Shown here: piece by piece, positions 1 through 64,000 of the stretch
Layout: each line of letters opens with the position of its first letter
How positions within the stretch are numbered: position 1 is the stretch's first letter
DNA from: Sphingobium jiangsuense
Lineage (GTDB): Bacteria > Pseudomonadota > Alphaproteobacteria > Sphingomonadales > Sphingomonadaceae
Assembly: GCF_014196495.1 (NCBI RefSeq)
Contig: NZ_JACIDT010000020.1
Span: 1-64,000, forward strand
Length of the DNA: 64,000 bases
Direction: 5' to 3'
Notes under the pieces: generated by a model
Told to the model about the DNA's origin: nothing
The model's database searches: none
The model's input: the letters and a program-made list of their open reading frames with translations, nothing else
Program-made: the position numbers and the translations under genes

Positions 1-372
1 ATAATAACCCAAACCTCTAAGACGAGGGCGAACGGAGGTCCCGCTCTAAACCTTTTCTTTTCTCCGTCATGCCAGCGAAGGCTGGCATCTCAGGAGGAGG
101 CGCGCGACATGGCCTACGGCCCCAGCGTTGACCTTCGGCCCTCCGGGTCGCTGGGGTGAAGATAAGGAAGGGTGGTAGCCCCCAAGAGCAGCCCTTCCGC
201 AAGCAGGCCTGCAAGCCTCATCATGGAAATAAGCGCAATTGCCGTTCTTCCTTAACCCCTCGAAAAGAAATGGAAATTATTATGGGCCGTCGGGCGCCTC
301 CGAATCCGCGTGAAAAGCGGGCAAAGGGGCGCTGCGATTTAAAAGATTGAAATTACGGTCGTTAACAGTGCC
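1..372. other. Non-coding leader region upstream of the EAL gene
   Basis: No credible coding region is seen here. Short open frames on both strands have no recognisable domain or convincing ribosome-binding site. The left part holds a hairpin repeat (separate entry at 65-160). The right part, roughly 200-372, is less GC-rich and contains A/T-rich stretches near 260-290 and 340-365. It probably carries the promoter of the downstream c-di-GMP gene; I could not fix -35/-10 boxes. Confidence 0.5.
65..160 (+). repeat. Two-hairpin REP-like element, copy 1 (expanded second loop)
   Basis: The first hairpin has 8-bp perfect arms at 69-76 and 81-88 with a GAAG loop, preceded by CGTC. After a spacer rich in GGAGG and GCGCGCGAC comes a second hairpin, ccccagcg at 120-127 paired with cgctgggg at 149-156. 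In other copies this second loop is 4 nt; here it is 21 nt (128-148). The right end is TGAAG instead of the TGACG seen elsewhere. The same architecture recurs at 7548, 27184, 28443 and 50405. Confidence 0.8.
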
Positions 373-2148
373 ATGGACGGATTTACGCCAGATTTCTGGG
401 CGGGGACGGAATATATTCCCTGCGAAGCGCCGTGCGATCGCGGCGAGGATGGGCGTATATCCGTGCCGTCCCCGTTGCTGACGGCCTTGCCGCATCCGGC
501 GGCTCTGGCCCAGTGGCGCAACGGCGCCATCCGCCTGCGGCAATGGAACGACCGCTTCGAGCGCAGCTTTTCCGCGATGACGCACGGCCGGGGAGAGATG
601 GACCCCGGCGCCACCGCGCGCCTGCAGGCGGAGCTCGCCAGCTTCGCCTTGTCCGGCCATGAGGTCAGCCGGTTCGAGATCGAACGCATGACCCCGCTCG
701 GCCCCGAAGTGTTCGACTGCACCCTCGCCTGGGTACGGGACCGCCAGCCGATGGACGACCAGATCCTGATCAGCGCGATCGACCGCACCGCCGACCGCCG
801 GGTCGAGGTGAGCCTGAGGCGCGAGCTGATTTCCGACAGCCTGACCGCGCTGCCAAACCGCATCGGCTTCGGCGAAGCGGTGGAGGGCGCGCTGGGCCGC
901 TGCTGCGGATCGTCGCAATGCAGCGGCGCGGCCGCGCGCTCGACGGTCGGGGTGCTCATCATCGACCTGATCCGGTTCAGCCGCATCAACGAGGCGCTGG
1001 GCACCATGGCCGGGGACGAACTGATCCTCGCTGTGGCCGCGCGGCTGAAGGCCTGCGTCGGCAACGACATCGTCCTCGCGCGGCTGGGCAGCAACGATTT
1101 CGGCATCTGCCACAGCTTCGCCACCGGCCTTGCCGGGCTGATGGCGCTCGCCAACCGCATCAACACCGCGTTCGAGGCGCCGATCCGGCTGTCCAACCTC
1201 GAAATCGCCGTCGATTGCGCGATCGGCTGCTCGCTGGCGGCGGAAGGCGATGTGGAGCCGGACCAGCTGATCCGGCAGGCGCAGACCGCCGCGCGCGTCG
1301 CCAAGACGACCGGGCGGCTGGAAATCTATCGCGCGGGCGAGCTGGGCGCGGCGCGGCAGCGGTTCTTCCTCGAAAGCCATTTGCGCGACAGCCTGCAAAG
1401 CAGCGGCCTGCACCTGATGTTCCAGCCGATCATCGACCTGTCCACATCGCATGTCACCGGGTTCGAGGCGCTGGCGCGCTGGACCCATCCGGTGCTGGGC
1501 ACCATTCCGCCCACCGATTTCATCTCCGTCGCCGAGGAATCCGGCCTCATCGTGCAGCTGGGCCGCTGGGCGTTGCAAGAGGCGGTCGAGCAGCTGCGCC
1601 GCTGGGACGAGCGGCTGGGCGAGCGCATCCCGGTGCGGATGAACGTCAACCTCTCGCCGATCCAGATGGCGCGCGACGACGTGCTCAAGATGATCGGCGA
1701 CACGCTGCGCCTGACCGGCGTGGACGGCGAGCGGCTGACCGTCGAGCTGACCGAGAGCGCGCTCGTCAGCGATCCGGCCAATTGCTCCTTCCTGCTCGAT
1801 GCGCTCAAGCGGTCGCACATCGCCATCGCGATGGACGATTTCGGCACCGGCTATTCCAACATGGCCAGCCTGCAAAGCCTGCCCATCGACATGCTGAAGA
1901 TCGACCGCAGCTTCGTGTCGGACATGATGGCCGACCACGACAAGCTGGAGATCGTGCGCGCGATCCTGTCGCTGGCCGAGGCGCTGGGGATGAAGGCGAC
2001 CGCCGAGGGGATCGAGGATGCCGACGTCGCCGCCAAGTTGCAGGAAATGGGCTGCACCTTCGGCCAGGGCTATTATTTCGCGCGGCCGATGACCGCCGAT
2101 CAGGCGTTCGACTATTGGTCGGCGCGCTCGGCCTCCGCCACGCACTGA
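373..2148 (+). CDS. EAL-domain c-di-GMP phosphodiesterase with degenerate GGDEF domain
   Basis: A 591-residue predicted signalling protein that probably hydrolyses cyclic di-GMP. The order is an N-terminal sensor-like segment (about 40-145, PAS-like spacing, unproven), a GGDEF-type domain (about 150-320) and an EAL domain (about 335-585). The EAL domain looks catalytically complete: E365 in the EAL motif, N426, E458, D488-D489, K509, E545 and Q565 in GQGYYFARP. The GGDEF signature is replaced by GSNDF at 239-243, so cyclase activity is unlikely and the domain may instead be regulatory. No signal peptide or membrane segment is seen, suggesting a cytosolic protein. The gene stands alone. Its 3' end overlaps the convergent cca gene by 37 bp. 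Confidence 0.93.
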   Translation: MDGFTPDFWAGTEYIPCEAPCDRGEDGRISVPSPLLTALPHPAALAQWRNGAIRLRQWNDRFERSFSAMTHGRGEMDPGATARLQAELASFALSGHEVSRFEIERMTPLGPEVFDCTLAWVRDRQPMDDQILISAIDRTADRRVEVSLRRELISDSLTALPNRIGFGEAVEGALGRCCGSSQCSGAAARSTVGVLIIDLIRFSRINEALGTMAGDELILAVAARLKACVGNDIVLARLGSNDFGICHSFATGLAGLMALANRINTAFEAPIRLSNLEIAVDCAIGCSLAAEGDVEPDQLIRQAQTAARVAKTTGRLEIYRAGELGAARQRFFLESHLRDSLQSSGLHLMFQPIIDLSTSHVTGFEALARWTHPVLGTIPPTDFISVAEESGLIVQLGRWALQEAVEQLRRWDERLGERIPVRMNVNLSPIQMARDDVLKMIGDTLRLTGVDGERLTVELTESALVSDPANCSFLLDALKRSHIAIAMDDFGTGYSNMASLQSLPIDMLKIDRSFVSDMMADHDKLEIVRAILSLAEALGMKATAEGIEDADVAAKLQEMGCTFGQGYYFARPMTADQAFDYWSARSASATH

Positions 2149-3329
2149 GCCGCCAGCGCCTGCGCGACCTCACGCGGGGGGAAGCCCGCCGCGATCCATT
2201 TCTCCCTGATCGCGCCCAGCAGCCGCGCCACCGCCGGGCCGGGCTGCACGCCCAGCGCCAGCAGATCCTTGCCGCCGACCGGGAAGTCGGGCACCTGCCA
2301 GTCGCGCAGGCCCGCCACTTCCTCGACCGGCGTGTCGGCATCGAGCAGCAGATGATCGATCGCGCCGTCCCGCCCGATGCGGAAGGCCAGCTCCCGCGCG
2401 TCGCCATGGGCGGGCGGCGGGGTCAGCGCGGCGGCGATGCGCTTGCGCGCCTTGTTCGACATTTTGAGCCGCGCGGCGACCTTCTCCGCCGCCTCGGCAT
2501 CGGGCGGCAGCAGCGCGGCGAGGCGCAACTGGGGCGAGGGCGGCAGACCGGCCGCGCTTTCCCGCGCCATCAGCCGTTCCAGCCGTTCCAGCCCGGCGCG
2601 GCTGATTTCCGGCAGCACCGGCAGGAAGATGCCGCCCTCGATCATCAGGTCCAGCACCGCGCAAGGGTCGGGCAGCGCCAGCAGCTTCATCACCTCGTCG
2701 GCGATGCGCTCGCGCGACAGCGCCATCAGGCTGTTGGCCTGATCGACGCAGGCGGCGTAAGAGGCCGCGTCGGGCGGCAGCGCGCCGAAGCGGGCGAGGA
2801 AGCGGAAATAGCGCAATATGCGCAGATGATCCTCGGCGATCCTCGCGCGCGGGTCGCCGATGAAGCGCACCTGCCGCGCGGCCAGATCCTCAAGCCCGCC
2901 GAAATAATCGTGGACCTCCCCGGTCAGCGGGCTGGCGTAGAGCGCGTTCATCGTGAAGTCGCGCCGCGCCGCATCCTCGCGCCAGTCGTCGGTATAAGCG
3001 ATGGTCGCGCGCCGCCCGTCGGTGCTGACGTCGCGGCGCAGCGTGGTGATCTCGACCGGGTGATGATCGGGCAGCACGGCGGTGATTGTGCCATGGGCGA
3101 TGCCGGTCGGCACCGCCTTCATCCCCCCGGCCTCCACCCGCCGCATCACCTCTTCGGGCGGGAATATGGTCGCAAGGTCGATGTCGCTGACCGGAATGGC
3201 GAGCAGCCCGTCGCGCACCACGCCGCCCACCAGCCGCACGCTGTCCCCCTCCACATCCAGCAGGCGGCACAACTCGTCGAAGCCGGGGCGGTGCCGCCAC
3301 GCCGCGTCAGGCAGCGATGTCGTCGTCAT
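2112..3329 (-). CDS. cca: CCA-adding tRNA nucleotidyltransferase
   Basis: A 405-residue enzyme of the class II nucleotidyltransferase/poly(A) polymerase head family that adds or repairs the CCA end of tRNAs. Visible motifs are LVGGVVRD at 33-40, the metal-binding DxD at D49 and D51, RRDFTMNALY at 122-131 and the neck motif GDPRARIAEDHLRILR at 158-173. It ends in a helical C-terminal half. Alphaproteobacterial members are annotated either as CCA transferase or as poly(A) polymerase-like; the family supports the tRNA role but does not prove it. The start lies 23 bp inside the upstream Nudix gene, so the two are probably cotranscribed and coupled. The 3' end overlaps the convergent EAL gene. Confidence 0.93.
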   Translation of the reverse strand: MTTTSLPDAAWRHRPGFDELCRLLDVEGDSVRLVGGVVRDGLLAIPVSDIDLATIFPPEEVMRRVEAGGMKAVPTGIAHGTITAVLPDHHPVEITTLRRDVSTDGRRATIAYTDDWREDAARRDFTMNALYASPLTGEVHDYFGGLEDLAARQVRFIGDPRARIAEDHLRILRYFRFLARFGALPPDAASYAACVDQANSLMALSRERIADEVMKLLALPDPCAVLDLMIEGGIFLPVLPEISRAGLERLERLMARESAAGLPPSPQLRLAALLPPDAEAAEKVAARLKMSNKARKRIAAALTPPPAHGDARELAFRIGRDGAIDHLLLDADTPVEEVAGLRDWQVPDFPVGGKDLLALGVQPGPAVARLLGAIREKWIAAGFPPREVAQALAAQCVAEAERADQ

Positions 3330-3966
3330 AGCCCAGCCGCTTCGACAGATTGGCGATGATGGCGGCGGTTATGCCCCATATGCGGTAATCCTCCCAGAAT
3401 ATCTCGTAATAATGGTGGAGCGCCCCGGCGAGCTGCACTTCCCGCCTTATCCTGTTGGCTGGATCGAGCAGAAAGTCGAGCGGAACCTCGAACAGCGCCT
3501 CGACCTCCGCCTCATGCACGCGGAAGGGCAGGTCGGGCGGGATGACGCCCAGCACCGGCACTATGTCGAAGCCGGTGAAGGTCTGGTAGCGGTCCGATAT
3601 GCCGACGACCTCGACATGGGCGGGGGGCAGAGCGATTTCCTCCTCCGCCTCGCGCAGCGCGGCGGCGATGGCATCCTTGTCCTGCATGTCGACCCGTCCG
3701 CCGGGAAAGGCGACCTGCCCGGCATGCTTGCGCAGATGCGAGGCGCGGCGGGTCAGGATGACGCCGGGGGAAGGCCGGTCGGTGATCGCGACGAGCACCG
3801 CCGCCGGGGCGAACCGCATGGGCCCACGCGACGGGCCGGCGGGGATTTCCGAACCGGCGGGCGAGTCCGCCGCGATCACGCCGATGCGCGTGTCCGCCAG
3901 CGTGACGGAGAGGGGGCGGGCATGGCCTTCGTGCAATCGTGTCCGCAATTGCGCGGCCAGCGTCAT
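3307..3966 (-). CDS. Nudix hydrolase, CoA pyrophosphatase type
   Basis: A 219-residue Nudix protein of the CoA/acyl-CoA diphosphatase subgroup. The subgroup signature LTRRASHLRKHAGQVAFPGG precedes and runs into the Nudix box. That box reads GGRVD, then REAEEEI, at residues 89-111, with all metal-binding glutamates present. The expected reaction is cleavage of CoA to 4'-phosphopantetheine and 3',5'-ADP. I chose the ATG at 3966 because it overlaps the stop of the upstream DUF1285 gene as ATGA. A longer in-frame start at 4005 would run far into that gene. Sphingomonad genomes often keep the order DUF1285-Nudix-cca, consistent with one operon. Confidence 0.9.
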   Translation of the reverse strand: MTLAAQLRTRLHEGHARPLSVTLADTRIGVIAADSPAGSEIPAGPSRGPMRFAPAAVLVAITDRPSPGVILTRRASHLRKHAGQVAFPGGRVDMQDKDAIAAALREAEEEIALPPAHVEVVGISDRYQTFTGFDIVPVLGVIPPDLPFRVHEAEVEALFEVPLDFLLDPANRIRREVQLAGALHHYYEIFWEDYRIWGITAAIIANLSKRLGYDDDIAA

Positions 3967-4538
3967 CGGCCCGGTTCCAGCGGGAAGAAGTGGCCGCAAC
4001 TCCACAGGCCAATGGGGCCGTTGCCCTTGTCGGCCTCATGCATGGCGATATGCGCCAGTTCGTAGAAGACCGGGCGCGCGATCAGCGCCTCCAGCCCGCG
4101 GCGGACGTGCAGATAGGGGCGCGGCTCCTCCGCCGTTCCCCGCATGCGGATCGCATGATCGGCATTGGCGGTCACCGGCTCCCCGGTGTTGAGCCGGAAG
4201 GCGAGGCGGCGTTCGGCGCCGCTGCCCTCGCTGTTCAGGGTGACGGCCAGAAAGGGCGCGTCGTCGACAGCGATGGAAAGCTTTTCGGCCGGGGTCACCA
4301 GCACATGGCTGCCGTCCTCCTCGCGCCGCAGGATGGTGGAAAACAGGCGCACCATTTCCGGGCGGCCGATCGGCGAGCCCTGATGATACCAGGTGCCGTC
4401 GGCGGCGATCCGCATCTCGCTGTCGCCGCAATGATCGGGATGCCATTGATCGACCGGCGGCAGACGCTGTTCCTGCTCGAAACGGGCAATCTCGCTCAAG
4501 GAAAGAGCGGAAAAATCAGGCATCGGCTTCATGGGCAT
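3963..4538 (-). CDS. DUF1285 family protein
   Basis: A 191-residue cytosolic protein recognised as DUF1285 by the segment around DQWHPDHCGDSEMRIAADGTWYHQGSPI, followed by a beta-rich body ending in LWSCGHFFPLEPG. No catalytic function is established for the family as far as I know. I prefer the ATG at 4538 (or 4532); an upstream in-frame ATG at 4604 would add 22 residues unlike the family. The stop overlaps the Nudix start (ATGA), arguing for coupling. The rarA stop lies 66 bp upstream, so this may be the middle gene of a long leftward operon. Confidence 0.85.
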   Translation of the reverse strand: MPMKPMPDFSALSLSEIARFEQEQRLPPVDQWHPDHCGDSEMRIAADGTWYHQGSPIGRPEMVRLFSTILRREEDGSHVLVTPAEKLSIAVDDAPFLAVTLNSEGSGAERRLAFRLNTGEPVTANADHAIRMRGTAEEPRPYLHVRRGLEALIARPVFYELAHIAMHEADKGNGPIGLWSCGHFFPLEPGR

Positions 4539-4604
4539 GGTGCAAAAGATAGGGTGGGCGGCTCGATATCGCAAAGGGTATTTGAATTTGTTGTTGATAA
4601 TCAA

Positions 4605-5924
4605 CTATTTGTTTTTTCCTTTTCGCAATTCGTCCCACCAGGCGATGCGTTCCGCTATCCGTTTTTCGAAGCCGCGATCGGTCGGCGCGTAAAAGACCTG
4701 CGGCGTCATTTCCTCCGGCCAGTAATTGTCGCCGGAAAACCCCTCCGGCGCGTCATGATCGTAGGAATAGCCTTCGCCATAGCCGATCTGCTTCATCAGC
4801 TTCGTCGGCGCGTTGAGGATATTGGGCGGCGGCATCAGCGATCCGGTTTCCCGCGCGGCCTTCCACGATGCCTTTTGCGCGGCGTAGGCGGCGTTGGATT
4901 TGGGCGCGGTCGCGCAATAGAGGCAGGCCTGCACGATCGCCAGCTCCCCCTCCGGCGAACCGAGGAAATCATAGGCATCCTTCGCCGCGAGCGCCTGCAC
5001 CAGCGCCTGCGGGTCGGCAAGGCCGATATCCTCGACCGCGAAGCGCACGATCCGCCGCAGCACGTAGAGCGGCTCTTCCCCCGCCACCAGCATGCGCGCC
5101 AGATAATAGAGCGCGGCCTGCGGATCCGACCCGCGCAGCGATTTGTGGAGCGCGGAGATGAGGTTGTAATGGCCCTCGCGGTCCTTGTCGTACACGGCCA
5201 TGCGCCGGTGCAGCAGCGCGGAGAGACCCGCCGGGTCGAGCGGCGCGTCGATCCGCACCGAAAACAGCGTTTCCGCCTGGTTGAGCAGGAAGCGTCCGTC
5301 GCCGTCCGCGCTGGCGATCAGCGCCTCGCGCGCCGCCGCATCGACCGGCAGCGGGCGGTCCATCAATGCCTCCGCGCGTTCCAGCAGGCGTTCGAGCGCG
5401 GCTGCGTCCAGCCGCCGCAGGATCAGCACCTGCGCGCGGGAAAGCAGCGCGGCGTTGAGCTCGAAGCTCGGATTCTCGGTCGTCGCCCCGATCAGCGTGA
5501 TCGTGCCGTCCTCGACATAGGGCAGGAAGCCGTCCTGCTGCGAGCGGTTGAAGCGGTGGATCTCGTCCACGAACAGCAGGGTGCGCTGCCCCAGCCGGGC
5601 ATGCTCGCGCGCGGCGGCGAAGATCTTCTTGAGGTCGGCGACGCCGCTGAACACAGCCGAAACCGGCACGAAGCGCATGCCCACCGCATCGGCCAGCAAA
5701 CGCGCGATCGTCGTCTTGCCGGTGCCGGGCGGACCCCAGAGGATGATCGAGGAGAGCTTGCCCGCCGCCACCATCCGGCCGATCGCGCCATCCGGGCCGG
5801 TCAGATGTTCCTGACCCACCACGTCCTCCAGCCGCGCGGGGCGCAGCCGGTCGGCCAGCGGGGCGTTTTCCGCCGTGGTGGGGGAGGAGGGCTGTACCGG
5901 GTCGTCTCCGAACAGGTCCGCCAT
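4605..5924 (-). CDS. rarA: Replication-associated recombination protein A (AAA+ ATPase)
   Basis: A 439-residue AAA+ ATPase of the RarA/MgsA/WRNIP1 family, which acts at stalled replication forks. The Walker A motif GPPGTGKT is at 64-71 and Walker B LLFVDEIH at 116-123, followed by the family motif RFNRSQQDGFLP and sensor-1 region GATTENPSF. The C-terminal part carries the MgsA-type tetramerisation domain, ending FYAPTDRGFEKRIAERIAWWDELR. Length and motif order match the family. It follows the glycosyltransferase gene with an 8-bp gap, so the two may be cotranscribed although their functions are unrelated. Confidence 0.96.
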   Translation of the reverse strand: MADLFGDDPVQPSSPTTAENAPLADRLRPARLEDVVGQEHLTGPDGAIGRMVAAGKLSSIILWGPPGTGKTTIARLLADAVGMRFVPVSAVFSGVADLKKIFAAAREHARLGQRTLLFVDEIHRFNRSQQDGFLPYVEDGTITLIGATTENPSFELNAALLSRAQVLILRRLDAAALERLLERAEALMDRPLPVDAAAREALIASADGDGRFLLNQAETLFSVRIDAPLDPAGLSALLHRRMAVYDKDREGHYNLISALHKSLRGSDPQAALYYLARMLVAGEEPLYVLRRIVRFAVEDIGLADPQALVQALAAKDAYDFLGSPEGELAIVQACLYCATAPKSNAAYAAQKASWKAARETGSLMPPPNILNAPTKLMKQIGYGEGYSYDHDAPEGFSGDNYWPEEMTPQVFYAPTDRGFEKRIAERIAWWDELRKGKNK

Positions 5925-5932
5925 GGCTTGTC

Positions 5933-7084
5933 CTATTTCTTCCGGCTCGTCGCGATCAGCCGTTTATAGGCGTCGAGCACGGCCTCGTTGATCGGGTCCC
6001 AGTGATAACGCTCGGCTTCGAGAGAAGATGCCTGCGCGTGGCGGATGCGCAGCTCCGGATCGCGCACATAGCTTTCCAGCCGGTCGGCAAAGGCGGATAC
6101 CGCGCCCGGCTCGCACAGGAAGCCGGTGCGCCCGTCCTGGATGATGGTGGAGCTGCCGGTCGCCCGCGCGCCCAGCGCGGGCACGGCGCAGGCCATCGCC
6201 TCCAGCGTCACATTGCCGAAGGTTTCGGTGACGGACGGGTTGAACAGCACGTCCATGCTCGCCACCGCGCGGGCAAGCGCCTCATTGGCCTGAAAGCCGA
6301 CGAACACCGCGCCGGGCAGACGATCCTCGAACCAGCCGCGGGCGGGGCCGTCGCCGACGACGAGCACGCGATGGGGCACGCTGCGGCGTTTCAGCACGTC
6401 GATGGTTTCGGAAAAGACGTCCAGCCCCTTTTCCATCACCAGCCTGCCGAGAAAGCCGATCACCACCTCCCCGTCGCCGATGCCGAGGTCGCGGCGCCAT
6501 GCCAGATCGCGGCGGTTGGGGTTGAACAGGCTGTGATCGATGCCCCGCGACCAGAGCGAGATGTCGTAGTTCATCCGCTGCGCGCGCAGCACCTGCGCGA
6601 AGCTTTCCGACGGCGCGACCAGCGCGTCGCAGCGGCGGTAGAGGCGGCGGAGGATCGCCGTCGCCACCGGCTCCAGAAAGGAGAGGTTGTAATAGCGGAA
6701 ATAGGTTTCGAAATGGGTGTGGACGCTGGCCAGCACCGGCACCCCGCGCGCCCGCGCCCAGCTGACCGCGCGATGGGCCGACGGGTCGGGGCTGGAGATA
6801 TGGACGATATCGGGGTTGAACCGGCCCAGATCGCGCCGCACGCGCGGGCACAGGCCCAGCGGAATGCGATATTCGGCGCGGCCGGGTATGGAAATGCTCG
6901 GCAGGCTGACCAGATCGCCGGTCGGCGCGAAGGCGGGCCGGGCGACCGTCGGCGAATAGACGCGAACCTGCGCCCCCTGCCGCAGCAGATAGCCGACAAG
7001 GGTGTTCAGCGCGCGGTTGGCGCCGTCGCGGACATAATTATAATTGCCACTGAACAGCGCGACGCGAAGGGGAGCGGACGACAT
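5933..7084 (-). CDS. Glycosyltransferase family 4 (GT-B)
   Basis: A 383-residue retaining glycosyltransferase of the GT4 type. The N-terminal Rossmann half starts LRVALFSGNYNYVRDGANRAL. The C-terminal half carries the E-x7-E donor-site motif in VTETFGNVTLEAMA. Close relatives transfer mannose or sulfoquinovose to glycolipids (MgtA/PimB/SQD2 group), but the donor and acceptor cannot be read here. I take the ATG at 7084. An in-frame extension to 7186 encodes a Pro/Arg-rich segment outside the fold and would nearly reach the divergent HNH gene. It lies just upstream of rarA. Confidence 0.88.
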   Translation of the reverse strand: MSSAPLRVALFSGNYNYVRDGANRALNTLVGYLLRQGAQVRVYSPTVARPAFAPTGDLVSLPSISIPGRAEYRIPLGLCPRVRRDLGRFNPDIVHISSPDPSAHRAVSWARARGVPVLASVHTHFETYFRYYNLSFLEPVATAILRRLYRRCDALVAPSESFAQVLRAQRMNYDISLWSRGIDHSLFNPNRRDLAWRRDLGIGDGEVVIGFLGRLVMEKGLDVFSETIDVLKRRSVPHRVLVVGDGPARGWFEDRLPGAVFVGFQANEALARAVASMDVLFNPSVTETFGNVTLEAMACAVPALGARATGSSTIIQDGRTGFLCEPGAVSAFADRLESYVRDPELRIRHAQASSLEAERYHWDPINEAVLDAYKRLIATSRKK

Positions 7085-7188
7085 GCGGCCTCTATAGACA
7101 GCGGCCGGAAGAACGCAAAGTAAAGAGGAGCGCGGGGGCGCGCGCGGGCCGATTTTTTGCGCGAAACTGTGGTGAAAGGGCTGCATAT

Positions 7189-7488
7189 TTGACCGGTGCG
7201 GGAACAGGCGGAGAAGGGCTTTGCTGGCTGTGCGGCCGGCCGCTGGGCGCCCGTGTCGAATGGCATCATCCGGTGCCGAAAAGCCGGGGAGGGCGCGCGA
7301 TGGTGCCGGTGCATCCGCTCTGCCACCGGACGATCCACGCTTGTTTCACCAATGCGGAGCTGGCGAGGCTGCCCCCGCTTCCCGACGCACTGAAGGAACG
7401 CGAGGCGATGGCCCGCTTCCTGCGCTGGATCGCGGACAAGCCGCCGGATTTCCATGTTCCGACGTATAAGGGGAGGGGTGGCGGATAA
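7189..7488 (+). CDS. Small HNH-type nuclease-like protein (TTG start)
   Basis: A 99-residue protein with a compact HNH/zinc-ribbon layout: C12-x2-C15, then EWHHPVPKSRGG (H26, H27) and HPLCHRTIH with C45, H46 and H50. These are the metal and catalytic positions expected for HNH proteins. It is probably a stand-alone HNH nuclease or HNH-like fold; the substrate is unknown. The start is a TTG at 7189, as no ATG is available before the first cysteine. It is divergent from the glycosyltransferase gene and is followed by a REP-like repeat. The second half, rich in hydrophobic and acidic residues, looks helical. Confidence 0.75.
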   Translation: MTGAGTGGEGLCWLCGRPLGARVEWHHPVPKSRGGRAMVPVHPLCHRTIHACFTNAELARLPPLPDALKEREAMARFLRWIADKPPDFHVPTYKGRGGG

Positions 7489-7547
7489 TGTGCGGACGCG
7501 TGGTTGCGGATGACGGTTTGGCGTAGCTGGCGGACCTTCGCCTCTAC

Positions 7548-7625
7548 CGTCACCCCAGCGCAGGCTGGGGTCTCAGGCCATGGCGCGCGCCGCCTCCCAA
7601 GATGCCAGCCTGCAATGGCATGACG
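7548..7625 (-). repeat. Two-hairpin REP-like element, copy 2
   Basis: Relative to copy 1 this lies in reverse orientation. It begins CGTCA, then a ccccagc/gctgggg hairpin. A spacer containing GGCGCGCGCC follows, then an atgccagc/ggcat hairpin with one mismatch, ending TGACG. It is preceded by the leader GGCGGACCTTCGCCTCTAC, also seen before 27184 and 55127. It fills most of the gap between the HNH gene and corC. Confidence 0.8.
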
Positions 7626-7677
7626 GGATAGGAATGGCAAGGATTGGCCGAAACCCGCTCTACAGCGAACGACGGGA

Positions 7678-8604
7678 TCAGCTTTCCCCATCCTCCCTTT
7701 GCGCCGGGGGGTGGAGCCGCAGGCGCTTGACCCGGCGCGGATCGGCGGCGACGATTTCCAGGCGCCAGCCGCTCTGCGCGTGGGTCAATATCTCGCCCAC
7801 TTGCGGCACATGCCCGGCGATCACGAAGGCGAGGCCGCCCAGCGTGTCGACATCCTCCTCCACCTCTGCAAGGCGCGGATCGAGTTCTTCGGCCACATCG
7901 TCCAGCTCCGCGCGGGCGTCGGCTTCCCACAGGCCGTCCTCCAGCGCGACGAGCATCTGCTCCGGCGTCTCGTCATGCTCGTCCTCGACCTCGCCGACGA
8001 TCACCTCGATCAGGTCCTCGAAGGTCAGCAGCCCTTCGGTGCCGGAATATTCATCGAGCACGATGGCCAGATGGGTGCGCTTGGCCCGCATCTCCGCCAT
8101 CAGATCGAGAATGCCCATGGTTTCAGGGACATAGAGCGGTTGCCTGATAAATGGTTCCAGCGTTCGGGGCGGCGTGCCGCCCTGCGCGATCGCCGCGAAG
8201 GCGTCGCGCACATGGATCATGCCGACGATGGTGTCGAGCGTGCCGCGATAGACGGGGATGCGGCTGTGCCCTGCCTCCACGAACAGCGCGGCGAGATCGG
8301 CGAAGCTGGCGCCTTCCTCTATCGCGATGATGTCGGCGCGGGGCACCGCTATGTCGTCGACGGTATGCTCGCTGAAATGCAGCAGGTTGCGGAGCATCTG
8401 GCGCTCCAGCGGCGAGAGGTCGCCCTTGCCGCCGGGCTGGCGGTTCTCCTCCGCCTCCTCGTCATATTCGTCGATCGCGTCTTCCAGTTCGCGGCGCAGG
8501 CTCTGCTCGCCGCCTTCTCCGAACAGCAGGGCCTTCAGGCCCCGCCATATACTGCCTTCGCTACTGTCCGCTTCCTTCGAACCGGACGCGCTTTCTTCCG
8601 CCAT
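7678..8604 (-). CDS. corC: CorC/HlyC-family CBS-pair protein
   Basis: A 308-residue hemolysin C/CorC-like protein. A short acidic N-terminal region is followed by two CBS domains (about 75-200, with IPVYRGTLDTIVGMIHVRDAF and the second ending EYSGTEGLLTFEDLIEVIVGEVEDEHDE). A C-terminal CorC_HlyC transporter-associated domain ends RLRLHPP. The family is associated with magnesium/cobalt efflux or with binding adenosine ligands; the precise role is not certain. I chose the ATG at 8604 over a TTG at 8616. It lies 8 bp after ybeY in the order phoH-ybeY-corC that is widespread in proteobacteria. Confidence 0.92.
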   Translation of the reverse strand: MAEESASGSKEADSSEGSIWRGLKALLFGEGGEQSLRRELEDAIDEYDEEAEENRQPGGKGDLSPLERQMLRNLLHFSEHTVDDIAVPRADIIAIEEGASFADLAALFVEAGHSRIPVYRGTLDTIVGMIHVRDAFAAIAQGGTPPRTLEPFIRQPLYVPETMGILDLMAEMRAKRTHLAIVLDEYSGTEGLLTFEDLIEVIVGEVEDEHDETPEQMLVALEDGLWEADARAELDDVAEELDPRLAEVEEDVDTLGGLAFVIAGHVPQVGEILTHAQSGWRLEIVAADPRRVKRLRLHPPAQREDGES

Positions 8605-8612
8605 GGCGCTCT

Positions 8613-9120
8613 TCAATCCCCTGTTGGTTCCGCATAAGGATCCGGCAGGCCGAGCGCGGCCAGTGCCAGCGTCTCCATGCCTTCCATCGCCTCTGCTTCC
8701 TCATCCACCATATGGTCATAGCCGAGAAGATGCAAAGTGCCATGCACAATCAGGTGGGCGGCATGGTCGGCGACCGATATGCCCTTCTCCTCCGCCTCCC
8801 GCGCGCAGGTTTCGGCGGCGAGGATGATATCGCCCAGCAGCACCTCGCCATCGTCGCTGTTGGACAGCGTTTCGAGCAGGTCCACCGGCACCATCGGGAA
8901 GGACAGCACGTTGGTCGGCGCGTCCTTGTGCCGATAGTCGCGGTTGAGCGCCCGCACCTCGGCATCGTCGGTCAGCTTGATCGAGATTTCGATCGTGACG
9001 ATGCGGCGGGTCAGCTCGTCATAAGGGGTCTGCGTGAAGGCGGCGCGGATGGCGCGGTCGGCCAGCGCTTCCCAGTCCACATCCTTCGGCCAGCCGCTGT
9101 CTTCCTCCAGAACGGCGATT

Positions 9121-9128
<8 letters not shown>
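8613..9128 (-). CDS. ybeY: Endoribonuclease YbeY (16S rRNA maturation)
   Basis: A 171-residue metalloprotein of the YbeY/UPF0054 family, needed for 16S rRNA 3'-end processing and ribosome quality control. The zinc motif is visible as HGTLHLLGYDH (H-x3-H-x5-H). The core NRDYRHKDAPTNVLSFP is also typical. I chose the ATG at 9128, which overlaps the phoH stop by a few bases; a longer frame to 9242 would lie inside phoH in the wrong reading frame. It is coupled with phoH upstream and corC downstream. Confidence 0.95.
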
Positions 9129-10116
<988 letters not shown>

Positions 10117-10135
10117 CAGCGCGGCATCCCCTGTT

Positions 10136-11488
10136 TCATGCGGCCTCTTTTCTCCCTGCGAGTTCCCCGGCAAGGCTGTTCGGACCCGCCGAGACGATAT
10201 CGACCTCGATCATGTCGCCGATCCGCGCGCCGTCCGCATAGACGTGGACGGATTGCAGCCAGGGCGACTTGCCGACCAGCTGGCCCGGCTTGCGGCCCGG
10301 CTTTTCGATGAGGATGCTCGTGCGCTTGCCGACCGTCGCCTGATTGAAGGCGAGCTGATCCGCGCTGATCCGCGCCTGAAGGATCTTCAGCCGCTCGTCC
10401 ATCACCTCCGCCGGGATCTGGCGATCCATGTCGGCGGCGGGGGTGCCGGGGCGGGGGCTGTATTTGAACGAGAAGGCATAGGCATAGCCGACCTCGCGGA
10501 TGAGGCTCATCGTCGCCTCGAAATCCGCGTCGCTCTCGCCGGGGAAGCCGACGATGAAATCGCCCGACAGCGCGATGTCGGGCCGCGCCGCGCGCACCCG
10601 GTCGAGCAGGCGCAGGTAGGAATCGCGCGTATGGCTGCGGTTCATCGCCTTGAGGATCGGGTCGGAGCCCGACTGCACCGGCAGGTGGAGATAGGGCATC
10701 AGCTTGGCGACCTCGCCATGGGCGGCGATCAGGTCGTCCTCCATGTCGTTGGGGTGGCTGGTGGTGTAGCGGATGCGCTCCAGCCCTTCCATCCGGTCCA
10801 GTGCGCGGATCAGGCCCGCAAGGCCCTGTGCGTGGCCCTTGGCGTCCTCGCCGGTCCAGGCGTTCACATTCTGGCCGAGCAGCGTGATCTCCCGCACGCC
10901 GCCGTCGACCAGCGCCTTCGCCTCATCGATGATCGCGCCCCAGGGCCGGCTGATCTCCGCGCCGCGCGTATAGGGCACGACGCAATAGGTGCAGAATTTG
11001 TCGCAGCCTTCCTGCACCGTCAGAAAGGCGGTGGGGCGGGGCTGTTTCGGCCGGTCGGGCAGCGCGCCGAACTTGGAGGCGGCGGGCATGTCGGTGTCGA
11101 GCGCTTCTTCGCCCTTCGCCGCCTTGTCGATGAGGTCGGGCAGGCGGTGATAGGCCTGCGGACCGACGACGATGTCGACCATCTGCGTGCGCCGGGTGAT
11201 CTCCGCCCCTTCCGCCTGCGCGACGCAGCCCGCGACCGCGATCATCGGGCGGCTGCCGTCCTCACGGCGCAGGCGGCCGATGTCGGAATAGACCTTTTCC
11301 GCCGCTTTTTCGCGGATATGGCAGGTGTTGAGAACGACCATGTCGGCCTCGACACCGTCATCCACCGCCGTCATGCCCTGCGCGCCCAGCATCTCCGCCA
11401 TGCGTTCGCCGTCATAGACGTTCATCTGACAGCCGAAGGATTTGACGTGGAAGGTCTTGGGCGCGTCCTGATTTTTCGTGCGATTCAT
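10136..11488 (-). CDS. miaB: tRNA-2-methylthio-N6-dimethylallyladenosine synthase
   Basis: A 450-residue radical-SAM methylthiotransferase that converts i6A37 to ms2i6A37 in tRNAs reading codons that start with U. The N-terminal cluster ligands are C20, C56 and C88. The radical SAM CxxxCxxC ligands are C162, C166 and C169 in [11 protein letters not shown]-terminal TRAM domain covers about the last 65 residues. The ATG at 11488 gives the expected length; the open frame upstream to 11728 lacks homology to the family and overlaps plsC. It lies between plsC and phoH on the same strand. Confidence 0.97.
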
Positions 11489-11496
11489 CGGCCCAG

Positions 11497-12261
11497 CTAT
11501 ACAGGCCCCGGCGGCGGCGCGAAAGCCGATTGCCGCGTGAGGATGCGATTTCGTGCTTCCTCGGCGACGGCCTTGCGGTCGGGGAAGTCCTCCGGGTCGA
11601 ACGGGTCGAGGAAATGCAGCGTCACCGGCAGGGGCCCCGCGCGTTCCAGCAGCCGTTTCGCATTGGCCCCGGCGCTCTCGCCGCCGTGCCACGCAATCTC
11701 CGGCGCGGCGTTGCCATAGTCGATCCACACCGGCTGGATGTCGAGGTCGCGCGGCGGCGGCATCAGCCCGGCCAGCAACGCGGGCTTGAACGGCAGCAGC
11801 GCGCGGCCGTCGCCGGTCGTGCCTTCGGGGAAGAGCGCGACCGGCTGGTGCCGTTCCAGCGCCGCGCGCAGCGCATGGATCTGGTCGCGCACGCCATGGC
11901 GGTCGGCGCGGGCGACGAAGATGGTGTTGTTCTGCCGCGCCAGCCAGCCGATCAGCGGCCAGCCCGCCACCCCGTCATGGGAGATGAACGCGGCGCCGCT
12001 CGCGCCGCCCAGCAGCAATATGTCGAGCCAGCTGACATGATTGGCGATGAAGAATATGTCGCGGCGGCGAGGGCTTCCCTCCACCCGCGCCCGCGCGCCG
12101 ACGGACCGCGCCGCCAGCGCCAGAAAGCGCCGCGGCCATGGCGAGGGCAGGTGCAGCAGCTTGCAGCCAAGGTGCAGGACGAGGCACAGGACCAGGCTCC
12201 CCGTCAGCGCGAGGAGGCGCCGGACGCGGCGCAGCCTTGCCCTTGCGCGGCCTGCCTTCAA
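11497..12261 (-). CDS. plsC: 1-acyl-sn-glycerol-3-phosphate acyltransferase
   Basis: A 254-residue membrane-bound LPLAT-family acyltransferase expected to make phosphatidic acid from lysophosphatidic acid. An N-terminal hydrophobic helix spans about 15-38. The catalytic motif NHVSWLD (H75, D80) and the acceptor-binding motif FPEGTT (144-149) are both present. The start at 12261 is a TTG. It lies 7 bp after fur and 8 bp before miaB, suggesting readthrough transcription. An ornithine-lipid acyltransferase (OlsA-like) is an alternative, since the two are hard to separate by motif. Confidence 0.9.
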
Positions 12262-12268
12262 TCGCGTG

Positions 12269-12691
12269 TCAATTCTTGCGGTCGAGGGCGACGCCGTACA
12301 GTTCCATCCGGTGGTCGACGAGACGGAAGCCCAGTTTTTCCGCGATCTGCTTTTGCAGCAGCTCCAGCTCCGGATCGACGAACTCGATCACATTGCCGGT
12401 CTCGACGTCGATGAGGTGGTCATGGTGCGATTCGGGCGCGGCTTCGTACCGGGCGCGGCCGTCGCCGAAATCATGCCGTTCCAAATTGCCCGCTTCCTCG
12501 AACAGGCGCACGGTGCGGTAGACCGTGGCGATGGAAATGCCCGGATCGATCGCGGCCGACCGTTCGTGCAGCTTTTCGACATCGGGATGATCCTCCGCCT
12601 CGGACAGCACCCTGGCGATCACGCGACGCTGCTCCGTGATGCGAAGGCCTTTTTCGGCGCACAGCGCCTCGATGTCGATTTTACGGGGCAT
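12269..12691 (-). CDS. fur: Fur-family metal-responsive repressor
   Basis: A 140-residue Fur-family regulator. It has a winged helix (about 10-85) with recognition helix ISIATVYRTVRLFEE and a dimerisation domain starting at the metal motif HHDH (H89-H92). The usual C-terminal structural zinc CxxC pairs are absent: the segment reads HLIDVETGNVIEF. This pattern is common in alphaproteobacterial Fur/Mur proteins. Control by iron or manganese cannot be told from sequence. It is followed at 7 bp by plsC; a 138-bp gap separates it from mucR. Confidence 0.9.
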   Translation of the reverse strand: MPRKIDIEALCAEKGLRITEQRRVIARVLSEAEDHPDVEKLHERSAAIDPGISIATVYRTVRLFEEAGNLERHDFGDGRARYEAAPESHHDHLIDVETGNVIEFVDPELELLQKQIAEKLGFRLVDHRMELYGVALDRKN

Positions 12692-12829
12692 TCAACCTGC
12701 TCGAACTGTGAAAAGAGAGGCGCAGTCTAGTCCATCTGCGCGAAATGGGAAGGGAGAGGCGACAAATTGTCCGCCTCCATCCTTATATCCTATATTTCCG
12801 CCGGCTGAACGACCGGCGAGCGGCGGACT

Positions 12830-13252
12830 TTATTTCTTCCGGCCGCGGCTGCGCGAAGTGCCAAGGCCGATTTTCTTGGCCAGCGAGCGGCGCTGTTCGG
12901 CATAGTTGGGCGCCACCATCGGATAGTCGGCGGGAAGATTCCATTTGGCGCGGTAATCTTCCGGCGTCATCTGATAATGGGTCATCAGGTGGCGCTTCAG
13001 CATCTTCAGCTTTTTGCCGTCTTCCAGGCACACGATATATTCCGGCTTCACCGAAGAACGGACCGACACCGCCGGTTCCTGCCGGACTTCCGGCGCTGGG
13101 GCGGGCGAATCGAGACCGGCGAGCGCGGCGTGAACATTCTGGATCAGCAGCGGCAGATCCGAAACGGCGACACTGTTGTTCGAGACGTGCGCGGCCACGA
13201 TATCCGATGTCAGCGTAATCAGCATCTCGCTTTTGGCGTTGGTGTCATCCAT
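12830..13252 (-). CDS. mucR: MucR/Ros-family zinc-finger regulator
   Basis: A 140-residue prokaryotic zinc-finger protein of the MucR/Ros family, which in other alphaproteobacteria silences or regulates exopolysaccharide, motility and cell-cycle genes. The finger region reads EYIVCLEDGKKLKMLKRHL, with C75, H88 and H92 as visible ligands and D78 in the second ligand position. It continues with TPEDYRAKWNLPADYPMVAPNYAEQRR, the family hallmark, and ends in a basic tail. The AT-rich stretch upstream (13284-13328) is a plausible autoregulatory site. Its insertion between rimI and fur is a notable local arrangement. Confidence 0.93.
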   Translation of the reverse strand: MDDTNAKSEMLITLTSDIVAAHVSNNSVAVSDLPLLIQNVHAALAGLDSPAPAPEVRQEPAVSVRSSVKPEYIVCLEDGKKLKMLKRHLMTHYQMTPEDYRAKWNLPADYPMVAPNYAEQRRSLAKKIGLGTSRSRGRKK

Positions 13253-13283
13253 GAATTTTCTCCACTAACTTGGGGGCGACCCT

Positions 13284-13328
13284 GATAGATATCATTTGTC
13301 ATCTATAATATATCTTTTTTTATTTAGG
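13284..13328. promoter_or_regulatory. AT-rich tract upstream of mucR
   Basis: A markedly AT-rich stretch with many TA steps and a T-run lies in a GC-rich genome, about 30-75 bp upstream of the mucR start and just beyond the rimI stop. MucR/Ros proteins prefer AT-rich sites with TA steps and autorepress in several species. I infer a promoter plus candidate MucR binding site; no exact operator can be assigned. Confidence 0.45.
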
Positions 13329-13347
13329 AATCAATCCGATTCTCGAT

Positions 13348-13836
13348 TCAATCAAGTGACAGACGAAAACTGAGGGCGTCATAATAAGTTCCGTCATCAC
13401 CCTTGTAATAAGCCGGTCTGCGATGGACTTGCTCAAAACCATTGCGAAGATAGAATTCGATCGCCTGATTATTGCAGCGCACCTCTAGATGAATCGCGCT
13501 GATCCGCGATTTTCGGGCATGATTGACGCAATCCTGCAAAAGAAATTGGCCGATGCCCCGGCTCTGCCAGCGCGGATCGGTGGCAATCAGCAACAATTCC
13601 GCCTCATCGAGCACATAACGGGTCAGCGCGAAGCCGAGATGTGCATTATCGAGACAGGCGAAGGACAGGCGCACCCCGGTCAGCCTCATGAAGCTGGACA
13701 GCTGCGCCGGGGTCCAGGCTTCGCCATAGGCGGGGCTGAACGCGTTGCGCATGATCGCGCTGGCGGCGGCCTCGGCCCGGTGATCGGGGTAGGTATAGGC
13801 GAGGATGCGCAGGGCCTGGCTGATATTTTCGGACAT
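13348..13836 (-). CDS. rimI: GNAT acetyltransferase, RimI-like
   Basis: A 162-residue GNAT acetyltransferase, similar to the ribosomal S18-alanine acetyltransferase RimI. The acetyl-CoA pyrophosphate-binding loop is visible as DPRWQSRGIGQFLLQDCV (Q/RxxGxG/A type). This is followed by LEVRCNNQAIEFYLRNGFEQVHRRPAYY, which carries the family's NxxAxxxYxxxGF pattern. The neighbouring tsaB, 3 bp upstream, is the common genomic partner and supports the RimI call. Substrate identity cannot be proven from the sequence. Confidence 0.88.
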   Translation of the reverse strand: MSENISQALRILAYTYPDHRAEAAASAIMRNAFSPAYGEAWTPAQLSSFMRLTGVRLSFACLDNAHLGFALTRYVLDEAELLLIATDPRWQSRGIGQFLLQDCVNHARKSRISAIHLEVRCNNQAIEFYLRNGFEQVHRRPAYYKGDDGTYYDALSFRLSLD

Positions 13837-13839
13837 GGA

Positions 13840-14478
13840 TCAGTTCTTTCGCATCGCCAGCGGCACGGCGTCGGCGCCCCTGCCGTAAAGCGGGGTGCTG
13901 TCCTCGCTCAGCAGCCCGGCGGGCAGCAGCGGGAATTGGCGGGCATCGGGGTGAAGCGGCGCCGCCTCGCCATGGCCGCGCGCCTCCACCACGGCCGCCG
14001 CGCCCGTGCCGTAGAGGACCGGCGCGTCCAGCTCCTCCGCCAGCCGTGCGATCGGCGTGGAGGCGGGCGGGGCGAGCGGTTCCAGCGTTGCCGCGTCGAA
14101 GCGCCGCCAGAAACATTCGCCATGGCCGCCGGTCATGACGACGGTGAGGGGAGGCATGGTGTCGCCTCCGTCCTGCGCCGCGCGGGCGATGGCCGCGACC
14201 AGCGACAGGCTCGCATAGGCGCGCAGCCGCGCCCGCCAGCCATAAGCCAGCGCCCGCGCCGCCGCGAGGCCGACCCGCACGCCGGTGAAGCTGCCCGGTC
14301 CGTTGTCCACGACGATTTCGTCGGCGCGCCCGCCGCCGTCCATCGCGGCGATGATCGGGATCAGCTTTTCGGCATGGCCGCGTCCGGCGATTTCATGATG
14401 GGAATCGATCAGCCTGCCACCGTCGAACAGGGCGACGGACAATGCTTCCGTGGCGGTATCAATGACTAGCTGGCGCAC
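13840..14478 (-). CDS. tsaB: tRNA threonylcarbamoyladenosine biosynthesis protein TsaB
   Basis: A 212-residue ASKHA-fold protein, the non-catalytic partner of TsaD in t6A37 formation. Hallmarks are the N-terminal LVIDTATEALSVAL and the motif GPGSFTGVRVGLA near residues 60-72. The usual C-terminal lobe is present but divergent. TsaC/Sua5, which supplies threonylcarbamoyl-AMP, is also in this window at 26076. It is closely followed by rimI. Confidence 0.93.
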   Translation of the reverse strand: MRQLVIDTATEALSVALFDGGRLIDSHHEIAGRGHAEKLIPIIAAMDGGGRADEIVVDNGPGSFTGVRVGLAAARALAYGWRARLRAYASLSLVAAIARAAQDGGDTMPPLTVVMTGGHGECFWRRFDAATLEPLAPPASTPIARLAEELDAPVLYGTGAAAVVEARGHGEAAPLHPDARQFPLLPAGLLSEDSTPLYGRGADAVPLAMRKN

Positions 14479-14587
14479 CTTTTCTTTCCGCGAACCCTGG
14501 GTCTTTCCGCGAACCCGTGTTGGTCCCCGCGATTAGACGCTTTGCGGCTTTTTGCAACTATAAGCGATGAAAAGGCGGGATGCCGTA

Positions 14588-15175
14588 TCAGACGGACAAT
14601 ACTTCCGTTACTTCCGGCACATAATGTTTGAGCAGCGCCTCGATGCCGTTCTTCAGCGTCGCGGTGGACGAGGGGCAGCCGGAACAGGCGCCCTGCATGC
14701 GCAGATAGACTTTGCCCTTGTCGAAGCCGCGATAGATGATGTCGCCGCCGTCATTGGCGACGGCGGGGCGCACGCGGGTATCGATCAGCTCGCGAATCTG
14801 GGCGACGATTTCCGCGTCCTCCGGATCGTCGGCAAAGCCGCTATCCTGATCCCCGTCATCGGCGGGGATGTGGATGCCGGTGGCGGTGCCGCCGCGGAAA
14901 AGCGGCATGTCCGCCGTGAAATGATCGAGCAGCGTCGCCAGCACATCGGGCTTCACGTCGGACCATTCGGCGCCCGGCGCGATCGTCACCGAAATGAAGT
15001 TGCCGCCGAAGAACACCCCGGTCACGTCGCCCAGTGCGAACAGCGCCTCGGCCAGCGGCGAGGCTTCGGCTTCCTCGGGCGTGGCGAAATCGCGGGTTCC
15101 CGCCGCCATCACCTGCCGGCCGGGCAGGAATTTGAGCGTCGCGGGGTTGGGCGTTCTTTCGGTTTCGATCAGCAT
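14588..15175 (-). CDS. nfuA: NfuA-type iron-sulfur carrier protein
   Basis: A 195-residue Fe-S scaffold/carrier. The N-terminal Nfu/degenerate A-type domain begins MLIETERTPNPATLKFLPG, and a C-terminal NifU-like domain carries C164-x2-C167 in GACSGCPSSTATLKNGIE. The expected role is delivery of 4Fe-4S clusters to apoproteins such as the radical-SAM enzymes MiaB and RimO encoded in this window. The start at 15175 gives the canonical N-terminus; an ATG three codons earlier (15184) is possible. The gap to tsaB is 109 bp. Confidence 0.95.
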   Translation of the reverse strand: MLIETERTPNPATLKFLPGRQVMAAGTRDFATPEEAEASPLAEALFALGDVTGVFFGGNFISVTIAPGAEWSDVKPDVLATLLDHFTADMPLFRGGTATGIHIPADDGDQDSGFADDPEDAEIVAQIRELIDTRVRPAVANDGGDIIYRGFDKGKVYLRMQGACSGCPSSTATLKNGIEALLKHYVPEVTEVLSV

Positions 15176-15468
15176 GGCGCCCATGTGGCGATTGCAGCGC
15201 CAAGAATCAAGCCATGAGCCACCATGTAACTTTTCTTGTATTTCGCCGCATTCTTCCCTACATGGCGGGCAGCGCGACGGATGCCGTATCATCGGCTCCT
15301 GGGAATTGGTGGCGTGAACATCCGGCAGGCATGCCGCCGGATCGGCCAAGGATCGCGCTTCGTTTGAGGCTTCCCTGTTCACGCGGGTCGTTTCTGGACC
15401 CGCCCCGTTGCCTGCTTCCCTTGTCGGGGTGCGGACAGCGGAGCCATGAATATGGAAAGACTATAAGA

Positions 15469-16863
15469 ATGACCTTTTCCGAACTCGGCCTTGCCGAACC
15501 CCTGCTGAAAGCGCTCGCTTCGAAGAATTACGAGACGCCGACGCCCATTCAGGCGCAGGCGATCCCGCCGTTGCTCGAAGGGCGCGATTTGTGTGGCATC
15601 GCGCAGACCGGCACGGGCAAGACCGCCGCCTTCGCGCTGCCCTCGCTCGATTATTTCCACCGTAACCCGAAGCCGGTAATGCGCCATGGCTGCCGTATGC
15701 TGGTGCTGTCCCCCACGCGGGAACTGGCGGCGCAGATCGCCGACAGCTTCCGCACCTATGCCCGCTTCATGAAGATTTCGGTCGCGACCATCTTCGGCGG
15801 TGTGCCGATCAACCGCCAGATCCGCCAGATGCAGGAAGGCGTCGACGTGCTGGTGGCGACGCCGGGCCGTCTGCTCGACCTGATCGACCAGCGCGCCTTC
15901 ACCCTGTCGGGCGTCGAGATCTTCGTGCTCGACGAGGCCGACCAGATGATGGACATGGGCTTCATCGCCCCGCTCAAGCGCATCGTCAAGATGCTGCCCA
16001 AGCAGCGGCAGAACCTGTTCTTCTCCGCCACTATGCCCAAGGAAATCGCGGATCTGGGCAACCAGTTCCTGCATGATCCGGTCAAGGTGTCGGTCGCGCC
16101 GCAATCGACCACGGCCGAGCGGGTGCGCCAATATGTGAGCTTCGTCGATCAGGGCCAGAAGCAGGCGCTGCTCAACAAGATCGTGCGCGATCCGGCGATC
16201 GACCGGGCGCTCGTCTTCACCCGCACCAAGCATGGCGCGGACAAGGTGGTGCGCTTCCTCGTCGGCGCGGGCGTGGAGGCGGTGGCCATCCACGGCAACA
16301 AGAGCCAGGCGCAGCGCACGACCGCGCTGCAGGCGTTCCGCCACGGCCATGTGAAGTTCCTCGTCGCGACCGACATCGCCGCGCGCGGCATCGACGTGTC
16401 GGGCGTCAGCCATGTCATCAATTTCGAGCTGCCCAATGTGGCCGAGCAATATGTCCACCGCATCGGCCGCACCGCGCGCGCCGGGGCGGACGGCATCGCG
16501 ATCAGCCTCGTCGGGGCGGACGAGCGGCCCTATCTGCGCGCGATCGAGCGGCTGACCCGCCAGAAATGCGAGGTGGTGCCGCTGCCGGAGAATTTCGACG
16601 ATCTGGTGCGCGAGCTGCCCAAGCCCGCGCCGGTCCAGCGCGGCCCGCGTCCCAATAAGGGCGGCGGTGGTGGTCGCGGCGGCGCCGAGCGGGCGCATCG
16701 CGGCGAGAACCGGCGGGGGCAGGGGCAGGACGCCGCCCCCCGTCAGGGCGAAGGCCGCCAGCGTGCCGAGGGCGGCGAGGGGGCAGGGCGCCCGTCCGGC
16801 GGACGCCGCCGCCGCAAGCCGGTGGGCGCGCACAAGGATGCCGTCCGCAAGTTCAGGGGCTGA
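15469..16863 (+). CDS. DEAD-box RNA helicase, RhlE-like
   Basis: A 464-residue ATP-dependent RNA helicase. The Q-motif region contains NYETPTPIQAQAI, Walker A is AQTGTGKT at 45-52, the DEAD box is at 155-158 and SAT is in FFSATMP. The C-terminal helicase domain ends HRIGRTARAG. The last 80 or so residues are a low-complexity Arg/Gly/Pro-rich basic tail typical of RhlE-type proteins and probably bind RNA. The ATG at 15469 begins MTFSELGL as in relatives; an in-frame extension to 15214 is non-homologous. The 293 bp between this gene and nfuA should hold divergent promoters. Confidence 0.95.
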   Translation: MTFSELGLAEPLLKALASKNYETPTPIQAQAIPPLLEGRDLCGIAQTGTGKTAAFALPSLDYFHRNPKPVMRHGCRMLVLSPTRELAAQIADSFRTYARFMKISVATIFGGVPINRQIRQMQEGVDVLVATPGRLLDLIDQRAFTLSGVEIFVLDEADQMMDMGFIAPLKRIVKMLPKQRQNLFFSATMPKEIADLGNQFLHDPVKVSVAPQSTTAERVRQYVSFVDQGQKQALLNKIVRDPAIDRALVFTRTKHGADKVVRFLVGAGVEAVAIHGNKSQAQRTTALQAFRHGHVKFLVATDIAARGIDVSGVSHVINFELPNVAEQYVHRIGRTARAGADGIAISLVGADERPYLRAIERLTRQKCEVVPLPENFDDLVRELPKPAPVQRGPRPNKGGGGGRGGAERAHRGENRRGQGQDAAPRQGEGRQRAEGGEGAGRPSGGRRRRKPVGAHKDAVRKFRG

Positions 16864-16938
16864 CCGTCCTCGAACGGGAACCGGCATGCTTTCAACTTTG
16901 TAAGTGCCGGTTCAGGAATTCACGGCTATGACCGGGCG

Positions 16939-19827
16939 ATGAACATAATCGCCCGTTCGCGCCTGACGCACTCGCTTGCCCTTATCCTCGCCCTTGCCGG
17001 TGGCTGGTCCGTCCAGATCCACGCGCGCGAGGTCGCGCCTGCCGCCGCCACGGCTGCGCGGCAGGAGGCGCCCCGGCCCTGGCTCTACGAGAACAGCGAC
17101 GTTCCCATCGATCCGGCCTGGCTGTTCGGGGAACTGCCCAACGGCCTGCGCTATGCGATCCGTCGCAATACGGTGCCGCCGGGGCAGGTGTCGATCCGCC
17201 TGCGCATCGATGCCGGGTCGCTGATGGAGCGCCCGGACGAGAAGGGCTATGCCCACTTCATGGAGCATCTGACCTTCCGCGGCTCCAAATATGTGCCGGA
17301 CGGCGAATCCAAGCGGCTGTGGCAGCGGCTCGGCGTGACCTTCGGCAGCGACAGCAACGCGCAGACGACGCCGACCGGCACCACCTATGCGCTCGACCTG
17401 CCCAATGCCTCGCCCGCCGGGTTGGACGAGAGCGTGAAGATCCTCGCGGGCATGATGACCGATCCCAATATCATCCCGGTCGCCGTGGATGCGGAACGGG
17501 CGGTCGTGCTCGCGGAGATGCGCGAGGGCACCAATGTCGGCACCCGCGTGGGCGACGCGACGCGGGCGCTGTTCTTCGCCGGGCAGCCGCTCGGCAGCCA
17601 TGCGCCGATCGGCACGGCCGAAACGCTCAACGCCGCGACCGCCGCGACGCTGAAGGCGTTCCACGACCGCTGGTACCGGCCCGCCAATGCGGTGATCTCC
17701 GTCTCCGGCGATATCGACCCCAAGGCGATGGAAGCGCTGATCCGCAAATATTTCTCCGGCTGGAAGGCGACCGGCAAGACCGCGCCCGCCGCCGATTTCG
17801 GCAAGCCCGATGCCGACGCGCCGACCAGCGCCGTCGTCGTGCAGCCCGGCCTGCCCACCACCGTCACCGTCGCCTGGCTGCGCCCGTGGCAGCCCAAGGC
17901 CGACACCATCGTCTATAACCAGCGCAAGCTGGCGGACATGGTCGCGCTCCAGATGATCAACCGCCGTCTGGAGGAGGCCGCGCGCCGGGGCACGGCCAGT
18001 TTCCTGCAGGCGAGCGTCGATGTGCAGGACGTCAGCCGCTCGGTGAACGGCACCTTCCTGTCGATCACCGCGCTGGGCGAGGATTGGGAAAAGGCGTTGC
18101 AGGACGCCCGCGCGATCATCGAGGACGCCAAGCGCGCGCTCGCGACGACGCAGGAGATCGACCGCGAATTCGCGGAAATGGAAACCGTGCTCGCCATCGG
18201 CGTCGAGAATCAGGATACCGAGCCCAGCGCGCGGCAGGCGAGCGATCTGGTGTCCGCTGTCGATATCCGCGAAACCACCGTCTCGCCGCAGGCCGCGCTC
18301 GATATCTATCGCAGCGCCCGCGCGATCATGACGCCCGACTATATGCTGGAGGCGACGCGCCGCACCTTCACCGGCGACGCCACCCGCGCGATGCTGGTGA
18401 TGCCCAAGGCCCAGCCCAATGCCGAGGCGCGCCTCGCCGCCGCGCTGGAAACGCCGGTGGAGGCGGCGAGCGACGTGCGCCTGTCCGCCAGCACGGTGAC
18501 GATGGACGACCTGCCGAAGCTGCCGCCCGCGGGCAAGGTGGTTTCGGACGAGCAACTGGGCACCTCCGGCATCCGCCAGATCGCCTTCGCCAACGGCGTG
18601 AAGCTGATGCTGTTCGCCAATGACGCCGAAACCGGCAAGGTCCGCGTCAATGTGCGCTTCGGCCATGGCATGCTGGACCTGTCGCCCCGGCAGGTGGAGC
18701 CGACATGGGCGGCCAATTATGTGCTGGCGGCCAACGGCATCGGCAAGCTGGGCCAGCGGGAGATGGACGACCTCACCAACGGCCGCCGCCTGGGCTTCGA
18801 TTTCGGCATAGACGACGACGCGTTCGAGCTGGGCGCGCTGACCCGCCCGGCCGATTACAAGGACCAGTTGCGGCTGTTCGCGACCAAGCTCGCCTTTCCC
18901 GGCTGGGCGGGCGAACCGGTGGAGCGGGCCAAGGCCGGGCTGCTGGCCGCCTATGACGTGTCCTCCACCTCGCCCAATGCGGTGCTGGGGCGCGATCTCG
19001 TCTGGCTGCTGCGCGACAAGGACATGCGCTTCCGCACCCCCGACAAGGCGGAGATTTCCGCGCTGACGCCCGACCGGTTCAAGGCGTTCTGGGCGCCCAT
19101 CCTCGCCTCCGGCCCGATCGAGGTGCAATTGTTCGGCGACGTGAAGCCGGAGGAGGCGGTCGCGGCCGTCGCGGAGACGTTCGGCGCGCTGCCCGCCCGC
19201 AAGGCGCGGCCGGTCGATCCGGCCAATGCCGGCATCCGCTTCCCGGCGCATAACGACAGGCCGCTGGTCCTCACCCATGACGGCGACAGGGATCAGGCGG
19301 CGGCGGTGATCGCCTGGCCGACCGGCGCGGGGCTGGACGACACGCGCGAGGCGCGGCAGCTCGACATACTGGCGCAGATCATCAGCGACCGCCTGTTCGA
19401 AAAGCTGCGCGCGGTCGACGGCGCGGCGTACAGCCCGCAGGCGACCTCCGACTGGCCGCTCGGCTTTGGGAAAGGGCAGGGCTATCTCGCGGTGGTCAGC
19501 CAGCTGAAGCCGGAACGGATCGACTATTTCTACAAGCTGGTCGACGAGATCGCGGCCGATCTGGCGAGCCGCCCGGTCAGCAATGACGAACTGCAACGCA
19601 CGCTGGCGCCGATGGCGCAGCTGCTGACGCGCGCGAGCACCGGCAACGCCTTCTGGATGAGCCTGCTGGAAGGCGGAACGCAGGACCCGCGCACCATCAC
19701 CGCGATGCAGACGATGATGCGCGACACGCTGCAGGTGACGGCGGAGGACCTGCAGACGCTGGCGGCGAAATATCTGGTGGCGGGGAAGAGCTACTCGGTG
19801 ACGGTCTTGCCGAAGGGGGGAGAGTGA
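16939..19827 (+). CDS. Exported M16-family zinc metallopeptidase (duplicated domains)
   Basis: A 962-residue M16 (pitrilysin/insulinase-type) peptidase with an N-terminal signal peptide (about 1-29, ending in IHA). The active-site HxxEH is HFMEH at 106-110 in the first domain. The second half repeats the M16 fold without a clear active site, as expected for the inactive C-terminal lobe. It probably degrades peptides in the periplasm. The gene is followed immediately by the repeat-bounded GIY-YIG unit. The long open frame on the opposite strand is a GC-bias shadow. Confidence 0.95.
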   Translation: MNIIARSRLTHSLALILALAGGWSVQIHAREVAPAAATAARQEAPRPWLYENSDVPIDPAWLFGELPNGLRYAIRRNTVPPGQVSIRLRIDAGSLMERPDEKGYAHFMEHLTFRGSKYVPDGESKRLWQRLGVTFGSDSNAQTTPTGTTYALDLPNASPAGLDESVKILAGMMTDPNIIPVAVDAERAVVLAEMREGTNVGTRVGDATRALFFAGQPLGSHAPIGTAETLNAATAATLKAFHDRWYRPANAVISVSGDIDPKAMEALIRKYFSGWKATGKTAPAADFGKPDADAPTSAVVVQPGLPTTVTVAWLRPWQPKADTIVYNQRKLADMVALQMINRRLEEAARRGTASFLQASVDVQDVSRSVNGTFLSITALGEDWEKALQDARAIIEDAKRALATTQEIDREFAEMETVLAIGVENQDTEPSARQASDLVSAVDIRETTVSPQAALDIYRSARAIMTPDYMLEATRRTFTGDATRAMLVMPKAQPNAEARLAAALETPVEAASDVRLSASTVTMDDLPKLPPAGKVVSDEQLGTSGIRQIAFANGVKLMLFANDAETGKVRVNVRFGHGMLDLSPRQVEPTWAANYVLAANGIGKLGQREMDDLTNGRRLGFDFGIDDDAFELGALTRPADYKDQLRLFATKLAFPGWAGEPVERAKAGLLAAYDVSSTSPNAVLGRDLVWLLRDKDMRFRTPDKAEISALTPDRFKAFWAPILASGPIEVQLFGDVKPEEAVAAVAETFGALPARKARPVDPANAGIRFPAHNDRPLVLTHDGDRDQAAAVIAWPTGAGLDDTREARQLDILAQIISDRLFEKLRAVDGAAYSPQATSDWPLGFGKGQGYLAVVSQLKPERIDYFYKLVDEIAADLASRPVSNDELQRTLAPMAQLLTRASTGNAFWMSLLEGGTQDPRTITAMQTMMRDTLQVTAEDLQTLAAKYLVAGKSYSVTVLPKGGE

Positions 19828-19854
19828 AATTCTAATCCTACTGTCACATTATAT

Positions 19855-19879
19855 CGTCATGCCAGCGAAGGCTGGCATC
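19855..19879 (+). repeat. Left terminal REP-like hairpin of the GIY-YIG unit
   Basis: A perfect 8-bp stem with a 4-nt GAAG loop, headed by CGTC and followed by C. It ends 28 bp upstream of the GIY-YIG start codon, so it sits in the leader of that transcript. Its 25 bases are identical to the reverse complement of the right-end copy. Confidence 0.85.
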
Positions 19880-19907
19880 GTTGGCCTTCGGGCACTATCC
19901 TCGGTAC

Positions 19908-20195
19908 ATGCGATGCGGCTGGACCTATATTCTGACGAACAAGCCGGAAGGCGTCCTCCATGTCGGCGTAACTGCTGATCTTGCGGCGCGGATGATGCAG
20001 CACCGGGCAGGAACGGGATCATCCTTTTGCCGGAAATATGGCTTGAAGCGCCTGGTTTTGGCGGAACAGCATTCCAGCATTGAAAATGCTATTGCTCGTG
20101 AAAAAGCTTTAAAGGCGTGGCAACGCGCCTGGAAGATCAGGCTGATCGAAGACGTTAATCCTAATTGGGAGGATTTGTTCGATCAGCTTGTCTGA
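19908..20195 (+). CDS. GIY-YIG nuclease-superfamily protein (small, single domain)
   Basis: A 95-residue protein of the small GIY-YIG (UPF0213/YhbQ-like) group. Residues 6-22 (TYILTNKPEGVLHVGVT) fill the GIY...YIG positions, here YIL and HVG. R28 in ADLAARMMQH and E59 in IENAIAREKALKAW are the expected catalytic Arg and Glu. The family includes DNA endonucleases and repair enzymes; substrate is unknown. I chose the ATG at 19908. An in-frame TTG at 19881 would add nine residues. It stands alone between M16 and hslU and is bracketed by inverted hairpin repeats, which suggests those repeats are its target or its ends. Confidence 0.85.
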   Translation: MRCGWTYILTNKPEGVLHVGVTADLAARMMQHRAGTGSSFCRKYGLKRLVLAEQHSSIENAIAREKALKAWQRAWKIRLIEDVNPNWEDLFDQLV

Positions 20196-20215
20196 CCTTC
20201 TTCATAAATGCCAGA

Positions 20216-20240
20216 GATGCCAGCCTTCGCTGGCATGACG
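20216..20240 (-). repeat. Right terminal REP-like hairpin of the GIY-YIG unit
   Basis: The exact inverted counterpart of the left-end hairpin, beginning 21 bp after the GIY-YIG stop codon, with the TGACG end pointing away from the gene. A further hairpin (20241-20263) directly abuts it. Confidence 0.85.
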
Positions 20241-20263
20241 AGGGAGGAAGCTTTTTCCTCCCT
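20241..20263 (+). terminator. Hairpin after the GIY-YIG unit
   Basis: A perfect 9-bp stem (agggaggaa paired with ttcctccct) with a short T-rich loop, followed on the + strand by an A/T-rich stretch (attatttta). It could terminate the GIY-YIG transcript. It also lies just beyond the convergent hslU stop and might serve both, though the minus-strand side lacks a T-run. Confidence 0.45.
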
Positions 20264-20289
20264 CCATTATTTTACCGTGTCGCGATAAA

Positions 20290-21591
20290 TCAAAGTATAT
20301 ATTTGCTCAAATCCGTATTCCGCGAAATGCTCGCCAGCTGGCCATCCACATAGGCCGCGTCGATCACCAGCGTTTCGCCGCTGCGGTCCTCCGCATCGAA
20401 GCTCACATCCTCCAGCAGCTTTTCCATCACCGTCTGGAGGCGGCGGGCGCCGATATTCTCGACCTGTTCGTTGACCTCCGCCGCGATGCGGGCGACGGCG
20501 CGGATGCCGTCCTCGGTCATGTCGATCGTCACGCCCTCGGTGCCGAGCAGAGCCTTGTACTGTTCGGTCAGCGACGCCTTGGTGTCGGAAAGGATCGCGA
20601 CGAAATCTTCCTGCGTCAGCCCCTTCAGCTCGACGCGGATCGGCAGGCGGCCCTGCAATTCGGGCAGCAGGTCGCTGGGCTTCGCCACATGGAAGGCGCC
20701 GCTCGCGATGAACAATATGTGATCGGTCTTGAGCGGGCCATATTTGGTCGACACCGTCGTGCCCTCGATCAGCGGCAGCAGGTCGCGCTGCACGCCCTCG
20801 CGGCTGACCGATCCGCCGCGCACGTCGCTGACCGCGATCTTGTCCACCTCGTCGAGGAAGACGATGCCGTTCTGCTCCGCATCGTGCAGCGCGGTGCGGT
20901 TGAGGTCGTCCTGGTCGAGCCGCTTGTCCTGCTCTTCCTCGACCAGCTTGTCCCACGCATCGGCGACACGCATCTTGCGGCGCTTGCGCTGTTGCTGGCC
21001 GAACGCCTTGCCCATCAGGTCGGAAAGGTTGATCATGCCGACCTGCCCGCCGAGGCCGGGTATCTCCATCGGCATGGAGGGGCTGTCGGCGACCTCTATC
21101 TCGATCTCCGTGTCGTTCATCTGGTCGGCTTCGATGCGCTGGCGATAGGCGAGGCGGGTGGCCTCGCTCGCTTCCTTGCCGGTCAGCGCGTCGAGCAGCC
21201 GCTCCATCGCCGCGTCGGAGGCGGCGGCGCGCACCTTCTCGCGGCGGCGGTCGCGTTCGAGCCGCACCGCTTCCTCGACCAGATCGCGGGCGATCTGCTC
21301 CACGTCGCGGCCGACATAGCCGACCTCGGTGAACTTGGTCGCCTCCACCTTCACGAAGGGTGCGTCGGCCAGCTTGGCGAGGCGGCGGGAAATCTCGGTC
21401 TTGCCGCAGCCGGTGGGGCCGATCATCAATATGTTCTTGGGCGTCACCTCGTCGCGCAGATGGGCGGGCAACTGCTGCCGCCGCCAGCGGTTGCGCAGCG
21501 CGACGGCGACCGCGCGCTTGGCGTCCTTCTGGCCGATGATGTGCTCGTCGAGGGCGGCGACGATCGCCTTGGGGGTCAGGTCAGGATTCAT
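20290..21591 (-). CDS. hslU: HslU ATPase subunit of the HslVU protease
   Basis: A 433-residue AAA+ unfoldase that feeds substrates to the HslV peptidase. Walker A GPTGCGKT is at 58-65, with Walker [13 protein letters not shown] in the middle of the protein. The intermediate (I) domain lies between them, and the C-terminus ends DLSKYIL, matching the tail that docks into HslV. The ATG at 21591 gives the canonical N-terminus. It lies 13 bp downstream of hslV in the classic operon. Confidence 0.97.
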
Positions 21592-21604
21592 GGTCTTTCC
21601 GGGT

Positions 21605-22171
21605 TCAGGCCGCGCTGTCGAGCGCTTCGAGGGTAATGTTGTGGTTGGTGTAGACGCACAGGTCGCCCGCAATGGCCATCGCCTTGCGCGCGATGGTTTC
21701 GGCATCTTGTTCGTAATCGACCAGCGCGCGGGCGGCGGACAGGGCGAAATTGCCGCCCGATCCGATGGCGGCGATGCCGTCCACCGGCTCCAGCACATCG
21801 CCGTTGCCGGTGAGGATGAGGGTGATCTCCCTGTCCGCCACCGCCATCATCGCTTCGAGATTGCGCAGATATTTGTCGGTGCGCCAGTCCTTGGCCAGCT
21901 CCACGGCGGCGCGCATGAGTTGGCCGTTATGGCGTTCCAGCTTCGCCTCCAGCCGCTCGAACAGGGTGAAGGCATCGGCGGTCGCGCCGGCAAAGCCGCC
22001 GATCACGCTGCCGTCATGCAACCGGCGGACCTTGCGGGCGTTGGGCTTCATGACGGTCTGCCCCATGCTGACCTGCCCGTCGCCGGCGACGACGACGCGG
22101 CCATTTTTGCGGACGGAGAGGATGGTGGTGCCATGCCATTGCGGCATGCCGGAAGAGGAAGAAGTGCTCAT
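21605..22171 (-). CDS. hslV: HslV peptidase subunit of the HslVU protease
   Basis: A 188-residue Ntn-hydrolase (proteasome beta-type) subunit. The nucleophile is the threonine exposed after removal of the N-terminal prosegment, in HGTTILSV (around T15). The conserved [13 protein letters not shown] and the [14 protein letters not shown] signature follow. The prosegment of about 14 residues is Ser-rich and longer than in E. coli, which fits alphaproteobacterial forms. The ATG at 22171 was chosen; the upstream frame is non-homologous. First gene of hslVU. Confidence 0.97.
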
Positions 22172-22276
22172 GGTCCGCCATATGGGCAGGACCGGCGAAC
22201 GGTTCAAGCGCAGGCTTGACATATTGCGACGCAGCATGAGAGGCTGTTTTCCCCGACGACTCGTAAGGAAGAGGCA

Positions 22277-22489
22277 ATGAGGCCGGAGACGACCAGCATT
22301 GCGGCACGGGTGCGCGAGATCGTATCTGCCGCGGGAATCGATAATTTCCATATCGAAAACGACATATTGGTGATGTGCGGCGTGCGCTATGTCGTCGAGC
22401 GTTGCGGCTGCGACGACCCCCAGTGCAACGGGATTCGCCTGCAACGGGAAGAGGATCGCGGCGGCGGGAACTTTTTTGCGTTGCAATAG
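22277..22489 (+). CDS. Small conserved-looking protein with CxC...C motif
   Basis: A 70-residue protein with ATG preceded by a purine-rich ribosome-binding site (aaggaag, 6 nt spacing). The sequence has a predicted helix ([13 protein letters not shown]), a beta-like segment and then [14 protein letters not shown], so three closely spaced cysteines could bind metal. I do not recognise the family. It is divergent from hslV and precedes tRNA-Val. Codon usage resembles that of real genes. Confidence 0.6.
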
Positions 22490-22605
22490 TTTTGGCGCCT
22501 GCGCGGCGTCTGCCGTTTCTTATTGTCTCTCATTTTTCTTTCGGCAAGCATGCGCTGTCGCTTGACAGAGCGGCCTCGCGATGCCAATGGCCTGCTTCCC
22601 TGATC

Positions 22606-22680
22606 GGGCGCGTAGCTCAGTGGTAGAGCACACCCTTCACACGGGTGGGGTCGCAGGTTCAAACCCTGCCGCGCCCACCA
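22606..22680 (+). tRNA. tRNA-Val (anticodon CAC)
   Basis: A 75-nt cloverleaf with acceptor arm GGGCGCG pairing CGCGCCC. The D-arm contains TAGCTCAGTGGTAGAGC. The anticodon stem CACCC/GGGTG has loop TTCACAC (anticodon CAC), and the T-arm contains GGTTCAAACC. The CCA end is encoded. It reads GTG codons. Confidence 0.95.
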
Positions 22681-22771
22681 TTCCCGATCGCAAGGACATG
22701 GTTCTCCCGCGCCCGTAGGGCGACGGGCCGTTTCGCTTGGCCTGTCCGCTCCCTTGGGCTAGGATGCCGCC

Positions 22772-24463
22772 ATGGAGAGAGAAAACTGGATCTGGGCCGA
22801 TCATTATAATCATCCGGTCCCGTGGAACAGCCGCTTCGAGCCGCTGAGCGTTCCCGATCTTCTGACCGGCATGGCGGCGAAAAAGCCGCTGGCGCCGATG
22901 ATCGACTTCATGGGCCGCCGCTACAGCTATGCCGATGTCGCGGCGACCGCGCGGCGCGTCGCCAGCGGGCTGCACCGGGCCGGGATCCGGCGGGGCGACC
23001 GGGTCGGCCTGTTCCTGCCCAATATCCCCCATTATGTCGCCGCCTATTATGGCGCGATGATGATGGGGGCGATGGTCGTCAATTTCTCGCCCCTCTACAC
23101 CGCCGAGGAATTGCGGCATCAGGTGGAGGACAGCGGCACCCGCCTGCTCTTCACCCTGTCGGCGAAGGCGCTGCTGCCCACCGCGCTGGAGGTGCTGGAA
23201 GGCTCCAGCCTCGAAACGCTGGTGGTGGGCTCGGTCGCCGGGGCGCTGCCGCCCGCGCGGTCGCTGCTCTACCGCCTGTTCAAGGGCAGTGAGGTCGCCC
23301 ATGCGCCGGACGATCCGCGCATCGTCCGCTTTTCCGGCCTCATCGACAATGACGGCGCCTTTCCCGTCGTCGCCTTCGATCCGGAGCAGGACGTCGCCCT
23401 CATCCAGTATACGGGCGGCACCACCGGCACGCCCAAGGGCGCGATGCTGACGCACCAGAATCTCTCCGCCAATGCGCGGCAGGTGGCGCTGGTCGATCCG
23501 CACAGCGGCGAGGACGACCGGATCATCGGCGTGCTGCCGCTGTTCCATGTGTTCGCCAACACCTGCGTGCTCAACCGCACCGTGTTCACCGGCGGCGAGA
23601 TGGTGCTGCTGCCCCGGTTCGACGCGATGCAGGTGATTTCCGCGGTCGAGCGGACCAAGGCGAGCTATCTGCCCGGTGTGCCGACCATGTATCAGGCGCT
23701 GCTCGACCATCCCTCGATCGGTCTTGCGGATTTCTCCTCGCTGCGCGTGTGCATATCGGGCGGCGCGCCGCTGCCGCAGGAACTGAAGCAGCGGTTCGAG
23801 CAGGTGACCGGCGCGGTGCTGGTGGAAGGCTATGGCCTCACCGAAAGCAGCGGCGTCATCAGCGCCAATCCCTATGAGGGGTTGAACAAGGCGGGGACGA
23901 TCGGCCAGCCGCTGCCGGGAACGAAGGTCAAGCTGCTCGACCGCGACGATTACAGGCTGGAGGCAGGCGAGGGGCAGCCGGGCGAACTGGCGTTCAGCGG
24001 CCCGCAGGCGATGAAGGGCTATTGGCGCAGACCCGATGTCGACGCGCATATGGTCGTCGACGGCTTCCTGCGCACCGGCGACGTCGCCACCATCGATCCG
24101 GACGGCTATATCCGCATCGTCGACCGGGTGAAGGACATGATCAATGTCAGCGGCTTCAAGGTGTTCCCCAGCCAGATCGAGGCCGTGCTCTATCGCCACC
24201 CCGATGTGCGGGAGGCGGTGGTGATCGGCATTCCGGACAGCTATCATGGCGAAAGCCCCAAGGCGTTCGTCACGCTCGGCAGCGTGGCGCGGGCGACCGG
24301 GGCGGAGCTGAAGGACTGGCTCAACCCGCAACTGGGCAAGCATGAGCGCGTCGTGGAGGTTGAAATCCGCGAAACCCTTCCCAAAACACTGGTAGGGAAA
24401 TTGTCGCGCAAGGAACTGGTCGCCGAGGAGAAGGAAAAGGCCGCCGCCCGCGCGCAGGGATAA
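22772..24463 (+). CDS. Long-chain fatty-acid-CoA ligase (AMP-forming)
   Basis: A 563-residue ANL-superfamily adenylating enzyme, FadD-like. The ATP/AMP signature YTGGTTGTPKGAM is at 213-225, and EGYGLTESSGVISANP provides the second core motif. The C-terminal domain carries DRVKDMINVSGFKVFPSQIE and the catalytic lysine region LPKTLVGKLSRKEL. It is expected to activate fatty acids to acyl-CoA for degradation or lipid synthesis. Exact chain-length preference is not readable. It is followed by msrA on the same strand after 13 bp. Confidence 0.92.
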   Translation: MERENWIWADHYNHPVPWNSRFEPLSVPDLLTGMAAKKPLAPMIDFMGRRYSYADVAATARRVASGLHRAGIRRGDRVGLFLPNIPHYVAAYYGAMMMGAMVVNFSPLYTAEELRHQVEDSGTRLLFTLSAKALLPTALEVLEGSSLETLVVGSVAGALPPARSLLYRLFKGSEVAHAPDDPRIVRFSGLIDNDGAFPVVAFDPEQDVALIQYTGGTTGTPKGAMLTHQNLSANARQVALVDPHSGEDDRIIGVLPLFHVFANTCVLNRTVFTGGEMVLLPRFDAMQVISAVERTKASYLPGVPTMYQALLDHPSIGLADFSSLRVCISGGAPLPQELKQRFEQVTGAVLVEGYGLTESSGVISANPYEGLNKAGTIGQPLPGTKVKLLDRDDYRLEAGEGQPGELAFSGPQAMKGYWRRPDVDAHMVVDGFLRTGDVATIDPDGYIRIVDRVKDMINVSGFKVFPSQIEAVLYRHPDVREAVVIGIPDSYHGESPKAFVTLGSVARATGAELKDWLNPQLGKHERVVEVEIRETLPKTLVGKLSRKELVAEEKEKAAARAQG

Positions 24464-24476
24464 GGAGAAGGCAGAC

Positions 24477-25013
24477 ATGGCCGAACAGCAATGGGCGACC
24501 CTGGCGGGCGGGTGTTTCTGGTGCACCGAGGCGGTGTTCTTGCAGCTGGCGGGGGTAGGCAGCGTCGAAAGCGGCTATATCGGCGGCGCGAAGCCCGACC
24601 CGACCTATGAGGAGGTCTGTTCCGGCGCCACCGGCCATGCCGAGGCGATCCGCATCGGCTTCGATCTCGATGTGATCTCCTATGGCGACCTGCTGGACAT
24701 ATTCTTCGCCACCCATGACCCGACGAGCCTCAACCGGCAAGGCAATGACGTGGGGACGCAATATCGCTCCGCCATCTTTCCACACGACGCCGCGCAAGAG
24801 GAAGAGGCAAGGGCCGCGATCGCCCGCGCGCAGGCCGACCATGCCGACCCGATCGTCACCGCGATCGAACCGCTCGGCCCATGGTATCCGGCGGAAAGCT
24901 ATCATCAGGATTACTGGAACCGCATGGGCGACCGTAATCCCTATTGCATGGCGGTGATCCCGCCCAAGCTGCACAAGCTGAAGGCGAAGTTCGCCGAAAG
25001 GCTGGGCGCCTGA
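24477..25013 (+). CDS. msrA: Peptide-methionine (S)-S-oxide reductase
   Basis: A 178-residue MsrA. The catalytic motif GGCFWCTEAVF has nucleophile C13 near the N-terminus; the second cysteine, C16, also fits the family. Conserved GYIGG, YEEVCSGATGHAEA and GTQYRSAIF follow. The C-terminal recycling cysteines of E. coli MsrA are not seen, so recycling may use C16 or a thioredoxin directly. A clear ribosome-binding site (aaggagaaggcag) precedes the ATG. It repairs oxidised methionines in the cytosol. Confidence 0.96.
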   Translation: MAEQQWATLAGGCFWCTEAVFLQLAGVGSVESGYIGGAKPDPTYEEVCSGATGHAEAIRIGFDLDVISYGDLLDIFFATHDPTSLNRQGNDVGTQYRSAIFPHDAAQEEEARAAIARAQADHADPIVTAIEPLGPWYPAESYHQDYWNRMGDRNPYCMAVIPPKLHKLKAKFAERLGA

Positions 25014-25036
25014 AGATCAGGCGCCCGACCGGAAGG

Positions 25037-25738
25037 TCAATCTTCCCCGCCGTTCAGCCAGTGGAACACCAGCCCGCCCACGCCGCCGCCGAGGATCGGC
25101 GCAACCCAGAACAGCCAGAGCTGTTGCAGCGCAAGGCCGCCTTCGACCAGCGCCGGGCCGGTCGCGCGGGCGGGGTTGACCGACGTGTTGGTGATCGGGA
25201 TCGAGATGAGGTGGATGAGCGTCAGCGTCAGGCCGATGGCCAGCGGCGCGAAGCCGGCGGGCGCGCGCTTGCTGGTCGCGCCCATGATGATGATCAGGAA
25301 GAAGAAGGTCAGCAGCGCTTCGGCGATGAACGCCGCGGTCAGCGAATAGCCGCCCGGCGACCCGTCGCCATAGCCGTTGGCGGCAAGGCCGTTGGCGGCG
25401 AGCGCATAATCGGGCGCGCCCACGGCGATGACGTACAGCACATAGGCCGCCGCTATGCCGCCCAGCACCTGCGCGATGATATAGAGCGGAACGTCCTTTG
25501 CCGGAAAGCGCCCGCCCGCCCACAGGCCCACGGTCACGGCCGGGTTGAAATGGGCGCCGGAAATATGGCCCACCGCATAGGCCATGGTCACGACGGTAAG
25601 GCCGAAGGCCAGCGCGACGCCGAGAAACCCTATGCCGACATCGGGAACGGTCGCCGCATAGACCGCGCTGCCGCAGCCGCCGAAAACGAGCCAGAACGTG
25701 CCGAAGAATTCGGCTACCCCGCGATTGATATTTGCCAT
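25037..25738 (-). CDS. aqpZ: Aquaporin Z
   Basis: A 233-residue major intrinsic protein with six predicted membrane helices and the two half-helix NPA motifs, HFNPAVT at 63-69 and SVNPARA at 186-192. The Arg following the second NPA and the His in the selectivity region are consistent with a water-selective channel rather than a glycerol facilitator. It sits in the inner membrane. It is convergent with msrA and divergent from a small lipoprotein gene. Confidence 0.94.
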
Positions 25739-25836
25739 ATCCTCATTCCCCCTATGGCCGATCCTTTTCGGAACAGGATGGCTTTCGTACCATCTTGTCC
25801 GCGTACAGTATCGTAAAATAATATTATGAGGCAGTC

Positions 25837-26061
25837 ATGATATTTCGAACCATGCTTCCCATCGCGGCGCTGCTGCTGTCCGGCTGTGTTGCCAAGACTG
25901 CGTGGAACGTGGCCACGGTCCCCGTCCGCGCCGGATCGCAGGCGGCGGACTGGGCCACCACCAGCCAGGACGAGGCCGACCGCAACCGTGGCCGCGAAAT
26001 GCGCAAGGAAGAGGAGCGCCAGCGCAAGGCATGCCGCAAGCAGGGCCGCAAGGACTGCTGA
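25837..26061 (+). CDS. Small basic lipoprotein
   Basis: A 74-residue protein with a short signal peptide ending in the lipobox LLSGC (C17), so it is probably a lipid-anchored envelope protein. The mature part is short and highly charged, ending in a Lys/Arg/Glu-rich segment with a terminal cysteine (RKACRKQGRKDC). I do not recognise a family. It is convergent with the Sua5/TsaC gene, 14 bp apart. Confidence 0.7.
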   Translation: MIFRTMLPIAALLLSGCVAKTAWNVATVPVRAGSQAADWATTSQDEADRNRGREMRKEEERQRKACRKQGRKDC

Positions 26062-26075
26062 GGCTGCTTACGCGC

Positions 26076-27038
26076 TTACGCCGCCGCGCGCCGCAGCCGG
26101 TCGTTGATCGCAAGGCCGATGCCGTCCTCCGGCACCGGCGCGACGGCGACGCGGGGGAGCGATGAAGCGTCGGCGATATGGAGCGCCGCGAAGAGGTTGG
26201 CCGCCGCCTCCACCAGATCGCCGCTTTCGGAAAGGCTGATCGCGCCCGGAACGGGACCGAAGCCGACCAGATATTCGTCCGCCTGCGCTTCCGTCGCATA
26301 CAGGCGCACTGGCTTGGAAGGCGCATAATGGCTGCCGAGCTGGCCGGGGGCCTCGATCGACCCGCCTTGCGCGGCGACGACGGGCAGGCCGCTTGCTTTC
26401 TCCAGCATCCGCGGGGTGACCGGGCCGGGCCGGAGCAGGCGGATGCGACCGGCTTCGGGCGCGACGATCGTGGATTCCAGCCCCTGCGTGGTCGGGCCAT
26501 CGTCGAGGATGAACGGGATGCGGCCGCCGAGGCTCGCGGCGACATGCGCCGCGCTGGTCGGGCTGATCGCGCCGCTGCGGTTGGCCGAGGGCGCGGCGAG
26601 CGGCGTCCCGGCGCGCGCGATCAGCGCCTGCATCGCGCGGTGGGCGGGCAGGCGCAGCGCGACCGTGGGCAGGCCCGCCATCACCAGCGGCGACAATCCG
26701 GCATCCTCCCGCACGGGCAGCACCATCGTCAGCGGCCCCGGCCAGAAGGCCGAGGCGAGCTTGCGCGCGACCGGATCGAACCGGGCGAGCCGCTCCGCCA
26801 TGGCGAGGCCGTCGACATGGACGATCAGCGGATTGAAGCTGGGCCGTCTCTTGGCGGCGTAGATGGCGGCGACCGCATCGGAATCGCGGGCATTGGCGGC
26901 GAGGCCGTAGACCGTCTCGGTCGGCACGGCGACGGGCTGGCCCTGCGCGATCCATCGCGCTGCCTGCTCCAGCGCCTCCTCGCCATAGGGCAGGGCGATC
27001 GTGCGGAACGGGGAAGGGGCGGGGGCGGTGGCATCCAT
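26076..27038 (-). CDS. L-threonylcarbamoyladenylate synthase (Sua5/TsaC)
   Basis: A 320-residue Sua5-type enzyme that makes threonylcarbamoyl-AMP for tRNA t6A37. The YrdC domain (about 20-205) shows PTETVYGLAANA, the KRRPSFNPLIVHV substrate-binding segment and APSANRSG. The C-terminal Sua5 domain (about 225-315) contains SHYAPSKPVRLY and distinguishes it from short TsaC. Together with tsaB at 13840 it supplies two of the t6A pathway proteins in this window. It is transcribed alone, downstream of a repeat-filled gap. Confidence 0.95.
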   Translation of the reverse strand: MDATAPAPSPFRTIALPYGEEALEQAARWIAQGQPVAVPTETVYGLAANARDSDAVAAIYAAKRRPSFNPLIVHVDGLAMAERLARFDPVARKLASAFWPGPLTMVLPVREDAGLSPLVMAGLPTVALRLPAHRAMQALIARAGTPLAAPSANRSGAISPTSAAHVAASLGGRIPFILDDGPTTQGLESTIVAPEAGRIRLLRPGPVTPRMLEKASGLPVVAAQGGSIEAPGQLGSHYAPSKPVRLYATEAQADEYLVGFGPVPGAISLSESGDLVEAAANLFAALHIADASSLPRVAVAPVPEDGIGLAINDRLRRAAA

Positions 27039-27183
27039 CGCCTGCGCTATATCGCGCGACGGGCGCGGGAAAAAGGGCCGGGGCGGATTTTCCCGTTTGT
27101 CCGTATTTTTGGACAGTGTTTTTGCGCGATCATATCCTTGCGCGGAAGACCGGACTGGATGGTTAACGGACCTTCGCCTTTAC

Positions 27184-27262
27184 CGTCACCCCAGCGCAGG
27201 CTGGGGTCGTAAGCGATGTCGCGCGCGCCCTCCGGAGATGCCAGCCTGCGCTGGCATGACGG
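27184..27262 (-). repeat. Two-hairpin REP-like element, copy 3
   Basis: It has a CGTCA start, a ccccagc/gctgggg hairpin, a spacer with GTAAGCGATGTCGCGCGCG, an atgccagc/gctggcat hairpin and a TGACG end. It is preceded by the leader ACGGACCTTCGCCTTTAC, nearly identical to that before copy 2. It forms the left part of the larger composite repeat. Confidence 0.85.
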
Positions 27263-27300
27263 ATAAATTTTATGTGGTTATTGTTTATCCTCACCCCGTT

Positions 27301-27430
27301 TGCCCTGAGCTTGTCGACCCGAAGGGCGGGCGGAGTCCAACGGCTGCTTTTCTTGGGGCAAGAAAGAAGGACGGGGCTTCGACATTGAAGCGAGGCGAGT
27401 GACTCGCTCAACAGCCCGAACGGTTTCTTA
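27301..27430 (-). repeat. Composite repeat module B, copy 1
   Basis: About 130 bp shared with 50531-50683. Common segments include GCCCTGAGC, TTGTCGACCC, CAACGGCTGCTTTTCTTGG, GGGCTTCGACATTGAAGCG, AGGCGAGTGACTCGCTCA and CGAACGG-TTTCTTA. In both copies it lies just right of a two-hairpin element. On the minus strand both keep a 25-codon open frame starting MSESLASLQCRSPVL; whether this is translated is unknown. Confidence 0.7.
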
Positions 27431-27555
27431 TGTTAATATTCTGACCGACCGGAAGCACTCTCCCACCGCAACCTGCTCACCAAAGGACATAACCGGCCCG
27501 CATTTTTTCGAATCGTCCCGTTTCCACGGCGGGGAAAAATGCTAGACCGCCGCGC

Positions 27556-28389
27556 ATGACCGAAGAATTGCTCACCCGCATCGCCGAGGCGCTGGAGCGT
27601 CTTGCCCCCCCCGCCGCCCCGATCGCCGATCTGACCGCGCATCCGGCCTATTATTGGGACGGCCGCACCGCCCATGCGGTGGAGGATTTCGCGCCCGCCG
27701 ATTTCGACCTGCTGTCCGGCATCGACGCGCAGAAGGACATGCTGCTCGAAAATACGCGGCGGCACATGGCGGGGCATCCGGCGCATGACGTGCTGCTCTG
27801 GGGATCGCGCGGCACCGGCAAGTCGGCAAGCGTGTCGGCGGTGGTCGGCAAGCTGCGCCGCGAAGGCGCCGACATCGCGCTGATGCAATGCAGCGCGGAT
27901 CAGCTCGCCAGCCTGCCGGTGCTGTTTCGCCTGCTGCGCGGGGCGGGAAGGCCCTTCATCCTGTTCATCGACGATCTCTCCTTCGACGAGGGCGCGGCCG
28001 GGGACACCGCGCGCATGCTGCGATCCCTGCTCGACGGCGGGGCGAGCGCCCGCCCGGCCAATGTGCGCCTCTACGTCACCTCCAACCGCCGCCACATCGT
28101 CTCGCGCCACATGAGCGAGCAGGACGACCCGATCAACAAGCGCGACGTGGTGGACGACAAGCTGGCGCTGTCGGATCGTTTCGGCCTCTCGCTCGGCTTT
28201 CACGCGATGGACCAGGACACCTATCTGGCGGTGGTGGAAGGCTATGCCCGCCATTATGGCCTGCCGTTCGACGGCAAGGACGCGGTCTACTGGGCGACGG
28301 TGCGCGGCAGCCGCTCTGGCCGCGTCGCCTGGCAATATGTGACGGAACTGGCCGGCCGCGAAGGCCGCTCCATCCGCCGGGGGGAGTGA
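27556..28389 (+). CDS. DUF815 family AAA+ ATPase
   Basis: A 277-residue P-loop ATPase of the DUF815 group. Walker A GSRGTGKS is at 83-90 and Walker B ILFIDDLSF at 134-142. A sensor-1-like asparagine lies in YVTSNRRHIV. The C-terminal lid contains SGRVAWQYVTELAGR. Function in bacteria is not well defined; relatives are described only as ATP-binding or putative chaperone-type ATPases. It stands alone between two repeat-bearing gaps. Confidence 0.85.
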   Translation: MTEELLTRIAEALERLAPPAAPIADLTAHPAYYWDGRTAHAVEDFAPADFDLLSGIDAQKDMLLENTRRHMAGHPAHDVLLWGSRGTGKSASVSAVVGKLRREGADIALMQCSADQLASLPVLFRLLRGAGRPFILFIDDLSFDEGAAGDTARMLRSLLDGGASARPANVRLYVTSNRRHIVSRHMSEQDDPINKRDVVDDKLALSDRFGLSLGFHAMDQDTYLAVVEGYARHYGLPFDGKDAVYWATVRGSRSGRVAWQYVTELAGREGRSIRRGE

Positions 28390-28442
28390 GAGGCGGCTGT
28401 TATGCGGCGGCTGGTTTCGGCCAATTCCTGCCCTTCCCGACG

Positions 28443-28520
28443 CGTCATGCCAGCGCAGGCTGGCATCTCCGGAGGGGGCGCGCGACGTGGCTTACGACCC
28501 CAGCCTGCGCTGGGGTGACG
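28443..28520 (+). repeat. Two-hairpin REP-like element, copy 4
   Basis: The cleanest copy: CGTC, an atgccagc/gctggcat hairpin (GCAG loop), a spacer TCTCCGGAGGGGGCGCGCGA, an ACC(ccagc/gctgg)GGT hairpin and a GACG end. It has the same orientation as copy 1 and lies 53 bp after the DUF815 stop. It occupies the gap before the convergent dehydrogenase-like gene. Confidence 0.85.
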
Positions 28521-28627
28521 AAGGGCGGAAAGGCTGCCAACCACCCAAACCAGCCCCTTGCAGCCAATCCGTCCCACAAAAAAGGGCGCCATCACCGGGC
28601 GGCCTCTTCCTTCCAAATTCTCGCCGC

Positions 28628-29953
28628 CTATTTCCGGCTGACGCGCCAGATGCGGCCTCCGACATCGTCGCTGACCAGCAGCGCGCCTTCGGCGTCGACC
28701 AGCACGTCGACGGGGCGGCCATAGGCCTCATTGTCCGGCGACAGGAAGCCGCCCAGCACGTCGACCGGCTTGCCCTGCGGCACGCCCTTGGCGTCGAACG
28801 GCACGAACACCACCTTGTACCCGGCGGCGGGCACGCGGTTCCAGCTGCCGTGCAGGCCGACGAACGCGCCCTGCTCGAACGGCGCCCCCAGCTTCGATGC
28901 CGTTGCGAAGGCGAGGCCCAGCGGGGCGACGTGGTTGCCCAGCGCATAATCGGGGCGATGGGTATATTCGCGCAGTTCCGGGCGGCCGGGCTCGACGCGC
29001 TTGTCCTCATAGCCGCCCCAGTAATTCCACGGCCAGCCGTAGAAGCCGCCGAATTCCACGCGCGTCAGGAAATCGGGCACCAGGTCGGAGCCGAGGCCGT
29101 CCCGCTCGTTCACCACCGCCCAGAGCGCGCCCGTCACCGGGTTCCACGCCATGCCGACCGGGTTGCGCAGGCCGGAGGCGAACACGCGGTTGTCGCCGGT
29201 TTCCAGGTTGACCTCGATGATCGCGGCGCGGTTGGTTTCGGTTTCCAGCCCTCCTTCGGCGACATTGCTGTTGGAGCCGATCGCGACATAGAGCAGCCTG
29301 CCGTCCGGGCTGGCGATCAGGTTGCGCGTCCAGTGCCTATTGGGCGCGCCATGGGGCAGGGAGATGACCTTGCGCCCCTTGTCCGCGATTTTCGTTTCGC
29401 CTTCCTTATAGGGGAAGGCCATCACCGCGTCGGTATTGGCGACATAGAGCGTGTCGCCGACCAGCGCCATGCCATAGGGCGAATTGAGGCCGGTGAGAAA
29501 GGCCGTTTTGACCTCCGCCTTGCCGTCCTTGTCGGCGTCGCGCAGCAGGGTGATGCGGTTGGCGGATGGCACGTCCGCGCCCGCCTTGTTCATGAAATGG
29601 TTCATCACCCGGCCGACGATGCCGGTTCCGGGCCGGGGCGGGCTGTTGGTTTCCGCGACCAATATGTCGCCATTGGGCAGGCGCAGCATGGAGCGGGGAT
29701 GCTCCAGCCCCTCGGCGAAGGGCGCGACGGAGAGGCCCTGCGCGGCGACGGGCGCCTTGCCGGCGGGCCAGCCCACGGCCCTGGCCACCGCGACGGTCGG
29801 TATCCATTGCGGCCGGGCGGGCGTGAACACCGGCTCCCTGCCGACATCCTGCCCGGCGGCGAGGCGCGCGACATCGGGCCGCGTCAGCCAATAGACGGCT
29901 CCGGCGCCGATCAGGATGAAGATGAGAGACAGGGCAAGGATATGTTTTTTCAT
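28628..29953 (-). CDS. Membrane-anchored sorbosone/glucose dehydrogenase-like beta-propeller protein
   Basis: A 441-residue protein. It has an N-terminal membrane anchor or uncleaved signal (about 5-23), then a periplasmic beta-propeller of the GSDH/L-sorbosone dehydrogenase family (PQQ-dependent type). Recognisable segments are EHPRSMLRLPNGDILVAE, SPYGMALVGDTLYVANTDAV, HWTRNLIASPDGRLLYVAIGSNSNV and GLRNPVGMAW. The catalytic base and PQQ ligands cannot be confirmed by eye, so the substrate is open. It is followed upstream by a small membrane protein gene on the same strand. Confidence 0.85.
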   Translation of the reverse strand: MKKHILALSLIFILIGAGAVYWLTRPDVARLAAGQDVGREPVFTPARPQWIPTVAVARAVGWPAGKAPVAAQGLSVAPFAEGLEHPRSMLRLPNGDILVAETNSPPRPGTGIVGRVMNHFMNKAGADVPSANRITLLRDADKDGKAEVKTAFLTGLNSPYGMALVGDTLYVANTDAVMAFPYKEGETKIADKGRKVISLPHGAPNRHWTRNLIASPDGRLLYVAIGSNSNVAEGGLETETNRAAIIEVNLETGDNRVFASGLRNPVGMAWNPVTGALWAVVNERDGLGSDLVPDFLTRVEFGGFYGWPWNYWGGYEDKRVEPGRPELREYTHRPDYALGNHVAPLGLAFATASKLGAPFEQGAFVGLHGSWNRVPAAGYKVVFVPFDAKGVPQGKPVDVLGGFLSPDNEAYGRPVDVLVDAEGALLVSDDVGGRIWRVSRK

Positions 29954-30049
29954 CGAATGTCCGTTTTCCAGAACAAGATAGGGGCCCGCTTCAGCATGAC
30001 CGGCTATTGGATCGAGGGCAACCCGCCATCGGCCGGATCGCCCCGCGCC

Positions 30050-30232
30050 CTATCGCGGGCGCTGCCTCCACCACAAGGCCAGCGCGACGAGCCCGCCCAG
30101 CGCGAGGCCGCCCAGCAGGCCGATCGTCGGCTGTCCCTGAAACCCGCCTATGAATACGCCCGCAAGGGCGAGGATGGCAATGAAAACTCCGCCCGCGCTG
30201 CCCGGCGATTGTCTTGGGGATTGTCCGTTCAT
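30050..30232 (-). CDS. Small two-helix membrane protein
   Basis: A 60-residue protein starting MNGQSPRQSPGSAGG. It has two predicted membrane helices (about 15-30 and 36-53) and a basic tail WWRQRPR. I recall similar short glycine-rich membrane proteins in sphingomonads but cannot name a family. The ATG at 30232 is chosen because the frame upstream has no homology-like character. It lies 96 bp upstream of the dehydrogenase-like gene on the same strand. Confidence 0.6.
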   Translation of the reverse strand: MNGQSPRQSPGSAGGVFIAILALAGVFIGGFQGQPTIGLLGGLALGGLVALALWWRQRPR

Positions 30233-30449
30233 CGATTGTCTCTGCATCATGGCCGTTAAGGGATGGCGTCGCCAGCCATGCCTCATATCGGGACGCGGCC
30301 CGTCCCGCCAGCACACAATTGTCCCGATCTGGTATTTGCCTAATGCGGCGTTGACCTTCGCGCCGGGCGGTTTCGCGGGCGGGAAGGAAACTGGCACGGC
30401 TGTTGTACCTTCCACGGGCAACAGCACAACAGCGGGCAGGGCGGGAATA

Positions 30450-30659
30450 ATGCAGTTACCATATATGGGTGGGCGCAAGGGGTTTGAGGACGCCGCGCGG
30501 CTGATCGAGCATTTCGGCGCCAATGCGGGCTATGAGGCGGCGCTGCGCGCCGATCGCAGCCGGGATCTGGGCAACCATGTCCATTTCTGCCACTGGCGCC
30601 AGATAGAGCGGCTGATCGTCCAGATGACGGTGGAATGCCCGACGGGGTCGGTTCACTGA
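30450..30659 (+). CDS. Small conserved-looking protein, unknown function
   Basis: A 69-residue cytosolic protein starting MQLPYMGGRKGFEDAARLIE, with ATG after a weak purine-rich site (gggcgggaat). It is helical in its first half and ends HVHFCHWRQIERLIVQMTV. I do not know a function. The pattern (charged helix plus His/Cys-rich middle) is consistent with a real gene, and its stop is followed by a strong hairpin that could terminate it. It is convergent with argC. Confidence 0.6.
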   Translation: MQLPYMGGRKGFEDAARLIEHFGANAGYEAALRADRSRDLGNHVHFCHWRQIERLIVQMTVECPTGSVH

Positions 30660-30675
30660 GGCAAAAGACGAACGC

Positions 30676-30708
30676 GAAAGGGCGCGCGATCCGGTCGCGC
30701 GCCCTTTC
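30676..30708. terminator. Strong hairpin between convergent genes
   Basis: A near-perfect 14-bp stem (gaaagggcgcgcga paired with tcgcgcgccctttc) with a 5-nt loop lies between the stops of the small + strand gene and the - strand argC. T-runs are weak on both sides (ttttc on the + strand, cttttg on the - strand). It is probably a bidirectional terminator. Confidence 0.7.
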
Positions 30709-30722
30709 CGGTTTTCAGGGGA

Positions 30723-31655
30723 TCAGAGCTTCAGCCCGGCGGTTTCGTCGAGGCCGCATAGCAGGTTGAGGTTCTGCACCGCCGCGCCCGACGCGCCCTT
30801 GCCCAGATTGTCGAGCGCCGCCACCAGGCGCGCCTGCGCCCCGTCCGCGCTCGCGAACAGGAACAGGTCCATGCCGTCGGTGCCGGATTTGCGCTCCAGC
30901 GGCAGATTGGCCTGCGCATAATCCCCGACCACGCGCACCACGGACGAGTCCCGATAGGCGGCCTCCAGCACATCGCGCACCTGCTTCGCCGAGGGCCTGC
31001 CCGGCAGGGCGGCGAGCGGCAGCGGCACTTCCACGATCATGCCGCGCAGCATGTTGGCGACCGAGGGCGCGAAGATCGGCGCGATGGAAAGCCCGGCATG
31101 CTGCGTCATTTCCGGCACATGCTTGTGCGCGAGCGTCAGCCCGTAGGTCATCCACGAGGGAGCGGAACCGGCCTTTTCGCCTTCATAATCGGCGATCATG
31201 CCCTTGCCGCCGCCCGAATAGCCCGACACCGCATTGACGCTGAGCGGCCAGTCGGCCGGGATCAGCCCGGCGCGCACCAGCGGCCCGACCAGCGCGAGAA
31301 AGCCGGTGGGGTAGCATCCGGGGTTGCTCACCCTTTTGGAGGCGGCCACCGTCTCGCGCCCGACCAGTTCCGGGAAGCCGTAGGTCCAGCCCGGCGCGAC
31401 GCGATGCGCGGTCGACGCGTCGATCACCCGCGTGCGGTCGCTGGCGATCAGCGACACGGCCTCGCGCGCGGCATCGTCGGGCAGGCAGAGGATGACGACA
31501 TCGGCGTCGTTGATCGCCTGCGCGCGCGCGGCGGCATCCTTGCGCTGCGCCTCGTCCAGCAGGATCAGCGAGAATTCCGCGCGGCCTTCCAGCCGTTCCC
31601 GGATTTCGAGGCCGGTGGTGCCCGCGGCACCGTCGATGAAAATAGCATGGGTCAT
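30723..31655 (-). CDS. argC: N-acetyl-gamma-glutamyl-phosphate reductase, short type
   Basis: A 310-residue NADPH-dependent reductase of arginine biosynthesis. The short (type 2) form is indicated by length. The N-terminal Rossmann loop is DGAAGTTGLEIRERL, and the catalytic cysteine C114 lies in VSNPGCYPTGFLAL. The start overlaps the stop of the NlpC/P60 gene as ATGA, indicating translational coupling despite unrelated functions. No other arginine genes are in the window. Confidence 0.95.
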   Translation of the reverse strand: MTHAIFIDGAAGTTGLEIRERLEGRAEFSLILLDEAQRKDAAARAQAINDADVVILCLPDDAAREAVSLIASDRTRVIDASTAHRVAPGWTYGFPELVGRETVAASKRVSNPGCYPTGFLALVGPLVRAGLIPADWPLSVNAVSGYSGGGKGMIADYEGEKAGSAPSWMTYGLTLAHKHVPEMTQHAGLSIAPIFAPSVANMLRGMIVEVPLPLAALPGRPSAKQVRDVLEAAYRDSSVVRVVGDYAQANLPLERKSGTDGMDLFLFASADGAQARLVAALDNLGKGASGAAVQNLNLLCGLDETAGLKL

Positions 31656-32563
31656 AGGTCGATCCTGCGCCGGGCCAGCACCGGCTGTTCATGGTCGGGC
31701 TTCAGCCTGTCGATCACGTCCGCAAGGGGCTCCGCCACCGTGCTCATCCACCAGGCATTGGCGTGCAGCAGCGTCTCCCCATCCAGCATGATGCCGACAT
31801 GGCCGGGGAAGAAGATGAGGTCCCCTCGTCGCAGCTCCTCGCCCTCGCCGATCGGCGCGCCGAGGCTTTCGCGTTGCAGGTCGGTGTCGCGCGGCATGCG
31901 GACGCCCGCCAGCCCCAGCGACAGCTGGACGAGGCCGGAGCAGTCGATGCCGCCATGGCCGCGCCCGCCCCAGACATAGGGCTGGCCGAGCTGGCCCTGC
32001 GCCACCGCGACCCAATCTGTCGCGCACTCCTCGACCGGGGCGACATGGCGCAGGTGGACCGCGCCTTCCGCCGTCAGCACGAAATCCCCCTCGACTGCGC
32101 CCGCGATGCGCGCGCCCGCCGAAAGCATGCCTGTCACCGGCGCCTTGATGTCGGCCTTCGCAAAGACCGGCGCGGACCGGGCCGTCACCTTGTGCGTGGC
32201 GGCCAGCAATTCGGTCGCCAGCGCGGCGCGCTCGACATAGCCGACATAGCCGTCATGCTCGCAAAAGCCCCAGGCCCAGTCGCCGGTCACGTCGAGCAGG
32301 TGGAAGCCTTCGCCCTGCAACAGCTGGCTGACCGCCGTGGCATCGGCGGAAGGGGCGTCCCGCAGGAAGGCGGCCGGGGCGAGGCAGTGCATCGGCTGGG
32401 CCTTGGCATAATGGGGCGCGAACAGCAGCCCGGCGAGGCTGATATCGGCAAGATCGCCGCGCACGGCATGGATCCTGCGGTCCAGCTCGATCGAGCGGCC
32501 CTTCAGGCGAAAGCATATGCGGGTGTCGGCCGTCCGGCCGGAATTTTTCGTCGTGGCGTGCAT
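31652..32563 (-). CDS. NlpC/P60 family cell-wall peptidase with SH3 domain
   Basis: A 303-residue cysteine peptidase. An N-terminal bacterial-SH3-like region (about 60-180) is followed by an NlpC/P60 domain with C208 in GGIDCSGLVQ, H255 in PGHVGIML and a third His at H267. The expected reaction is cleavage of peptidoglycan stem peptides. No signal peptide is seen at the chosen start (MHATT, ATG at 32563), so it may act on imported muropeptides in the cytosol. A longer in-frame version to 32887 adds no homology. Coupled to argC. Confidence 0.88.
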   Translation of the reverse strand: MHATTKNSGRTADTRICFRLKGRSIELDRRIHAVRGDLADISLAGLLFAPHYAKAQPMHCLAPAAFLRDAPSADATAVSQLLQGEGFHLLDVTGDWAWGFCEHDGYVGYVERAALATELLAATHKVTARSAPVFAKADIKAPVTGMLSAGARIAGAVEGDFVLTAEGAVHLRHVAPVEECATDWVAVAQGQLGQPYVWGGRGHGGIDCSGLVQLSLGLAGVRMPRDTDLQRESLGAPIGEGEELRRGDLIFFPGHVGIMLDGETLLHANAWWMSTVAEPLADVIDRLKPDHEQPVLARRRIDL

Positions 32564-32678
32564 CGCACGCCCCTGCGATGAATGAAACGGATCGTCAAGG
32601 GTTTCGCGCGGCCCTGCCACGCAAAGTCCCTCCGGAATCCCCGCTTTCACGCGCCCGCCCTTGCCGGTGGCCGCATTT

Positions 32679-34082
32679 TCATGGCCGGGGGTAGCGTTCC
32701 TGCAACAGTGCGAAGGCCGCGCGCAGGCCCAGCGCCTCGCCGCCCTTGGGGCGGCCTGGCTTGGCCGAGGGACGCCAGGCGAAGGTGTCGAAATGCGCCC
32801 AGAGCGCGCCTTCTCCGACGAATTTCTGCAGGAACAGCGCGGCGGTGATCGCCCCGGCAAAGCCGCCTTCGCCCGCATTGGCGACATCGGCGATGTCCGA
32901 TTTCAGCATGTCGGCATAGCCGGTCCAGAGCGGCAGCTGCCAGACCGGATCGTCCGCCTTGCGCCCCAGCTCGACCAGCCTGCGGGCGAGGTCGTCGTCA
33001 TTGGCGAAAAGCGCGGGCAGGTCCGGCCCCAGCGCCACGCGCGCCGCGCCCGTCAGCGTCGCGAAATCGAGGATCAGCTCCGGCTTCTCCTCGCCCGCGC
33101 GGGTCAGCGCGTCGCCCAGCACCAGCCGCCCCTCGGCGTCGGTATTGCCGATCTCGACATGCAGGCCCTTGCGGCTCGCCAGCACGTCGCCGGGGCGGAA
33201 GGCGTTGCCGGATATCGCATTTTCGACCGCCGGGATCAGCAGGTGGAGGCGCACGGGCAGGGCGCTGGCCATCACCAGCTCCGCCAACGCCAGCGCATGC
33301 GCCGCGCCGCCCATATCCTTCTTCATCAGCCGCATCGCCGAGGACGGCTTGATATCGAGGCCGCCGCTGTCGAAGCAGACGCCCTTGCCGATCAGCGCGA
33401 TGCGCGGATGATCGGCATGGCCCCATGTCAGCTCGATGAGGCGGGGCGCATAATCGCGATGGGCAGCGCGCCCGACCGCGTGGATCATCGGATAACCCTG
33501 CTCCAGCGCGTCGCCGCGCGTCACGGTGAAGGTGGCGTCATGGCGCCGGGCGACGGCTTCGGCGGCCTTTTCCAGATCGGGCGGCCCCATGTCGGCGGTG
33601 GGCGTGTTGACGAGATCGCGCACCAGATGCACCGCCCCGGCGAGGCGTACCGTCTGCTCGATCCGCGCGACGTCGCCGGTCAGCAGCACGCGCGGGCCGA
33701 TGGCGGCGTCCTCCGGCGCGGAGCGGTAGCGGTCGAAGCGGTAGTGCGCGGTCAGCCAGCCCAGCCCTGCCGGACCGATATCGCCGCCATCGGCGAGGCG
33801 GTAGGTGCCCGCGGGCAGGACCTCCGCCAGCTTCGCAAGGCACCAGCTCGACAGCGAGGCGGCATTGGCGACGGTGGTGACGGCCGCCCAGTCCTCCGCC
33901 TTTTCCCCCGGCAGGATCGCATGGGCATAGGGCTTGGCCCGGTACCGCTGCGCGGCCAGCGCCGTGCGCACTCGTTCGGGCTGGGCCGCGAGCCAGCCTT
34001 CATAGCTGTCGGCGTCGACGATGTGGATGTCATGGGCGGGCTGGCCGGTGTCGGCCTTCAACAGATCGGCATAATCGCTCAT
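32679..34082 (-). CDS. M17 leucyl aminopeptidase family protein
   Basis: A 467-residue zinc/manganese aminopeptidase of family M17 (PepA-like). The metal-binding core is present: GKGVCFDSGGLDIKPSSAMRLMKKDMGGA with the catalytic Lys and Asp, the signature NTDAEGRLVLGDAL, then ILDFATLTGAARVALG. The N-terminal domain is compact. It probably hydrolyses N-terminal residues of peptides in the cytosol. It is transcribed in the same direction as the NlpC/P60 gene, 115 bp upstream of it. Confidence 0.93.
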   Translation of the reverse strand: MSDYADLLKADTGQPAHDIHIVDADSYEGWLAAQPERVRTALAAQRYRAKPYAHAILPGEKAEDWAAVTTVANAASLSSWCLAKLAEVLPAGTYRLADGGDIGPAGLGWLTAHYRFDRYRSAPEDAAIGPRVLLTGDVARIEQTVRLAGAVHLVRDLVNTPTADMGPPDLEKAAEAVARRHDATFTVTRGDALEQGYPMIHAVGRAAHRDYAPRLIELTWGHADHPRIALIGKGVCFDSGGLDIKPSSAMRLMKKDMGGAAHALALAELVMASALPVRLHLLIPAVENAISGNAFRPGDVLASRKGLHVEIGNTDAEGRLVLGDALTRAGEEKPELILDFATLTGAARVALGPDLPALFANDDDLARRLVELGRKADDPVWQLPLWTGYADMLKSDIADVANAGEGGFAGAITAALFLQKFVGEGALWAHFDTFAWRPSAKPGRPKGGEALGLRAAFALLQERYPRP

Positions 34083-34203
34083 CCATCCTCCTTAGGGCAA
34101 AGCGTCGCGGCGGCAAAGTGCGCTTTTCCGGCGGCCGTTCATGCAACCTGCGGAGCGCCGGTTCGTTGAGGCGGGGAGGGATCCACAGCACAGGAGAAGG
34201 ACA

Positions 34204-34410
34204 ATGCATATTGCCGACAACAAGGGCGATCGCGCCATCCGCGAGCGGGCCTACAAGCTTGCCGAAAGCGGCAAGTTCGAGGCGGTGCGCGACGTGGAGC
34301 GCGCGCTGATCGGCGAAGGCTGGCCCAATGCCCGCCGCGTGATGCACAGCGACTATGTGATGCAGGCGGTCGAGGAACGCTGCCGCGCGGCGCGTGCCAG
34401 CGCGCACTGA
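34204..34410 (+). CDS. Small conserved-looking protein, unknown function
   Basis: A 68-residue charged, helical protein (MHIADNKGDRAIRERAYKLA...), with ATG preceded by a good ribosome-binding site (aggagaagg). I recall close relatives in sphingomonads but no function. The basic helical composition would suit a nucleic-acid- or ribosome-associated role; this is a guess. It is followed by a hairpin terminator and is divergent from the M17 peptidase gene. Confidence 0.7.
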   Translation: MHIADNKGDRAIRERAYKLAESGKFEAVRDVERALIGEGWPNARRVMHSDYVMQAVEERCRAARASAH

Positions 34411-34429
34411 AGCCTGTATAAGGCAAGCC

Positions 34430-34450
34430 GGGGCGGCGTCCTGCCGCCCC
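34430..34450 (+). terminator. GC-rich hairpin after the small + strand gene
   Basis: An 8-bp perfect stem (ggggcggc/gccgcccc) with a 5-nt loop lies 20 bp after the stop of the 68-residue protein. No T-run follows, so termination strength is uncertain. It sits 27 bp before the next gene. Confidence 0.45.
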
Positions 34451-34476
34451 GTCCGCGAGAAGGGGGGCAAATCATC

Positions 34477-35313
34477 ATGAGGACATATCTGGCGGGAATG
34501 GCGCTGCTGACAATGTGCGCCTGTTCCCCGGCGCAGAAGGACGCCGCTCCCGCGACCGGCAATGGCGCGGCGCCCGCAACCAACGCGGCGGACATGCCCG
34601 CCGCCGCCCCGACTTCGCAGGGCGCCGGCGGGCAGGACGTGGCGATAAAGCGCGGCGATGAGGCGCTGGAATTCGACTATGGCTGGCCCGGCGCTGCGGC
34701 GGCGGTCGGCCCGCTCGATGCCTGGCTGCGCGCCCATGCGGAGGACCAGTACCGCAAGGCGCTGGCCGAGGCGGAGGAAGGGCGCAAGGCGGCGAAGAGC
34801 GACGGCTATCCGTTCCGCCGCTACAGCTTCGCGCAGCAGTGGGAAAGCGTCGCCGACCTGCCCGGCGTGCTGGTGCTGGAAAGCAGCGGATACAGCTATA
34901 CCGGCGGCGCGCACGGCATGCCGTTCGTCACCTCGCTGATCTGGGATCGCAAGGCGGGCAAGCGGCTGGGCACGGCGGACGTGCTCGACAAGGCGAAGCT
35001 GACGGCGGCGGCGCGCCCGGCATTCTGCGCGGAACTGGACCGGCAACGCGCGGAAAAGCGCGGCGAGCCGGTCGATCCCGATGCGAAGGACGGCATCGCC
35101 GAATTCAACCAGTGCCCGATCATGGCGGAGCAGGAAATCCTGCCCCTGTCCCGCAACGGCAAGGTGCTCGACGCGATACGCGTGGTGATCGGGCCCTATG
35201 TCGCCGGCCCCTATGCGGAAGGCAGCTATGAGATAGACCTGCCCGTCACCCCGGCGATGCTGGAGGCGGTGAAGCAGCCCTATCGCGGCTGGTTCTCGAC
35301 CGGCACGCCGTAA
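34477..35313 (+). CDS. DUF3298/PdaC-type envelope lipoprotein
   Basis: A 278-residue exported protein. The N-terminus ([21 protein letters not shown]) looks like a lipoprotein signal with a non-canonical lipobox ending at C14 or C16. An Ala/Pro-rich linker (about 20-50) follows. The body carries the DUF4163/DUF3298 hallmark [21 protein letters not shown] and a C-terminal [19 protein letters not shown]. Such domains occur in RsiV and PdaC-like envelope proteins; the function here is unknown. Its end overlaps the convergent rimO gene by 34 bp. Confidence 0.85.
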
Positions 35314-36653
35314 AGGTCATGCTCGTCGGCATCCTCGATCAGCACGTCGAGGATGTCGCCGGGCTTCAGGTCGGCCCGCCCGATCTGCACGTCGCGCAGG
35401 AACACATTGCCGTCGATCTCCGGCGCGTCGGCCTGAGAGCGGGCGGTGGCGCCGATGCTGCCGTCCTCGTCCATCTCGCCCACCTCGTCGACGATGACGG
35501 GCAGCGTGCGGCCGACCTTCGCCTGCAGGCGGGCGGCGCTGATCGCGGCGGTTTTCTCCATGATGCGGGCGTAGCGCTCTTCCTTCACCTCCTCCGGCAC
35601 CGGGTCGGGCAGGGCGTTGGCGGCGGCGCCCTCGACCGGCTCGAAGCGGAAGGCGCCGACGCGGTCGAGCTGCGCCTCGTCCAGCCAGTCGAGCAGATAC
35701 TGGAAATCCTCCTCCGTTTCGCCGGGGAAGCCGACGACGAAGGAGGAGCGGATCGCGATATCCGGGCAGATATCCCGCCAGCCCCGAATGCGGTCCAGCA
35801 CCTTGGCGTCGTTGGCCGGGCGCTTCATCGCCTTCAGCACCTTCGGGCTGGCATGCTGGAACGGAATGTCGAGATAGGGCGTCAGCTTCCCTTCCGCCAT
35901 CAGCGGGATCACCTGATCCACATGCGGATAGGGATAGACATAATGCAGCCGCGTCCACACGCCGAGGTCGCCGAGCGCGCGGGCGAGGTCGGTCATATGG
36001 GTGCGGATTTCCGCGCCCTTCCACTGGCGCGGCTCGTGGCGCACGTCGACCCCATAGGCGGACGTATCCTGACTGATGACCAGCAGTTCCCGCGTACCCG
36101 CGTGGACCAGCTTTTCCGCCTCGCGCAGCACCGCGTCGATGCGGCGGGACACGAGGTCGCCCCGGATTGACGGGATGATGCAGAAGGAGCAGCGATGGTT
36201 GCAGCCCTCCGAAATCTTCAGATAGCTGTAATGGCGCGGCGTCAGCTTCAGCCCGCCTTCGGGCACCAGATCGACGAAGGCATTGGGCACCGGCGGCGAT
36301 GCCTCATGCACCGCGTTCACCACCGCCTCATATTGATGCGCGCCGGTGACGGCGAGCACCTGAGGGAAGCGGGCGCGGATGACGTCGGCCTCGTTCCCCA
36401 TGCAGCCGGTGACGATGACGCGGCCGTTCTCGGCGATCGCCTCGCCGATCGCCTCCAGGCTTTCCTCCTTCGCGCTGTCGAGGAAACCGCAGGTGTTGAC
36501 GAGCACGACATCGGCGCCCGCATAGTCGGGCGACATCTGATAGCCGTCGGAGCGCAGCTTGGTCAGGATGCGCTCGCTGTCGACCAGGGCCTTGGGACAG
36601 CCGAGCGACACCATGCCGACCTTGGGCGCGGGGGGGATGATTTTCGTTGCCAT
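35280..36653 (-). CDS. rimO: Ribosomal protein S12 methylthiotransferase
   Basis: A 457-residue radical-SAM methylthiotransferase acting on an Asp of ribosomal protein S12. The N-terminal cluster ligands are C19, C55 and C84; the radical SAM motif is C151-x3-C155-x2-C158 in [16 protein letters not shown] domain closes the protein. RimO-specific wording such as [14 protein letters not shown] distinguishes it from MiaB. It probably depends on the Fe-S carrier NfuA. It is alone on its strand; the upstream gap carries a family-2 repeat. Confidence 0.96.
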
Positions 36654-36764
36654 GATTGAGGTGGCCCATACCCGTTTGCGCGGGAAATGTCACGCGGCGG
36701 GATTGCGTGACAGCGTTTCGGGATGGAGGGCGGGTTTCGGCTTAAAATGGCCCCTTGCCCTTAT

Positions 36765-36876
36765 CGTCAACCCTGAACTTGGTTCAGGGTCCATTTCGCC
36801 GGATTAAGCGTCGGTCTGTTGGGCTTGATGGATGGTGAGCCGAAGGCCAGCACAGCCAAACAAGGTCAGCATGACG
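36765..36876 (+). repeat. Family-2 intergenic repeat, copy 1
   Basis: It starts CGTCAA with a ccctgaac/ttcaggg hairpin (8-nt region CCCTGAACTTGGTTCAGGG), runs through TCCATTTCGCCGGATT and GGGCTTGATGGATG, and ends CAGCATGACG. It is about 80 percent identical by eye to 55127-55237. It shares only the CGTCA/TGACG ends with the two-hairpin family. Confidence 0.8.
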
Positions 36877-36899
36877 GTTGGGCTATGTCGTCCGAACCA

Positions 36900-37949
36900 T
36901 CATAGATCCGCCTCGCCCACCGGGCCGGAGGTCAAAATCTCGATGATCACATCGCCCGCCTGAAGCGCCCGCGCCTCCGGTTCCGCGAAGCTGAACGGCC
37001 GCCCGGCGCGATAGATGCGCACGCCGAGGCCGGATGTAATCGCCCCCAGCGGCTTGCCGACCTCCTCCGCGGTGGCGAGCCGCTCGTTCAGTTGCACCCG
37101 CCCGGCGGACGAGGCGAGGTCGGCGATATAGTCGGCGATATGCGGCCCCGCGCCGCTGCCCGCCAGCAGCAGCCCGGTGAAGCTGACCGGGTTGATCACG
37201 GTCGTTGCCCCCGCCTGCCGCGCGAGCATCTCGTTATCCTCGTTGCGCACGACCACGCTGATCGGCGTGCCGGGCGCCAGATGCCGGGCGGTCAGGGTGA
37301 TGAGGATGCTGGTGTCGTCGCGCCCGGCCGAGATCATGATCGCGCTGGCCAGCGATATGCGCGCGTCGGACAGCGTCCTGTCCCGCGTCGCATCGCCGCG
37401 CAGCACGTTGCACCCCAGCTTTTCCGCCTCCTCCAGCCGGGAGGGCGACGGATCGATCACGACGATCTTTTCCGGCGCTACCCCGCGCGCGATCATCTCG
37501 TTCACGGCCTCGCTGCCGCTGATGCCGAAACCGGCGACGAGGATGTGATCCTGAAGCATCCTTTGTATGCGGGCCATGCGCCACCTGTAGAGCGATTTGC
37601 GGATAACGAAGCTATAGGCCGTGCCGAGAAAGATCAGCCAGAAAATCAGCCGGATCGGCGTCACCACGAAGGTTTCGAACAACCGCGCTTCCGGGCTGAC
37701 CGGCACGATGTCGCCATAGCCCACCGTCGTCACCGTGACGGTGGTGAAATAGAGCACGTCGATGAAGCTGATCCGGTTGTCCAGCGAATCGTGCAGGCCG
37801 TCGCGATAGATCCAGTGCACGACGAGGACGACGCCGAACAGCGCGACGATCACCCCGACCCGCGCCAGCAGGTCGAGCCACACCGGCACCGAGGAGCGCC
37901 GTTGCAGGAAATGAGAGAAATCATCCCTGCGAGGCATCCTCAGGCGCAT
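36900..37949 (-). CDS. Two-TM potassium channel with RCK (TrkA-N) domain
   Basis: A 349-residue ion-channel protein. The first membrane helix is about 27-48, followed by the pore loop with K+ selectivity filter TVGYGD at 75-80 and a second helix about 95-120. A cytosolic Rossmann-type RCK domain follows from about 134 (ILVAGFGISGSEAVNEMI), and a TrkA-C-like end with YRAGRPFSFAEPEA. It is expected to form a ligand-gated K+ channel in the inner membrane. It lies 3 bp downstream of surE, so it is likely cotranscribed with serS and surE. Confidence 0.93.
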   Translation of the reverse strand: MRLRMPRRDDFSHFLQRRSSVPVWLDLLARVGVIVALFGVVLVVHWIYRDGLHDSLDNRISFIDVLYFTTVTVTTVGYGDIVPVSPEARLFETFVVTPIRLIFWLIFLGTAYSFVIRKSLYRWRMARIQRMLQDHILVAGFGISGSEAVNEMIARGVAPEKIVVIDPSPSRLEEAEKLGCNVLRGDATRDRTLSDARISLASAIMISAGRDDTSILITLTARHLAPGTPISVVVRNEDNEMLARQAGATTVINPVSFTGLLLAGSGAGPHIADYIADLASSAGRVQLNERLATAEEVGKPLGAITSGLGVRIYRAGRPFSFAEPEARALQAGDVIIEILTSGPVGEADL

Positions 37950-37952
37950 GGG

Positions 37953-38713
37953 TCAGCCCAGCGCCTTTTCCAGCGCGGCCATCGACCGGTCGTGCGTCAG
38001 GTCGAAATGCAGCGGTGTCACCGCGATATAGCCCGCGCGGATCGCCTCCAGATCGCTGCCTTCCGGCGCGCTGTCGCTCAGCCCCAGGCCGAACCAGTAA
38101 TAGCGGAAACCGCGCGGGTCGGTGCCTTCCACCACCTTGGTGCGGCCGGGCGTGTGAAAGCCCTGGCGCACCACGCGCACGCCCTTCACCCTGTCCGGGT
38201 CGATGGCGGGGAAATTGACGTTGACCAGCATGCGCGGGTCGTGCGGCACGGTGAGCAGCGGGCGCAGCACCTTCTCCCCCCAGGCCTGCGCGCAGGCGAA
38301 GGGGACGTCGTTGCCCATGCCCTCGCGCGAATAGACCTGGCTGAGCGCGATCGAGCGGATGCCCGAAATCGCCCCTTCCATCGCGGCGGAGACGGTGCCG
38401 GAATAGGTGACGTCCTCGGCCAGGTTGGCGCCGCGATTGACGCCGGAGAGGACGAGATCGGGCGGGCAGTCCTTCATCAGATGGCTGACCGCCATCATAA
38501 CGGCGTCGGTCGGCGTGCCGGTGACGCTGTAATGCCGCTCGCCATGCTTGCGGATGCGCAGCGGGCGGGTGAGGGTGAGGCTGTGGCCCGCGCCGGATTG
38601 CTCCTCCGACGGCGCGACGATCCAGATATCGTCGGACAGGGTGCGGGCGATCGCCTCCAGCACCTTGAGGCCGGGCGCGTGGACGCCATCGTCATTGGTG
38701 AGCAGGATACGCA

Positions 38714-38714
<1 letters not shown>
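37953..38714 (-). CDS. surE: 5'/3'-nucleotidase SurE
   Basis: A 253-residue metal-dependent survival-protein phosphatase that hydrolyses nucleoside monophosphates. The N-terminal metal site ILLTNDDGVHAPG (D8, D9), the conserved SGAGHSLTL and LVLSGVNRGANLAEDVTYSGTVSAAMEG are all present. The ATG at 38714 shares one base with the serS stop (TGATG), indicating tight coupling. Order serS-surE is common in alphaproteobacteria; here a K+ channel follows. Confidence 0.96.
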
Positions 38715-40173
<1,459 letters not shown>

Positions 40174-40202
40174 ATTCCTGTTCCGGTCGCGGATGGCGGC
40201 TT

Positions 40203-41177
40203 TCAGGCCTCCGCCGCTTCCCCGTTGCGGGCGGTGAACCGGCGCCGGGCCATCAGCGCCGCGGCCGCCGCGCCGAACAGCAGGATCATCGGCGGCGCGG
40301 GCACGTCGGTGCCGCCCGTGCTCGACGAGGTCGAGGAACTGGTCGAGCTGGAGGTCGATGTCGAAGACGAAGTCGAGGTGCTCGACGTGCTGGTCGATCC
40401 GCCGAAGCTCGAACTGGAAGAGGTCGAGCTGGAGGTCGAGGACGACGAGGTCACATTGCCCGACGACGAGGAAGAGGTCGACGTGCTCGAACTGACATTG
40501 CCGGACGACGAGGAGGTCGAGCTGACATTGCCCGAGGAGGTGCTGGTGCTCGACGTCGAGGAGACGCCCCCGGTCGAGGTGCTCGATGTCGAGGAAACCC
40601 CGCCCGTCGACGTGCTGGAGGTCGAGGAAACGCCGCCCGTCGTGGAGGAGACGCCGCCGGTGGACGTGCTCGACGTGGAGGAAACGCCCCCGGTCGTCGA
40701 GGAGATGCCACCCGTGCTGCTGCTGGTCGATCCGCCGCTGGTGCTGGTGCTGGTCGACCCGCCGGTGCTGGAAATCACCACGGTGGCCCCGCCACCGCCG
40801 CCGCTGCCGCCGAAGAAGCCGCCGAAAAATCCACCACTGCCGCCGATATAGCCGCCGCCGCTGCCGCCGATCACCACCGGCGCCGCGCCGCCGCCCGTTG
40901 CCGGCGCGGGCATCGCCGCCGGGGCGACCATCGCCATCGGCACGGGCACGGGGGCCGGCTGAGTCGTGGTCGTCACCGTCCTGACGGGCACGGGGCGGGG
41001 CGTATATTGCGGCCGCTTCGCGACGATGCGCTTCCGGGGCGCGACATATTTCTTGCTCTTGGTCGATTTGACGACCGCCGGGCGGGGTGATTCGGCCACA
41101 TGAACCGCGCCGCCGCCGATGATGGCGCCGCCGCATGCATAGGCGCACAGTTTAGCAAGTGCCATTCTTACCGACAT
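40203..41177 (-). CDS. Ser/Thr-repeat secreted protein with PEP-CTERM-like tail
   Basis: A 324-residue low-complexity protein. It has an N-terminal hydrophobic signal-like segment (6-28, ending AVHVA), a Lys/Arg/Pro-rich part (36-70) and a Pro/Ala/Val segment (74-100). A Gly-rich part (104-130) precedes a Ser/Thr/Gly repeat region (136-290) built from units such as GGVSSTSSTST. The tail DVPAPPMILLFGAAAAALMARRRF (291-314) has a VPxP start, a hydrophobic helix and a basic stop. This is the layout of PEP-CTERM/VPxP sorting signals. I infer a surface or matrix protein. No exosortase gene is visible in the window. The repeat region is also open on the opposite strand. Confidence 0.75.
   Translation of the reverse strand: MSVRMALAKLCAYACGGAIIGGGAVHVAESPRPAVVKSTKSKKYVAPRKRIVAKRPQYTPRPVPVRTVTTTTQPAPVPVPMAMVAPAAMPAPATGGGAAPVVIGGSGGGYIGGSGGFFGGFFGGSGGGGGATVVISSTGGSTSTSTSGGSTSSSTGGISSTTGGVSSTSSTSTGGVSSTTGGVSSTSSTSTGGVSSTSSTSTGGVSSTSSTSTSSGNVSSTSSSSGNVSSSTSTSSSSSGNVTSSSSTSSSTSSSSSFGGSTSTSSTSTSSSTSTSSSTSSSTSSSTGGTDVPAPPMILLFGAAAAALMARRRFTARNGEAAEA
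40308..40772 (-). repeat. In-gene tandem repeats coding Ser/Thr/Gly units
   Basis: Degenerate 33-bp tandem units coding GGVSSTSSTST, with shorter GGVSSTT and SSGNVSST variants, span residues 136-290 of the secreted protein. Copy number looks prone to slippage. The tract's biased composition keeps the opposite strand open, giving a Val/Glu/Asp-rich shadow frame. Confidence 0.8.
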
Positions 41178-41584
41178 TTTTCCGTCTCACCCACTTGAGA
41201 TGATGGCGCTACGCCATGATCTTCTTTTATCCCTGTCCCACGCTTCGGGTATCACCATAAACACGAAATATAGCGTTAATCGCAACGTCATTAACTCTGT
41301 TTTTCGATGTTGACTGCAAGAATTTACGAATTTCCGTGGCCCTGAGCCCAAAACTGTCCCTAAGCGGCACAGATCGCCCTTCCGGTGCAGCCCCGGTTAA
41401 GCCTTTCGGGAGTATGGCTTCCCCCGCTTCCGGCCGGGCCGGGTCATGCATGCCTTCTTGTGTGAGAACCATGGCATGGCTATAGGCGCCTCCACCCATG
41501 TGTGGCAGGTCATCGCGGGGATTCGCGGGAAGAGTGCCTTGGCTTGCGGCACGGTATCGATATCTTGGTGATCGCGGAGAAGTC
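41178..41584. other. Divergent intergenic region upstream of dksA
   Basis: A 407-bp gap between the Ser/Thr-rich gene (leftward) and dksA (rightward). Around 41220-41340 it is noticeably less GC-rich than the surroundings and probably contains both promoters. A minus-strand open frame through the region lacks any domain and is not called. No repeat or RNA gene is recognised. Confidence 0.4.
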
Positions 41585-41998
41585 ATGACCAATCTGCCCG
41601 AAGGCTACCGTCCCTCTCCTGACGAAGAGTTCATGAACCCCCTTCAACTGGAATATTTCCGGCGGCGGTTGCTGGACTGGAAGAAGGAGATTTTGTCGGA
41701 GGCGGAAAACACGCTGGCGGTGTTGCAGAATGAACCGTTGCGCGAACCCGACATGAACGACCGCGCGTCCAGCGAAACCGACTGGTCCATCGAATTGCGC
41801 ACGCGCGACCGGCAGCGCAAGCTCATCTCCAAGATCGACGCGGCGCTGCGCCGGATCGACGATGGCGAATATGGCTATTGCGAGGTGACCGGCGAGCCGA
41901 TCTCGCTCGGTCGTCTGGAAGCCCGCCCGATCGCAACGATGACGCTGGAGGCGCAGGAGCGTCATGAGCGGCAGGAGAAAATCTCCCGCGACGATTGA
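41585..41998 (+). CDS. dksA: DksA, RNA polymerase-binding transcription factor
   Basis: A 137-residue DksA/TraR-family protein that works with ppGpp on RNA polymerase. A helical coiled coil (about 20-90) has the tip motif DMNDRA (D56, D59, A61) needed for activity. A C-terminal globular part contains GRLEARPIA. Of the four classical zinc cysteines only C99 remains; the others are T102, T120 and A123. Single-Cys DksA proteins are known from alphaproteobacteria. The ATG at 41585 was chosen; the frame extends to 41498 without homology. No partner operon genes. Confidence 0.94.
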   Translation: MTNLPEGYRPSPDEEFMNPLQLEYFRRRLLDWKKEILSEAENTLAVLQNEPLREPDMNDRASSETDWSIELRTRDRQRKLISKIDAALRRIDDGEYGYCEVTGEPISLGRLEARPIATMTLEAQERHERQEKISRDD

Positions 41999-42063
41999 CC
42001 CACGCGGGAAAAGGGCATTCTCGCGAGCCCGCGCGGAGGCGGGCATTAACGCAGCGCCCGCGA

Positions 42064-42081
42064 CGCCGCAGTTTTGCGGCG
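42064..42081 (+). terminator. Hairpin downstream of dksA
   Basis: A 6-bp perfect stem (cgccgc/gcggcg) with a 6-nt loop (agtttt), about 65 bp after the dksA stop. There is no T-run after the stem, so it is a weak or factor-assisted terminator candidate. Confidence 0.4.
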
Positions 42082-42222
42082 CTACCTGATCGGCCTCTTA
42101 CAGATTGGATATTCCGGCCGCCGCTCCGATATGGTCCGCGCCGTCCGCGGAAAGCGGCCCGCCGGAGCGGATAGGCGGGAACCCGCCTCGAACCGAAGCG
42201 TTACCCGGACGTTCATTGCCTC

Positions 42223-42274
42223 CTCGATGCCGGGGAACGGGTCGTCAAGCGGCCGATCACTCCCCGGCATCGAG
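42223..42274. repeat. 14-bp perfect inverted repeat
   Basis: The left arm 42223-42236 (ctcgatgccgggga) is the exact reverse complement of the right arm 42261-42274, separated by 24 nt. The stem is too long and perfect to be ordinary. It could be a terminator, an RNA structural element or a dyad operator. Confidence 0.7.
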
Positions 42275-42458
42275 TCGGAACCCTTGACCACCCTGCCGAT
42301 ATGGCGGCAGATCATGAACCGCAACGCTCTCGCATTGGCGCTGTCCAAAGGTCGCAAAGGCGCACCCGATGACGGGCATGTCCCTGCAACACGGGGACAG
42401 ATGCTTGCGGTCTTTTCCGCTCTCGGCAGGGTGGCTTTCCCGCAGATGCGGGAAGGCG

Positions 42459-42614
42459 TCAGCTGTTGCCGAGCGACTCTTTCAGCCGCAGTTTCTGCTT
42501 TTTCAGTTCGGTCAGCCGGAACGCGTCCGGCATCGGCCGACTCAGCTCGTGGCGGATCGTCGCCTTGAGCGCGTCATGCTTGGCACGAAGGGCAGAAATG
42601 TGGCTGTTTTCCAT
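42459..42614 (-). CDS. DUF465 (YdcH-like) small protein
   Basis: A 51-residue helical protein, below common length cut-offs: MENSHISALRAKHDALKATI, then a loop, and LTELKKQKLRLKESLGNS. It has the DUF465/YdcH pattern, in which HxxLdxxI in the first helix is followed by LKKxKLxLKD in the second. Function is unknown. A second DUF465 gene starts 197 bp away in divergent orientation, a common arrangement in alphaproteobacteria. Codon usage and the family match make it real. Confidence 0.85.
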   Translation of the reverse strand: MENSHISALRAKHDALKATIRHELSRPMPDAFRLTELKKQKLRLKESLGNS

Positions 42615-42811
42615 GACTTTCTCCATGAAATGGGCGTCGGGAAATTTCAGTAGAACATGATTCGCGGGGAATGTCTCCCTCTCATTTGGGGAGGGGGAGA
42701 TGGGGCGCGTTTTTGCTGCGGTATGTCGAGCGCCATCCGCTTTTTCCCTCGCGCTGCGGCTGCTGTTTTCGGCACTGGACCCGCGCCGCGCATATCGGTT
42801 ATCCCGGTGCC

Positions 42812-43009
42812 ATGAACCCCGAAGAAACCATGCGCCGGATCGAACTGCTGAAGCAGGAGCATCGTGACCTCGACACCGCCATCACCGCGCTGGCGCACAG
42901 CAGCCTGGCCGATCAGTTGCAGCTTGCCCGGCTGAAGAAGCGCAAGCTGATGCTGCGCGACGAGATCGCCCTGCTGGAGGATACGCTGATCCCCGACATC
43001 ATTGCCTGA
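42812..43009 (+). CDS. DUF465 (YdcH-like) small protein
   Basis: A 65-residue helical hairpin protein (MNPEETMRRIELLKQEHRDL ... LARLKKRKLMLRDEIALLED). It matches the DUF465/YdcH pattern better than its divergent neighbour at 42459. Start at the ATG 42812; the open frame extends upstream to 42671 but without homology. The family has no assigned biochemical function. It precedes the rcdA-like gene by 123 bp on the same strand. Confidence 0.88.
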   Translation: MNPEETMRRIELLKQEHRDLDTAITALAHSSLADQLQLARLKKRKLMLRDEIALLEDTLIPDIIA

Positions 43010-43132
43010 CGCCGGGCGGATCGGGGGGCAGGACGTATCGTATCGGGACATTGCATGGCGCCGGGGTGCGGCAACCGGGCGTTAACCATGAAGCCCTGCT
43101 GACAAATGCCGGGCGATGTGCGACTTTTCCTT

Positions 43133-43624
43133 ATGTCCACGGTCGAATCCCTTGATCCTGAACTCTATTCCCGCCTCGTCGACAATCTGTACGTCGAGGC
43201 GATGGTGCTGGCCGACGAGGCCCGCGCCTATTTTGACGGGCCGGGAATGGAGGATCGGGAACGGCTTGGCGCGATCGTGCGTCTTTCCTTCGCCTGCGAA
43301 TCGCTCAAGGTGACGACCCGCCTCATGCACGTCATCGCCTGGTTGCTGACCCAGAAAGCGTGGCGGCGGGGAGAAGTCGGCCGGGATGTGCTGGAAAGCG
43401 AGCAATATCGGCTGGGCGAGGCCGCCCCGAGCGAGGCGGCGGCGGTCGATGCCATGCCGGCCCGCGCGCGTGCGCTGGTCCAGGACAGCCAGTCCCTCTA
43501 CGATCGCGTCCGGCGCTTGCAGGAGCGGAACCGCCGGACGGCGTCCGCGCCGGAAAAAGCGGGCGATGGTGTGGCCCCCGGTCCGGCGCGGGAATTGCTT
43601 GCCCGTCTGGAACGCTCGTTCTGA
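43133..43624 (+). CDS. DUF1465 protein, RcdA-like CtrA-degradation adaptor
   Basis: A 163-residue helical protein of the DUF1465 family. Its best-known member, Caulobacter RcdA, helps ClpXP degrade the cell-cycle regulator CtrA. The conserved part is VDNLYVEAMVLADEARAYFD followed by SFACESLKVTTRLMHVIAWLLTQKA. A variable, probably disordered C-terminus ends in a short helix. I chose the ATG at 43133; a start at 43106 is in frame. Whether it serves CtrA turnover here is inferred from the family only. Confidence 0.85.
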   Translation: MSTVESLDPELYSRLVDNLYVEAMVLADEARAYFDGPGMEDRERLGAIVRLSFACESLKVTTRLMHVIAWLLTQKAWRRGEVGRDVLESEQYRLGEAAPSEAAAVDAMPARARALVQDSQSLYDRVRRLQERNRRTASAPEKAGDGVAPGPARELLARLERSF

Positions 43625-43746
43625 CGGAAACCCGGCGTTTTTCTACAGGCCGAGATTGCGCGCCGCGCCTTGCCCGGATAAGCATGGCGGCCATGTTTGA
43701 TATCCGGCCCGCCGATGACCGGCATGAAAAGCGCAGAATCGAACAG

Positions 43747-46137
43747 ATGACGGCATTGGCCGGGCGCGCTTTTCCCAAGCTCCGCATTGCGCGGGCCTGT
43801 TCCCTCACCATGTTTTCCGGCCCCCTCTTTTCCAGCTCCGTCGCCCTGTGCGCGGGCCGGGCGATCGGCGTTGGCCTGCTGCTGCTGCCCGCAGCGCCCC
43901 TGCTCGCGCAGGAGCAGGAGAGCGCGCCGGCATCGGAGCAGGCGCCGGACGCCGGTGATCCCGCGCCGCTTGCCCCGGAAGGGGAGCCTGTGCCGCCCGC
44001 CGTGCCGCAGGAAGGCGCGCCGCCGCTGCCGGGCGCTGCTCCGCCGCCGCCGCTGCCGCCCGATCCCGCCACGCTGCCGGATGTGCCGCCCGTCAGCGAG
44101 AGCGAATTCAGCCTCGATCTGGACGAGCAGATGGACGTAGGCGTCGCCTGGCCCGACATGTCCACCGACGCGCCGGACGTGCGGCTGACCGGGCCGGTCG
44201 ACGGCAGCACCGCGCCCGACGAGAATGCCGTGGCCGGGAACGCCGCCCCCGATGCCGATATCGGCGATGCGCTGGAGGCGGGTGCGCAAGAGGCCGAAAG
44301 GGCGCGGGATGGCGCCGAGACGGCGGAGGACGGGCAGCTTGCCGAGGGCGGGGGCGCACCCGGCACGGAGGAAACCCCGGTGCTGGCCGACGACGGGGCG
44401 GAACGGCGCTATGAAGTGGTGCTCAATGGCATTGACGAGATCGCCGACAACCAGTTCCGCGACCGCTTCAATTCCCTCTCCACGCTGAAGGCGGAAAGCG
44501 GCAAGGCGGCCAATATCGCGCAGATCAATCGCCGGATGGAGCTGGACGAGGAAGTGCTCGACCGCATCCTGCGCGCCAAGGGCTATTACGGCGCCTTCAT
44601 CGGCCGCCGGGTGCAGCCGCCGGAGGAAGGCGGCAGCAGGCTGCGCGCGGTGTTCTCGGTGCGCCCCGGCCCGCGCTACACACTGTCCTCGGTCAGCCTG
44701 CCCGGCCTTGCCTATGCCGTGAGCCGCGCGCCCGAACTGCGCACGGTGTTTCCGGTCAAGGTCGGTGATCCGGTCGACGCCGACGCCATCACCGCGGGTC
44801 AGGCGGATCTGGCCAAGGCGCTGGGCGAAAACGGCTTTCCCTTCGCGCGGGTGGACGATCCGCAGGTCACCATCGATCATGACACGCAGAAGGGCGATCT
44901 GGAGATGGTGGTGCGCGCGGGCGGCCATCGCCGCTTCGGCGGCATCGTGCTGGACGACCGGACGGGGGAGATCTTCTCCGCCCGGCATCTGGAGCGCATC
45001 GCCCGGTTCGACCGCGACGACATCTACAAGGTGTCGGAGGTCGAGGACCTGCGCCGCGCGATCGTCGCCACCGGGCTGGTGTCGTCGGTCACCGTCACGC
45101 CGAAGGATGCGGGCGACGGCCAGCATGCGAACATCGCGGTCGCCGCCTCGCCCGCGCCGATGCGCACCATCGCGGGCGAGATCGGCTATGGCACGGGCGA
45201 GGGATACCGGATCGAGGGCAGCTGGCAGCATCGCAACTTCTTCCCGCCCGAAGGCGCGGTGACCGCGCGCGGGCTGCTCGGCACGAAGGAGCAGGCGGCC
45301 GGCCTGTCCTATCGCCGCAACAATTTCCGCAGGCGCGACAACATCCTGTCCGCGGGCTTCAGCTTCTACCATCGCGACTATGACGCCTATAAGGCCAAGA
45401 CCTTGTCGTTGAGCGCCGGGCTGGAGCGGCAGAGCAACCTGCTGTTCCAGAAGAAATGGGCGTGGAGCGTCGGCATGCAGCTGCTGGGCACGCGGGAGCG
45501 CAATTATTATGGCGGCAATCTGTTCAAGACCGACCGCGATTTCCTGATCGGCGCGCTGCCCGTTTCCCTGACCTATGACAGCAGCGACGACCTGCTCGAT
45601 CCGACCAGCGGCTTCCGCATCGGCGCGCGGGTCAGCCCGGAGGCGTCCTGGCACGGCAAGGCCTTCACCTATTTCACCACGCAGGTGGACGGCAGCGCCT
45701 ATGTGCCGATGTCGGACAGCATCGTCATCGCCTCGCGCGTGCGGCTGGGGTCGATACTGGGCGGTGTCGATGTCGACCAGATCGCGCCGTCGCGCCGCTT
45801 CTACGCGGGCGGCGGCGCGTCGGTGCGCGGCTATGCCTATCAGGCCATCGGCCCGCGCGACCCGGAAAACAACCCCTATGGCGGCAAGAGCCTCGCCGAA
45901 TTCTCGCTGGAGGCGCGGATCAAGTTCGGCACCTTCGGCGTGGTGCCGTTCATCGACGCGGGCAACATCTCGTCCGGCTTCCTGCCCAGGCTGGGCGACG
46001 TGCGCTACGGCGCGGGCATCGGCCTGCGCTATTATTCGACCTTCGGCCCGATCCGCATCGATGTGGGCACGCCGCTCAACCGGCAGCCGGGCGACAGCCG
46101 CATTGCCGTCTACGTATCCCTGGGGCAGGCTTTCTGA
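43747..46137 (+). CDS. tamA: TamA-like outer-membrane BamA-family protein
   Basis: A 796-residue Omp85-superfamily protein, partner of TamB in inserting outer-membrane proteins. A signal peptide near the start ends LLPAAPLLAQ. An unusually long acidic, Pro/Ala-rich linker (about 55-215) precedes the POTRA domains (about 215-440) and the 16-strand C-terminal barrel. The barrel carries the RRFYAGGGASVRGYAYQAIGPRD loop (VRGY) and ends YVSLGQAF. The start is uncertain: ATGs at 43684, 43747 and 43810 are all in frame. The stop shares a base with the tamB start (TGATG). Confidence 0.92.
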   Translation: MTALAGRAFPKLRIARACSLTMFSGPLFSSSVALCAGRAIGVGLLLLPAAPLLAQEQESAPASEQAPDAGDPAPLAPEGEPVPPAVPQEGAPPLPGAAPPPPLPPDPATLPDVPPVSESEFSLDLDEQMDVGVAWPDMSTDAPDVRLTGPVDGSTAPDENAVAGNAAPDADIGDALEAGAQEAERARDGAETAEDGQLAEGGGAPGTEETPVLADDGAERRYEVVLNGIDEIADNQFRDRFNSLSTLKAESGKAANIAQINRRMELDEEVLDRILRAKGYYGAFIGRRVQPPEEGGSRLRAVFSVRPGPRYTLSSVSLPGLAYAVSRAPELRTVFPVKVGDPVDADAITAGQADLAKALGENGFPFARVDDPQVTIDHDTQKGDLEMVVRAGGHRRFGGIVLDDRTGEIFSARHLERIARFDRDDIYKVSEVEDLRRAIVATGLVSSVTVTPKDAGDGQHANIAVAASPAPMRTIAGEIGYGTGEGYRIEGSWQHRNFFPPEGAVTARGLLGTKEQAAGLSYRRNNFRRRDNILSAGFSFYHRDYDAYKAKTLSLSAGLERQSNLLFQKKWAWSVGMQLLGTRERNYYGGNLFKTDRDFLIGALPVSLTYDSSDDLLDPTSGFRIGARVSPEASWHGKAFTYFTTQVDGSAYVPMSDSIVIASRVRLGSILGGVDVDQIAPSRRFYAGGGASVRGYAYQAIGPRDPENNPYGGKSLAEFSLEARIKFGTFGVVPFIDAGNISSGFLPRLGDVRYGAGIGLRYYSTFGPIRIDVGTPLNRQPGDSRIAVYVSLGQAF

Positions 46138-49100
46138 TGACCGACGGCCGCACCGATCCCCCCGCGATGGACCCGCCGCCGCCGGACAGGCCGGAGACGC
46201 CCGGACGGCGCGGCCGGGCGTGGAAGCGCTGGATCGCGGGCATGGTGGTGGCGCTGCTGCTGGCGCTCGCGGGCGCCGTCATGTGGATAGACAGCCCGGC
46301 CGGCCATCGCTTCGTCGTGCAGAAGATAGGCGAGCTGCGCCCGCAATCGGGCATGAGGATCGTGATCGGCCGCATCGACGGCAGCCTGTTCCGCAAGGCG
46401 GTGCTGCATGACCTGCGCCTCTACGATCCCAAGGGCATATTCTTCTCCTCGCCGGAGGTGCGGCTGGACTGGTCGCCGCTGGGCTGGCTGTCGAACCGGC
46501 TCGATATCGACGAACTGATCGTGCCGCGCGCGCGCCTGCACAAGCTGCCGCAGTTCAACAGGACCGAGGGCACCGGCAAGATACTGCCCGATTTCGACAT
46601 CCGCATCATGCGGCTGCGGCTGGGGCGTCTGGACGTGGACGAGCCGGTGACGGGCCGCGCCGATTCCTTCATGCTGGAAGGCGATGCCGATGTGCGGAGC
46701 GGGCAGGCGGTGGTCGACCTGTCACTGCGCTCGCTGAAGGGCGACGATCGCCTGCTCCTCGCGCTGGACAGCCGCCCGGACGACAACCGGTTCAACATCG
46801 ACCTGACCGTCAATGCGAGGGCGGGCGGTCTCATCGCCACGCTGGCGGGCCTGACGCAGGACGCCAATGTGCGGCTGGAAGGCAAGGGGGACTGGACGCG
46901 CTGGGACGGCAGGCTGATCGCCACTCTGGACCGCCGGTCGGCCGCCGGTTTCGATATCGGCCTGCGCAAGGGCGACTGGAAGATCGAAGGCACGATCGCC
47001 GGGTCGGCCATCGCCAATGACGGGCTGCTGGCGCGGCTGACCTCCCCGCAACTGGCGGTGAAGGCGCAGGGGCGGTTCGAGAACAAGCTGCTGTCCGGCA
47101 CCTTCCAGGCCCGGTCGGAGGCGATCTCCGTCGATATGAAGGGCGGCCTTCATCTGGGCGGCCGGGGGTACGACAATCTGCTGGTCGATGTCGGGTTGAC
47201 CAGGCCCGGCGCGCTGCTCGACAATTTCGACGCGAAGGGGCTGGTCGCCCGCGCGCGGCTCAACGGGCCGTTCGCCACCGCGCGGTTCGAATATCTGCTG
47301 CGCGCCGATCAGTTGCGCTTCGGCTCCACCCTGCTGCGCGGCGTTCATGCGGCGGGCGACGGGCGCGGCGGCGGCGCCAGCGGCGTGACGCTGATCCCGG
47401 TCAGCCTGTCGGCGAAGAGCGTCGAGGGGCAGGGCGATCTGGTCGCCTCGATCCTGCGCAATGTCAGCATCACCGGCACCTTGCAGAAAAAGGGCGCGGT
47501 CATCACCAGTTCGCCCATGCGCCTGCGCTCCGACAAGCTGGACGGGCGGGTGGTCGCGATATTCGATCTTTCCTCCGGCCGCTACGATATCGCGCTGGGC
47601 GGCGACCTGCGCGGGCTGCTGATCCCCGGCTTCGGCATTGTCGACCTGCATTCGCGGGTGCAGGCGGTGCCGGACAGCAAGGGCGCCTTCAGCCTGACCG
47701 GCCGCGTCGATGCGTCGGTGCGCCGCCTGGATATCGCTTTCCTGCGGACCATAGCGGGTGGCCTGCCGAGAGCGCGCGCCGATATCGCGCTCGGCGCGGA
47801 CGGGCGCCTGATGCTGCGCAACCTGCTGCTGACCGCCCCGGATATGACGCTGCGGGGCGAAGGGGTGCGCAATCGCGACGGCACCGTGCACCTGACCGGC
47901 AGCGGTACACATCGCCAATATGGGCCGCTCAAGCTGGTGCTGGACGGAGACCTGAGCCTGCCCCGCGTCGATCTGGTGCTGGCCCGCCCGCTCGATGCAG
48001 CCGGGCTGGCGAATGTGCATGTGGTGCTGGAACCGGAAGGGCGCGATTACCGCTTCGACGCGGACGGCCAGTCCTATCTCGGCCCGTTCACCGCGACGGG
48101 CGCGATCGAGATGCCGCCGGGCGGGCAGACCGTGCTCGCCGTCGAGCGGCTGGCCGTCAACGGATCGCAGGGGCAGGGGCGGCTGGGCGTCGTCGATGGC
48201 GGCCTTGCGGGCAGGCTCGATTTCGAGGGCGCGGTGCGCGGCCCCATCGACCTGTCGGTGGTCGGCGGCGTGCAGAAGGCAAAGGCGGCGCTGCGGATCG
48301 AACAGGCCCATTTCGCCGGGGCCACGCCCATCGATATCGCCCGCGGCCGCCTCGATGCCGACCTGTCGCTCGATCCGGGCGGCACGACGATCGACGCGAG
48401 GCTGACCGGCAACGGCATTCAGGTCGGCGGCATGCGGATCAACCGGATCGTCGCCGACACCCATCTGGTCAATGGCGAGGGCAAGCTCAACGCGACCGTC
48501 ACCGGGCAGCGTGGGCGCCTGTTCAACCTGAAGATCGATGCGGATATAGCGGCGGACGAGATCGGCTTCGGCCTGTCGGGCACGCTCGACCGGCAGGCGA
48601 TCGCGCTCGATCGCCGGGCGCGGCTGCGCCGGGTGGACGGCGGCTGGGCGCTCGATCCGGTGACGATCCGCTATCGCGGCGGCCGGGCCGTCATCAACCG
48701 TGCGCTGTTCGGCGATGAAACGGCGCTGGACGTGGGCGTCCAGAACCTGTCGCTCTCGCTGCTCGACCTCACCAATATCGACCTCGGCCTCAGCGGCACG
48801 GCGAACGGGCGCATAGTTTACAGCTGGACGTCCGGCGCGGGCACGCGCGGTTCCGCCTCGGTCAAGATCAAGGGGCTGAGCCGGTCCGGCGTGACGCGCA
48901 CCTCGACCCCGGTCGATATCGGGATGAACGCGGAGCTGACCGACAGCCGCCTCGCGATGCGCGCGCTCATCAGTCAGGAGGGCAAGGTCATCGGCAAGGC
49001 GCAGGCGCTGATGGCGCCGCTGGGCCGGGGCAGCCTGATGGAAAGGCTGAGCGCGGCACCGGTGCGGGCGCAGTTGCGCTATGTCGGCCCGGCCAGTTCG

Positions 49101-50345
49101 CTCTGGCGGCTCAGCACGATCGAGATCATCGACCTGAACGGCCAGCTCGCGCTCACCGCCAATATCAGCGGCACCGGCGCCAATCCGGTGATAGAGGGCG
49201 CGCTGATGACGCGCGACGCCGTGCTGGAAAGCCCGATCACCGGCATGCGGATGACCCAGTTCCAGACCTCCGGCCGGTTCGACGGCTCGCGGCTGGTGCT
49301 TTCGCAGATCAGCGGCACCACCAGGGGCGGCGGCACCGTCAGCGGCAAGGGCGTGTTCGACCTGTCGATCGGGCAGGGCGTCGGCCTCAACGTCGCGTTG
49401 CAGGCCAACCGGGCGGTGCTGCTCGACCGCGACGATATCGGCGCGACCGTCACCGGCCCGGTCTCCATCCGCTCCCGCGACGGCGTGAACGGGGTCATCG
49501 CCGGGGAGTTCGACGTGGTGAGCAGCCGCTTCACCATGGGCCGCGCGGCGGCGGTCGCCGAAATCCCCGAACTGCGCGTGATAGAGAAGAACCGGCGCGG
49601 CGACGTGTTCGAACAGGCGCCCAAGGGCGCGGGCTGGCTGCTCGACATCAAGGCCAATGCGCGCAACCGCCTGATGGTGAGCGGCATGGGCCTGTCGAGC
49701 GAATGGAGCATGGACCTGACCGTGGGCGGGGCGGTGTCCTCGCCGAAGATCGTCGGCCGCGCCGATCTGGTGCGCGGCACCTATGATTTCGGCGGCCGCC
49801 GCTTCGACCTGAAGGAAGGATCGCTGCGCTTCGACGGCAGCGTGCCCGCCAATCCGACGCTGGATATCCGCGCGGAGGCGTCGCTCAGCGATCTGGACGC
49901 GACGATCGAGATCAAGGGCACCAGCATGGCGCCGGAAATCTCCTTCACCAGCACGCCGAGCCTGCCGGAGGACGAAATCCTCTCGCGCATCCTGTTCGGC
50001 TCCTCGATCACCAGCCTGTCCGCGCCCGAAGCGCTGCAACTGGCCTCGGCGGTCGCATCGTTGCAGGGCGGCGGCGGCGGGCTGGACCCGATCAACGCGG
50101 TGCGCAAGGCGGCCGGGCTGGACCGCCTGCGTATCCTGCCCGCCGACGAGACGACGGGACAGGGCACGTCGATCGGCGTAGGCAAATATCTGACGCGCAA
50201 GATCTATGTCGAACTGATCACCGACGGTCAGGGCTATTCGGCGACGCAGCTCGAATATCAGATCACCCGCTGGCTCTCGCTGCTGTCCTCCGTCTCCACG
50301 CTGGGCCGCCAGAGCATCACCGCCCGCGCGTCGAAGGATTATTGA
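46137..50345 (+). CDS. tamB: TamB-like translocation and assembly module protein
   Basis: A 1402-residue inner-membrane-anchored, periplasm-spanning AsmA-like protein. A cytosolic Pro-rich N-terminus (1-29) is followed by a membrane helix (about 31-51). A very long beta-rich hydrophobic-groove region comes next, and a C-terminal DUF490/TamB domain (about 1030-1402) that docks on TamA. It probably supports transport of lipids or outer-membrane proteins to the outer membrane. Translationally coupled to tamA. The large open frame on the opposite strand is a composition artefact. Confidence 0.95.
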   Translation: MTDGRTDPPAMDPPPPDRPETPGRRGRAWKRWIAGMVVALLLALAGAVMWIDSPAGHRFVVQKIGELRPQSGMRIVIGRIDGSLFRKAVLHDLRLYDPKGIFFSSPEVRLDWSPLGWLSNRLDIDELIVPRARLHKLPQFNRTEGTGKILPDFDIRIMRLRLGRLDVDEPVTGRADSFMLEGDADVRSGQAVVDLSLRSLKGDDRLLLALDSRPDDNRFNIDLTVNARAGGLIATLAGLTQDANVRLEGKGDWTRWDGRLIATLDRRSAAGFDIGLRKGDWKIEGTIAGSAIANDGLLARLTSPQLAVKAQGRFENKLLSGTFQARSEAISVDMKGGLHLGGRGYDNLLVDVGLTRPGALLDNFDAKGLVARARLNGPFATARFEYLLRADQLRFGSTLLRGVHAAGDGRGGGASGVTLIPVSLSAKSVEGQGDLVASILRNVSITGTLQKKGAVITSSPMRLRSDKLDGRVVAIFDLSSGRYDIALGGDLRGLLIPGFGIVDLHSRVQAVPDSKGAFSLTGRVDASVRRLDIAFLRTIAGGLPRARADIALGADGRLMLRNLLLTAPDMTLRGEGVRNRDGTVHLTGSGTHRQYGPLKLVLDGDLSLPRVDLVLARPLDAAGLANVHVVLEPEGRDYRFDADGQSYLGPFTATGAIEMPPGGQTVLAVERLAVNGSQGQGRLGVVDGGLAGRLDFEGAVRGPIDLSVVGGVQKAKAALRIEQAHFAGATPIDIARGRLDADLSLDPGGTTIDARLTGNGIQVGGMRINRIVADTHLVNGEGKLNATVTGQRGRLFNLKIDADIAADEIGFGLSGTLDRQAIALDRRARLRRVDGGWALDPVTIRYRGGRAVINRALFGDETALDVGVQNLSLSLLDLTNIDLGLSGTANGRIVYSWTSGAGTRGSASVKIKGLSRSGVTRTSTPVDIGMNAELTDSRLAMRALISQEGKVIGKAQALMAPLGRGSLMERLSAAPVRAQLRYVGPASSLWRLSTIEIIDLNGQLALTANISGTGANPVIEGALMTRDAVLESPITGMRMTQFQTSGRFDGSRLVLSQISGTTRGGGTVSGKGVFDLSIGQGVGLNVALQANRAVLLDRDDIGATVTGPVSIRSRDGVNGVIAGEFDVVSSRFTMGRAAAVAEIPELRVIEKNRRGDVFEQAPKGAGWLLDIKANARNRLMVSGMGLSSEWSMDLTVGGAVSSPKIVGRADLVRGTYDFGGRRFDLKEGSLRFDGSVPANPTLDIRAEASLSDLDATIEIKGTSMAPEISFTSTPSLPEDEILSRILFGSSITSLSAPEALQLASAVASLQGGGGGLDPINAVRKAAGLDRLRILPADETTGQGTSIGVGKYLTRKIYVELITDGQGYSATQLEYQITRWLSLLSSVSTLGRQSITARASKDY

Positions 50346-50404
50346 GGCGAGGCTGGCGGGAGTGGAATGACGGGCCTGGGTGGTCAGTGGAAACCAGCCT
50401 TTAC

Positions 50405-50481
50405 CGTCACCCCGGCGCAGGCTGGGGGTCGTAAGCGATGTTGCGCGTCTTCCGAGATGCCGGCCTGCGTTGGCATGACGG
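50405..50481 (-). repeat. Two-hairpin REP-like element, copy 5
   Basis: It has the same layout and orientation as 27184-27262: CGTCA, a ccc(c/g)gcg..gctggg hairpin, the spacer GTCGTAAGCGATG, an atgccggc-type hairpin with two changes and a TGACG end. It is preceded by the leader CCAGCCTTTAC. It is more diverged than copies 3 and 4. Confidence 0.8.
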
Positions 50482-50530
50482 AGAAATAGCGTTTGAATTT
50501 AGTTGGTTACTGGGTGGCCCTGCCTTCGTT

Positions 50531-50683
50531 CGCCCTGAGCCCTTCGACGCGCTCAGAGGCTTGTCGACCCGCCGCAGGGCGGGCAAAGCCAACGGCTGCT
50601 TTTCTTGGGACAAGAAGAAAGGACAGGGCTTCGACATTGAAGCGAGGCGAGTGACTCGCTCATCAGTCCGAACGGTTTTCTTA
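50531..50683 (-). repeat. Composite repeat module B, copy 2
   Basis: It shares most of its length with 27301-27430. Relative to that copy it carries an extra stretch of about 19 bp (ccttcgacgcgctcagagg) after GCCCTGAGC. The minus-strand open frame MSESLASLQCRSPVL... is kept (start at 50663, 36 codons). It lies next to a two-hairpin element, as in copy 1. Confidence 0.7.
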
Positions 50684-50784
50684 GGTCAGCTATTGTCGGC
50701 AAGTTGACGTTCCATTTTGAAAGGCCTCCAGTTCCGGACTCGCCTGCCTCAATCCACTCGCGAGACAAAAAACCGCCCACACAC

Positions 50785-50818
50785 AAAAAAAGCCCGGACG
50801 ATTGCTCGTCCGGGCTTT
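50785..50818 (-). terminator. Rho-independent terminator of glnA
   Basis: A 10-bp GC-rich stem (gcccggacga/tcgtccgggc) with a 4-nt loop. Read on the minus strand it is followed by seven T residues, 20 bp beyond the glnA stop. A textbook intrinsic terminator. Confidence 0.92.
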
Positions 50819-50838
50819 CTCGCAGTCCCTGCTAGGGG

Positions 50839-52251
50839 TTAGCCGCTGTAGTACATGTCGAATTCGACCGGGCTGGGGGTCATTTCCCAGCGGGCCACAT
50901 CGGCGCGCTTGATTTCGATATAGGCTTCGATCTGGTCCTTCGTGAACACGTCGCCCTTCAGCAGGAAGTCCATGTCGGCTTCCAGCGAATCCAGCGCTTC
51001 GCGCAGCGAGCCGCAGACGGTCGGAACCTGGCTCAGTTCCTCCGGCGGCAGGTCGTACAGGTTCTTGTCCATCGGGTCGCCCGGATGGATCTTGTTCTGG
51101 ATGCCGTCCAGACCCGCCATCAGTAGCGCCGCATAGCAGAGATAGGGGTTGGCGAGCGCGTCGGGGAAGCGGAATTCCACGCGCTTCGCCTTCGAGCCGG
51201 TGCCGTAGGGAATGCGGCAGGAGGCCGAGCGGTTCCGGCTCGAATAGGCGAGCAGCACCGGAGCTTCATAGCCCGGCACCAGACGCTTGTAGCTGTTGGT
51301 CGTCGGGTTGGTGAAGGCGTTGAGCGCCTTGGCGTGCTTGATCACGCCGCCGATGAAATAGAGGCACATGTCGGAAAGGCCCGCATAGCCGTCACCGGCG
51401 AACAGCGGCTTGCCGTTGTCCCAGATCGACATGTGGGTGTGCATGCCCGATCCGTTGTCTTCCTTGATCGGCTTGGGCATGAAGGTCGCGGTCTTGCCAT
51501 AGGCCTGCGCGACCTGGTGCACGACATATTTGTAGATCTGCATGCGGTCGGCGGTTTCGACCAGCGTGCCGAAGGTCAGGCCCAGCTCGTGCTGCGCGGC
51601 GGCGACTTCGTGGTGATGCTTGTCGCAGGGCAGGCCCATTTCGAGCATGGTCGACACCATCTCGGCGCGGATGTCGGTGCAGCTGTCGACCGGCGCGACC
51701 GGGAAATAGCCGCCCTTGGCGCGCGGACGATGGGCGAGGTTGCCGCCTTCATATTCGCGGCCGGTGTTGGTCGGCAGTTCGATATCGTCTATCTTGAAGA
51801 AGCTGCCGTCATAGCCGGTGCCGAAGCGGACATCGTCGAACATGAAGAATTCGGCTTCCGGGCCGACATAGATGGTGTCGCCCACGCCCGTGGACTTCAC
51901 ATAGGCTTCCGCGCGCTTCGCGCAGGAGCGCGGATCGCGGGCATAAAGCTCGCCGCTCGACGGCTCGACGATGTCGCAGAACAGGATCAGCATCGGGGTG
52001 GCGCTGAACGGATCAACATAGACGGCGTCCAGATCCGGCTTCAGGATCATGTCGGATTCGTTGATCGCCTTCCAGCCTTCGATCGAGGAGCCGTCGAACA
52101 TGAAGCCATCGGCCAGTTCATCCTCGCCAACGACGCCCGCGCACATGGTGAGGTGCTGCCACTTGCCCTTGGGATCGGTGAAGCGCAGATCGACCCATTC
52201 GATCTCCTTTTCCTCGACCATCTTCAGAATGTCTTGAGGCGTATTCGCCAT
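50839..52251 (-). CDS. glnA: Glutamine synthetase type I
   Basis: A 470-residue GSI enzyme making glutamine from glutamate, ammonia and ATP. The N-terminal beta-grasp begins [17 protein letters not shown]. The catalytic domain contains FDGSSIEGW, the metal and glutamate site around [13 protein letters not shown] and the ATP region [17 protein letters not shown]. The tyrosine in NLYDLPPEE (near 398) is the expected adenylylation site, so GlnE control is likely. It lies downstream of glnB by 101 bp in the usual order. Confidence 0.98.
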
Positions 52252-52352
52252 TTCCGATTACCTTTCTTCATTGCCGCCGGAATTCGTCTGTCCGGCCGTT
52301 TATCCATAATGTCCTGATCGCGGGCCGCGCCCGCCGCCGCCCCGGAAGAGCG

Positions 52353-53182
<830 letters not shown>

Positions 53183-53836
53183 ATGGAACCAGTCGACACC
53201 AGATCAGTGGAAAAAAAGATGCACGATGTGAAGGCCTGGGAGGAAGGGATGCAGCCGGTTCCCGGCAAGCCGGAGGTGCCCGAGGAAGTTCAGGAAGCGG
53301 TCCGCACGTTGATCCGCTGGGCGGGGGACGACCCGGCGCGCGAAGGGCTGCTCGACACGCCGCAGCGGGTCGCGCGCGCCTGGCTGGAATATTGCGAAGG
53401 CTATAAGGAAGATCCCGCCTATCATCTGTCGCGCATCTTCCACGAGGTCGGCGGCTATGACGAGATCGTCCTGCTGAAGGGCATTCCCTTCCATTCCCAT
53501 TGCGAACATCATATGGCGCCGATCATCGGCGTTGCCCATATCGCCTATCTGCCCGGCGACTATGTTGTCGGCATTTCCAAGCTGGCGCGGGTGCTGCACG
53601 GCTTCGCACGCCGCCTTCAGGTGCAGGAGCGGCTGACGGCCGAGGTCGCCGACTGCATCTGGGACAATCTGCGCCCGCGCGGCGTCGCGGTGGTGATCGA
53701 GGCGACGCATGGCTGCATGACGGGTCGCGGCGTGCGCACGCCCGATGTGGCGATGAAGACCAGCCGCATGATGGGCGTGTTCCGCGACGATGAGAAGAGC
53801 CGCAAGGAAGTGCTGCGCCTGATGGGCCTTGCCTGA
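53183..53836 (+). CDS. folE: GTP cyclohydrolase I
   Basis: A 217-residue FolE, first enzyme of tetrahydrofolate/pterin synthesis. Zinc ligands C107, H110 and C178 lie in HSHCEHHMAPI and ATHGCMTGRG. The segment LARVLHGFARRLQVQERLTAEVAD binds GTP and forms the toroid. The start is uncertain: ATGs at 53183 and 53219 are both in frame, and 53219 would give a shorter N-terminus. Two bases after the stop a GTG starts an SDR gene, so the two are likely cotranscribed. Confidence 0.95.
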   Translation: MEPVDTRSVEKKMHDVKAWEEGMQPVPGKPEVPEEVQEAVRTLIRWAGDDPAREGLLDTPQRVARAWLEYCEGYKEDPAYHLSRIFHEVGGYDEIVLLKGIPFHSHCEHHMAPIIGVAHIAYLPGDYVVGISKLARVLHGFARRLQVQERLTAEVADCIWDNLRPRGVAVVIEATHGCMTGRGVRTPDVAMKTSRMMGVFRDDEKSRKEVLRLMGLA

Positions 53837-53837
53837 G

Positions 53838-54644
53838 GTGACGGCGGGGTCGGGGACGGCGGCGGACGGCGCGCCCGCGCTGGCGCTGGTGACCGGCGGG
53901 CACAGGCGGCTGGGCGCGCGCATCGCCGGGGCGCTGGCCCGCGCCGGATATCGCCTCGCGCTGCACGGCAGCCATGACGCCGCGCCCGATACGGAACTGG
54001 CGCGCACGCTTGCCGAAACGGGCGTGGAATGGCGGGGCTTCGTTGCCGATTTCGAGCAGCCGGAAGCCGCCACCGCGCTGATGGATGCGGTGGCCGCCCA
54101 TTTCGGGCAGGGCCCCGATCTGCTGGTGAACAGCGCGGCGATCTTCGGGCAGGACCGGCTGGAGAGCGTGACCGGCGTCGACATGATGCGCCATCATGCG
54201 ATCAATTGCGCCGCGCCGGTGTTGCTGACGCGGGCGATGGCGGCGCAGACGGGTGCGCGGGGCGACCGGGCGCCGGGACGGGATCGGGCGATCGTCAACA
54301 TGCTCGACCAGCGGCTGGCCAATCCCCATGGCGACCAGCTGGCCTATACGCTGTCCAAGCAGGCGCTGGCCGGCTTCACCCACATCGCCGCGCGGGAACT
54401 GGCGGGCAAGGGGATACGTGTCAACGCGGTCGCGCCGGGCCTCACCATCGCGACGGAGCATTATGACGACGCGCAGATGGAGCGCCTTTCCGGCATGATG
54501 CCGCTGCGGCGCCTGCCCGATCCGTCGCAGATCGCCGAGGCGGTGCTCTATCTGGCGCGGGCGCGGGCGGTGACGGGGCAGGTCATCGCCGTGGACGGCG
54601 GCGCGCATATGGAAAGCTACGCCCGCGATTTCATGTTTCTTTGA
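53838..54644 (+). CDS. SDR-family reductase, pteridine reductase/FolM-like
   Basis: A 268-residue short-chain dehydrogenase. The nucleotide loop is TGGHRRLG (19-26), the Arg-containing TGxxxRxG form typical of pteridine reductases and FolM rather than ordinary SDRs. NSAAIF replaces NNAG, and the catalytic YTLSK is intact. I chose the GTG at 53838, two bases after the folE stop. Placement after folE supports dihydropteridine or dihydromonapterin reduction; substrate is inferred. A secondary TTG start at 53829 inside folE is less likely. Confidence 0.82.
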   Translation: MTAGSGTAADGAPALALVTGGHRRLGARIAGALARAGYRLALHGSHDAAPDTELARTLAETGVEWRGFVADFEQPEAATALMDAVAAHFGQGPDLLVNSAAIFGQDRLESVTGVDMMRHHAINCAAPVLLTRAMAAQTGARGDRAPGRDRAIVNMLDQRLANPHGDQLAYTLSKQALAGFTHIAARELAGKGIRVNAVAPGLTIATEHYDDAQMERLSGMMPLRRLPDPSQIAEAVLYLARARAVTGQVIAVDGGAHMESYARDFMFL

Positions 54645-54662
54645 GAGGTAGCGAGGGACGGC

Positions 54663-55013
54663 TTACGCGCTGGCGCCGTCGAAAGGCTGGAGGTGCAGGC
54701 TGTCCAGATCGACCTCCGGCACGCAGCGCAGGTTGATCGCCCGCGTTTCGCTCCCATCCGGCCCGGTGCCGCAGGCAAAGGCCTGGGTGCCGCAGGTCGT
54801 GCAGAAGCGATGTTCGATGCGATGGGTGTTGAAGCGGTAGGAGCGCAGATCGTCCTCTCCCGTCACCAGCCGGAACAGATTGGCGGGCACGAACGTCAGG
54901 AGGAAGCCTTTCCTGCGGCAATGCGAGCAATTGCAACTGATCGCGCTTTGCGGAACAGGGGCGTCGACCGTGAATCGGACGGCCCCGCAATGACAGCTGC
55001 CTTCGAATGACAT
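54663..55013 (-). CDS. GFA-family zinc protein
   Basis: A 116-residue protein of the glutathione-dependent formaldehyde-activating (GFA/CENP-V) fold. The cysteine pattern is complete: C7-x-C9, C27-x-C29-x2-C32 and C71-x2-C74, binding zinc. Family members are metal-binding proteins with mostly unproven activity, and true formaldehyde function is not established for most. It is convergent with the SDR gene, 18 bp apart. Confidence 0.9.
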   Translation of the reverse strand: MSFEGSCHCGAVRFTVDAPVPQSAISCNCSHCRRKGFLLTFVPANLFRLVTGEDDLRSYRFNTHRIEHRFCTTCGTQAFACGTGPDGSETRAINLRCVPEVDLDSLHLQPFDGASA

Positions 55014-55126
55014 GATCGCTTCCGGATTGTTTCTGGCGGTTGGAGCATAGCCGGGGAGGAGTGGAGGGACCAGCTTGCGTTGGAGGAGATGGCGGGTTGT
55101 AGTTCGATGGCGGACCTTGCCTCTAT

Positions 55127-55237
55127 CGTCACCCTGAACTTGGTTCAGGGTCCATTTCGCCGGATTGAGCGGAGAAGCGTGGGGCTTGATGGATGCTGAG
55201 CCGAAGGCCGGCGCAGCTAACCAAGTTCAGCATGACG
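55127..55237 (+). repeat. Family-2 intergenic repeat, copy 2
   Basis: CGTCA is followed by the ccctgaac/ttcaggg hairpin, TCCATTTCGCCGGATT, GGGCTTGATGGATG and a CAGCATGACG end. It matches 36765-36876 along its length. It is preceded by GGCGGACCTTGCCTCTAT, the same leader that precedes the family-1 copies at 7548 and 27184. Confidence 0.8.
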
Positions 55238-55263
55238 ATCGGGGTTATGTCGCCCAACCACCC

Positions 55264-55303
55264 CAAAAGGAAAAGGCCGCCCGGATCGCTCCGCGCGGCC
55301 TTT
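55264..55303 (-). terminator. Terminator of the rpsF-rpsR-rplI operon
   Basis: Read on the minus strand: AAAGGCCGCGCGGA, a short loop, TCCGGGCGGCCTTTT and then CCTTTTGGGG. A 9- to 12-bp GC-rich stem closed by a T-run, 30 bp past the rplI stop. Confidence 0.85.
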
Positions 55304-55332
55304 CGCTATTCCGGGAACCCGGAAGGGAAGGA

Positions 55333-55935
55333 TCAGGCCTGTTCGCCCGCTTCCTCTTCGACGCTTTCCTCGACGGCGATTTCGCCCGGTTCGGCGTTGG
55401 GATCATAATCCTCGGTGAAGCCGGCCTCGTCCTTTTCGAACATCTGCGCCATCACGTCCACGCCTTCCTTCTGGAGGTCGGCTTCTTCCGGCGAGCGAGC
55501 GACGTTCACCTGGATGGTGACGGCGACTTCCGGGTGCAGCGCGACCTTCACGTCGAACACGCCGAGCGTCTTGATCGGGCGTTCGAGGACGACCATCGCC
55601 TTCGAAACGATGCTGTGGCCATCGGCATGCAGCGCCTCGACGATGTCGCGCACCGCGACCGAGCCATAGAGATGGCCGGCGTTGGACGACTGGCGGATGA
55701 GGACGATCTGATGGCCGTTGACGCCTTCGGCTTCCTTCTCGGCGTCGGCGCGGCGAGCGGCGTTGTCCGCCTCGATCTTCGCGCGGTTGGCTTCGAAAAT
55801 GGCCTTGTTCGCGTTGTTGGAGCGCAGCGCCTTCTTGTTCGGCAGCAGATAGTTACGCGCGTAACCATCCTTCACGGTGACGATGTCGCCGATGGCGCCG
55901 AGCTTCTCGATCCGTTCGAGCAGAATGATTTCCAT
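55333..55935 (-). CDS. rplI: 50S ribosomal protein L9
   Basis: A 200-residue L9. The N-terminal RNA-binding domain MEIILLERIEKLGAIGDIVTVKDGYARNYLLPNKKAL and the long connecting helix are typical. The C-terminal domain is followed by an extra Glu-rich tail (EEEAGEQA), making it longer than E. coli L9 (149 residues), as in other alphaproteobacteria. Last gene of the rpsF-rpsR-rplI operon. Confidence 0.97.
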   Translation of the reverse strand: MEIILLERIEKLGAIGDIVTVKDGYARNYLLPNKKALRSNNANKAIFEANRAKIEADNAARRADAEKEAEGVNGHQIVLIRQSSNAGHLYGSVAVRDIVEALHADGHSIVSKAMVVLERPIKTLGVFDVKVALHPEVAVTIQVNVARSPEEADLQKEGVDVMAQMFEKDEAGFTEDYDPNAEPGEIAVEESVEEEAGEQA

Positions 55936-55946
55936 TGTTCAGCTCC

Positions 55947-56171
55947 TCACTTCACGATGTAGGGCAGCAGGCCCAGATGACGGGCGCGCTTGATGGCCTG
56001 GGCCAGCTCGCGCTGCTTCTTGGCGGAAACCGCGGTGATGCGGCTGGGGACGATCTTGCCGCGTTCAGAGACGAAGCCCTGAAGCAGACGAACATCCTTG
56101 TAATCGATGCGCGGAGCGTCCTTCGCGGAGAAGGGGCAGCTCTTGCGGCGGCGGAAAAACGGACGTGCCAT
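55947..56171 (-). CDS. rpsR: 30S ribosomal protein S18
   Basis: A 74-residue S18 starting [20 protein letters not shown] and containing the family signature [39 protein letters not shown]. The N-terminal alanine after Met removal would be the target of the RimI-like acetyltransferase at 13348. It lies 11 bp before rplI and 14 bp after rpsF. Confidence 0.98.
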
Positions 56172-56185
56172 GATTGTGCTCCTCC

Positions 56186-56557
56186 TCAGTCGTTGTCGCG
56201 GTCGCGGCGCGAGCCACCGCCACGGCGGTCGCGTTCGTTCTTGCGCATCATCACCGACGGGCCGGATTCCAGCTCCTCGACCTTGACGGTCATGTAGCGG
56301 ATCACGTCTTCGTTGATCTGGGTCTGGCGTTCCAGTTCCGCGACGACGCCGGCGGGGGCGTCGATGTTCAGCATCACATAGTGAGCCTTGCGGTTTTTGG
56401 CGATCTTGTAGGCGAGGGAGCGCAGGCCCCAATTCTCGACCTTCGTGACCTTGCCCTGATTCGCCTCTACAATGGCGGTGGCGTTTTCGGCGAGCGCATC
56501 GACCTGGGCCTGGGCCAGGTCCTGACGCGCAAGGAAAACATGCTCGTAAAGCGGCAT
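56186..56557 (-). CDS. rpsF: 30S ribosomal protein S6
   Basis: A 123-residue S6: [20 protein letters not shown], with the RRM-like fold and [20 protein letters not shown] basic, Arg/Gly/Asp-rich C-terminal tail is present. The ATG at 56557 is chosen; the frame continues to 56635 without homology. First gene of rpsF-rpsR-rplI, with its promoter in the 217-bp gap shared with fabD. Confidence 0.97.
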
Positions 56558-56774
56558 GGTTGCTTGCTTTCTGTGTTGGCCGATTGCTGACGCCCGCCCC
56601 ATGCGAAACGCCCCTCCGGCTGTCGTCCAAGTCATTCCCGCCCGGCGGCGATGCGCCCGGCGAAGGCGGGCCTATGGCCGAAATCGCGGCGGAAGGCAAG
56701 TGCATGTTGCTTCTCAGGCCTGCATCGCTATGGAGCAGCGATAACCATATCCACAACGCAGTCAGGGGCAATCG

Positions 56775-57710
56775 ATGCGCGCATTCATCTTTCCGGGGCA
56801 AGGCAGCCAGTCGGTCGGCATGGGCAAGGCGCTGGCCGACGCCAGCCCGCATGCGAAGCAATTGTTTCAGGAAGTCGACGACGCGCTGTCGCAGCATCTG
56901 TTCCGCATCATGGTCGAAGGACCGGAAAGCGACCTCACCCTGACCGAGAATGCCCAGCCCGCGATCATGGCCAATGCCATCGCGACGCTGCGGGTGCTGG
57001 AGAAGGAAGGCGGCCTGCGCCTCGCCGACAAGGGCGATTATGTCGCGGGCCACAGCCTGGGCGAATATACCGCGCTGTGCGCGGCCGAGGCGTTCGACGT
57101 CGCGACGACCGCGCGCCTTTTGAAGCTGCGCGGGCAGGCGATGCAGGCGGCGGTGCCCGTGGGCGATGGCGCGATGGCCGCGCTGCTCGGCGCGGATATC
57201 GAAAAGGCGCAGGCCCTCGCGGATGCGGCGGCGGAAGGCGAGGTCTGCACCGTCGCCAACGACAATGACCCGACGCAGGTGGTGATTTCCGGCCATCGCG
57301 GCGCGGTCGAGCGGGCGGTCGCGCTGGTCAAGGATCATGGCATCAAGCGTGGGGTGCTGCTGCCGGTGTCGGCGCCGTTCCATTGCCCGTTGATGCAGCC
57401 CGCCGCCGACGCGATGGAAGAGGCGCTGGGCAAGGCGGCGATCGGCGCGCCGCTGCTCCCCGTCTACGCCAATGTGCTGGCCGCGCCGATCGCCGCGCCG
57501 GACGATATCCGCCAGCGCCTCGTCGAGCAGGTGACGGGCCGCGTCCGCTGGCGCGAGAGCGTGGCGGCGATGTGGGACGCGGGCGTCACCGAATTCGTCG
57601 AGCTGGGCGGCAAGGTGCTCGGCCCGATGGTCAAGCGCATCGCGCCCGACGCGACCGTGCGCAGCATCGTGACGATGGACGATATCGAGGCCGCGCTGGC
57701 CGCTTTCTGA
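56775..57710 (+). CDS. fabD: Malonyl-CoA-ACP transacylase
   Basis: A 311-residue acyltransferase that loads malonate onto acyl carrier protein in type II fatty-acid synthesis. [12 protein letters not shown] forms the N-terminal hallmark. The nucleophile S94 lies in [11 protein letters not shown], and the partner His in [10 protein letters not shown]. Heads the fabD-fabG-acpP-fabF-mltG cluster. Confidence 0.98.
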
Positions 57711-57761
57711 TCCCGGTTCCGGCGGAGGGCGCCTCCGCGCGAACCAACAAGGAGACTGACA

Positions 57762-58502
57762 ATGTTCGATCTTACGGGAATGACCGCGCTGGTGACGGGC
57801 GCGAGCGGCGGCATCGGGTCCGCCATCGCGCAGGGCCTCGCCGCGCAGGGCGCGCGCCTCGCGCTGTCGGGCAGCAATGTCGGCAAGCTGGAAGCCTTCG
57901 CCGCGACGCTGGGCGGCGATCATGCGATCGTGCCGTGCGACCTTTCCGACGCCGCCGCCGTCGATGCGCTGGTGCCGCAGGCGGTCGAGGCGCTGGGGGG
58001 CAAGCTGGATATCCTCGTCAACAATGCCGGTGTCACCCGCGACAATCTCATCCTGCGCATGAAGGACGAGGAATGGGATCAGGTGATCCGCGTCAATCTG
58101 GAAGCCGCCTTCCGCCTCTGCCGCTCCGCCGCCAAGGTGATGATGAAGGCGCGCTTCGGCCGCATCGTGTCGATCACCTCGGTGGTCGGCGTCACCGGCA
58201 ATCCGGGGCAGGCCAATTATTGCGCGTCCAAGGCGGGCATCATCGGCATGTCGAAGAGCCTCGCGCAGGAACTGGCGAGCCGGGGCGTGACGGTGAACTG
58301 CGTCGCGCCGGGCTTCATCCGCTCCGCGATGACCGAGGCGCTCACCGACGCGCAGAAGGACGCGATCAACGCCAAGATCCCGGCGGGCACGATGGGCGAG
58401 GGCGCGGATATCGCGGCGGCGGTCGCTTATCTGGCGTCGAAGGAAGCGGGCTACGTCACCGGCCAGACCCTGCATGTGAACGGCGGCATGGCGATGATCT
58501 GA
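57762..58502 (+). CDS. fabG: 3-oxoacyl-ACP reductase
   Basis: A 246-residue SDR reducing beta-ketoacyl-ACP with [13 protein letters not shown] is at 12-19 and NNAG at 87-90. The catalytic triad is S140, Y153 and K157 in SITS and NYCASK. A good ribosome-binding site (aaggaga) precedes the ATG. It lies 51 bp after fabD. The context fixes the fatty-acid role among otherwise similar SDRs. Confidence 0.97.
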
Positions 58503-58684
58503 TGCGCCGCGATCCCGCCCTTCGGTGCGGCGGCGGGAGCGGGGGGCGGAGCGCGGGCCAGAGCGCGGGGAGCTGCCCGCGCATCCGCTTTGCCTCTTGC
58601 CTCTTGGGGTTCATCGCACTAGGGCAAGGACGCAGCGGCGGGAAATTACCCCTTCGCATCGGTTTCAAGTAAGAAGGACCACTC

Positions 58685-58918
58685 ATGAGTGAGACTGCGG
58701 ATCGCGTAAAGAAAATCGTCATCGAGCATCTGGGCGTCGAGGCCGACAAGGTGACCGAGGACGCGAGCTTCATTGACGATCTGGGGGCCGACAGCCTCGA
58801 TATCGTCGAGCTGGTCATGGCGTTCGAAGAAGAATTCGGCGTCGAAATCCCGGACGATGCGGCCGAAAAGATCGGCACCGTCAAGGATGCGATCGACTAT
58901 ATCAACAGCAAGCAGTAA
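58685..58918 (+). CDS. acpP: Acyl carrier protein
   Basis: A 77-residue acidic ACP. The 4'-phosphopantetheine attachment serine S37 lies in [16 protein letters not shown] clear ribosome-binding site (aagaagga) precedes the ATG. The 182-bp gap upstream of it may carry a separate strong promoter, as is common for acpP. Confidence 0.98.
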
Positions 58919-59090
58919 GTCTGGCTGGTCGGGATGGCGGCATCTTTCGCGGATGCGGATATCCTGAGTCGATAAAGAGATAAATGGCGGCTTTCCCACG
59001 CGGGTATTTTCCGTGTATGGAAGCCGCCATTTCGATTTGATTGAAGGTTCTTTCGGGGCGGCAATGCCCCGCATATTTGGGAGCGAGGAT

Positions 59091-60350
59091 ATGCGTCGTG
59101 TGGTCGTAACCGGCTTGGGCATGGTGTCGCCGCTGGGCGGCGATGTCGAAACCACCTGGAAGAACATTCTGGCGTCGAAGAGCGGGGCGGGCACGATCAC
59201 CCGCTTCGACGCGACCGACTATGCCTGCCGCATCGCCTGCGAGGTGAAGCCCGCCGACCATGAATATGGCTTCGACGCCAACCGGCGAGTCGACCACAAG
59301 GTGCAGCGCCAGGTCGATCCGTTCATCGTCTACGGCATCGACGCCGCCGGGCAGGCGCTGGAAGATGCGGGCCTGACCGACATGCCGGAGGCCGAGCGCC
59401 TGCGCGCGGGCTGCTCGATCGGGTCGGGCATCGGCGGCCTGCCGGGCATAGAGAGCGAGTCGCTGGTGCTGGAGCATAAGGGGCCGCGCCGCGTTTCCCC
59501 GCACTTCGTCCATGGCCGCCTCATCAACCTGATTTCGGGACAGGTTTCGATCAAATACGGCCTGATGGGCCCCAATCATGCGGTCGTCACCGCCTGCTCG
59601 ACCGGCGCCCATTCGATCGGCGACGCCGCGCGGATGATCGCGATGGACGATGCCGACGTGATGCTGGCGGGCGGCGCGGAGGGCGCGATCTGCCCGATCG
59701 GCATCGCCGGTTTCTCTCAGGCGAAGGCGCTGTCCACCAATTTCAACGACACGCCGGAACGGGCGAGCCGCCCCTATGACATCGACCGCGACGGCTTCGT
59801 GATGGGCGAGGGCGCGGGCGTCGTCGTGCTGGAGGAATATGAGCACGCCAAGGCGCGCGGCGCGAAAATCTATGCCGAGGTCGTCGGCTACGGCCTGTCG
59901 GGCGACGCCTATCATGTGACGGCGCCGCACCCGGAAGGATCGGGCGCCTATCGCTCGATGGAGATGGCGCTGCGAAAGTCCGGCCTGTCGCTGGCCGACA
60001 TCGATTATGTGAATGCGCACGGCACCTCCACCCCGCTGGGCGACGAGCTGGAGTTGGGCGCGGTGCGCCGCCTGTTCGGCGATGCGATCAATACCATGTC
60101 GATGTCGTCGACCAAGTCCGCCATCGGCCATCTGCTGGGCGGCGCGGGCGCGGTGGAGAGCATCTTCTGCATCCTCGCGCTGCGCGACCAGATCGTGCCG
60201 CCGACGCTCAACCTCGACAATCCGTCCGACAGCTGCAAGGGCGTGGACCTCGTGCCGCACGTCGCCAAGCAGCGCAAGGTGCGCGCGGTGCTGAACAACA
60301 GCTTCGGTTTCGGCGGCACCAATGCCAGCCTGGTGATGAAGGCGGTCTGA
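59091..60350 (+). CDS. fabF: 3-oxoacyl-ACP synthase II
   Basis: A 419-residue condensing enzyme that elongates acyl-ACP. The active-site Cys is C169 in VVTACSTGAHS. The two catalytic histidines are in VNAHGTSTP and SAIGHLLGGAGA. The C-terminal glycine loop is NNSFGFGGTNAS. The ATG at 59091 follows a ribosome-binding site (gggagcgagg) and gives the canonical MRRVVVTGLG start. An ATG at 59013 would add 26 unmatched residues. Confidence 0.98.
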   Translation: MRRVVVTGLGMVSPLGGDVETTWKNILASKSGAGTITRFDATDYACRIACEVKPADHEYGFDANRRVDHKVQRQVDPFIVYGIDAAGQALEDAGLTDMPEAERLRAGCSIGSGIGGLPGIESESLVLEHKGPRRVSPHFVHGRLINLISGQVSIKYGLMGPNHAVVTACSTGAHSIGDAARMIAMDDADVMLAGGAEGAICPIGIAGFSQAKALSTNFNDTPERASRPYDIDRDGFVMGEGAGVVVLEEYEHAKARGAKIYAEVVGYGLSGDAYHVTAPHPEGSGAYRSMEMALRKSGLSLADIDYVNAHGTSTPLGDELELGAVRRLFGDAINTMSMSSTKSAIGHLLGGAGAVESIFCILALRDQIVPPTLNLDNPSDSCKGVDLVPHVAKQRKVRAVLNNSFGFGGTNASLVMKAV

Positions 60351-60357
60351 TCCTCCC

Positions 60358-61329
60358 ATGCGCCGGGCGCTCCTCATCCTGCTGGCGATCGTAGGGCTGG
60401 GGCTGATCGGGGCCGGGGTCAATTTCGTCCATGGCTGGTCCGCCGCCGGGCCCGCGACCGAGGACGCGACGATCACCGTGCCGGAAGGCGCGACGCTGAA
60501 AAGCATGGCGGTCGCCCTCAAGAAGGCGGGCCTCATCCGGTCCGCCGACGCCTTCTATGCCCGCGCGCGCCTGTTCGCCGGATCGCCGGGGGTGAAGGCG
60601 GGCGAATATATGATCTCCAAGGGCGCCAGCAATCGGGAAATCGTGCAGATCCTGACCGAAGGGGTCGGCATCAACCGCTTCGTCACCGTGCCCGAAGGCA
60701 TGCCGTCGATCCTCGTCTATGAGCGGCTGATGGCCAACGATCAGTTGACCGGAGAGATACCGGTGCCGCCCGAAGGCAGCGTGCTGCCCGATACCTATGC
60801 CTATGACAAGGGCGAGGCCCGCGCGGCGGTGCTGGCGCGGATGCAGGCGGCGATGAAGAAGGCGCTGGACGAAGCGTGGGAAAAGCGCTCCCCCCGCACG
60901 ATCGTGAAAAGCAGGGAAGAGGCGGTCACGCTCGCCAGCATCATCGAGAAGGAAACCGCCATTCCTTCCGAGCGGACGACGGTCGCGGGCGTCTACACCA
61001 ATCGCCTGCGCGAAGGCATGATGCTGCAGGCCGATCCGACGATCATCTACCCGATCACCAAGGGCAAGCCGCTGGGCCGTCGCATCCGCAAGTCGGAAAT
61101 CGCGGCGGTGAACGATTACAACACCTATGCGATGACCGGCCTGCCCAGGGGGCCGATCGCCAACCCCAGCAAGGAATCTATCGAGGCGGCGCTCAATCCC
61201 AAGGATACCAAGGCGCTCTATTTCGTCGCGGACGGCAAGGGCGGGCACATCTTCGCGGACACGCTGGAAGAGCATAACGAAAATGTCCGCAAATGGTTCG
61301 AAATCCGCCGCGAACGGGGCGAACTCTAG
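60358..61329 (+). CDS. mltG: Endolytic murein transglycosylase
   Basis: A 323-residue YceG-like lytic transglycosylase that cuts nascent glycan strands. An N-terminal membrane helix (about 4-24) anchors it in the inner membrane. A LysM-like domain (about 37-105) precedes the catalytic domain, with the essential E197 in ASIIEKET. The C-terminal YFVADGKGGHIFADTLEEHN is typical. It lies 7 bp after fabF; the fabF-mltG pairing is widespread. Confidence 0.97.
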   Translation: MRRALLILLAIVGLGLIGAGVNFVHGWSAAGPATEDATITVPEGATLKSMAVALKKAGLIRSADAFYARARLFAGSPGVKAGEYMISKGASNREIVQILTEGVGINRFVTVPEGMPSILVYERLMANDQLTGEIPVPPEGSVLPDTYAYDKGEARAAVLARMQAAMKKALDEAWEKRSPRTIVKSREEAVTLASIIEKETAIPSERTTVAGVYTNRLREGMMLQADPTIIYPITKGKPLGRRIRKSEIAAVNDYNTYAMTGLPRGPIANPSKESIEAALNPKDTKALYFVADGKGGHIFADTLEEHNENVRKWFEIRRERGEL

Positions 61330-61406
61330 GGCCTTCGGCGCGATCCGCCGCGCGGCCGGCACGGATCGACTCTCTCCGCTTGCCCGCACCGGCGGAATGA
61401 GGCGTA

Positions 61407-61439
61407 GAGCGTTTCAAGTCAGATGGAACATCGACGCTC
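61407..61439. repeat. Short imperfect-hairpin motif (single copy here)
   Basis: A 6-bp dyad GAGCGT ... ACGCTC encloses TTCAAGTCAGATGGAACATCG in the gap after mltG. The GAGCG-TTTCAAGTC-GATGGAA pattern recalls dispersed intergenic repeats of alphaproteobacteria that I have seen in other genomes. Only one copy is visible here, so its repeat status is a guess. Confidence 0.35.
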
Positions 61440-61496
61440 GGAAAACGCGGAAAAACAAGAAATGTCTAGGACGGAACGGCAATAAAGGGGGTCGCG

Positions 61497-61988
61497 ATGG
61501 TCGGGCGTTTCCTATCGGGCAGGGCGGCTGTCATCGCCGCGATGATGATCGGCGCAGTGCTTCTCTCCTCCTGTACGCGGCAGGTCGCCGCCCCCGAACC
61601 GCCGCCGCCGGTGAGTGCGGAGCCGCCGCCCGTCCGCCCGACCCAGCCCGATCTGGAGGCGGTGTGGCATGTACGCTCCGGCCTGAATGTCGGGGCGCTG
61701 TCCTGCAGGGGCGAATATGACGCGCTGGCCGATGCCTATAACCGGCTGCTGGAACAGCATGAGACCCTGCTGGCGGAGGCCTATCGGTTCGAGGAGGGGC
61801 GCCTGTCCCAGAGCGAGCTGGACCGGCATCTGACGCAGATCTACAATCATTTCGCCAACCAGCGCTCGGCCCAGCTGTTCTGCCGGACGGCGCAGACCGT
61901 GCTGAACCACGCGCTCGCATCCGACGCCGCCGTCTTTTCGGTTTCCGCCCCCGGCTGGCTCGCCGATCTCAATCTGGCGCTTCAGTAA
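61497..61988 (+). CDS. Lipoprotein of unknown function
   Basis: A 163-residue protein. A signal peptide is followed by lipobox LLSSC (C26) and then a Pro-rich linker (about 32-50). A helical mature domain contains two cysteines (about C69 and C128) that could form a disulfide. I do not recognise a family. The sequence starts with an ATG at 61497, preceded by ggggtcgcg. It is convergent with the reductase gene. Confidence 0.75.
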   Translation: MVGRFLSGRAAVIAAMMIGAVLLSSCTRQVAAPEPPPPVSAEPPPVRPTQPDLEAVWHVRSGLNVGALSCRGEYDALADAYNRLLEQHETLLAEAYRFEEGRLSQSELDRHLTQIYNHFANQRSAQLFCRTAQTVLNHALASDAAVFSVSAPGWLADLNLALQ

Positions 61989-62008
61989 GGGCGGCGGCGG
62001 GCAGGGGG

Positions 62009-63241
62009 TCAGCCCAGTTCCACTTCCTTCAACGGCCGCGCCGGATCGGCGAGCTGTTCCTGATCGAGGATCGCGCCGGACAGGATATGGGCCTTGCCCT
62101 GCACATAATCCTTCACCGCATTGACGCAGTCGAGCGCGATCACCTTGCCGCCGAGCAGATAGAGGATGGAGAAGCTGCGGCTCTCCGGTGAACCGCGCAC
62201 GATCGTCCGGTCGTGCCCGGCGGAAAGGCCGACGGTTTGCAGCTTCAGATCATATTGGTTGGACCAGAACCACGGCACCACGTCATATTCGACCGGATGG
62301 CCGATGATGTGCTGCACCGCGACCCGCGCCTGGTCATTGGCGTTCTGGACGGATTCCAGCCGGATCGTCTCCCCCCGCGCGAAGGGGTTGGCGTGGCAGG
62401 CGCAATCGCCGATCGCATAGATGTCGGGCAGGCTGGTGCGGCAATAGGCATCCACGTCGACGCCGTTGCCGCCCGTGGCCCCGGCGGCGATCAACGGCCC
62501 CGTTTCCGGCACGATGCCGATACCGACGATGAAGAGATCCGCTTCTATCCGCGTCCCATCGGTCAGGATCACGGCCCTGGCGACGCCGCCTTGCTCCTCT
62601 ATGCTCTCGACCGTCGCATCGGTGCGCAGGTCCACGCCGTGCGCGCGATGTTCGGCCTCGTAGAAGCGTGACAGCTCTTCCCCCGCGACGCGCGCGAGCA
62701 CGCGCGGCTGCGCCTCCAGCAGGGTGACCTTCCGGCCGAGCTTGGTGAGCACGGCAGCCGCTTCCAGCCCGATATAGCCACCACCGATCACGACGACATG
62801 GCGGACGGGGGCAAGGCTCTCCCTGATGGCGTCGACATCGGCCCGGCGCCGGATCGCATGGATGCCGCGCGCGGTGCCGCCGGGGCAGGTGAGCGGGCGC
62901 GGGCTGCCGCCGGCGGCCCAGATCAGCTTGCCGTAGCCGATCAGCTCATCTTCCCCGATGCCGACGATCTTGCCGACGGGATCGACCTTTCGCACCCGGC
63001 GACCGAGCAGCAGATCGACGTCGCGCTCCTCCCAGAAGGCACGGGGGCGGATCAATATGCGGTCGAACGGCTTTTCCCCGGCCATATATTCCTTGGACAG
63101 GGGAGGGCGCTCATAGGGCGGGTCCTTTTCGTCGCCGATGATGGCGATGCTGCCGTCGAAACCGGTCTGGCGCAGTTGCATCGCCGCCTGCGCGCCGCCG
63201 TGCCCCGCTCCGACGATCAGGATATCATAGGCCTTCGCCAT
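62009..63241 (-). CDS. FAD-dependent pyridine-nucleotide-disulfide oxidoreductase (ferredoxin reductase-like)
   Basis: A 410-residue flavoprotein of the BphA4/rubredoxin/ferredoxin reductase type. The FAD site is ILIVGAGHGGAQAA (about 8-21). YERPPLSKEYMAGEK is the family hallmark near residue 50. The NAD-binding second Rossmann is VVVIGGGYIGLEAA. A C-terminal domain contains FWSNQYDLKLQTVGL. It probably transfers electrons from NAD(P)H to a ferredoxin or rubredoxin serving a monooxygenase or dioxygenase; the partner is not in this window. The ATG at 63241 was chosen; the upstream frame is non-homologous. Confidence 0.93.
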   Translation of the reverse strand: MAKAYDILIVGAGHGGAQAAMQLRQTGFDGSIAIIGDEKDPPYERPPLSKEYMAGEKPFDRILIRPRAFWEERDVDLLLGRRVRKVDPVGKIVGIGEDELIGYGKLIWAAGGSPRPLTCPGGTARGIHAIRRRADVDAIRESLAPVRHVVVIGGGYIGLEAAAVLTKLGRKVTLLEAQPRVLARVAGEELSRFYEAEHRAHGVDLRTDATVESIEEQGGVARAVILTDGTRIEADLFIVGIGIVPETGPLIAAGATGGNGVDVDAYCRTSLPDIYAIGDCACHANPFARGETIRLESVQNANDQARVAVQHIIGHPVEYDVVPWFWSNQYDLKLQTVGLSAGHDRTIVRGSPESRSFSILYLLGGKVIALDCVNAVKDYVQGKAHILSGAILDQEQLADPARPLKEVELG

Positions 63242-63433
63242 GTCGGCACCCCGTTGGTTTTTGCAGCCCTGTTGATTGACCTGCTTTCTGGGGCGACACA
63301 AGCGACAAATCCGCGCGACCCGCATTTGCCCTGTTGACCCTGGTGAAAAGCCTGCGTATAGCGCGCCCACCGCAGGGCGAAGTCCTGCGGCGCTCTCTGT
63401 TTTACAGGCCGTTCCGGCGGCTGGAAGAGACGG

Positions 63434-63510
63434 GGCGGAGTAGCTCAGCTGGTTAGAGCAGCGGAATCATAATCCGCGTGTCGGGGGTTCGAGTCCCTCC
63501 TCCGCTACCA
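63434..63510 (+). tRNA. tRNA-Met (elongator, anticodon CAT)
   Basis: A 77-nt cloverleaf: acceptor GGCGGAG with CTCCGCT (one G-T pair at the end), D-arm AGCTCAGCTGGTTAGAGC and anticodon stem CGGA/TCCG with loop ATCATAA (CAT). The T-arm reads GGGGGTTCGAGTCCCTC and CCA is encoded. The acceptor is not the initiator type, so this is elongator Met. Its 3' end borders possible island DNA. Confidence 0.93.
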
Positions 63511-63598
63511 AAAATCAACAACTTAGCATCGATCAAGAGAAGCGGTTTACAAACTACTGTAAACTTTTCTGGCGAATCATGCCAGCGAGGGCCGCGAT

Positions 63599-63973
63599 AT
63601 GAGCGCCCGCGCTCTCCCGAATGAGAATGGTGTTTACGATCCGCAGGAATGCTTGACCCTGCATCGTGACGCCAAAGGCTGGTGCGGGTTGCCGACCGCC
63701 GAAATCAAATTGATCGACCTCGGCGATTATTGGTTATGGGCGACTGGTTTCCAGATGATGCAAGGCGATTGCTGCGGGAGCGCTTCGCCGCTCAGTGATA
63801 TGCACGGACGACGTGCGCCGACACGCGATGCAGCCATCGATGCTGCTGGAGAATATTTGCGCGGACGGATAGAGACGCGCGCTAACGAAAGCATCGACGC
63901 TCGCCGCATAGTCGCTTGGTTGGACAGCTTGCGCCCCGCCCAGCCCGACCTGTTCGCGAGGGCGGAAGCATGA
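63599..63973 (+). CDS. Hypothetical accessory-region protein
   Basis: A 124-residue protein that I do not recognise as a named family. It starts MSARALPNENGVYDPQECLTL and contains clustered cysteines (C18, C29, C58, C59) and several tryptophans. It ends with a helical region. It lies 88 bp after tRNA-Met in DNA that is visibly less GC-rich than the rest of the window. Its stop overlaps the start of the next gene (ATGA). Likely mobile-element cargo; I infer this from position and composition. Confidence 0.65.
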   Translation: MSARALPNENGVYDPQECLTLHRDAKGWCGLPTAEIKLIDLGDYWLWATGFQMMQGDCCGSASPLSDMHGRRAPTRDAAIDAAGEYLRGRIETRANESIDARRIVAWLDSLRPAQPDLFARAEA

Positions 63974-64000
63974 ACGCCCCGACCCGCCCTCTACTTCGCT
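63970..64000 (+). CDS. Partial gene, possible D12-class adenine DNA methyltransferase
   Basis: Only the first ten codons are in the window (MNAPTRPLLR). They overlap the upstream stop (ATGA). The RPLLR start resembles the conserved beginning of phage and island Dam-type (D12) DNA methyltransferases, where the next residues are usually YHGGKW. This is a guess from ten residues; the rest lies beyond the window. Confidence 0.3.
   Translation, partial: MNAPTRPLLR

Follow-up and report, generated by a model that had tools for sequence, protein, structure and literature searches.

The repeats closest to those described here are the CGTC-tagged REPs, which Di Nocera et al. 2013 (PMC3733652) defined by a CGTC tag, an 8-9-bp stem starting A-T and a 4-5-nt loop, and which form head-to-head dimers. 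In the accessible part of that paper, they are spread over more than one phylum, mostly in alphaproteobacteria, and include the dRS3 repeats of Neisseria; they apparently have no dedicated transposase, no CGTC-flanked RAYT was found, and the term GIY-YIG does not occur. In REP/REPIN-RAYT systems, a small DNA-processing gene is flanked by inverted tagged palindromes, the many intergenic repeats are mostly head-to-head dimers, and enzyme and repeat belong together (accessible part of PMC3733652, supplemented from general knowledge); all of these traits recur in the element described below. The 2006 survey of the GIY-YIG superfamily (PMC1564403), in its accessible part, presents the Slx1 family as mainly vertically inherited, treats GIY-YIG enzymes as classic homing nucleases and contains no word beginning 'palindrom'; the accessible part of RepRanger 2025 (PMC12306157) contains no word beginning 'nuclease' or 'GIY'. 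An earlier report pairing a GIY-YIG gene with REP hairpins was not found in the open-licence literature, in line with the earlier note on this DNA, which knew of no published description.

The window, by which we mean the whole 64-kb stretch of DNA analysed, contains a compact unit in which a single gene is bounded by two hairpins:

19855..20240, + strand: whole unit, tag to tag, 386 bp
19855..19878, + strand: left hairpin with CGTC tag, 8-bp stem and 4-nt loop, tag outward (exact match and folding)
19908..20195, + strand: GIY-YIG nuclease gene, 95 codons plus stop (ORF translation, Pfam, AlphaFold2)
20217..20240, - strand: right hairpin, exact inverted copy of the left, tag outward (exact match and folding)

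The sequence CGTCATGCCAGCGAAGGCTGGCAT is found exactly at both hairpin positions (19855-19878, +; 20217-20240, -) with both tags outward, and the inverted repeat that bounds the unit is exact over 26 bp. Each hairpin folds into a 4-nt unpaired tag, an 8-bp stem and a 4-nt loop (z -4.1 and -4.8). Sequence and ORF are as described in the earlier note, which had reported one 95-residue GIY-YIG protein between exact inverted hairpins with their CGTC/GACG ends outward, and we confirm the observation of a 386-bp unit of gene and hairpins at 19855-20240. The median length of such units in the genus is ~382 bp (98 units). The window unit lies between two convergent genes, which we take to encode an M16-like peptidase and HslU (hslU). 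In the synteny of hslU relatives, only L123 and L127 were used, as loci on the reverse strand were in the wrong orientation. Both have the same two genes adjacent to each other; between them, L127 has neither a GIY-YIG gene nor a hairpin and L123 has a different hairpin pair. The synteny of hslU relatives gave no base-level empty site for the window copy. An Rfam search of 19500-20700 gave no match up to E 1, which indicates that there is no self-splicing intron at the window gene and rules out a known RNA element.

The window hairpins fit the definition of CGTC-tagged REPs in tag, 8-bp stem and 4-nt loop; whereas the accessible part of PMC3733652 names no dedicated enzyme for those repeats, here a GIY-YIG gene lies inside the CGTC-tagged units and inside those of a GTG-tagged clade. 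The earlier note had drawn a parallel to REP elements and their RAYT, with a GIY-YIG nuclease in place of the transposase. The parallel holds for the inverted REP flanks, and the GIY-YIG units share with REPtrons a gene flanked by inverted REPs. It ends at the enzyme and the tag: the window enzyme is GIY-YIG and not HUH/Y1, with no Y1 match in its own genome (G000), and the unit tag is CGTC (GTG in one clade), whereas the RAYT tag is GTAG.

The protein encoded at 19908-20192 matches Pfam GIY-YIG (PF01541, E 4.8e-11), and its AlphaFold2 model is a confident GIY-YIG fold (pLDDT 96). Slx1, UPF0213, UvrC and I-TevI are nearest in fold comparison, with similar scores that do not place the protein between the Slx1-like and the UvrC/homing lineages; in sequence, it matches the UPF0213 structures 1zg2 and 1ywl. 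Like Slx1-like and UPF0213 proteins, it is a stand-alone minimal GIY-YIG domain, with a sequence match to UPF0213 and a fold match to Slx1. It differs from them in that the unit gene is multicopy and apparently insertable, not vertical, and in that N84, present in 112 of 114 genus proteins, would, if equivalent, be the C-terminal Asn that the Slx1 cluster reportedly lacks (accessible part of PMC1564403). With free-standing GIY-YIG homing endonucleases of the I-TevI type it shares the fold, the catalytic motif and selfish spread, whereas no added DNA-binding domain is apparent in its 95 residues (Pfam, AlphaFold2 model), no intron was found, and the unit appears to move with its own hairpin ends into a site that is hairpin-free when empty.

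Catalytic-type positions in the window protein are Y7, H18 (usually Y), G20, R28, H32, E65 and N84. Among the 114 genus proteins, conservation is 113 for Y7, 111 for Y18, 114 for G20, 113 for R28, 112 for H32, 111 for E65 and 112 for N84. The family has the fold and catalytic residues of the GIY-YIG superfamily, but the window copy lacks the YIG tyrosine: its codon 18 (19959-19961) encodes His, as in no other of the 114 proteins. This copy may be dead, altered or inactive. Across the gene family, dN/dS has a median of 0.093 with no value >1 (281 gene pairs, which are not independent), an indication of strong purifying selection.

Of the 100 genomes searched, own genome included, 74 contain homologues at E <= 1e-3, and a single genome has as many as 12 matches. 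A sample of 398 genomes from across the phylum yielded homologues in 120 at E <= 1e-10. The genus set comprised 117 unique genes from 46 genomes, with one duplicate dropped; they were the better-scoring of the matches listed plus five loci found otherwise (L161, L162, L165, L173 and L272), and one gene had too short a flank, leaving 116 testable. The 26-mer test required, on the two flanks, 26-mers tagged GTC or GTG that agree with each other at 18 or more of the 26 positions, with their tags outward. Homologues in other genomes do carry such hairpins: 103 of the 116 genus genes passed, counted over elements that are not independent of each other, as compared with 16/3000 random windows in the same loci and 3/718 ORFs of 80-130 aa (620 kb, three relatives), two of these three being GIY-YIG genes. 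The phylum sample consisted of genes from the best-scoring 88 of 119 other matching genomes plus the second own copy; 48 of its 89 genes with enough flank passed the same test, and a structure-agnostic inverted-repeat test detected 57/89 versus 2/516 controls. A first hairpin finder (CGTC, stem 7/8) detected 23/89 phylum genes versus 1/1268 random windows, an undercount because broken-stem families and the GTG-tagged clade were missed. An intermediate test (GTC[AG] 28-mers) detected 98/116 genus genes with a control of 48/1904, which is high because windows could fall near elements; it was superseded by the 26-mer test. By the latter, a matched pair was absent at 13/116 genus and 41/89 phylum genes, some of which have visibly decayed hairpins and others none. 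We conclude that chance association is ruled out by the controls (reversed hairpin, random windows and ORFs of like size).

In the other sets, matched hairpins were found by the 26-mer test for 14/16 genes on named or MAG contigs, 12/18 in plasmid records and 40/51 on viral contigs. The IMG/VR relatives (L353-L411) thus often have matched hairpins (40 of the 51 testable); units may ride in prophages, or the IMG/VR contigs may be mis-binned. Other hairpin sequences flank the gene in Azospirillum, Sinorhizobium, Shinella and Aeromonas, and in Neisseria one copy sits within a dRS3-like cluster. Matches in Planktothrix and Spirosoma near TGTC-tagged palindromes are only suggestive, and a Rhizobium tumorigenes copy (L110) and a Sinorhizobium copy (L114) lack a pair of this kind in the 150 bp around them.

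Hairpin sequence follows protein clade. Pairing by the 28-mer test gave 98 genus genes, 96 of them usable after two were dropped for stops or shortness. Across these 96 elements, protein distance correlated with hairpin distance (r 0.573), a value reached by 0/5000 within-genome hairpin shuffles (mean 0.17, max 0.398). When each element was compared with the one encoding its nearest protein in another genome, the two hairpins differed at no more than 4 of 24 positions in 88/96 cases, versus 21% for a random element. In G016 and in G018, at least four hairpin types occur side by side in one genome, and a separate protein clade goes with each type. One 8-member clade at first appeared unflanked (L302, L319, L331, L323, L294, L289, L310 and L316); on inspection, its hairpins are nearby and are tagged GTG, not GTC (GTGTTCCCGC / GTGCTCC). 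Scored automatically for both flanks, six members pass and L289 and L316 fail. Four members from four genomes (L302, L319, L331 and L323) have one common insertion site, with ~1.6 kb of aligned flank.

The earlier note had the hairpin recurring in at least five places of the window, and we located five further sites with hairpins of the same family, at 65, 7548, 27184/27238, 28443/28497 and 50405/50457:

65..88, + strand: dispersed hairpin of the family, right partner decayed
7548..7625, - strand: dispersed dimer with ACCCCAGC as the hairpin at 7548 and an imperfect second hairpin
27184..27261, - strand: dispersed REPIN-like dimer of the same hairpin family (hairpins at 27184/27238)
28443..28520, + strand: dispersed REPIN-like dimer, hairpins ATGCCAGC / ACCCCAGC (at 28443/28497)
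50405..50480, - strand: dispersed dimer, slightly decayed (hairpins at 50405/50457)

Four of the five are head-to-head pairs, those at 7548 and 50405 being imperfect. The own genome contains 164 hairpins within 2 mismatches, as compared with 0 in a reversed-sequence control, and 153 by an exact degenerate pattern, the highest number of the 61 same-genus genomes searched. The His18 copy thus lies in the genome that has more family-1 hairpins than any other genus genome searched. An inverted partner lies within 130 bp in 22 of the 30 copies examined, these being the first of the 164 and in some cases two halves of one dimer; in 16/22 the spacing is exactly 30 nt. This agrees with the mostly head-to-head arrangement of CGTC-tagged REPs (accessible part of PMC3733652). 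The dispersed repeats reported earlier are therefore real, but are mostly REPIN-like dimers and not single hairpins. One further GIY-YIG copy in G000 has another hairpin family, CGTCATGCTGAACTTG.

We assigned the cognate clade by hand to the 61 same-genus genomes. Family-1 hairpins have a median of 24 in the 29 genomes with the cognate clade, none of which has zero, versus a median of 6 in the 32 without it (20 with some, 12 with none). For family 2, the median is 4 with the cognate gene (15 genomes, one with none) and 0 without it (46 genomes, 12 with some). There was no convincing GIY-YIG match in G060 (24 family-1 hairpins) or G047 (6), and G024 (17 hairpins) has a fragment of the gene only. 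The hairpins in G060 and G047 argue against a strict need for the gene.

Intermediates between full element and dispersed repeat were also found. Among the matches listed, a count by eye gave 20 hairpin pairs (+ then -) with spacings of 300-450 bp, of which 18 coincide with GIY-YIG genes already identified; the other two, taken as blind predictions, both held the gene, one intact and one with a stop near the start. Five shorter pairs (unit 147-273 bp) were picked from the matches listed: three hold a gene with an internal deletion and both unit ends kept, as expected of a non-autonomous derivative, and two have no detectable gene trace. The own-genome REPIN consensus spacer, CTCAGGAGGCGGCGCGCG, matches the left inner end of the element, CTCAGGCGG.GG.GCGC, and not the right end, which fits internal deletion and not insertion of a gene into a REPIN. 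Because of these gene remnants and spacer matches, the proposal of the earlier note that the dispersed repeats are non-autonomous derivatives is supported. They resemble MITEs in being short, internally deleted derivatives with ends kept; unlike MITEs, the unit ends in tagged stem-loops, and no consistent target duplication was seen.

Synteny of gene and repeats is not fixed among relatives, where empty, inverted and replaced sites were all seen. A 385-bp unit in G016 occupies a site that is hairpin-free in G030, G022 and G050; G018 is also occupied. Between conserved anchors, the distance is 34 nt in the empty alleles (G030, G050); in the occupied G016 allele, the unit is bordered by 14 nt on the left and 18 nt on the right. 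These 18 nt resemble those of the other occupied allele (G018) but not the sequence of the empty alleles. One locus has the unit of G016 inverted relative to that of G030; the two units are 89% identical and their flanks 96-97%. At another, units only 73% identical lie within flanks of 92.6-94.7% identity, pointing to same-site replacement. The gene of A. lipoferum lies between two complete dimers inside sufB-sufC, and no hairpin was found in sufB-sufC of the four other Azospirillum examined. G059 has three tandem copies 467 bp apart. A dispersed REPIN that G016 has and G030 lacks is accompanied by GGTCAT as a 6-bp direct repeat and by a 10-bp fold-back formed from flanking sequence; at the position of a second REPIN, found in G030, G016 has ~26 bp of other sequence. 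No fixed or consistent target duplication emerges from the insertion sites compared, and the two replacement-like insertions, together with the one with a 6-bp repeat and fold-back, suggest repair without a fixed target duplication.

Two further observations may concern recent copies. Between L156 and L159, the unit is 99.8% identical over 403 bp inside a 96.7% identical stretch, as would follow from recent homogenisation or reinsertion. In G036, four equal-scoring gene copies each sit at a contig end (C17, C28, C39 and C76), suggesting assembly breaks at recent identical copies.

The comparison shows unit structure, enzyme-hairpin pairing, polymorphism in presence/absence and orientation, and graded internal deletions. 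Gene and hairpins almost certainly form one evolving, insertable unit. The flanking pairs, together with the empty, inverted and replaced sites, support the suggestion of a minimal mobile element, and on this comparative sequence evidence the 386-bp unit is probably a copy of a minimal autonomous mobile element, with the dispersed REPIN-like dimers as its internally deleted, non-autonomous derivatives. Movement would be best explained with the GIY-YIG nuclease as its agent, which makes the nuclease the best candidate for a mobility enzyme of CGTC-tagged REPs. We envisage that it would recognise the hairpin and tag of its own clade, as an extruded cruciform or on single-stranded (lagging-strand) DNA, and nick beside the tag; host repair synthesis or end joining, not a cut-and-paste transposase, would then insert the freed or nicked copy at another place. 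In the widest form of this proposal, which may well be correct, the nuclease would be the mobility enzyme so far lacking for the entire CGTC-tagged REP superfamily, the dRS3-like repeats of Neisseria among them, and the units a prokaryotic element class with a GIY-YIG nuclease as sole gene, in which the enzyme clade sets hairpin sequence and tag. We know of no bacterial transposable element that relies on GIY-YIG alone, and the proposal, if true, would add a nuclease fold to prokaryotic transposition. A cognate nuclease also makes the origin of CGTC-tagged REPs testable. Current annotations of genes of the family read 'excinuclease ABC subunit C' or 'putative endonuclease'; if the proposal is true, these genes would be re-read as coding for mobile-element enzymes.

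An alternative that we consider unlikely is homing, in which REPINs are an independent repeat family and a free-standing GIY-YIG gene cuts gene-less REPINs and is copied in by repair. GIY-YIG enzymes are classic homing nucleases (accessible part of PMC1564403), the same-site replacement and the orientation flip resemble gene conversion, the A. lipoferum gene lies between two complete dimers, and covariation of protein and hairpin would follow as well. The absence of a self-splicing intron excludes only the intron-borne kind, since the free-standing kind needs none. Observations on the target point both ways. In favour of homing, G016 has a REPIN lacking the gene at a site where the unit of G030 and G022 contains it, although REPIN and unit belong to different hairpin families; against it, at the one well-resolved empty site, the alleles lacking the G016 unit have no hairpin. 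The REPIN spacer matches the left inner end only, as in deletion derivatives and not in a split target, the remnants are internal deletions, and no extra DNA-binding domain is apparent in the 95 residues.

It is less probable still, and in our judgement very unlikely, that the gene is an ordinary Slx1-like host repair nuclease that processes REP cruciforms and merely tends to sit near REPs. In its favour are the similarity of the fold to Slx1 and UPF0213, with which a structure-specific activity on hairpins would agree, and the insertion site common to L302, L319, L331 and L323. Against it are up to 12 matches per genome, tandem copies, different clades with different hairpins in one genome, empty and inverted sites, and deletion remnants bounded by the same hairpins. 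Movement of the hairpins by a RAYT or other HUH (Y1) transposase, with the GIY-YIG gene as passenger, is suggested by the REPtron-like architecture and by Y1 matches (PF01797) in 28/100 relatives, including the hairpin-bearing G060, but is highly improbable and was rejected as the main reading because G000, with its 153 pattern matches, has no Y1/RAYT match, nor do G016, G030, G022, G018 and G050, the genomes with polymorphic sites, and Di Nocera et al. found no RAYT flanked by CGTC (accessible part of PMC3733652).

Other repeats were seen alongside the units and the dimers. In the synteny block of G016 versus G030 (joined coordinate 126314-126470), a palindromic insertion of 156 bp, with CTAAG as its direct repeat, is unrelated to the CGTC hairpins and looks like a different MITE. 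In the window, a second, longer repeat of ~120 bp, 'cttcgacattgaagcgaggcgagtgactcgctc', follows the REPIN at both 27290-27440 and 50490-50690.
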